From: a virus
Direction: 5' to 3' (one strand)
IMG/VR virus record: IMGVR_UViG_3300010300_000100
Coordinates: 1 to 24,496 of that record
DNA length: 24,496 nucleotides
Every line of letters begins with the position of its first letter. Within the stretch, counting starts at the first letter, position 1. A program made the translations under genes and the position numbers. This document shows positions 1-24,496 of the stretch, piece after piece. The notes under the pieces were generated by a model that saw only the letters and a list, made by a program, of their open reading frames with translations, was not told the origin of the DNA and did no database searches.

Positions 1-1
1 A

Positions 2-289
2 GCGCTCGGCTACTCGAGCGCAGAAATCATCGGCGACGGCATCTGGGTCGACGTGTGGTACGACAACCTCTCTGACACTCGAGCTATGCAACTGCACGAA
101 CAAGAGATTCACCTCCTTGCCGAAGAACACGACGAGAAAATCTACCTGCAAGAATGCAGGCTCAAGAAGCAAGAACAGCAAAACAAAGAACAAATCTCAG
201 AGCTGTGGAACAAGTTGGCGGACATCAAGTACGACCTTCAACAAGTTCTCGACGCTCTACAATCCTTAGAACACGACGATGAAAAATGA
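2..289 (+). CDS. Partial small coiled-coil protein, 5' end outside window
   Basis: The frame is open to the left edge, so the true start probably lies upstream; a GTG at position 53 is the only start inside the window that would give most of the protein. The visible 95 residues are hydrophilic and rich in Glu, Gln and Lys, with a heptad-like helical stretch through most of the length (for example ELWNKLADIKYDLQQVLDAL near the end), so a coiled coil is likely. The stop overlaps the next start by 11 bases, as expected for packed phage genes. I do not recognise a family and assign no function. Confidence 0.7.
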   Translation, partial: ALGYSSAEIIGDGIWVDVWYDNLSDTRAMQLHEQEIHLLAEEHDEKIYLQECRLKKQEQQNKEQISELWNKLADIKYDLQQVLDALQSLEHDDEK

Positions 290-542
290 ACATATCTTCG
301 ACGAATGGGGCGACGACTCTGTACGTTGTCAAGCCATCGCGATCTACGAGTTTCACCCTGGCACTCGTGGTGATTACGACTTACCAAGCGAACGTGAAAG
401 CGTAGAGATTATCGACATCATCTACCGCATTCGCACAAAGACCCGTCTCATTGACGTGCCAGCGAACGACTACCACACGGAGTCTCTCGACTGGTCGAGT
501 CTTGAAGACGCTTGTCTCGACGACTACAACTCACAATTCTAA
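279..542 (+). CDS. Small acidic phage protein of unknown function
   Basis: This 87-residue acidic protein starts at an ATG inside the end of the preceding gene. It contains YEFHPGTRGDYDLPSERESV followed by EIIDI, then a C-terminal LEDACLDDYNSQF. The arrangement (short strand, proline-rich acidic linker with a -SVEI- strand, acidic tail) resembles small uncharacterised proteins I know from lytic phages, but the resemblance is from memory and no biochemical role is known. There is no signal peptide, membrane segment or cysteine cluster. It is probably co-transcribed with its neighbours. Confidence 0.7.
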   Translation: MKNEHIFDEWGDDSVRCQAIAIYEFHPGTRGDYDLPSERESVEIIDIIYRIRTKTRLIDVPANDYHTESLDWSSLEDACLDDYNSQF

Positions 543-546
543 TATC

Positions 547-555
547 TAACCTATG
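547..555 (+). promoter_or_regulatory. TAACCTATG start context, copy 1
   Basis: TAACCTATG contains the ATG of the GP88-family gene at 553. The same nine bases recur at two other starts and, with one inserted A, at a third (4210-4219). No purine-rich Shine-Dalgarno sequence is present here. Whether it acts in translation or as an operator is not known. Confidence 0.4.
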
Positions 556-1167
556 CCTAACTTACTTACTCAGAACTCGAAGCTGCGCAAAACCAGCAAG
601 GCCGTTGGTCTCAAGGTCATGAACTTTGGTATCCCGGCATTCGAGGACCCCGAAACTGGACGACGCACGTGCCCTTTCGCTGGCGCATGTGCCAAGTTCT
701 GCTACGCACAGAAAGGCGCGTACGTCTGGAGCAACGTCAAGCCAGCGTTCCGCTACCGCTACGAGGCTAGCAAGTCTGACGACTTTGTCAGTCGCATGAA
801 CGCAGAGCTGGCAAGCACGAAGGCTGACATGGTACGAGTCCACGACTCCGGCGACTACTACTCTCGAGAGTACGTCGACAAGTGGTTCACAATCGCACGA
901 GCCAATCCGCACGTACGATTCTACAGCTACACCAAGTCGCTGCCTCTCTTTCTTGATCGCGACGACATCCCTGACAACTACGACATCATCTTCTCGGAGG
1001 GTGGCACACGTGACGAACTCATCGACACCGACAACCACCGACACGCTCGCATCTTCTCGACTTACGAGGACATGCACGATGCCGGGTACGTAGACGCCAT
1101 GGCCTCCGATGTTAACGCCACCAAGTGGTTCAACGAATCACACAAGGTGGGACTTGTAATGCACTAA
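553..1167 (+). CDS. GP88-family phage protein with CX5CX3C cysteine motif
   Basis: The 204-residue product matches the layout of the mycobacteriophage 'gene product 88' family: an N-terminal LLTQNSKLRK segment, a cysteine motif CPFAGACAKFCYA (residues 40-52), then HDSGDYYSREYVDKW near residues 97-111 and FYSYTKS near residues 123-129. The function of this family is not established. The three cysteines spaced CX5CX3C followed by a YA pair, together with a conserved HDSGD, recall phage Gp37/Gp68-type proteins that are viewed as radical-SAM-like, but that link is inference. The ATG lies in the TAACCTATG context. The gene sits in an early cluster of small proteins, which suggests a host-takeover or nucleic-acid-related role rather than a structural one. 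An antisense frame at 562-1077 is a shadow. Confidence 0.8.
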   Translation: MPNLLTQNSKLRKTSKAVGLKVMNFGIPAFEDPETGRRTCPFAGACAKFCYAQKGAYVWSNVKPAFRYRYEASKSDDFVSRMNAELASTKADMVRVHDSGDYYSREYVDKWFTIARANPHVRFYSYTKSLPLFLDRDDIPDNYDIIFSEGGTRDELIDTDNHRHARIFSTYEDMHDAGYVDAMASDVNATKWFNESHKVGLVMH

Positions 1168-1170
1168 GAC

Positions 1171-1392
1171 ATGAGGATATATACATCGCAGTCTTTGGCT
1201 CTTGACTTCTGCAAATCATGCTTCCCTAAAGACGAAGACAAAGCATTCGAGCTGTACGGTCACGATGGTGACGGTCCAGACAATCGTGGCAACTGCTTCA
1301 GCTACGACGAATGCCACCCCGACTATGAAGAAAGCGACAGCCCTTACGAGTGTGAGAGCTGTGGTAAAACACTTACTAACGAAGACGATTAA
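1171..1392 (+). CDS. Small cysteine-rich, probably zinc-binding protein
   Basis: The 73-residue acidic protein carries CKSC near residue 14, single cysteines around residues 42 and 48, and CESCGKTL near the C-terminus. Two CXXC knuckles about 45 residues apart fit a zinc ribbon or treble clef. The central GHDGDGPDNRGNCFSYDECH segment is typical of a small phage protein type I have seen without assigned function. It begins three bases after the GP88-family stop, so the two are likely co-expressed. DNA binding, protein binding and redox roles are all possible. Confidence 0.7.
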   Translation: MRIYTSQSLALDFCKSCFPKDEDKAFELYGHDGDGPDNRGNCFSYDECHPDYEESDSPYECESCGKTLTNEDD

Positions 1393-1405
1393 ATCCTAAT
1401 ACCTA

Positions 1406-1414
1406 TAACCTATG
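1406..1414 (+). promoter_or_regulatory. TAACCTATG start context, copy 2
   Basis: This copy contains the ATG of the gene at 1412. The bases just upstream repeat the theme (CCTAAT, ACCTAT, AACCTATG between 1395 and 1414), giving a short imperfect tandem array. Confidence 0.4.
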
Positions 1415-1618
1415 GAAAACACAAAGATAGATCCAGACAAGCGCTCGGAGCTGGTAGAAAAGATCAGCTATGTTCTCAACTACACTGACGCTTACAAAGA
1501 ACTTCACAAACTACTGGTTGACCGTGAGCAAGTATTGCTTCACAGCGAAATGGAGAACCTCGCAACAGACCTCGAGGAATTCATTGTCAACTGGACAATA
1601 ACCGACGACTATGACTAA
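1412..1618 (+). CDS. Small helical protein of unknown function
   Basis: This 68-residue protein is predicted to be almost entirely helical (ELVEKISYVLNYTDAYKELH, then LLHSEMENLATDLEEFIVNW) and acidic. I recognise no domain. Its stop overlaps the next ATG by eight bases, so the two genes are probably translated together. The start is chosen because its ATG lies in the repeated TAACCTATG context. Confidence 0.6.
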   Translation: MENTKIDPDKRSELVEKISYVLNYTDAYKELHKLLVDREQVLLHSEMENLATDLEEFIVNWTITDDYD

Positions 1619-1829
1619 GGCTTACAGAACCTTCCTGATCGCTGAATTCCTTATGCAACAACCACAGTTTGACGCATGGGGCTACCGACAAATCTGGCAA
1701 CAGGCAGTACTCCTCGAGCAGACCTCTGTGCCCAACTGGCTCAAGAAAGAACTCAAAAAAGAAGGCTCTTACCACAGACTATTTTATTTCCTCCATGAAG
1801 TACCGCTAAGCGTTCTCATGGGTCTCTAA
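1611..1829 (+). CDS. Small protein of unknown function
   Basis: A 72-residue, slightly basic and aromatic-rich protein overlaps the previous gene by eight bases and ends 19 bases before the SSB gene. It contains two amphipathic helices (FLIAEFLMQQPQFDAWGYRQ and PNWLKKELKK) and a hydrophobic C-terminus. No family is recognised. It is retained as a real gene because it fills the space between two confident genes on the same strand with operon-like spacing. Confidence 0.55.
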   Translation: MTKAYRTFLIAEFLMQQPQFDAWGYRQIWQQAVLLEQTSVPNWLKKELKKEGSYHRLFYFLHEVPLSVLMGL

Positions 1830-1848
1830 CCTTTCAACTTACAACACC

Positions 1849-2190
1849 ATGAACAACCTAAAAAACCAAGTCCAACTTATTGGACGACTCGGAAACGATC
1901 CCGACATGATCTGTTTCGATGACGGAAAAGTCAAGACAAAAGCTGTGATCTGCACTACTGATCAGTGGAGAGACTACAGTGACGACGCACCTCCCATTGT
2001 GAAGTCTCAGTGGCACGACATCGTTGCCTGGGGCCCATGTGCTGAGCAGCTCGCGAAAGGAAAGAAGGGTTCGAGGCTGGTCGTGCAAGGCAGGCTCACC
2101 TACCGTGCCTATGAGGACGGCGATGGCGTCACGAGGTACATCACAGAAATTATTGTCAACAATCTATTGTGGAACGAAGAAATTCTCTAA
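1849..2190 (+). CDS. ssb: Single-stranded DNA-binding protein (OB fold)
   Basis: The 113-residue product has the bacterial-type SSB OB-fold pattern: NQVQLIGRLGNDPD at residues 5-18, a central SQWHDIVAWGPCAEQLAK segment around residues 54-71, then SRLVVQGRLTYRAYED and a closing strand. It should coat single-stranded DNA during phage replication or recombination. Bacterial SSBs usually continue about 60 residues past the OB fold into a flexible linker and an acidic tip ending in a DDxPF-like motif that recruits partners. This protein stops right after the fold with NNLLWNEEIL and lacks that tip. A separate small protein at 6275-6577 does end in DDLPF. The TAA of the upstream gene lies in a TAACCT string 17 bases before the ATG. 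Confidence 0.9.
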   Translation: MNNLKNQVQLIGRLGNDPDMICFDDGKVKTKAVICTTDQWRDYSDDAPPIVKSQWHDIVAWGPCAEQLAKGKKGSRLVVQGRLTYRAYEDGDGVTRYITEIIVNNLLWNEEIL

Positions 2191-2195
2191 CATAA

Positions 2196-2204
2196 TAACC
2201 TATG
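2196..2204 (+). promoter_or_regulatory. TAACCTATG start context, copy 3
   Basis: This copy contains the ATG of the gene at 2202, twelve bases after the SSB stop codon. Confidence 0.4.
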
Positions 2205-2528
2205 TCAAATATCAAATACCCCTTCGAAGAGGGCGACATCTACTACGCCCTTTATCACAAAGCAGGAACTCTGCCGTCTGACGCACGTACTAGGGCCACC
2301 TGGCTTGAGTCTGTGTGGGACGACGGATCTATAGAGCTCTGGGAGTTAGCACTACAAGAAGATCCTGACTGCGACCCCGGCTCTCGACTATTCAGTCCGT
2401 CTCAGATGGCCCGGATTGAGCAGGCCTTTGCCAAGCACCCTGGTGAGCGATGGCTCTACCGCCATGTTGACTTCATGAATCACCCTGAAGGCACGGACAT
2501 GCTCAACATCTTTCAAAATCAAATTTAA
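2202..2528 (+). CDS. Phage protein of unknown function downstream of SSB
   Basis: The 108-residue soluble, acidic protein begins with a KYPFEEGDIYYAL segment, followed by VWDDGSIELWELALQEDPDC and FSPSQMARIEQAF. The beginning resembles a small beta-barrel opening (an 'F-x-x-G-D-x-Y-Y' turn), with a helical C-terminal half. I do not recognise the family. It is twelve bases from SSB and starts in the TAACCTATG context, so it is probably expressed with SSB. A DNA-metabolism accessory role is possible but unsupported. Confidence 0.65.
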   Translation: MSNIKYPFEEGDIYYALYHKAGTLPSDARTRATWLESVWDDGSIELWELALQEDPDCDPGSRLFSPSQMARIEQAFAKHPGERWLYRHVDFMNHPEGTDMLNIFQNQI

Positions 2529-2575
2529 TTCCCTACATTGCAACAACACCCTGAAAAACCTTTAATTTATTTGTT

Positions 2576-3064
2576 ATGAAAAACCTTTTTAACCTACCGA
2601 TGGTCGCGCTGGTCGCCTCTATCACGTGCTTCTCGAGCTGTGCAAAGGAAGCCATCAACCCACTGCCGTCTATCGAGACGACATCGACTGACGTCACGAC
2701 CAAGAAACGTGGCAAGCTCCTCGTCAAGGACGTCTACCGCCACAACGGACGCGATTATGGCTACAAGCTGTACGATCTCCAGACGGAGAACAGCGCCGTG
2801 TTTGTCGAGATGACGGACGGGAGAAACACAATCACGTTCACCGTACAGCAAGGCATCTACCAAATGGGGTACGACATCGTGTACAATGTCGATGACGAGG
2901 CCGCCTGGTGCTGGGAATGCATCGGTGAGTGTGTCGAGTCTGTCGTTGACGACCACACAGCGCTCGTCGTTGTCATGACTCCTTTCTGCCCAGAATGCAC
3001 AGTCGCTTTCGTCGGTGGAGCCATCCTTGGATGCACTGCCAACCAGATCGAAGCAGCTCTCTAA
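2576..3064 (+). CDS. Phage-encoded lipoprotein with cysteine-rich C-terminus
   Basis: The N-terminus is a lipoprotein signal peptide: Lys2, a hydrophobic stretch through residue 19, and a lipobox FSSC with Cys22 as the lipidation site. The residues after Cys22 (AKEA) loosely resemble the Lys-acidic surface-export signal described for Bacteroidota lipoproteins. A short linker leads to a beta-rich domain (about residues 45-105, VKDVYRHNGRDYGYKLYDLQ...). The last 50 residues hold six cysteines (112, 115, 119, 138, 141, 153) around a hydrophobic stretch (ALVVVMTPF, VAFVGGAILG). Phage lipoproteins such as T5 Llp and TP-J34 Ltp block superinfection; that role is a reasonable inference here. The cysteine-rich tail loosely recalls halocin-C8-like sequences, but this is weak. 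The 47-base AT-rich gap upstream is longer than those around it. Confidence 0.75.
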   Translation: MKNLFNLPMVALVASITCFSSCAKEAINPLPSIETTSTDVTTKKRGKLLVKDVYRHNGRDYGYKLYDLQTENSAVFVEMTDGRNTITFTVQQGIYQMGYDIVYNVDDEAAWCWECIGECVESVVDDHTALVVVMTPFCPECTVAFVGGAILGCTANQIEAAL

Positions 3065-3073
3065 CTAACAGCC

Positions 3074-3229
3074 ATGCTTACAACAACCTTTGTTATTCTC
3101 GCGATCCTCATGCTGGCCTTGCGCTATCGTGACAGATCTTACAAGGAGTCTTGCGAGTCCTACCTCTTTGTGCGTTACATTGCCGTCATCGCTTGTGCAA
3201 TGGCTGGTCTAATCCTGTCATGCTCATGA
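3074..3229 (+). CDS. 51-residue protein with two hydrophobic segments
   Basis: An ATG nine bases after the lipoprotein stop opens a 51-codon frame. The product has two hydrophobic stretches (MLTTTFVILAILMLAL and YIAVIACAMAGLILSC) separated by a charged loop RYRDRSYKESCESY. A small two-pass or hairpin membrane protein is the simplest reading. The stop overlaps the next ATG in an ATGA junction, which supports both this gene and the downstream start. It may partner the adjacent lipoprotein or act as a small phage membrane effector. No homologue is recognised. Confidence 0.6.
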   Translation: MLTTTFVILAILMLALRYRDRSYKESCESYLFVRYIAVIACAMAGLILSCS

Positions 3230-3843
3230 GTGTATATGAAAAGGACGCTAGGGCGCAGTTGAGCTGCGCCCTAGTTGACCACTCTGTCGAGAAGGGACAC
3301 GTCTTTGCCGTGTACTGCTCTGGGAGTGTCGACTTCAACAATTTCTATCTCGTCCCATCTTTCGAGCAGGCGTTACGACTCTCAGCCCACCTCAAGGTGA
3401 GGGCTCAGAAGAAATACCCTGACATGAAGGAATGCCACGAGATCTATGAGGATCACGTGCTGTCAAGCATGAACCTTGTCGACTCCACGGATGACAAGAA
3501 GTACTTGAAGATTAGACTGCAACGCATTCACAACGTAGACGACGGCGAAGACAAGTCTCTGCCTTACGCTTACATCGTGACCCAACCATGGGGCAACATG
3601 ACGGTGATGGAGGATCCGCTAAGTCTCGATCTCTTCATTGCAAGCGAAGCCTTGGAAACCAAGACCTTTCGTGACGACATGAAGCTCAGTGGCCACGACT
3701 ACGAGGATGTCACCAGCGCGATGTGTGCTGCAGGTCAGATGAAGCTGGGCCTTGGCTCCTTCAAGATGACCATCAATGACATCGACCACATGGTGTACGC
3801 AACGTCGTGTCCTAGTCGTCTCAAATATCAGATACCACTATGA
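3226..3843 (+). CDS. Phage protein of unknown function (205 residues)
   Basis: The start is placed at the ATG in the ATGA overlap with the 51-residue gene; an upstream in-frame ATG at 3151 would lie entirely inside that gene and gives an unlikely leader. The product is soluble and mixed alpha/beta, with segments FNNFYLVPSFEQALRLSAHL, LPYAYIVTQPWGNMTV and FKMTINDIDHMVYAT. I do not recognise a domain. A perfect 11-base inverted repeat lies in codons 8-17. It ends in another ATGA overlap with the membrane protein at 3840, placing it in a coupled set with two membrane genes. Confidence 0.65.
   Translation: MSVYEKDARAQLSCALVDHSVEKGHVFAVYCSGSVDFNNFYLVPSFEQALRLSAHLKVRAQKKYPDMKECHEIYEDHVLSSMNLVDSTDDKKYLKIRLQRIHNVDDGEDKSLPYAYIVTQPWGNMTVMEDPLSLDLFIASEALETKTFRDDMKLSGHDYEDVTSAMCAAGQMKLGLGSFKMTINDIDHMVYATSCPSRLKYQIPL
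3248..3274 (+). promoter_or_regulatory. Perfect 11-bp hairpin inside the 5' coding region
   Basis: CTAGGGCGCAG at 3248-3258 is followed by a 5-base loop TTGAG and the exact reverse complement CTGCGCCCTAG at 3264-3274. It lies 22 bases into the gene that starts at 3226. No T-run follows, so a terminator is unlikely. In RNA it could slow ribosomes or bind a protein; in DNA it could be a palindromic operator. Confidence 0.6.
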
Positions 3844-4205
3844 ACATAGTAGAACAGGTGTTCGTATGGGTGACTGTTACGGGGATTGTTTTCAATCTCT
3901 GGCGCATCGCTCTGCGTAACTACAGCTATCGGGCCAACGTCCCGAAGAGACTACTGCAGATCAAAGAGAAGATCGAATCAGGCAAGCCACCGCGTGGCCT
4001 GTGGTCTTCCCTACGTGTCGAGCCTATGTTCGACGCCCACTATCGACGGATACCGGGCCGACTGTCCTGCACTGTCTTGCCACTACAAGTAAACAAAGAA
4101 AACGTCTGGCAACTGCGTGTGGGCTTCAGGCCTACCGCTGCCAGCCGACCCTCCCACTTTATATCTATTCCCGTATATTCGAACGGACAAATCTATGACC
4201 AATAA
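3840..4205 (+). CDS. Membrane-anchored small protein, paralogue of the protein at 4811
   Basis: The 121-residue protein starts in an ATGA overlap with the previous gene. Residues 5-22 (EQVFVWVTVTGIVFNLWR) form one N-terminal membrane segment; the rest is basic and soluble. It shares an unusual architecture with the protein at 4811-5149: a membrane anchor, then RVEPMF (here) or RVEPTF (there), a following double arginine, and a C-terminus ending Y-x-x-GQIY plus two residues. This points to an old duplication within the phage. Topology is likely N-out with a cytoplasmic C-domain, or the reverse. Function is unknown. Confidence 0.65.
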   Translation: MNIVEQVFVWVTVTGIVFNLWRIALRNYSYRANVPKRLLQIKEKIESGKPPRGLWSSLRVEPMFDAHYRRIPGRLSCTVLPLQVNKENVWQLRVGFRPTAASRPSHFISIPVYSNGQIYDQ

Positions 4206-4209
4206 TACA

Positions 4210-4219
4210 TAACCTAATG
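4210..4219 (+). promoter_or_regulatory. TAACCTAATG start context, variant copy 4
   Basis: This is the same motif as the other three copies with one extra A before the TG. It contains the ATG of the Myb-like gene at 4217. Confidence 0.35.
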
Positions 4220-4498
4220 AAACGTAAGATTACACGTCGTCGATGGACGACAGACGAGATCGAGTTCATCAAGTCCAACGCGCACAAGATGAGCAACTAC
4301 GAGATTGCATCCACCCTGGGCCGTACGCCTATGGCTATCTACGAGATGCGTGGACGACTCAAGATGGAGCGCGGTACGATGCCTAAGAAGGACCGCAACG
4401 TGGTCCCCAATGCCATCAAACCATCAAGCGACAAGGTCAAGCTGGTTCAGAAGTTCAGCTTGTTCTGGGGCTTGGTAACTGTTGAGAAGCCATTGTGA
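4217..4498 (+). CDS. Myb/SANT-like helix-turn-helix DNA-binding protein
   Basis: The first 50 residues contain a Myb/SANT-like or sigma-like helix-turn-helix: RRRWTTDEIEFIKSNAHKM, then YEIASTLGRTPMAIYEMRGR with the second segment as the likely recognition helix. Trp10 and the basic N-terminus (MKRKITRRRW) fit DNA contact. The C-terminal 40 residues are basic and lack a recognised domain. Many phages encode proteins of this kind, some fused to or serving as transcription regulators. It could regulate early or late promoters, but no operator is assigned. The stop overlaps the next start in a TGATG junction. Confidence 0.7.
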   Translation: MKRKITRRRWTTDEIEFIKSNAHKMSNYEIASTLGRTPMAIYEMRGRLKMERGTMPKKDRNVVPNAIKPSSDKVKLVQKFSLFWGLVTVEKPL

Positions 4499-4875
4499 TG
4501 CACGACATCGGTGTACGCATCTTCCATTGGTGTAAGCGCAGTGGCGCTCAGCGCACAGCCCTGACCAAGCCAGCTGCCAAGATGATCTCAGACACGATGC
4601 ATAGCATTCATCTTGACCTGTGGAACATCCGGAAGACCTCTATGCGCGAGACGGGTATGCTTTGTCGCTACCTGTCTCGCCTTCACCGTAGCGTAGAGGT
4701 GCTGGCCTTCCAATGCGGACTGCATGGACTGGCTATCGACACTGACGGCCTGCTCGAGATCCAAAGCGAACTCAAGGAGGCGATTGACAACCTACTCAAC
4801 TACCCCTCAGATGATTATAGTGGCTTTACCCATCGCATTGGCCGCCCTATTGGTGGCATACTTACTGCTCGATAA
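4498..4875 (+). CDS. Helical protein of unknown function
   Basis: An ATG at 4498 shares its A with the previous stop; a GTG at 4495 is an alternative and adds one residue. The 125-residue product is helical and basic in its first half, with several histidines and cysteines but no spaced metal motif, and an acidic helix (LLEIQSELKEAIDNLL) near residue 90. The last 65 bases overlap the start of the next gene in a different frame, a longer overlap than elsewhere on this strand. No family is recognised. Confidence 0.55.
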   Translation: MHDIGVRIFHWCKRSGAQRTALTKPAAKMISDTMHSIHLDLWNIRKTSMRETGMLCRYLSRLHRSVEVLAFQCGLHGLAIDTDGLLEIQSELKEAIDNLLNYPSDDYSGFTHRIGRPIGGILTAR

Positions 4876-5149
4876 GGTGAGAGGGCTCGGGCACCACTCG
4901 GTGCCTCGAGACATCATCATCGACCAGCTAAGCATTGAACGCGGTGTCGTACCGCGTCACCTGACCTGGGCGATCCCGCAGGAGTACCTCAAGAGTGAGA
5001 ACAAGAGCGTGACCTCACGTGTGGAGCCTACCTTTGTCACAGAAACACGACGACCTATGTGGTCTCTGATCATCAGCCTCAAAGATCCTGACATGACGGA
5101 CGAGATTGCTGTTCTGTACGACTTGCAAGGTCAGATTTACGAATATTGA
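4811..5149 (+). CDS. Membrane-anchored small protein, paralogue of the protein at 3840
   Basis: The start is set at the ATG at 4811 because it places a clean hydrophobic segment (MIIVALPIALAALLVAYLLL) at the extreme N-terminus; the in-frame ATG at 4724 would add a hydrophilic leader lying inside the neighbouring gene. The 112-residue product continues with a soluble domain containing SRVEPTFVTETRRPMWSLII and ends LYDLQGQIYEY. These features match the protein at 3840-4205 (SLRVEPMF, VYSNGQIYDQ). The two genes are separated by two unrelated genes. Function is unknown. Confidence 0.65.
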   Translation: MIIVALPIALAALLVAYLLLDKVRGLGHHSVPRDIIIDQLSIERGVVPRHLTWAIPQEYLKSENKSVTSRVEPTFVTETRRPMWSLIISLKDPDMTDEIAVLYDLQGQIYEY

Positions 5150-5152
5150 ATT

Positions 5153-5320
5153 ATGGACGCTAACTTTTTTGCAGAAAACTGGATGGCCCTCACGATCGCG
5201 CTGATGGCCTTTATCAAGGTGGTGGTCAATCTCACGCCCACTGAATCTGATAATCAGGTGTTCGGGTACCTCGACATCATCATCACAGCGATCACGGGAG
5301 ACCGTCGTAAAAATAAATGA
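5153..5320 (+). CDS. 55-residue membrane protein, possible holin-like
   Basis: A 55-codon frame fills the gap after the stop at 5149. The product has one clear hydrophobic segment (ENWMALTIALMAFIKVVVNL), a polar TPTESDN turn, a second weaker amphipathic stretch (FGYLDIIITAI) and a positively charged tail GDRRKNK. I recall similar short proteins, with the VVNLTPTE turn and basic tail, from other phages, usually labelled hypothetical. Size, one or two membrane segments and a basic C-terminus are compatible with a holin, but it lies far from the amidase and other roles are equally possible. Confidence 0.65.
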   Translation: MDANFFAENWMALTIALMAFIKVVVNLTPTESDNQVFGYLDIIITAITGDRRKNK

Positions 5321-5321
5321 C

Positions 5322-5591
5322 GTGAAGACGCATGAGATAACCAACACCTCTCTACATTTGGGGATACGTGCTGACGAGATCAGCATCTTCCTCGAGACAC
5401 ATGGGCATGAGCTTGAACAGGTCAAGCGTGACAACTGGAAGCGCATGATGCACACCATGTACAACGCGGAGCACGCGATCAACGTGCTGCAAAAGAGGTG
5501 TGATGATCTCAAGGCGTACATTCACCATCAAGAAAAGGAAGTGGCGTACTGCCGTGCGCAACTGAAGGATATTATCACAAGTGAACGATAG
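5322..5591 (+). CDS. Coiled-coil protein, GTG start
   Basis: Translation is assigned to a GTG just after the stop of the 55-residue gene. The 89-residue protein is helical throughout, with heptad-like segments (ISIFLETHGHELEQVKRDNW, INVLQKRCDDLKAYIHHQEK). A short dimeric coiled coil is likely. It overlaps the next gene by eleven bases. No family or function is recognised. Confidence 0.55.
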   Translation: MKTHEITNTSLHLGIRADEISIFLETHGHELEQVKRDNWKRMMHTMYNAEHAINVLQKRCDDLKAYIHHQEKEVAYCRAQLKDIITSER

Positions 5592-5985
5592 CCAGAAGAT
5601 TCGATTCAGAGAGTTGTCCGACGCCTACGGATTAGGTAGGGATGACTTCTTCAAAGCCCCCCAGGGTTTCGTCATCATCAAACGAGAAGGCATTGAGAAG
5701 ATCCAACGTGGTCTTGGCATTCGCGTCGAGTATGAGGTGATTGAATCGCTGTCTGACGTATCGAAAGGATGCTACGTGATCAAAGCCAAGGGTTTCCGTG
5801 CTGGTTTCGACGATGAGAACAAGAAATTTTACACGGAGACCTTTGGCGAATCCTCTATGAAGAACTGCAGGAATCAGTACCCTGTTGCGATGGCAGAAAA
5901 GCGTGCTTTGAGCCGTTGCGTGCTGAAGATGGCAGATCTGTACGAGCTAGGCGTCAAAGGCGAGGACGAGGTCGACGAATCATGA
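5581..5985 (+). CDS. Conserved phage protein with YPVAMAEKRALSR motif
   Basis: The GTG at 5581 starts a 134-residue protein. It has a beta-rich centre (GFVIIKREGIEKIQRGLGIR, EYEVIESLSDVSKGCYVIKA) followed by TETFGESSMKNCRNQYPVAM and AEKRALSRCVLKMADLYELG. This layout, ending ELGVKGEDE, is familiar from Bacteroidota phages and has no confirmed role. The AEKRAxxR helix after a small alpha/beta domain recalls phage annealing proteins of the Rad52/ERF type; that is inference. The neighbours (a DDLPF-tailed protein, SSB, helicase) make a DNA replication or recombination role plausible. It ends in an ATGA overlap. Confidence 0.65.
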   Translation: MNDSQKIRFRELSDAYGLGRDDFFKAPQGFVIIKREGIEKIQRGLGIRVEYEVIESLSDVSKGCYVIKAKGFRAGFDDENKKFYTETFGESSMKNCRNQYPVAMAEKRALSRCVLKMADLYELGVKGEDEVDES

Positions 5986-6272
5986 GCGATTGGATCGACG
6001 AACTCTTCGATTGTGGCCCGGAGAATGATTATAGCAACGTCTACCACAACAGCAGGCGGTTTGCGGTCTCCCTCGTGCGTACAAGTACCCTGTCGCTCGA
6101 AGAACAGGACGATTTGAACGACACCCTGCTTGACTTCGACATCGAGATGACAAGCGACGAGATCCAAGAGGTCATAACACGCTTGCAGCTCAACCAACAA
6201 GACCCAATGCAGTTCTACGCGCCCTCAAAGCGTGAGATCGGCGAGCATATAAAGAAGATAACCGATATTTAG
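5982..6272 (+). CDS. Small acidic protein of unknown function
   Basis: The start is the ATG at 5982 in an ATGA overlap; an in-frame ATG at 5916 would add a very arginine-rich leader that is simply the shadow of the previous gene. The 96-residue acidic protein is mostly helical (SLEEQDDLNDTLLDFDIEMT, SDEIQEVITRLQLNQ). No family is recognised. It ends two bases before the DDLPF-tailed gene and is probably co-expressed with it. Confidence 0.6.
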   Translation: MSDWIDELFDCGPENDYSNVYHNSRRFAVSLVRTSTLSLEEQDDLNDTLLDFDIEMTSDEIQEVITRLQLNQQDPMQFYAPSKREIGEHIKKITDI

Positions 6273-6274
6273 GC

Positions 6275-6577
6275 ATGCCAATTCCCCAAGCCATCAACAT
6301 GAGCATCAACTTGGACATGATTGACAAGAATCAGATCGTCCAAGGCAAGAAAGGCCGTTACATCAACGTGCGTCTGGTGAATACACCCGACAACCAATAC
6401 GGCTACGACTATTTCGCAGCGCAAGACATCCCAAAGGAGATGCGCGAGCAAGGTTTGCGCGGACCCATCCTCGGGAACGCACGAGCATTTGGTATTGACC
6501 AAGGACAGCCAGCTGAGAAGGGAGCTCCTGCAGAGGTGAATGTGCATCCGCGCACCTCTGATGACCTCCCATTCTGA
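6275..6577 (+). CDS. Small protein with SSB-like DDLPF C-terminal tip
   Basis: The 100-residue product (or 92 residues from the second ATG at 6299) has a beta-rich N-domain (INLDMIDKNQIVQGKKGRYI, NVRLVNTPDNQYGYDYFAAQ), then KEMREQGLRGPILGN, a flexible Gly/Pro/Ala/Gln linker and the terminal TSDDLPF. That ending matches the acidic partner-recruiting tip of bacterial SSB proteins. I recall small Bacteroidota phage proteins with this layout, but no role is established. It may supply the tip missing from the OB-fold SSB at 1849, or be an independent single-strand-binding protein. It is the last gene before a terminator. Confidence 0.7.
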   Translation: MPIPQAINMSINLDMIDKNQIVQGKKGRYINVRLVNTPDNQYGYDYFAAQDIPKEMREQGLRGPILGNARAFGIDQGQPAEKGAPAEVNVHPRTSDDLPF

Positions 6578-6597
6578 GTGGGTTATTAGGTTAGATG

Positions 6598-6635
6598 GAG
6601 GGGGTCGGGCTAAGGCTTGACCTCCTCTTTTTATT
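6598..6635 (+). terminator. Rho-independent terminator
   Basis: GAGGGGGTC at 6598-6606 pairs with GACCTCCTC at 6619-6627, giving nine pairs with one G-U and a 12-base loop, followed by TTTTTATTT. It lies 20 bases after the DDLPF-tailed gene and just before the gene at 6642, so it divides the plus-strand genes into two transcription units or attenuates readthrough into the helicase group. Confidence 0.75.
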
Positions 6636-6641
6636 TCTCAG

Positions 6642-7043
6642 ATGAAGAACAACAGAGACGCTGCAAAAAAGTTTAAGGCTGACTTCTACAAAGCCCTTCG
6701 TGAATACTTCCAGGCAGACACCGATCCGCAGGGAGGTAGCGATGCCGACACCGTGTTTGACATCTTCGTTAGTCACCTGCACTTCTACGAGGTTCACAGC
6801 CAGTTAGATCCAGATCAGGAGCACGAGGAGGAGTCTAGTTCACTGGTAGACCTGGATGAAGAAGGCCTTCATGTGGCCCAAACTTATGGGACCGTTTTCC
6901 ACACTGGCGTGTTGGGAACATTTGACACCGAAACGAGGCTAGAACTCCTCGAAGCATGTATCTATGCGCTGAACAAACGCTTCAACGAATTTGAGCACGA
7001 AGTAAGAAAGCGCTGGCATGAAAAACGTAACCGAGGTCACTAG
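6642..7043 (+). CDS. Acidic protein of unknown function upstream of the helicase
   Basis: The 133-residue product starts seven bases after the T-run of the terminator. It has a basic helical N-terminus (MKNNRDAAKKFKADFYKALR), an acidic middle (DPDQEHEEESSSLVDLDEEG) and a helical C-terminus ending in basic residues. No domain is recognised. It overlaps the helicase gene by 26 bases, which suggests coupled translation and a possible role with the helicase, but this is only context. Confidence 0.6.
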   Translation: MKNNRDAAKKFKADFYKALREYFQADTDPQGGSDADTVFDIFVSHLHFYEVHSQLDPDQEHEEESSSLVDLDEEGLHVAQTYGTVFHTGVLGTFDTETRLELLEACIYALNKRFNEFEHEVRKRWHEKRNRGH

Positions 7044-8490
7044 GCAGATAGAACAGCTGTGCTGTCTGGCCGAGAACCTGGTTACCCCAGAGAAGGTAAG
7101 TGAGGTAGTAGAAATACCTTACGATCCGGACAAGTGTAGCGCCAAGTCTGCTGCTGCGATGCTCGGCATTTCGATCCCGGCGTTGTCGAAGCTCTGTGGT
7201 ATTCCTATGCTGGAGATTGGAGGTATGACCAATGTCTGGATGGGCACCCACTACGAGCCGATAACTGACGGGTTGAAAGGAAAGGTGTTGCGTGCGTTCG
7301 CCAAATCCTCCGGCCTGCTCAAGCCATCGATCTTGACAAGCGATTTCCAACGTGAGTTTGACAAGAGTTTTACGGCCTATGGCAAACCCGAGGTGGTTTT
7401 TGGTTATTCAGGTAGAGGTGTTCGCGGTATCAACTTCTTGGACGGTGTTCTGACGTTCAGCGAGGGCCGCGAGCACTTCGTTCCTGACCATAGGCCAGAA
7501 GATCTGAGCACCTACTGCATCCCTGGGCGCTGGCGTGAGCCATCAACCAGCGATCGGTGGGAAACCTTCATGCAAGAGGCCATTCCTGATGCAGACAGCA
7601 GGCAGTATGTGCTGGCAAGCTTCGCCAATGCCATAGCTGGCGATCCCCTCAAGGCTCAGAAGGTGTTGCTACTCATCGGCGCAGCAGGAGCTGGTAAATC
7701 GACCATGATTGAAGCCATTGCAGGATGCATCGGGCACCATAACGTCATGAGGACGGACAACCTCAGTCAGATTACTCGTGACGACAGCCGACATCGCATG
7801 CGCCTGGCCCACGCCACCCTTTGTGTAAGCGCTGATGCCAGTGAAAACATCGGTGACAAGGATGCGCTGAAGATGATCGTGTCAAAGGAGCCTATCATCG
7901 CGCGCAAGCTGTACAGTGAGCCTGTAGAGATTACTCCGCGTGCCAGCCTCGTGGTTGCTAGTAACGAGATGGGCCTGAGCTACGTCCTGAGTGACCCTGG
8001 CGTCGCGCGTCGCTTCGACATCGTAAGTTTTCGCAGCGCCAAGCACGAGAAGAGGCGTGACCCTAACCTCATCAATGACCTGACCACCATTGAAGCCCAA
8101 ATAGGCATCGGGTTCAGCATGGCCAAGGCATTGATAGCCCACCTTCGGCAGTATGAAGGGAGGTTGCTGCGTCCGCCAGTGCTTGAGCAAGAGTTGGAAC
8201 GTCTACGTCTAGAAGGCGACCCATTCATGAGTTGGATGGAGGCCAGCGGGATCACCGTGGATAGCACTATTGAAAACACTGCTGAGATCCATCAGGACAG
8301 GGCTCACACAAGCTTCAAGAGCTACTGTGCCAATCAAGGATACAACCCCTGGTCGATCCGCCGATTCAAGAGCAGGCTGCGTGCCTTGAACCTCGAAGAG
8401 ACCGGAAAGCACGGTGGCAAACACAGCTATATGTTTTATGTGAAAGACATCAACCTCGCAAAAGTGGCGCAGCTTATACGATTGGTGTGA
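7018..8490 (+). CDS. SF3 helicase / P4-type primase-helicase C-terminal domain
   Basis: The 490-residue protein contains an SF3 AAA+ helicase core: Walker A GAAGAGKST at about residues 220-228, a Walker B-like strand LCVSADAS near 266, a sensor-like SLVVASNE near 309 and an arginine-finger segment GVARRFD near 327. The alpha-helical region after the core matches the D5/P4-type helicase family, including a late LEQELERLRLEGDPFMSWME segment. The N-terminal 150 residues contain a helix-turn-helix-like stretch (AAMLGISIPALSKL) but no recognisable primase motif, so priming may be done elsewhere or by the host. It should unwind the phage origin or fork as a hexamer. The start overlaps the previous gene by 26 bases. 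Confidence 0.85.
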   Translation: MKNVTEVTRQIEQLCCLAENLVTPEKVSEVVEIPYDPDKCSAKSAAAMLGISIPALSKLCGIPMLEIGGMTNVWMGTHYEPITDGLKGKVLRAFAKSSGLLKPSILTSDFQREFDKSFTAYGKPEVVFGYSGRGVRGINFLDGVLTFSEGREHFVPDHRPEDLSTYCIPGRWREPSTSDRWETFMQEAIPDADSRQYVLASFANAIAGDPLKAQKVLLLIGAAGAGKSTMIEAIAGCIGHHNVMRTDNLSQITRDDSRHRMRLAHATLCVSADASENIGDKDALKMIVSKEPIIARKLYSEPVEITPRASLVVASNEMGLSYVLSDPGVARRFDIVSFRSAKHEKRRDPNLINDLTTIEAQIGIGFSMAKALIAHLRQYEGRLLRPPVLEQELERLRLEGDPFMSWMEASGITVDSTIENTAEIHQDRAHTSFKSYCANQGYNPWSIRRFKSRLRALNLEETGKHGGKHSYMFYVKDINLAKVAQLIRLV

Positions 8491-8544
8491 TGGCAGCATA
8501 TCTCACACAAGCAGAACATAAATTGGTAAAATGTTTTGCCAGTT

Positions 8545-8778
8545 ATGGTTCGTGTGATCATCGAGACGGATTTAGAGGAACACTATATCACCAAGCCCGA
8601 AGTCTTGGAGATGGCCGGTGTCCTAGCAGAGTCTTATCCCAACCCAGGAGTGTACGTGACAAGTTTTGGATACCTGACCTACAAGGTTCACAGGAAGAAT
8701 GAAAGCTGCGTTGTCTACGTCACTGAGGGACACGGTTATCATGGGCTATGGAGTGGCTATGACGCAAACTTGGCATAG
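8545..8778 (+). CDS. Small protein of unknown function
   Basis: The ATG at 8545 is preferred; a TTG three codons upstream is also possible. The 77-residue product is mixed beta/alpha (VRVIIETDLEEHYITKPEVL, YVTSFGYLTYKVHRKN) and ends immediately before the next ATG. A competing frame at 8487-8702 has a composition typical of an out-of-frame read and is not accepted. The family is unknown. Gene spacing fits an operon with the helicase. Confidence 0.55.
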   Translation: MVRVIIETDLEEHYITKPEVLEMAGVLAESYPNPGVYVTSFGYLTYKVHRKNESCVVYVTEGHGYHGLWSGYDANLA

Positions 8779-9315
8779 ATGAGCACTCGAGTAGAGACCT
8801 GCTATTTTTATACAGAGGAGGAAGCCATAGACTTCTACAATTCCTATCGCAGCATTCATGGTGAGGGTGATACCCTTAGTCGTGGGCAAAACGCTGCACT
8901 TCAATATTTCATGAGCCGGTTCATGTACCTGCCCAACACCCTGATCGCCTACATCACCGACAGGAAACCGTGGCACGTCAATCAGACCATCCAAAGGCTG
9001 GTGGAGGCTGCCAGCGACAGTCGTATCCCGGTGACGATGAACGATAACTACCGCGAGCACATAGAGGACATGGACGACCTTGCGAGGGACTGCTTCGGAG
9101 CGAAGAACCCCGAGCTTGACATGGTCCTTGACGATCGCGACAAGGCCTTTTTGCTGTGGCATAGCCAGAAGAGTACGGGATGGTTCGAGGACAGCGATCT
9201 AGAGCCTGATCAAAGTAGCATCATCGACGAACTCTTAAACACCATCGGCCTGCCGGCTGGCGGGTGGATGGCAGAGGTTATCGCTGCCAGTTTCAAGATC
9301 GACTATCATGATTAG
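8779..9315 (+). CDS. Phage protein of unknown function (178 residues)
   Basis: The ATG follows the preceding stop without a gap. The product is acidic and largely helical (TEEEAIDFYNSYRSIHGEGD, LNTIGLPAGGWMAEVIAASF) with no membrane segment or metal motif. It overlaps the phosphoesterase gene by eight bases. I do not recognise a family. The position between a helicase and a phosphoesterase fits a middle-gene DNA-metabolism cluster. Confidence 0.6.
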   Translation: MSTRVETCYFYTEEEAIDFYNSYRSIHGEGDTLSRGQNAALQYFMSRFMYLPNTLIAYITDRKPWHVNQTIQRLVEAASDSRIPVTMNDNYREHIEDMDDLARDCFGAKNPELDMVLDDRDKAFLLWHSQKSTGWFEDSDLEPDQSSIIDELLNTIGLPAGGWMAEVIAASFKIDYHD

Positions 9316-10054
9316 CCTACCCAAGACATATTACAAGAAGAGGCAGAAGGACGTGGAGATCGGACGAGGGAGGAAATTCCTCTTGCTATCGGACATCCAT
9401 GCCCCGTACCATGATCCCGCTGCACTTGAGGCTGCTATGCAGGGAGGCATAGACTTCGGTGCGGACACGGTGATCATCATGGGTGATATGATGGACTTTC
9501 ACCGCATCAGCAGATACCCCAATGCCCCTGGCACGCTAACCTTCCAGCGTGAACTGGAGGTGGGGTCTCAGATCCTCTTCTGTATAAGGGACGCATTCCC
9601 CACAGCAGACATCTTTTACATCGAGGGCAACCACGAGGTGAGGCTGTCACATTACATATTAAAAAACTGTGAGGAGTTTAGGGATCTATCTTCGCTAAGC
9701 TTGCCTAGATTGCTGGACATGAACATGCAGGACGTGACATACGTGCAGGACGGATTCATCCACTGCGGAGACATGTCGTTTCTGCATGGCCATGAGTTGC
9801 GAGGCATCGGTGGTGTCAATCCATCACGTAAGCTGTATGCTAAGATGAAGAAGTCAGCTATTTGCGGGCACCTCCACAGGCCAGAGAGCTTCTACACCAG
9901 GGACGGGCAGGGCAAGCTGCTGCAATGTCATATCCTGGGTCATCTCGGTGAGCCGACGCCATCCTACCATCCACGCAACGACTGGCAACATGGCTACGGT
10001 CTAGTAGAGGTCACCAAGAAAGGACGCGTATGGGTACAGAATCAGATACTATGA
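9308..10054 (+). CDS. Calcineurin-like metallophosphoesterase
   Basis: The 248-residue protein has the full metallophosphoesterase motif set in order: SDIH (Asp29, His31), GDMMD (Asp60), GNHE (Asn108, His109), HGH (His160-His162) and GHLH (His188, His190). These bind a dinuclear metal centre that hydrolyses phosphomono- or diesters. The length fits phage and prophage members of this superfamily. The substrate is not readable from sequence; nucleic acid, nucleotide and phosphoprotein phosphatases share the fold. It starts inside the previous gene and ends in an ATGA overlap with the next. Confidence 0.9.
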   Translation: MISLPKTYYKKRQKDVEIGRGRKFLLLSDIHAPYHDPAALEAAMQGGIDFGADTVIIMGDMMDFHRISRYPNAPGTLTFQRELEVGSQILFCIRDAFPTADIFYIEGNHEVRLSHYILKNCEEFRDLSSLSLPRLLDMNMQDVTYVQDGFIHCGDMSFLHGHELRGIGGVNPSRKLYAKMKKSAICGHLHRPESFYTRDGQGKLLQCHILGHLGEPTPSYHPRNDWQHGYGLVEVTKKGRVWVQNQIL

Positions 10055-10335
10055 ACGAGGAACTAATTTTCGCTGACGGATTCGATGAATGCATCATTGG
10101 CGTCATGGAATATGACGGAAACATGCGTGTGGTCTATGACAAGTGGGCCATGGTCCTCTGCATGCGCAACCAAGAGCCTGATCTGACGTTTGACGATGCC
10201 GTTGAGTTCCTTGAATACAACGTGTGGGGATCGTACGTTGGACCGCATACGCCAATCTATCTGCAGGTCTTTGACGGGAACCCGGAAGAGCGGAGAGAAG
10301 ACGTCATAGAGTACATGTACGACAACTTCTGGTAG
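10051..10335 (+). CDS. Small conserved phage protein downstream of phosphoesterase
   Basis: The start is placed at the ATG in the ATGA overlap at 10051; an in-frame ATG at 10030 lies inside the phosphoesterase. The 94-residue acidic protein contains VVYDKWAMVLCMRNQEPDLT, then DDAVEFLEYNVWGSYVGPHT and PIYLQ. This pattern (a helix, an acidic helix DAVEFLEYNV, then G-x-x-x-G-x-x-TPI) is one I recall from many phages, with no assigned function. It is the last plus-strand gene before the convergent junction. Confidence 0.7.
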   Translation: MNEELIFADGFDECIIGVMEYDGNMRVVYDKWAMVLCMRNQEPDLTFDDAVEFLEYNVWGSYVGPHTPIYLQVFDGNPEERREDVIEYMYDNFW

Positions 10336-10336
10336 C

Positions 10337-10358
10337 AAAAGGAGGGCCGAAGCCCTCC
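10337..10358 (-). terminator. Convergent-junction terminator for the minus-strand operon
   Basis: GGAGGGC at 10341-10347 and GCCCTCC at 10352-10358 form a perfect seven-pair stem with a CGAA loop. Read on the minus strand the stem is followed by TTTTG, which suits termination of late transcripts. A plus-strand T-run is absent, though the stem may still slow plus-strand transcripts. Confidence 0.65.
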
Positions 10359-10366
10359 CTACGACC

Positions 10367-10379
10367 GAAGCCGTGCTTC
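10367..10379. other. Second small hairpin in the convergent junction
   Basis: GAAGC at 10367-10371 and GCTTC at 10375-10379 form a five-pair stem with a CGT loop, nine bases from the first hairpin. It is too weak alone to be a terminator and may support the neighbouring one. Confidence 0.35.
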
Positions 10380-10396
10380 ACCAACCACAATGAAGA

Positions 10397-10795
10397 CTAT
10401 AGTACGGTGTTCGTCTCTACGTTGAAGTACTCATCGATGCAATCAATGCACGCCTCTAGGCCCTTGCATATCTCCGCCTTCCATCCCTTCTCCCGCAACC
10501 GATGCTGCCACATCTTTTGATGCTCACTGGCCCGCCCTGTTGAGGTCTTTACCTCCAGTGCTAGACCAACATATCCATTCCTTGGTTCGAAGATCAAGAT
10601 GTCAGGGATACCTTTCTTGTAACCCGCCTGCTTCATCTTCAGCGCTGTGTGCATGGCTACCCTGACACCTCCGACCGTCGCCGAGAAGAGCGGTGGTGGC
10701 GCCATAGCCTCCAAGTGATCAATAATAAGTACCTGAATATCGTGCTCGGGCGAACCGTTGGTGCGCTTTGTTCTTTTTTGCCTTTTTCTATACAT
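10397..10795 (-). CDS. VRR-NUC domain endonuclease
   Basis: The 132-residue product (start at the ATG at 10795) matches the VRR-NUC nuclease fold: PEHDIQ (Glu17, Gln21), GGVRVAM, KKGIPDILIF with Asp65, then LALEVKTSTGRASEHQ with Glu81, Lys83 and Gln93 as the active-site set. Such domains are PD-(D/E)XK-like and act as small phage nucleases, possibly cutting branched DNA or helping packaging. The frame is open up to 10834, but the first 13 residues overlap the amidase coding sequence. The 5' part overlaps the amidase frame by 139 bases. Confidence 0.85.
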   Translation of the reverse strand: MYRKRQKRTKRTNGSPEHDIQVLIIDHLEAMAPPPLFSATVGGVRVAMHTALKMKQAGYKKGIPDILIFEPRNGYVGLALEVKTSTGRASEHQKMWQHRLREKGWKAEICKGLEACIDCIDEYFNVETNTVL

Positions 10796-11211
10796 GCTTC
10801 GGTGTACCATTGTCGGACGTCGAAACTGGGGCACTGTTTCTTGACCCCCTTGACGTCTCTGTGACCTAGAATAGCGGCCCCTGGGTATTGTTGTTGAAGA
10901 TCTTGAAGGAGATTGAAGAGAGCAGTCGTTTGATCCGCTGTCCTATTGTCCTCCGCTTTCGAAGATTCCTCTGCCATGCCTCCAACCCATGCGATTCCGA
11001 TAGAATCGAAATTCTCACCCTGAACATGAGCCCCAGGCCTGTGAATTGGCCTACCATCTTCGATCTCACCCGATCGGCGAATGATCTTGTGGTATCCCAC
11101 ATCGGACCAGTTGTTCTCATTGATGTGCCAGTTTCTAATTTCCTTTACTCCGATGTCCATGCTTGGCTTGGTCATCGTGCAGTGGACTATGATCTTGCGT
11201 ATCTTCCTCAT
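10657..11211 (-). CDS. N-acetylmuramoyl-L-alanine amidase (endolysin, T7 lysozyme type)
   Basis: The start is the ATG at 11211 in an ATGA overlap with the holin-like gene; the upstream ATG at 11262 lies inside that gene. Residues 1-138 form an Amidase_2/PGRP domain: IIVHCTMT (His10), GYHKIIRRSG (Tyr40, His41), GAHVQGENFDSIGIAWVGG, and LGHRDVKGVKKQCPSFD (His117, Cys127). His10, His117 and Cys127 are the expected zinc ligands. The enzyme cuts the amide bond between muramic acid and the peptide at lysis. T7 lysozyme is about 151 residues; the last ~46 here are basic, look unlike a domain and are read over the nuclease gene, so the natural end may be earlier if a frameshift or error lies near 10795. 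Confidence 0.85.
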   Translation of the reverse strand: MRKIRKIIVHCTMTKPSMDIGVKEIRNWHINENNWSDVGYHKIIRRSGEIEDGRPIHRPGAHVQGENFDSIGIAWVGGMAEESSKAEDNRTADQTTALFNLLQDLQQQYPGAAILGHRDVKGVKKQCPSFDVRQWYTEACIEKGKKEQSAPTVRPSTIFRYLLLITWRLWRHHRSSRRRSEVSG

Positions 11212-11414
11212 AAGCCCTGCTTTGCCAGCAACACCTTCAGCTCGTGGATACCTTCCACGCACTCCTTGAGCATGCCTTTGAGTTCCGACTGATCGCTTTC
11301 TAGCCGGTAGACCCGGCCCTTGAGTTTCGCCACTTCGCTGTTCAGGCTAACCCATACACCTATCGCCGTGACGATAGATGGCGCCAACGCCATCACAAAA
11401 TCCATGTCCTCCAT
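11208..11414 (-). CDS. Holin-like protein: one membrane segment plus coiled coil
   Basis: The 68-residue protein has one hydrophobic segment (residues 7-24, VMALAPSIVTAIGVWVSL) followed by a heptad-rich helix to the end (EVAKLKGRVYRLESDQSELK...). It sits directly upstream of the amidase with an ATGA overlap, the usual place of a holin or of an XhlA-like lysis helper. XhlA-type proteins carry the membrane segment at the C-terminus, so the order is reversed here. Holin or lysis-accessory function is inferred from context and topology. Confidence 0.65.
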   Translation of the reverse strand: MEDMDFVMALAPSIVTAIGVWVSLNSEVAKLKGRVYRLESDQSELKGMLKECVEGIHELKVLLAKQGL

Positions 11415-13294
11415 TATTCTGAGTAAATTTTCGATGCTCCGTTTTCGTCTACTTTGATGTAAATGCCGCCGGGCAACTCGTCGCCCAATCGGAATACCTT
11501 GCGTCCTGACAGATCGTAGTAACCGTAGATGCCTTCAGGCAGGGTGCCCGCTTCGATGCTGCGTGTAGGCTGCATGACAAGGCCAGCTGTGCAATCGGTG
11601 CCCCACAAAGGGAAGAACGCCAGAAAGTCCTCCACGTCTACGTCGTCATCACCATCCAGATCATAAGCACAGTTCTGCGTGCAGCCAAAGTTGAGCAGCA
11701 GGTCCAAGAGATCCGCATTGCCAACCACGCCGTCCTGATCGAAGTCTCCCAGGCAGGGTTCTCCATCCTCAACGCAGAAGGGTACCTCCAGCTGACTCCA
11801 ATCCCCACTGACATCAACCGTGATCATGTTGTCGTTTACCCACATCACCACTTCTCCGCCGTAAGGGATGCCGTCACCACCGTTGTCATAGATCATCAGT
11901 GTGTAGCAATCGTCATACAGGCATTGGTCGTACTGACGGAGCGTGATGCCCGCAGCCCAAGGTCCATCTTGCTGTATGGTCTGCCCCTCGCTATCGAACA
12001 GCGCCCATGCCGTCTCACTGCCAAAGAAATCAGAGGTGAAGTCCATGCGCCATAGATCACCCTCTTCGTACAACACGAACCCTGACGCTTGGTTGTTCGC
12101 AGGGTACTGATCCCCAAGCGCGATGACTTCAACCACAAAGCCACCGTCAATGGCAGCATCTTCAACCACTACTTCAATGCTGGTGTTTGGGGCTACGTCG
12201 AAAACCTCTTCGGTGTACACCCCGTTGCTCGATGTGATCTGTACAGTAGCCATCCCATACTCCGTGGTCCCTGTGTTGGCAAGGCCTACCTTGACGTCTT
12301 GTTCCAGCAAGCAGAACTGCTCCTCGTAGTCGAGGTACTGGATACCTAGATCGAACTCCACTGGCGGGAGACACTTCAGCCCATTCGCCAGGTTGGGACG
12401 ACCAGTCTCTATCGTCTGATGCATGCGCTCTGCCTGACCTTCCGTAAAGGCCTCTCTACAGATCTCGCCCGTGTAGTCCATGTAGTTGTCCACTAGGGCG
12501 TCAGGGCACGACGGTGCGGAACAGATCCAGTTCGTAGTTGTTGGTGGCGTATCGCACACTCTATCGCCAGCGACCAAGCAGTTGCCTCCCTGATCACAGC
12601 TAGTGGTATTTTCAAACGTGTGCAGCAACCCCAGGTAGTGGCCCATCTCGTGGCTAAGGACCTTGCCCAGGTTGTAGCCATCATCCTCCAACCTGCTTGA
12701 TAGCATCACGATGCCGTCCAGGCAGTTGTTGGTTGGGCCTACATAGGCGTACCCCTGGATACCACCACCGCCGTTGTTGCCATTGATCTCAGGCACGACA
12801 TATATGTTGACGTACTCATCGACGTTCCAGCATCCCAGCGACTTGAGACTACCGTCGGGATACCCATCATCGAGTCCTGATACAGCCACCCCGTCGGCCA
12901 TAAACTGAGCGATGCCGCTGAGGTCGTAGCGTACGATGCCTGTTGTTGGTGCGCCAAAGGGATCGCGCTGCGCTAGACATAGGTTGATCTTCGTGTCCAC
13001 ACCGCTGCCATCACCCGTGCCGCCAGGCACCTTACGGAACTGTTCGTTCATGCGGTCCAGGCTGTAAAGGATGTCGGAGTCTGGCAGGTTATGGGAAGTG
13101 CCATTGGGCACCCCCTTGTGCATGATGTGAAAGACGACAGGTAGTGTGACTTCCTCCACGTCATCGAGACGTACGCTGTGCTTAAACACGCCGCCGAAGC
13201 CCATGTATACCGGGCTTGTCAGCTGCGCACATTCCTCCTGCGCAGAGCACAAGAGGATGGCCATTCCAAGTAGTGTTGTTAGTAGGTATTTCAT
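11414..13294 (-). CDS. Secreted M43 (pappalysin-like) metalloprotease with dockerin-like region and T9SS-type sorting domain
   Basis: The 626-residue precursor has a signal peptide (MKYLLTTLLGMAILLCSA, likely cleaved before QE). The catalytic domain contains the zinc motif HEMGHYLGLLH (His215, Glu216, His219, Gly222, His225), a CDTPPT segment near 247 and the Met-turn NYMDY near 270, all typical of M43B proteases. A CARDB-like beta domain (about 313-405) and a second beta domain (about 408-510) follow. Two EF-hand-like dockerin loops (DFDQDGVVGNADLLDLL, DLDGDDDVDVEDFLAFF) lie at about 515-565. The last 40 residues (YGYYDLSGRKVF, GGIYIKVDENG) resemble the type A sorting domain of the T9SS, found only in Bacteroidota. 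The gene overlaps its upstream neighbour by 4 bases (ATGA) and its downstream one by 1 (TAATG). Confidence 0.85.
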   Translation of the reverse strand: MKYLLTTLLGMAILLCSAQEECAQLTSPVYMGFGGVFKHSVRLDDVEEVTLPVVFHIMHKGVPNGTSHNLPDSDILYSLDRMNEQFRKVPGGTGDGSGVDTKINLCLAQRDPFGAPTTGIVRYDLSGIAQFMADGVAVSGLDDGYPDGSLKSLGCWNVDEYVNIYVVPEINGNNGGGGIQGYAYVGPTNNCLDGIVMLSSRLEDDGYNLGKVLSHEMGHYLGLLHTFENTTSCDQGGNCLVAGDRVCDTPPTTTNWICSAPSCPDALVDNYMDYTGEICREAFTEGQAERMHQTIETGRPNLANGLKCLPPVEFDLGIQYLDYEEQFCLLEQDVKVGLANTGTTEYGMATVQITSSNGVYTEEVFDVAPNTSIEVVVEDAAIDGGFVVEVIALGDQYPANNQASGFVLYEEGDLWRMDFTSDFFGSETAWALFDSEGQTIQQDGPWAAGITLRQYDQCLYDDCYTLMIYDNGGDGIPYGGEVVMWVNDNMITVDVSGDWSQLEVPFCVEDGEPCLGDFDQDGVVGNADLLDLLLNFGCTQNCAYDLDGDDDVDVEDFLAFFPLWGTDCTAGLVMQPTRSIEAGTLPEGIYGYYDLSGRKVFRLGDELPGGIYIKVDENGASKIYSE

Positions 13295-13701
13295 TCTAAA
13301 CTATCATCAGGGTAAAAGAATCCTTCCTTGAGCATGTAGGTCACATCTCGCAAGGTGACTGTTGATGGAAGCATTACTCCAAACGTCAGTATGGTACTCT
13401 GGTGGATGCTACTTGACAAGAAGTATCGCTCCGCTTCAGACACCTCTGGGAAAAGAGCCACGAGTCGTTCCAGAACCGCTTCGGGGTGACACTCGATGAG
13501 CCTGTCAGTGAAGACCTCTAGCGCAGCTCTTCCTTCCTGTATAGGATGATCTATGACACTGAACAGCTTGACGCCCTTCTCGTCCTCACGCTGAATGTGG
13601 ACAGGCCTGCTAATATTGTAGAGTTCTCTGCTGATAGCTTCAGCGCGCTCCTTGCTCCTGAGCAGACCTTGAGGTTCAATATTGATAAAAGCTTGACTCA
13701 T
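13291..13701 (-). CDS. Protein of unknown function downstream of the hub/fibre gene
   Basis: The 136-residue soluble product has two helical halves (LLRSKERAEAISRELYNISR, HPEAVLERLVALFPEVSEAE) and ends FFYPDDSLE. No domain is recognised. It overlaps the large tail gene by four bases and the protease by four bases. The location suggests a virion component, a tail-fibre chaperone or a late accessory protein. Confidence 0.6.
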   Translation of the reverse strand: MSQAFINIEPQGLLRSKERAEAISRELYNISRPVHIQREDEKGVKLFSVIDHPIQEGRAALEVFTDRLIECHPEAVLERLVALFPEVSEAERYFLSSSIHQSTILTFGVMLPSTVTLRDVTYMLKEGFFYPDDSLE

Positions 13702-16700
13702 GGATTGTAATCATCTCCGATGTCGTGATACGTGTTCATCTCGTTGTGAATGGTGCCCATATCGCTCAGCTCTAGATCGCCGTCGTCGCTGTCAGTCGCG
13801 AAGAACACCAACTCGTGAATGTAACCGTTGAAATATATAGAGTTCAGCCCAGTTCCTATTTGAGCACCGACATGCATGATCTCACTGCCTGGGTTGTCGT
13901 CTCGAAATAAGGTGGTATAGTCGTTTGATGCGCTGCCATTGGCGGGTACTGAGGGGTAGAACGTTCCATTCAAAATTGCCTGGTTGTTCCCTAGCCTTCT
14001 AAGCGTGCTGATCCAGACGTTGGACGTTTCCTCACCTATTGAATCAGTGGCAGTGTCTAACTTATACTGCTGGTTGCTGTCGGATCTATGTTGGTGCCTA
14101 AGCTTATCACCATTTCCGAGGATTGCTACCTGAAAAACCTGTTGACCAAGATTCGCTCCACCATTGCCTGATCGCCACAAAGCCGTAATAGGTCTTGCAG
14201 ATGAATCATCCAGAGAACTGAACACAGCTGCGACAGTGTTGGCTGCACTGCCTAGCAGCGGTGTAGGGTCCGTCAATCGCAATCGTTCAAAATTGGAAAA
14301 TTCCAGGCACGGCGTAGTGGCAATGTTGTTGAACGATGATTGGGCAGGAATGTTATTATATAAGGTCGGGCGTGAGTTGGCTACGTTTGCGTCTTGAGTC
14401 AAATGGTTCGTGCCATACTGATCGTACCACGTGATTATCTCGTACGTGCCGTCTAGATCTCCATTCTGGTCCAAAGTCAGTCCAGTCGTGTCCAAGTCAC
14501 CGTTGTCATCCCAGCCGACATTGATGAAGTTTTGTCCATCGGTGACACGCACAAGATAGTCCGTCGTTGTATCGGTAAGCAACCTGCGCAATCCGTACGC
14601 CGCTGTGAGTTCGTCGGTGTAGTCATCGAGAGGGTAGGTCACGTCGTCAACGATCTCGTGGGTGATCAGGAAAGTGTAGTTCGTGCGCTTCTTGGCTGCT
14701 GATGGGTTTGTATCCGCAGTGTCAAAATCGTACTCCCCTAGGAACTCACGGATAACACGGTAGGCCGCTGCGTTCGTCACACCATCCTGCAAGGCCAATT
14801 CAGTAGGGAACGATGGCCCTGTCGAAATCCATGTTGAGTCCGTATCCCTTAACGATCCAAAGCCAATATAGATCTTGCGCCTGCTGAACTGACCCTCACC
14901 GGGAGTAGCGGTATCTTCCTCGATGTACAGACCTGTCTGGTCTAGCTGCACCATGTATACCGTCTCCAAAGTCTCGTTGGCCCCAAGGACAGATGACCAA
15001 TCGGCGTTGAAATTGGTTTCGCATGCAGGGTCCAATCGACCATAGCGCAGCGCTTGATCGAAACGCTTGTCAGGGGTGCTGCCAGACTCGAAGGTGAAGC
15101 CATCAATGCCTACCGGATTCTCATCATCGTCGATGCTGATGAATTGCAGCTTGTTGCTATGCTCCCCTACAGTATTGTCAATCCCACCTATGTCTGTGGT
15201 GGAGTTCGTAAACGTTTCGAAGCCTACGGCGTTACCGCCCAATCCAGGCTTGACTACCCACTTGCCACCACCCTTGTAGGTTGTAACAGTACCCACATCT
15301 TGGTATCCCTCTATGTCCGCATAGCGCGTAGACCGAGCAACTAGAAACTCCCCGCTGACGCCACCGTTCATAGTCCAAGTCTGAGCTGTAGGCAGCAGGG
15401 TCCTGGTGTTGGTTTTATCCAGCTGATCGGTTTCAATCAACCGCCATGGCGCAGGCAGCGTAGGCGCTGACGCCTTCGGGATATAGGTTCCCGCGTAGTA
15501 TCGCTGCATCTCGCCTACCAGCTCCAGGTATTCCGTAGCAACAAGGGCATGGAGACTATCGTACGGCTCCTTGATGGGTGAGGCAGTCAGGTCGTTCCCG
15601 TGCGTTGTCCACCGTAGATTCTCCACGTAGTTGTCTGTAAATACCGAAGCACTGCTCTTCACCCTGCCCCATAGCGTACCCCAGACATGGGTGTTACGGA
15701 ACTGCAACCTAGACCCGAGACGTGAGCTTCCAACGTCAAGGATTTCTACAGCCTTGGTGTCCTCGTTGTCCACGCGGGTGATGACGTCAAAGTCATCATT
15801 GCCATCGCCAAGGAAGAGGCATGCACCAACAAACGTCACTTCCTTTGGGAAGTAGTAGTATCCCGGAATAAAACCTACCACGCCACCGATGTTGCCGAAG
15901 TTTACATTCTCATTCACCTGCTGTATCCCACCCGTGCCATCGGCATAGGCGCTACGCCACAGGGGATCGTGAATGTTTTGCTGCGGACCCAATAGAGGGA
16001 TCGTGCCAGCAAAGTAATCGCCATCAGGGTCGTTGTAGGTGGTATGGTTCCGTCGCGGGCCATGGTTCGGTAGCCACACCTCGACGCCTTGCTCCGTATA
16101 GAACTCCTTCCACACCGTGTCGTCAACGTCATTGTACAGTGGTAGCTCGAAACGGATGTTCTCCAGCATGTACTGGTTGTGCGTATTCTCGTTGTTGGTG
16201 AGTTCAAAGATGACGCCACCACCATCGCAGGATGTATCCTCGCCTTGGATTTGACATGCGATAGGTGCGTAAGTAGCTCCGTTGTACTGCTGGCAAACGG
16301 GATAGGCTTCGGTGCCCCAATCGTCACCGGAGTTGACACTGTCACCATGAGGCATGATGATCTCGTACCACGCGTCGTCGTAATCGTCCGATGGAGTGCC
16401 TGTGCCATCCCAGTACACCCACGTGAAAGATCGATACAGCTTCCTGTAGTACATGTTGTCGACGGCCTTGTCGATGCGGATGCCGTCTAGATCCGACCCC
16501 TCGGAAGTGTTGATGTGCGTGTATACCTTCCTGCTTAGCCTGGTGTACCGTCCATCTTCGTCTTTGAACTGGATGCGCACTCGGGCAATCATGGTCTGCC
16601 CCGCCAAGGTATAGGTCACGTTGGCTGTGGTGTACCGGAAAAGCGCTGCCACACCCATCTGAAAGCGCAGGTTCTGCCCACTGTTCAGGGTGAGGTCTGT

Positions 16701-18038
16701 CACTGTCTCCGCCTCAAAACCCATATAACCGCTGGGGTCAGCTGGGTATTTGTAGTGGTTGAAATTTATGTATTCACTACCAAACGCTGGGTCCTGGTTT
16801 GGTATCTGAGGATCCACTTGGCTGTCATAAACCTTGAAGACGTACTGCCGATGGTTGGTATCACCAGGGATAAAATTGTTGTGCTGGTCCGTAGCTGTAG
16901 ATCCCGGTCTTGTGTTGGCCCATACACCGCCAGCCCAGATACGGTCGCTACCCCCCTCTTCGTGAGTCATAACTGCTGATCCGAATGGGAAGTTGCGCGT
17001 CTCTACCGCGCCAGCCAGCCATAGGTAGTCATCATCAAAATCGTTAGTGAGCATAACCGCCTCGTCATCTTCGTTCATGACGATGGCGTTCAACCCATTT
17101 TCCCAGTCTGCATAGATCTCGTAGCGATGCGACTTGGTGTCCGTGGTTTGGAATGACAAAGCTTGCCTATTGACAATCCAGTAGCAGCCACGCCAGTGGC
17201 AGACGATAGCGCCAAACGTCTTGCAGATGTCCTCCAGCACGTCAGCTGTATTGTACAGTACTCTTTTTGGTGCAGGCTCCCGCAAGCGATCGCGTTCTTT
17301 CTTTTTACCCCTAAAGGTCTTGCCGTAGACCTTGAGCCTTCGGAGGATGCTGTTCTGCGGGCGCCACTTGTAGAAGGTGCCGTCATCTACCTGCAAGCTG
17401 AATGGACCGTAGTCAGCCTCGTATCCCGGTAGTCCTACCTCACGGAACGAAACAATGCTAGTGGTTAGGACAGGAAGTACGCTCGTCGATGCAAATCGTT
17501 CTAGGATGAAGTCGTGAGCTGGAATCTTGGTGAAGCATGCCGCAAGCCAAAAATCCAATGACTTAAAGCCTACATAGGCTGCGGGCGGAGACACGGTCGT
17601 GCTGCCAAACTCGCGAAGGTTGAGTTGCCCCAACCCATCGGTCCATTGCGCGGTCATGGTGATAGACTCATTCTCCACCACGAAAGAGATCGACTCAGCA
17701 AGAAGGTTGCCATACCACTCTAGTTCATCCTTGTCTGCAGTATCGCCCCTGTACATCACCAGGATGATCTCGTCTTCACTAAGCTCTAAGATCGTCCCCC
17801 ACTTGTCGTACTGAGCCTCCGTCAGGTTTGCAGTAAACGACAGGCTGCTACCCATGATGGCCCGTACCAAGTCCCTATCACCCTGCCACTGGATCTGTAT
17901 CCCTGGGTCGAAGAGTTCTAGCTCCTGACCTTTTCCAGGTAGCGCCCCTTGCGTAGCCCGGGCGTAGATCTCCACCAGGTATTCCTTGCCTGTGGTCCGC
18001 TGACCATAAACTGTACTGAAGTGCTTCGTATACGCCAT
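13698..18038 (-). CDS. Large tail hub / receptor-binding protein with C-terminal lectin-like domain
   Basis: This 1446-residue protein follows the tape measure gene (one shared base, TAATG), the usual place of the distal tail/hub protein and fibre. The first ~300 residues are a beta-rich domain (EYLVEIYARATQGALPGKGQ, AQYDKWGTILELSEDEIILV) like baseplate hub proteins of Bacteroidota phages. Repeated beta-rich domains follow. Residues about 1146-1440 resemble a concanavalin A/LamG-like or GH54-type jelly roll: AYGLRRLLTDTTTDYLVRVT, then GWDDNGDLDT, WYDQYGTNH and LEFSNFERLRL. That domain most likely binds or trims a surface glycan and so sets host range. I cannot identify catalytic residues, so enzyme activity is open. 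Confidence 0.8.
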   Translation of the reverse strand: MAYTKHFSTVYGQRTTGKEYLVEIYARATQGALPGKGQELELFDPGIQIQWQGDRDLVRAIMGSSLSFTANLTEAQYDKWGTILELSEDEIILVMYRGDTADKDELEWYGNLLAESISFVVENESITMTAQWTDGLGQLNLREFGSTTVSPPAAYVGFKSLDFWLAACFTKIPAHDFILERFASTSVLPVLTTSIVSFREVGLPGYEADYGPFSLQVDDGTFYKWRPQNSILRRLKVYGKTFRGKKKERDRLREPAPKRVLYNTADVLEDICKTFGAIVCHWRGCYWIVNRQALSFQTTDTKSHRYEIYADWENGLNAIVMNEDDEAVMLTNDFDDDYLWLAGAVETRNFPFGSAVMTHEEGGSDRIWAGGVWANTRPGSTATDQHNNFIPGDTNHRQYVFKVYDSQVDPQIPNQDPAFGSEYINFNHYKYPADPSGYMGFEAETVTDLTLNSGQNLRFQMGVAALFRYTTANVTYTLAGQTMIARVRIQFKDEDGRYTRLSRKVYTHINTSEGSDLDGIRIDKAVDNMYYRKLYRSFTWVYWDGTGTPSDDYDDAWYEIIMPHGDSVNSGDDWGTEAYPVCQQYNGATYAPIACQIQGEDTSCDGGGVIFELTNNENTHNQYMLENIRFELPLYNDVDDTVWKEFYTEQGVEVWLPNHGPRRNHTTYNDPDGDYFAGTIPLLGPQQNIHDPLWRSAYADGTGGIQQVNENVNFGNIGGVVGFIPGYYYFPKEVTFVGACLFLGDGNDDFDVITRVDNEDTKAVEILDVGSSRLGSRLQFRNTHVWGTLWGRVKSSASVFTDNYVENLRWTTHGNDLTASPIKEPYDSLHALVATEYLELVGEMQRYYAGTYIPKASAPTLPAPWRLIETDQLDKTNTRTLLPTAQTWTMNGGVSGEFLVARSTRYADIEGYQDVGTVTTYKGGGKWVVKPGLGGNAVGFETFTNSTTDIGGIDNTVGEHSNKLQFISIDDDENPVGIDGFTFESGSTPDKRFDQALRYGRLDPACETNFNADWSSVLGANETLETVYMVQLDQTGLYIEEDTATPGEGQFSRRKIYIGFGSLRDTDSTWISTGPSFPTELALQDGVTNAAAYRVIREFLGEYDFDTADTNPSAAKKRTNYTFLITHEIVDDVTYPLDDYTDELTAAYGLRRLLTDTTTDYLVRVTDGQNFINVGWDDNGDLDTTGLTLDQNGDLDGTYEIITWYDQYGTNHLTQDANVANSRPTLYNNIPAQSSFNNIATTPCLEFSNFERLRLTDPTPLLGSAANTVAAVFSSLDDSSARPITALWRSGNGGANLGQQVFQVAILGNGDKLRHQHRSDSNQQYKLDTATDSIGEETSNVWISTLRRLGNNQAILNGTFYPSVPANGSASNDYTTLFRDDNPGSEIMHVGAQIGTGLNSIYFNGYIHELVFFATDSDDGDLELSDMGTIHNEMNTYHDIGDDYNP

Positions 18039-21000
18039 TATCCAAAAGTACGATCGAGAGCGCGTTTGCCTCGTTGGTTGATCAGTACGAGGTCGGTACC
18101 GACGATACCTCCCTCTACTTTGATAGTTGGTTGTGTGCCCCCTTCACCTTGAGCGGGTCCAGATACTGTGTTGGATTTGATGCCCGTGAGGCCACTGCCA
18201 ATGAACGACCCCAAACCACCCTGCGTCGCTGCTGCTGCGGCACCCCGAAAGCCCCCTGATCCAACGGTGGCTCCCCCTGAGACAATAGCCAGGATGGTGT
18301 ACAAGGCGATCAAGGTGATAAGCTTTGCGACAAGGGCGTAGAAGGTGTCGAGGAAAGACTTCTTCAAAACAGTAAAGAAGTCTGCACCATCGCGTGCTGC
18401 CTGCAAGAACGCGTCACCAAGGAACTGTACCTGGCTGCCAAGGAACGAGGTAAGGGTGGCGGCATTGGCGATGTCTTCCTGTGCCTGCAACGAGATGCCA
18501 AGCTGCTCCTCTGCCTGTAGCAAACCAGCCGACTCCGCTGCTGTGAGCTTGCGTTGATCCCTTAGCTTACGGTAAGCCTCTACGAGCTTGGTAAGATCCT
18601 CTACCTGCTTGTTCGTCTGCGTGCTGAGGTCTACATCCCTTCCTAGGCTTTCGGCAATGCTCAGCTGTCCCAGTGCCTCGTTCGCGTCGTCAACCGCATC
18701 CTCCAGCTTTTGGATGTCCACCTGATTGATGGCTTCGTTCAGAGCAAGAATGCTGCGACGGAACTCACCTTCACTAATCTCCCCTAGCAGGAACCCTTGA
18801 GATAGGATGTTGACTTTCTCACTTGCGCGCTGTGCTGCTGCCTGCAATACGTCAAGCTCCGTGGCAGCGCCAAGGATGCGCTTGAACTGCAACGCTGTCG
18901 CACTGGCGTTAGTAGCAGAATCGGTGAACTCCTCGAAAGCCTGACGGAACTGAGCGCGTTCAATCCTCTCCTTTATCTCGTCGATCTGGTCCGCTACAAA
19001 AGAGAGTGACCCACCACGGACACCGGCCTGAGCTAGGCCTGTAAACTGCGCTTGCAATGCCGACAGCTCAGCTTGCAAGAACTGCAACTCCGTGCTTTGA
19101 CCTAGCTCACGTGTGGCTTCATTCAGCAGTTGGGCTTCAACGCGAGCGCTACGGATGCCAGCCACCTTGATGTCTTGCTCAAGCTTGCGCTGCAGGCGTT
19201 CGTAGCTGGTTACACCTTTGTCAATCAGGTCGGCCACTTCCACTGCCCCTGACGTAGCTGCTGCTACTGCCGTCTTGCTCAGCTCGGCGATGATGCTGTC
19301 TACCAGCTTTTTCTGCTGCTCCAAGGTCCCGCCACCAGCGATTAGGTCGCCCAAGAAGTTCTGCGCCTCTGGGATGCCACCTGTCTCCAAGATTCTGAGG
19401 AGACCAAAGTCCTTGATCCTAGCGATCTCGTCGCTTACATCGTAGATGTCGTTTTTCGCCAGGCCGAACTCAGCCAGTGCCTTGGCAATATTGTCTTGCG
19501 TTTTCGCCCATCCTTTCTGCAGAGCATCGATGTTCGTGACGCTGTTGCCGAACTCCGCACCATACTGCTGAGCCAGTACGAGCTGTTCGTCGGCAAGATC
19601 TTTTAGCTTCTGCTGCTTTTCCTGAATGGCCGCCGTGACAACTTCAAGCTGTTTCTGCAGCCTATATTCATTGGCGAGGAGAACGTTGCGGTCCCTGCGG
19701 ACACCATTGATACCCTCTTCATTGCTGCGTACGATACCCAGACTTCTAAGTATCACACCAACACCAAAGCCCGCTCCAAACCCGCCTCCGGCAAGTTCCC
19801 CTAGTTGCTGGCTGCCGAGATCCTCCCGCGCATCCGTGACTGCCTCGAGCGCCTCCTCAGTTTGCTTCTTCAGAGCCTGCAGTGCAGGCAATGAGGAATT
19901 GGAAATATTGCCACCAACCTCTGTAGCTAGATCAGAAAAAGTCTCCAGCGCACCGTTGATCTTTTCCTGGTTTTGCAGGTACTGCTTCTGCTGAAGCGCA
20001 TTGAAAGCAATAACACCGACAAGAGCGGTTAGACCTGCTGTTGCAGCTACGGTGCTGAGTCCCAACGCGAGCAATGCGCCACCGAGCTGTGAGATGACTA
20101 CGATCAGAACAGGAATCACTGTACCCATCGTGATGAACAGACCAATCCCTTCTTTGGTATTCTCACTTACAGTGTCGAAGCGCTTCGCAGCCAGCTGAAG
20201 CAAATCAGCAGCAATTGCCACGAATGGCGCTAGTCCTTCCCCAAGGGAAATAGACAGGTCTTCAACACCCGCCTTCGCCCGTGCTGTAGAAAGGAACAAC
20301 TGCTCTCCAAGTCCAGCGTTCAAAGCATCTAGCGCCCCCTTGCTGTCCTTGAGTTTTTGCTCAAGAAGCTTGATCTCAGTCGGCAACTGAGCGATAACAG
20401 CACCGGCTAGACCCGCTCTGTTTTTAAGAAGGTCGAAGATCTGCGCCGTATCAAGCGTGCCTGACTCCAACAATCGGATCTGGTCCTCCCCAAAGCCGAG
20501 TTCTTTACCAAGCCGAATGATGGTGGTCTTCAGACGCGTACCACCACGCTCTGCTTTCTGGCCTGCATTGGCGAGGGCTCCAAGGGTAGCCACTGTTCGC
20601 TCTAGGTCGTAACCACTAATCTTGGCTACGGAACCTACGTTCTTCAAGGCGCCGGCCAGGTTGTCTACGTCGAGGGCGCTGTTTTGGAAAGCGACGGCGA
20701 AGATGTCACCGATCTCTTCGAAACTCCTGGTCTCTCCAGTAAACTCACGGAACTGCCGCTGCGTCTCTGCAATGCTGGTACCGACCTTGTCTAGGCTACC
20801 GCCGAATATCTGGCTGAGCTTAACAGAAGTAGTCAGGGCGCCAGACGCTTCCTGCGCATTGAAACCAAGCTTGGTAAGTTCCAGCGCAAGCGTGGCCGTC
20901 TCCGTAGATGTAAACTTGGTCTCTCTACCTAGATCCCTGGCTGTGGAAATAAGGCCTTCAATGCCTTCTTGGCCGATGGCACGCAGCTGCGTGGAGATCT

Positions 21001-21208
21001 CACTGAAGTTGCTGGCGATGCCCAACGAAGCAGCGCCGATCAAACCTAACCCCAAGCTGAGGGTACGTGTAAGACCGGCGCCGAAGCGTTGCGCTTGTTG
21101 TTGGAATCTGGCTATTTCGGTGCGAGCGATCTCGCTGTTACGCATGAACTGCGTAATATCCAGAGTTAGAATCGCCGACAGCCGGCTTGCACCTGTAATT
21201 CCAATCAT
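18038..21208 (-). CDS. Tail tape measure protein
   Basis: The 1056-residue protein begins with a TP901-type tape-measure domain (LTLDITQFMRNSEIARTEIA, then EISTQLRAIGQEGIEGLIST, TALELTKLG-like repeats and LANAGQKAERGGTRLK). It has long helical, coiled-coil-rich stretches and hydrophobic segments at about residues 45-68, 350-405 and 945-985 (LVAKLITLIALYTILAIVSG), as expected for a protein that sits in the tail tube and later enters the host membrane. Using about 0.15 nm per residue, the tail would be near 160 nm, consistent with a siphovirus. It overlaps the chaperone gene by four bases. Confidence 0.95.
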   Translation of the reverse strand: MIGITGASRLSAILTLDITQFMRNSEIARTEIARFQQQAQRFGAGLTRTLSLGLGLIGAASLGIASNFSEISTQLRAIGQEGIEGLISTARDLGRETKFTSTETATLALELTKLGFNAQEASGALTTSVKLSQIFGGSLDKVGTSIAETQRQFREFTGETRSFEEIGDIFAVAFQNSALDVDNLAGALKNVGSVAKISGYDLERTVATLGALANAGQKAERGGTRLKTTIIRLGKELGFGEDQIRLLESGTLDTAQIFDLLKNRAGLAGAVIAQLPTEIKLLEQKLKDSKGALDALNAGLGEQLFLSTARAKAGVEDLSISLGEGLAPFVAIAADLLQLAAKRFDTVSENTKEGIGLFITMGTVIPVLIVVISQLGGALLALGLSTVAATAGLTALVGVIAFNALQQKQYLQNQEKINGALETFSDLATEVGGNISNSSLPALQALKKQTEEALEAVTDAREDLGSQQLGELAGGGFGAGFGVGVILRSLGIVRSNEEGINGVRRDRNVLLANEYRLQKQLEVVTAAIQEKQQKLKDLADEQLVLAQQYGAEFGNSVTNIDALQKGWAKTQDNIAKALAEFGLAKNDIYDVSDEIARIKDFGLLRILETGGIPEAQNFLGDLIAGGGTLEQQKKLVDSIIAELSKTAVAAATSGAVEVADLIDKGVTSYERLQRKLEQDIKVAGIRSARVEAQLLNEATRELGQSTELQFLQAELSALQAQFTGLAQAGVRGGSLSFVADQIDEIKERIERAQFRQAFEEFTDSATNASATALQFKRILGAATELDVLQAAAQRASEKVNILSQGFLLGEISEGEFRRSILALNEAINQVDIQKLEDAVDDANEALGQLSIAESLGRDVDLSTQTNKQVEDLTKLVEAYRKLRDQRKLTAAESAGLLQAEEQLGISLQAQEDIANAATLTSFLGSQVQFLGDAFLQAARDGADFFTVLKKSFLDTFYALVAKLITLIALYTILAIVSGGATVGSGGFRGAAAAATQGGLGSFIGSGLTGIKSNTVSGPAQGEGGTQPTIKVEGGIVGTDLVLINQRGKRALDRTFG

Positions 21209-21531
21209 TTGAATTCTCTCATTTTCTCCAGCAGAGCCTCCGCTTCAGCAGCGTTGGATACTTGATCAGTCTGTTTGCTGTAAGGGTGGAACTGATCCGG
21301 AGTGAATCGCTTGCCCTTACCACTATTTACGTTTGCCAGCAGGCAAAGGATGGAAGCTGTGTGGTCCCACATCCGGGACTCCTTGGCTTGATAGCCTTCG
21401 TAGAACCACGCATACTCCCGTAAAGTCATCCCCCAAAACTCATCAGGCTTCAGCCCTATGGCGAGGCCCGTTTTATACAGCAGTTCCCAGGTGAGCTCTT
21501 GGCCCTGACCGCTGCCTTTGGGGGTTACGAG
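21205..21531 (-). CDS. Frameshift extension of the tail assembly chaperone (GT-type)
   Basis: Reading from the -1 slip at 21531, an uninterrupted frame of 108 codons starts LVTPKGSGQGQELTWELLYK, passes an internal ATG at 21429 (MTLREYAWFYEG) and ends just inside the tape measure start. The segment LYKTGLAIGLKPDEFWGMTL matches the C-terminal domains of G-T type chaperones, where a short helical T domain contacts the tail tube. The fusion product would be 218 residues (110 plus 108). A stand-alone 74-residue protein from 21429 is possible but less likely because the conserved FW segment would be lost. Confidence 0.85.
   Translation of the reverse strand, partial: LVTPKGSGQGQELTWELLYKTGLAIGLKPDEFWGMTLREYAWFYEGYQAKESRMWDHTASILCLLANVNSGKGKRFTPDQFHPYSKQTDQVSNAAEAEALLEKMREFK
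21478..21514 (-). promoter_or_regulatory. Candidate stimulatory stem-loop downstream of the slippery site
   Basis: On the minus strand CAGCGGT and CAGG pair with CCTG and ACTGCTG, giving seven plus four pairs with one G-U, a three-base bulge and a 12-base loop. It starts 16 bases after the slippery site; 5-9 bases is more usual, so its role is tentative. Confidence 0.45.
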
Positions 21532-21860
21532 TTTCCCTTGACGTCGTCTGCTCCACCAAGCGCTCCGGTGACCGCCTCCACCATAAGGTTGAGTTGGTCC
21601 TCGTCAGCAAGCACCTGCGCGCAAAAGGTTTCGAAGTCGGGGAGACCGCTATCCTTGCCCGAACGCGCTGCTTCATTTTTGATGCCGTAGTAAGCGAATG
21701 CCGGGATCGCCGTGAGGGGATCGTCGTTCATCCACTTGTCGATTTCAGATAGCTTGACGCCAAATGCAATCGTCATCAGACGCAGGGCGTTGAGTGAAAG
21801 GCTCGCCTTGTGAGTCTTCTTACCTAGCTTGATAGAGAATTGACCTTGTAAAGTATTCAT
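21525..21860 (-). CDS. Tail assembly chaperone (G-type, zero-frame product)
   Basis: The 111-residue protein opens MNTLQGQFSIKLGKKTHKAS, followed by LSLNALRLMTIAFGVKLSEI and a helical C-terminus (FETFCAQVLADEDQLNLMVE, AVTGALGG). It matches the layout of tail assembly chaperones placed just before tape measure genes. These proteins coat the tape measure during tail assembly and leave the finished tail. The slippery heptamer GGGAAAC covers its last few codons, and the zero-frame stop follows six bases later, so it should be the more abundant of two products. The start lies 14 bases after an intercistronic hairpin. Confidence 0.85.
   Translation of the reverse strand: MNTLQGQFSIKLGKKTHKASLSLNALRLMTIAFGVKLSEIDKWMNDDPLTAIPAFAYYGIKNEAARSGKDSGLPDFETFCAQVLADEDQLNLMVEAVTGALGGADDVKGNS
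21531..21537 (-). promoter_or_regulatory. -1 programmed ribosomal frameshift site GGGAAAC
   Basis: On the minus strand the heptamer reads G GGA AAC in the zero frame (codons AAG GGA AAC), the canonical X XXY YYZ pattern; lambda uses GGGAAAG in its G/GT genes. Slipping back one base joins the chaperone frame to the frame that continues to 21205. Confidence 0.9.
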
Positions 21861-21874
21861 GTGGTTGGTGATAT

Positions 21875-21899
21875 GGGGCGACGCTGTACACGCCGCCCC
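21875..21899 (-). other. Intercistronic hairpin between tail tube and chaperone genes
   Basis: In minus-strand RNA GGGGCGGCG pairs with CGTCGCCCC (nine pairs, one G-U) around a 7-base loop. On the plus strand the same site has an A-C mismatch, so it is selected or at least stable only in the late transcript. No T-run follows, so it is not a simple terminator. Confidence 0.55.
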
Positions 21900-21905
21900 T
21901 GATTA

Positions 21906-22448
21906 TTATGCTGAGTATTTGTACAAGTCGTTGACACCAGTCATAGACACAGTGTAGGTGGCGATCTCGTCGACGCCGCCAGACAGGCTGACATTGTCAA
22001 GGAGTGCGATTCCGATGTACTCTACATCAGTGCCGTCCTTGTCGGTCTGGAACTTGACGATGACGTAGTTCGCGTCACGCGCGATGTCCATCAAAGTTTC
22101 ACCCGCGTCGTTGGAGTCCTGGATCAAACCGTCGCATGTGACTGTCCACTCCTGGTTGCTCTCCTGGATCGTGCCCCCCGTGCCGTTGCGCGCTACGTCC
22201 TCAACGGTGTTCGTCAAGTCGATAGAGCTAGAGGTCGCGGCTCCAGCCAAGGTGTAGGTCACCTCATTCCAAGCACCTGAGGAGTATTCCCCAAAGCCGA
22301 GGAAGGCCTTAGCTGAGGTGTGGTAGAGCTTGTTGCCGCCCGTGGTGTCTGCTGACGGAAGCTCTGTAGCCTCTACGGTCTCAGGCTGTGTCGTGCTGTC
22401 GTGATCGAAGAAGTAGATCGCGATGCAATTTGCGTTGATTACTGCCAT
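21906..22448 (-). CDS. Tail tube (major tail) protein, paralogue B
   Basis: The 180-residue product is beta-rich and acidic, starting MAVINANCIAIYFFDHDS. It shares with the upstream 214-residue protein a conserved core: S-x-DL-x-N-x-x-(E/D)-x-V-A-R-(D/N)-G, then DGLIQD, a (Y/F)V-x-V-x-F strand, NVSLSGG-x-DE and the C-terminal LYKY-x-A. These features and the place between the gp10-like gene and the chaperones identify a tail tube protein. The gap after it holds a strong hairpin that may lower expression of the chaperones. Confidence 0.8.
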   Translation of the reverse strand: MAVINANCIAIYFFDHDSTTQPETVEATELPSADTTGGNKLYHTSAKAFLGFGEYSSGAWNEVTYTLAGAATSSSIDLTNTVEDVARNGTGGTIQESNQEWTVTCDGLIQDSNDAGETLMDIARDANYVIVKFQTDKDGTDVEYIGIALLDNVSLSGGVDEIATYTVSMTGVNDLYKYSA

Positions 22449-22457
22449 GATTTCTGA

Positions 22458-23102
22458 TTATGCTTGGTACTTGTAAAGCTTACCGTAGCCACGAATGGTT
22501 ACTGAGTAAGTAGAGGTTTCGTCGAAGCCACCGGAGAGGCTGACGTTTTCAATGATGCCCTGACCGATGTAGTTTACATTCTCCTGGTTGTCAGCAGCAT
22601 CGTCCATCTCCTGGTTGTTCAAGACAAAGCGAACCAGAACATATTGGCTGTTACGTGCGTAGTCCATCATGGTCATCCCGCTGGCTTCGTCGCCAGCAAT
22701 GATGTCCTGAATAAGTCCGTCAGCGGTAAGAGACCAGGACTGCGCGCCACCCACGATAAAGGTTTCGCTACCACAATCCCCATCGCGAGCAACGACTTCA
22801 TCGATGCTGTTGTTAAGATCAAGGCTTGTAGAGGTAGCAGCGGCCATGAGTTCCAAATCACCTACGCCGTTTACCCAGGATCCGTTGTTATCATAACCGA
22901 TAGCTGGGCCAGATTGACCATCAGCGAAAACGTTGTCTGATGAGTCGACGAGGATGCCATATTCTCCATTAGCTGCATCTGCAAGAAAAGCGGTTTTTGC
23001 GTCTTGAACCGAAGATTCACCTGATTCAATACGATAGGCTGATGTCTGACCCGAATCGCCAAACGTGTACAGCCCTAAATAATTAGCGTTTAGTAGTGCC
23101 AT
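22458..23102 (-). CDS. Tail tube (major tail) protein, paralogue A
   Basis: The 214-residue product starts MALLNANYLGLYTFGD and carries the same core as its neighbour: STSLDLNNSIDEVVARDG, DGLIQD, YARNSQYVLVRF, NVSLSGGFDE and LYKYQA. It has a ~30-residue longer N-terminal half. Its gene is preceded by a 35-base AT-rich gap with an A-rich leader (AAAAACAAAACTCAAT before ATG), the largest gap in the late operon upstream of the hairpin, consistent with strong initiation of an abundant protein. Which paralogue forms the tube cannot be read from sequence. Confidence 0.8.
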   Translation of the reverse strand: MALLNANYLGLYTFGDSGQTSAYRIESGESSVQDAKTAFLADAANGEYGILVDSSDNVFADGQSGPAIGYDNNGSWVNGVGDLELMAAATSTSLDLNNSIDEVVARDGDCGSETFIVGGAQSWSLTADGLIQDIIAGDEASGMTMMDYARNSQYVLVRFVLNNQEMDDAADNQENVNYIGQGIIENVSLSGGFDETSTYSVTIRGYGKLYKYQA

Positions 23103-23137
23103 ATTGAGTTTTGTTTTTGCGGTTGGACAACATCAGT

Positions 23138-23629
23138 TTAGGTGCGTAAAGCGGCGAGGATGCGCGCCAGGTTAGACCGTAGCTCTCTGTTGTATTCACC
23201 AGTTTTTGATTTAATAGCCGGGCCGACGTGAGGTTGCGGTGGGTGATTCACCGTACCTAATTCTGCCCAGTGGTCTCGCCAGCCCGCCATGGCGAAGGTG
23301 TCCCCTAGCGTAGCGCCAGGGATCTTCTCCAACCTACCGGGGCTGACAACAGCGCTGCCACTAACGGCACCCACACGGATGCCCAAGGTCCTGGGTGGTA
23401 GACGCTTTAGCTTTCTGATCCTGTAAGACTGCGACAAGACACCGGTGCGTACAGGAGCAAGAGCAGCCATGGCATCACGCATGCCGTGTGCAGCCCTAGC
23501 CATTGCCCTGTACAGCTCCTTCTCACGGGCCTGTAGGGAGCCGAAGCGCCTGAGCATCCGAGGTAGCGGGTCGCTACGCTTGAATCCCCTGGTGTACACA
23601 TTGGCCCTATATGATCCCGCCCTAGGCAT
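23138..23629 (-). CDS. HK97 gp10-like tail completion protein
   Basis: The 163-residue protein has the family signature: ALAPVRTGVLSQSYRIR at about residues 55-71 and ELGTVNHPPQPHVGPAI near residues 127-143, with a basic N-terminus. Members cap or complete the head-tail interface in siphoviruses. The start shares one base with the previous stop (TAATG). Confidence 0.85.
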   Translation of the reverse strand: MPRAGSYRANVYTRGFKRSDPLPRMLRRFGSLQAREKELYRAMARAAHGMRDAMAALAPVRTGVLSQSYRIRKLKRLPPRTLGIRVGAVSGSAVVSPGRLEKIPGATLGDTFAMAGWRDHWAELGTVNHPPQPHVGPAIKSKTGEYNRELRSNLARILAALRT

Positions 23630-23988
23630 TATGTCGCTGGATTTGAATCATCAGTGTTGTCACGACGGCGACCACGGAGGCGAACGCCTTCACGCCGACC
23701 GATCGGTAGGACGGAGTAGATATTGAACCTACCACCGTTCCATTCGATCTCGTCATCAAAGCGGATACCGCTGATCCAGCGACACTTGAACTCCGCCTTC
23801 ATTTCACCCACCTCCTGATCGTCGTCACTAAACTCGGAAGCACCAGCAGATGGTGTTCCAAGGTGTAAAATCTTGCAGCGGACACCCTCCTTCCACAGGG
23901 TGAAGGTCTCCACGATGTCACCGAACGCGTTGATAGACCTGCTCACGCGGTAGATGTCAATCTTTTCCGATAGCTCGCCTGCCTTCAT
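23629..23988 (-). CDS. Head closure / head-tail joining protein (SPP1 gp16-type)
   Basis: The 119-residue protein begins MKAGELSEKIDIYRVSRSIN, then FGDIVETFTLWKEGVRCKIL and a later strand GGRFNIYSVLPIGRREGVRL. This is the standard pattern of the phage head closure (head-tail adaptor) family, which seals the portal and binds the tail. It lies between the connector and the gp10-like gene, the usual order, with one-base overlaps on both sides. Confidence 0.85.
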   Translation of the reverse strand: MKAGELSEKIDIYRVSRSINAFGDIVETFTLWKEGVRCKILHLGTPSAGASEFSDDDQEVGEMKAEFKCRWISGIRFDDEIEWNGGRFNIYSVLPIGRREGVRLRGRRRDNTDDSNPAT

Positions 23989-24496
23989 CAGTACTGTCTT
24001 GCGCTTGCCATGAGGCGCTGTACGCCCTCCTTGAGTTCTGAACTGATGCCGCCGACGTTTTCGGCTTCACGCATGTTGTAGTAGTGGCCCACCAGCAACA
24101 GCGCTGCTTGCTTGTATTGTTTCGGAAGAGAACCCAGCGCCGTACCCGCTGTAAGCTCTAGCATCCAGAAGTCTTCATCGTAGTCGCTAGGGTCCTCAAT
24201 GAGAGCCAATCCATTGCTGACATCAATGTAGATTGGGTAGCGGTCCGTGATGATACGGTTGTCAAAGTCCTTGCCATTGCTAACCGTGAAGTACTTGTAC
24301 GCCACCTTCGTGTCGCCATTGGTGTAAACAGTGGTAGCCTTGATCCTGTAGTATCCAACGCCAAAGTCGTAAGCGTTAGGGTAGGCAGCGGTGCCGTTCT
24401 GAGTCACTGTTGTTCCAGCTGGATCGCTGTACACATAAGCACCCGTGGTGCTCAGCTTCTCAGTCCCAAAGGTCACAGCCAAAGCGCCCTCGGGAA
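23988..24496 (-). CDS. gp6-like head-tail connector, 5' end cut by window edge
   Basis: The C-terminal half (SLPKQYKQAALLLVGHYYNM, REAENVGGISSELKEGVQRL) matches gp6-like head-tail connectors, a helical domain that joins the portal to the closure protein. The N-terminal part is beta-rich with YYRIKATTVYTNGDTKVAYK. The frame remains open to the edge; a TTG at 24482 is the only internal start candidate near it, so the true start probably lies outside. Confidence 0.8.
   Translation of the reverse strand, partial: PEGALAVTFGTEKLSTTGAYVYSDPAGTTVTQNGTAAYPNAYDFGVGYYRIKATTVYTNGDTKVAYKYFTVSNGKDFDNRIITDRYPIYIDVSNGLALIEDPSDYDEDFWMLELTAGTALGSLPKQYKQAALLLVGHYYNMREAENVGGISSELKEGVQRLMASARQY

Follow-up and report, generated by a model that had tools for sequence, protein, structure and literature searches.

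A pappalysin-type protease gene at the boundary of phage tail and lysis genes, with a probable shortened type IX secretion signal

Mirolysin of Tannerella forsythia, a bacterial M43 (pappalysin) protease, is a KLIKK cargo of the type IX secretion system (T9SS) by which it is secreted in its own host, and a cysteine-switch mechanism acting via Cys23 has been described for it (PMC6949598). T9SS type A domains on phage proteins have been reported for Cryophage (Bellas et al. 2020), where they were read as using the secretion system of the host (PMC7468147). The Cryophage cargos, an endoglucanase, a GH39 protein and a PA14 protein, belong to one phage and vary between its variants (PMC7468147). 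The BFVD contains uncultured-virus proteins annotated with T9SS sorting domains as well. A third group of related proteins consists of multi-domain M43 proteases of Flavobacteriales (for example L006, L012, L114 and L117), which share with the phage protein studied here a core of 500 residues, composed of the M43 domain and beta-sandwiches, at 33-45% identity. Several of these host proteases end in the same dockerin-like domain as the phage protein; however, they stand in a chromosomal context and their C-termini are longer and variable, unlike those of the phage copies. In contrast to Cryophage, one conserved M43 family is found here in many phages, beside the lysis genes and usually together with a T9SS type B cargo. 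In the open-access literature, neither an M43 family in phages nor its association with a type B cargo was found to be described. Phage-borne T9SS cargo was already known from the one report found, that of Cryophage; the recurring M43 module and its type B pairing appear to be new.

The window, i.e. the whole stretch of DNA that was analysed, is a virus record of 24,496 bases. The M43 gene was located on the minus strand at 11414..13294 and encodes 626 amino acids between an ATG start and a TAA stop; the original prediction had given this position but no strand. The predicted overlaps with both neighbours were found. The start of the gene shares ATGA with the end of an upstream 136-aa gene (13291..13701, minus strand), which resulted in no family match in Pfam and PHROG profile searches, and its stop forms a TAATG overlap with the start of a downstream gene for a 68-aa protein (11208..11414, minus strand). 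The latter adjoins the M43 gene in relatives too and matched the holin family phrog_1296 with E=0.0012, which is weak evidence for a putative holin. It overlaps by ATGA with an Amidase_2 gene (10657..11211, minus strand), for which the matches to phrog_822 (E=7e-58) and PF01510 are strong evidence of a predicted endolysin. The operon ends with a VRR-NUC nuclease gene, identified by a profile match (10397..10834, minus strand). In the opposite direction, the 136-aa gene is preceded by a gene for a 1446-aa tail-region protein (13698..18038, minus strand), 32% identical to the protein at the same place in a relative (L090), and by the gene of the tail tape measure protein (18038..21208, minus strand; PHROG matches). 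The order along the minus strand is therefore connectors and major tail proteins, tape measure, 1446-aa protein, 136-aa protein, M43, holin-like protein, endolysin and nuclease. L002, a viral contig of 5.6 kb out of an IMG sample, encodes a tape measure protein identical to that of the window across 1,030 residues, and thus the phage population of the window recurs.

The assignment of the protein as an M43-type protease was confirmed by Peptidase_M43 (PF05572; E=2.4e-17, 63.7 bits against a cut-off of 23). The nearest solved structures by sequence were mirolysin (1.4e-18) and ulilysin, and the Foldseek fold search led likewise to mirolysin/ulilysin (6e-13). The zinc-binding motif HEMGHYLGLLH was read at residues 215-225 (12620..12652, minus strand), as predicted, and the Met-turn NYMDYT at residues 270-275 (12470..12487, minus strand), where N270, M272, D273 and Y274 are invariant in the aligned relatives. 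The window protein is very probably an active protease. The expected signal peptide was recognised as well: a hydrophobic N-terminus at residues about 1-19 (13238..13294, minus strand) was assigned as a Sec signal, in agreement with a helix at residues 2-15 of the structure model. Cys22 (13229..13231, minus strand) is a candidate cysteine-switch residue of the propeptide; it lies at the position of Cys23 of mirolysin and is invariant across 21 aligned relatives. The following residue is Ala, and the conserved CG motif is therefore absent, in contrast to the Cys-Gly of mirolysin. The catalytic domain, the Met-turn and the N-terminal Cys are shared with mirolysin, whereas the phage-encoded protein has two additional beta-sandwiches and a dockerin-like domain, and its C-terminal tail is not of the KLIKK type.

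In the AlphaFold model (mean pLDDT 76) the signal-peptide helix, the catalytic domain, two beta-sandwiches, a dockerin-like pair of loops and a C-terminal hairpin were distinguished; most of residues 226-279, the Met-turn region included, was modelled poorly. The two beta-sandwiches comprise residues 316-391 and 402-508 (11771..12349, minus strand), and the first of them is weakly CARDB-like in a relative (L189; sub-threshold CARDB match). The dockerin-like loops that had been proposed were recovered by profile search and model as a double Ca-loop domain at residues 512-570 (11585..11761, minus strand), although the profile match was weak (NF041540; E=0.0096, 16.3 bits, below the cut-off of 29). 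The domain is accordingly graded as dockerin-like only and not as a type I dockerin. In two marine Bacteroidota MAGs, G017 (L006) and G018 (L012), the domain matched roughly 30 places per genome, many of them near a stop codon, hinting that the host lineage may commonly use it as a C-terminal domain for sorting or anchoring.

Scanning viral contigs with the M43 protein or the 1446-aa tail protein singly gave no hits, and viral relatives surfaced once the M43 protein was aligned with a Haliscomenobacter relative. The search of IMG/VR with the family alignment yielded 111 confirmed stretches; from the best 80 of these 111 and from earlier scans, at least 51 distinct full-length phage copies were obtained, and the HExxHxxxxxH motif is kept in 51 of 51. 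PHROGs contain no family for the M43 protein, and PADLOC gave no match for it and three neighbour proteins. The terminase phrog_2 was detected in 7 of 16 viral records and for that reason cannot alone certify each contig as phage; for the window and its close relatives, phage identity is established by the tail, connector and lysis genes. The sole INPHARED match (L004, MT837139.1), deposited in GenBank as 'Bacteriophage sp.' from a faecal virus sample, was rejected as a phage, since it is actinobacterial DNA that reads like a chromosome, with trigger factor and other housekeeping genes. The PLSDB plasmid matches were distant bacterial M43 proteins only. A tandem pair of M43 genes was observed on a 96-kb viral contig (L092, 9806-14049), with the active site and the C-terminal tail intact in both.

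The window protein ends in LPGGIYIKVDENGASKIYSE, and residues 587-626 (11417..11536, minus strand) form a shortened T9SS type A-like tail with PxGxY and a K near the end. In T9SS C-terminal domains (CTDs), conservation is highest for PxGxYVV and KxxxK, two motifs within the final 22 residues that bear the secretion signal (PMC5445135). The predicted type A-like C-terminus was not recovered with the single protein. The tail alone resulted in no Pfam or NCBIfam T9SS match (TIGR04183, PF18962) even at E<=10, and reached 5.1 bits (E=0.54) against a type A profile built here from bacterial C-termini. Among single relatives, L086 matched positions 26-71 of TIGR04183 with E=7e-4 in a one-genome search, below the cut-off, and another type A match was sub-threshold with E=0.011. 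The prediction was borne out by the family alignment: the aligned phage tails matched the type A profile in hhalign with a probability of 94.9 (E=4e-8; best of 200 column shuffles, 3), and a 16-tail alignment matched T9SS type A with 96.7 (E=4e-10; best shuffle, 9). This match spans the C-terminal half of the type A domain only. The pattern YDLSGRxV...GIYI...KIYSE, defined after seeing the family, occurred in 3 of 200,000 shuffles of the protein's own C-terminus.

The tail pattern is kept in 44 of the 51 copies taken from the best 80 of the 111 stretches and earlier scans, while 6 stop at the dockerin-like domain and 1 is a variant. In the ten host genomes first tested, the phage tail profile gave no match at E<=0.001; with a positive control and a looser limit, the profile matched phages at 1e-15 to 1e-23, and no host match was stronger than 0.001, the best of them falling on ordinary T9SS C-termini. 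With about 40 residues, the window tail is without the complete beta-sandwich CTD of 70-100 residues, and its modelled region is mainly a hairpin. For P. gingivalis, an intact CTD fold was reported to be essential (PMC11285876). As the window tail lacks the first half of this domain, it is a probable but unproven, putative export signal.

Of the copies taken from the best 80 of the 111 stretches and earlier scans, 49 extend far enough downstream to show the gene next after M43, and in 37 of these it is related to a T9SS type B cargo. The type B domain of this partner was over the cut-off in the copies tested (TIGR04131, 42-45 bits against 35; PF13585, 49-60 against 27), and such a domain was above the cut-off in 8 of 16 phage records. 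This partner is absent from the window and from the L189 group. Two natural fusions, L245:1035-3890 and L247:89-2971, contain M43, the N-terminal domain of the partner and the type B tail in one open frame (TIGR04131, 35.0 and 35.6 against 35; PF13585, 56-58 against 27). The fusions are good evidence that the M43 protease and its partner would share a job and a route. Considering the family-level match of the tail, the adjacent type B cargo in most relatives and the fusions, export through the T9SS, as suggested originally, is the best reading; it is likely for the M43 family and probable, to a lesser degree, for the window copy. Near a holin-like gene, two relatives encode a further protein of secreted type that bears a T9SS type A domain, at L089:14278-16716 and L091:14332-16401 (both minus strand; 35.6 bits against 23 in L089), and this pair diverges faster than the M43 pair of the same phages.

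The near phages of the window were found through the primase. In 7 of 10 of them, the window counted, M43 lies between a tail protein and the lysis genes, which agrees with the fixed place expected of a phage gene. The expectation of the same gene at the same position did not hold for the other three (L140, L141 and L142), which are window-like, with the tail region adjoining the lysis genes at a natural empty site; M43 is therefore accessory. Where a lysis gene was detected, the distance from M43 to a lysis-family gene was at most 1.5 kb in 19 of 25 loci, compared with 5.1 expected for other ORFs, related contigs not being independent; the proximity test at 500 bases was not significant. The window-like order is tail, M43, (type B), holin-like, endolysin. 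In this group the position suggests late expression of M43, as had been predicted. Late expression is not general, because in the L087-type and L088/L091-type phages the M43 strand is opposite to that of the neighbouring lysis or late genes. That opposite strand also speaks against a protease packaged in the virion as a tail-tip or adsorption enzyme. Such a role would suit a gene directly after the tail genes and the absence of the T9SS-like tail in some relatives, but the signal peptide, the conserved secretion-type C-terminus and the type B cargo as next gene in most relatives make it very unlikely.

The place of the gene might also indicate a third lysis step, in which the protease helps to breach the outer envelope or surface layer in the manner of the spanins of other Gram-negative phages, with surface trimming not being the main function. 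The order M43, holin-like, endolysin is indeed fixed, with codon overlap in the window and L189 type, and it is kept whether the endolysin is an amidase (window) or a Peptidase_M15_3 (L189). Nevertheless, the three relatives with tail and endolysin genes yet no M43 imply that it is not needed for lysis, and the multi-domain architecture and sorting tails indicate export rather than periplasmic action; this explanation is judged unlikely. Nutrient scavenging, by which a secreted protease would digest extracellular protein and the infected cell would import the peptides for phage production, is equally unlikely. It accords with the host relatives of the 500-residue core, multi-domain secreted-type M43 proteases present in 62 of 249 Flavobacteriales genomes, and with the hydrolases with T9SS type A tails reported for Cryophage (PMC7468147). 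On the other hand, the neighbouring holin-like and endolysin genes and the late-type gene order leave little time for feeding, and the enzyme is probably made as a zymogen. Surface trimming near the time of lysis is tentatively preferred to a role in feeding or in breaking the envelope, with a likelihood a little short of probable.

In a tree with host proteins, nine phage sequences were placed on one side of a branch with support of 100/99, nested among Flavobacteriales proteins. A single origin of the phage copies is unproven because the host sampling was limited. For one pair, L089 and L091, dN/dS was determined to be 0.10 for M43 and 0.05 for the partner, and the phage gene is almost certainly under selection. 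The alternative that the gene had been captured from a host was upheld for its ancestry but not for a recent capture kept for host benefit: the phage copies that were sampled fall into a single clade of their own, diverged and under purifying selection. Lysogenic conversion by a recently acquired host gene (a moron) that benefits the host would be in line with the nesting among host M43 proteins and with an accessory gene at the tail-lysis boundary, but the clade is old and the closest host copies are just 33-45% identical. Furthermore, a tyrosine integrase (PF00589) was found in 0 of 22 records, in a search of lysogeny genes limited to this integrase type; this argues against a lysogenic host-benefit gene, which is regarded as highly improbable, and is, like the gene order, in keeping with the late role. 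From the relatives, the hosts are presumed to be T9SS-bearing marine Flavobacteriales.

The account preferred here, held with slightly more belief than doubt, is that of an accessory late zymogen protease which is exported by the host Sec and T9SS and cuts surface proteins around lysis. The protease would be made as an inactive zymogen, leave the cytoplasm through Sec and cross the outer membrane through the host type IX system by its shortened type A-like signal, in most relatives together with the type B cargo of the next gene. Activation would follow on the cell surface or beyond it, once the propeptide has been removed (cysteine switch) and Ca bound, and the enzyme could then cut host-surface or matrix proteins around lysis. 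The benefit may be an easier release, with fewer progeny lost on debris, siblings or receptors. The originally suggested action on receptors or adhesins and the block of superinfection are hypothetical effects. Counting against this account are the lack of a single-protein T9SS match, the half-domain tail, the missing partner in the window, the six tail-less relatives and the three empty sites.

Phages of several dissimilar types share the module, which frequently occupies a constant position next to the lysis genes; naturally vacant sites and gene fusions occur as well. It is possible, although somewhat short of probable, that Flavobacteriales phages widely carry this phage-specific pappalysin lineage as a module, mostly coupled or fused with a type B T9SS protein, and that it hijacks the host T9SS shortly before lysis with a minimal half-domain signal of 40 residues. 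The short conserved tail may offer a handle on the minimal T9SS signal sufficient for export. If the account is true, marine Bacteroidota phages would use the surface-secretion machine of their hosts for exit or exclusion.

Follow-up and report, generated by a model that had tools for sequence, protein, structure and literature searches.

The window, that is, the whole stretch of 24,496 nucleotides of viral DNA analysed here, contains two short adjoining open reading frames that lie between the genes for tail tube and tape measure proteins. The question raised by this locus is whether these frames are translated as two proteins or whether a fraction of ribosomes joins them by a programmed −1 frameshift, as had been claimed in an earlier note on this DNA. 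It is very probable that a long-tailed phage encodes here a G/GT pair of tail assembly chaperones of the lambda type, with a −1 ribosomal shift at the heptamer GGGAAAC. This reading, made from sequence, is supported by the frame geometry, the heptamer, its conservation in relatives, gene order and domain matches (the T profiles and the G fold match), and from these we infer that ribosomes slip, how efficiently they do so and what G and GT do in the window phage. The points that speak against it are the weakness of the heptamer, the lack in the window of the RNA structure found in relatives, a possible separate translation of T, and a G protein with no Pfam or PDB match. All features of the window described below are located on the minus strand.

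Frame geometry, protein domains and neighbouring genes

The first frame (21525–21860) encodes a G-type protein of 111 amino acids and ends with the codons GTC AAG GGA AAC TCG TAA. A base-by-base check confirmed that the heptamer is located at 21531–21537, within AAG GGA AAC, as had been claimed, and that its phase in the G frame is G GGA AAC, as required for a −1 shift; an in-phase slippery heptamer of the X XXY YYZ type is thus present near the 3′ end of G. The zero-frame stop TAA (21525–21527), said in the earlier note to follow after two codons, is itself the second codon after AAC, and a single sense codon, TCG, intervenes. The −1 frame starts with CTC GTA ACC CCC AAA at 21531 and is free of stops up to TGA at 21207–21205, in agreement with the proposed open frame running through 21429 to 21205, and it contains, as DEFW, the EFW motif by which the T region had been recognized. 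The gap between the genes, given earlier as about 95 bases, is exactly 95 bases when counted from TAA to 21429, where the T frame has its first ATG. A short frame with a −1-frame extension is therefore present in the window, and the product of the slip would consist of 110 + 108 = 218 residues. As a word, GGGAAAC is not rare in the window (2 occurrences observed, 2.3 expected); within the G gene it is the sole in-phase X XXY YYZ sequence, and when the codons of this gene were shuffled 20,000 times, a strong heptamer (defined as GGGAAAC, GGGAAAG or AAAAAAG) occurred in phase within the last 12 codons in 0.9% of the shuffles. The description of the frameshift as canonical requires the caveat that G_GG.A_AA.C is named among the heptamers of low efficiency in E. 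coli (PMC4066793).

In the proposed mechanism, most ribosomes would read from 21860 to 21525 and terminate, with the G protein of 111 aa as their product. On G GGA AAC, a minority would slip one base back, tRNA-Gly would re-pair from GGA to GGG and tRNA-Asn from AAC to AAA, and these ribosomes would read on to 21205, giving the 218-aa GT fusion. As in lambda, the role of the G part may be to bind the tape measure protein, and that of the T part to recruit tail tube subunits.

The T-type extension (21205–21531; 108 codons and TGA) is related to known T and tail assembly chaperone families. It matches PF09550 (Phage_TAC_6) with an E value of 1.7e-5 and 25.6 bits, above the 23.4-bit cut-off, and PF06223 (Phage_tail_T) with an E value of 3.5e-4 and 21.4 bits, below the cut-off of 25.9 bits. 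Both profiles were matched by all ten aligned family members (E up to 0.1), the best PF06223 match among them reaching 6e-7. A search of annotated phages with the T protein returned three marginal matches, all in Bacillus phages, two of which are named tail assembly chaperone, and the structure search with the T model (pLDDT 74, a modest value) gave no match below E 0.001. The G protein has viral relatives at 39–71% identity. Its AlphaFold model (pLDDT 84.8) matches viral models in a structure search, one of the top three bearing the name tail assembly chaperone, and five of the ten aligned G family members weakly match phrog_2115 ('tail protein'). The window G protein alone matched no Pfam or PHROG profile, its fold search against the PDB gave nothing significant, and its search of annotated phages found no match. 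A0A0K1LMC7, a viral protein of 247 aa, was retrieved in the structure search with G as well as in that with T, which is consistent with a natural G–T fusion; the aligned ranges were not displayed.

It might be considered that G and T are translated separately, T being started at ATG 21429 or by re-initiation, with the heptamer incidental. The ATG exists, it defines the 74-aa frame that a gene caller would report (21205–21429), and the methionine is kept in seven of the ten aligned members. However, that frame begins only after 34 residues of the conserved T domain have passed. The invariant residues L13, Y19, G26, D30, F32 and W33 all precede ATG 21429, so an independent start there would give a truncated domain; at the same position L005 has TTG and both L025 and L027 have an isoleucine codon. 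In addition, the window contains no ATG, GTG or TTG from the heptamer to 21429, and separate translation would leave the exact conservation of the heptamer, described below, unexplained. Separate translation is therefore considered very unlikely.

The position of the pair agrees with its assignment as a tail assembly chaperone −1 frameshift pair. Upstream of it are two tail tube protein genes (22458–23102 and 21906–22448; PF06199, phrog_1407), and downstream is the gene of a 1056-aa tape measure protein (18038–21208; PF10145 with E 8e-25 and several tape-measure PHROGs). Since both members of the upstream tandem match Phage_tail_2/phrog_1407, the phage seems to carry two tail tube proteins that differ from each other. 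At the other end of the pair, the stop of T overlaps the start of the tape measure gene as ATGA (21205–21208), and in many relatives this junction is TGATG, TAATG or a very short spacing, which suggests that the tape measure might be translationally coupled to frame-shifted ribosomes. The tape measure gene is followed by a frame for a 1446-aa protein (13698–18038), probably a tail tip or receptor-binding protein, whose family match is one marginal PHROG only. Beyond the tail genes, a 626-aa protein (11414–13294) contains a Peptidase_M43 (pappalysin-type) metalloprotease domain and is weakly similar to a model of a Bacteroides metzincin lipoprotein. By eye, its C-terminus resembles the sorting domain of the Bacteroidota type IX secretion system; none of the NCBIfam sorting-domain models matched it.

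The shift site in related viral loci

For the putative shift site of the window, the decisive control is its conservation in relatives. Searches of viral contigs yielded, besides the window, 41 other distinct loci encoding both G and T domains, one of which comes from a second, near-identical contig of the window phage. In all 41, T is at a −1 offset from G and a slippery heptamer is located in phase near the zero-frame stop. This was the comparison across related phages called for in the earlier note; the contrary evidence named there, homologues with intact chaperones and neither heptamer nor frame linkage, did not overturn the linkage within the family. The heptamer is GGGAAAC in most loci, AAAAAAA in three (L031, L110 and L111), and five distant loci have GGGAAAG. 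Dereplication left 28 loci, 22 of the GGGAAAC type, including the window, and all seven bases are kept in 22 of these 22. The retention expected from codon usage alone, with the codons within and before the heptamer free to vary, is about 6% per sequence. In most relatives of this type the stop abuts the heptamer; in the window the heptamer is followed by TCG TAA.

A frame break of this kind could also be made in a single contig by a one-base sequencing or assembly error within one fused gene. However, the second contig of the same phage, which differs from the window at 21 positions in 5600 bases, has an identical shift site, indicating no assembly error, and the same −1 offset recurs in 40 further loci; an error is thus practically negligible as an explanation. 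Another way to obtain the fusion would be slippage of the polymerase during transcription instead of slippage of the ribosome. Long A runs are present at the site in a few distant relatives, such as L031, but the window site offers runs of just three G and three A. Slippage of bacterial polymerase generally requires much longer homopolymer runs. For the window, a transcriptional origin of the shift is highly improbable, and a −1 ribosomal shift remains the preferred reading. Transcriptional slippage is possible in the relatives L031, L032, L110 and L111, which shift at a run of A (AAAAAAA, in some of them longer) located 8–11 codons ahead of the stop.

Another observation concerns five distant T relatives of about 37–43% identity (L011, at 4179–4643, and L012, L014, L016 and L018). 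Their T frames are at a −1 offset from the upstream frame, and conserved T residues precede the internal ATG, which in L011 is the first one. No X XXY YYZ heptamer was found in the scanned overlap of these loci, and they perhaps use a non-canonical shift site.

The group consists of uncultured phages. Among phage records, a nucleotide search of annotated phages gave no match, and only the marginal protein matches mentioned above were obtained. A scan of bacterial and archaeal genomes found one distant locus only, in a Clostridia MAG, and for this reason no host is assigned.

Downstream RNA structure and other candidate stimulators

In the earlier note, a stem-loop at 21478–21514 was proposed as a possible stimulator of the shift. 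The pairing can be predicted, and its energy is that of shuffled sequences (z = +1.28, −0.35 and −0.18 against dinucleotide shuffles and −0.04 against synonymous-codon shuffles). Its 5′ arm begins about 15 nt after the heptamer, outside the spacing of 4–10 nt between heptamer and structure that was used as the criterion (PMC4066793). A weak 3-bp CCC/GGG extension could bring the base of the stem to 6 nt, with the total still within chance. The stem-loop was therefore rejected as a stimulator. Folding restricted to nested pairings and tested against shuffles detected no structure beyond chance 4–10 nt after the heptamer in the window.

The relatives present a different picture. Across the 22 GGGAAAC loci, the sequence downstream of the heptamer has a mean z of −1.9 against synonymous shuffles, compared with −0.18 for control windows (Wilcoxon P about 1e-6, a value that overstates independence because the sequences are related), and in most of these loci a hairpin begins 3–9 nt after the heptamer. 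The locus that departs most clearly from this pattern is the window. No excess of structure was seen in the six loci with other heptamers (mean z −0.44 compared with −0.47). A search with RNAalifold for a single stem conserved in the whole family gave an almost empty consensus, because the hairpins differ from one relative to another and are alike only in their distance.

A weak candidate for an upstream stimulator is the SD-like sequence GGTGGAG (21551–21557). SD-like motifs are found at a stimulatory spacing, 6–17 nt upstream of the heptamer, in 21 of the 28 loci, compared with about 8–33% of control positions; this excess could be explained by the codons for conserved Gly-Gly and acidic residues. 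A speculative model, which we regard as rather unlikely in its entirety, can be proposed for the family as a whole. It assumes that the weak GGGAAAC is paired with a hairpin conserved in position and variable in sequence, whereas the GGGAAAG relatives do without one, and that the window lost this hairpin, carries one more sense codon before the stop and may set its G:GT ratio otherwise, for example by the upstream SD-like GGTGGAG, by a stem or pseudoknot that has been remodelled and lies farther away, or by properties of host tRNAs. The comparison provides a small natural data set on the combination of a weak heptamer with RNA structure downstream of it in bacterial viruses.

Comparison with known systems

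A −1 shift in the tail chaperone genes is used by bacteriophage lambda and many other long-tailed phages. In lambda, the partner of gpG is the tape measure protein and that of the T portion of gpGT is the tail shaft subunit; the two chaperones are made at a molar ratio of 30:1, which is set by a −1 shift of low frequency (reviewed in PMC5009743, with citation of Levin 1993 and of Xu, Hendrix and Duda 2004, 2013, 2014). The window resembles lambda in the −1 shift proposed at the end of G, in a T extension with similarity to Phage_tail_T and in the location between tail tube and tape measure genes. It differs from lambda in that its heptamer ends in C (GGGAAAC; G_GGA_AAG is listed as the highly shift-prone form in E. 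coli, PMC5009743), its G protein is not detectable by Pfam and its T stop overlaps the tape measure start. For the tail assembly chaperone fusions tested in one other study, shift frequencies of 6–7% were reported (PMC3711429).

The same heptamer is known from other tailed viruses. In gp18/gp19 of Burkholderia phage KL1, GGGAAAC stands directly before the stop of the short protein (TGA in KL1) and a −1 fusion was predicted; this fusion has 264 aa, compared with 218 aa in the window, and unlike in the window a tail protein gene intervenes before the KL1 tape measure (PMC3483164). In Caulobacter phage Colossus, the chaperone gene that precedes the tape measure has a GGGAAAC −1 site. Colossus belongs to the phiCbK group, and the likeness noted here is one of description (PMC3556154). 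The g-t pair of the siphovirus HCTV-1 also has G_GGA_AAC, although its host is haloarchaeal (PMC5009743). The window's probable shift site leaves general understanding unchanged; what it adds is that the T extension can now be annotated as part of a fusion of 218 aa and no longer as a truncated frame of 74 aa. The mechanism proposed for it is ordinary, following the textbook case of lambda gpG/gpGT, with GGGAAAC before a stop already described in KL1.
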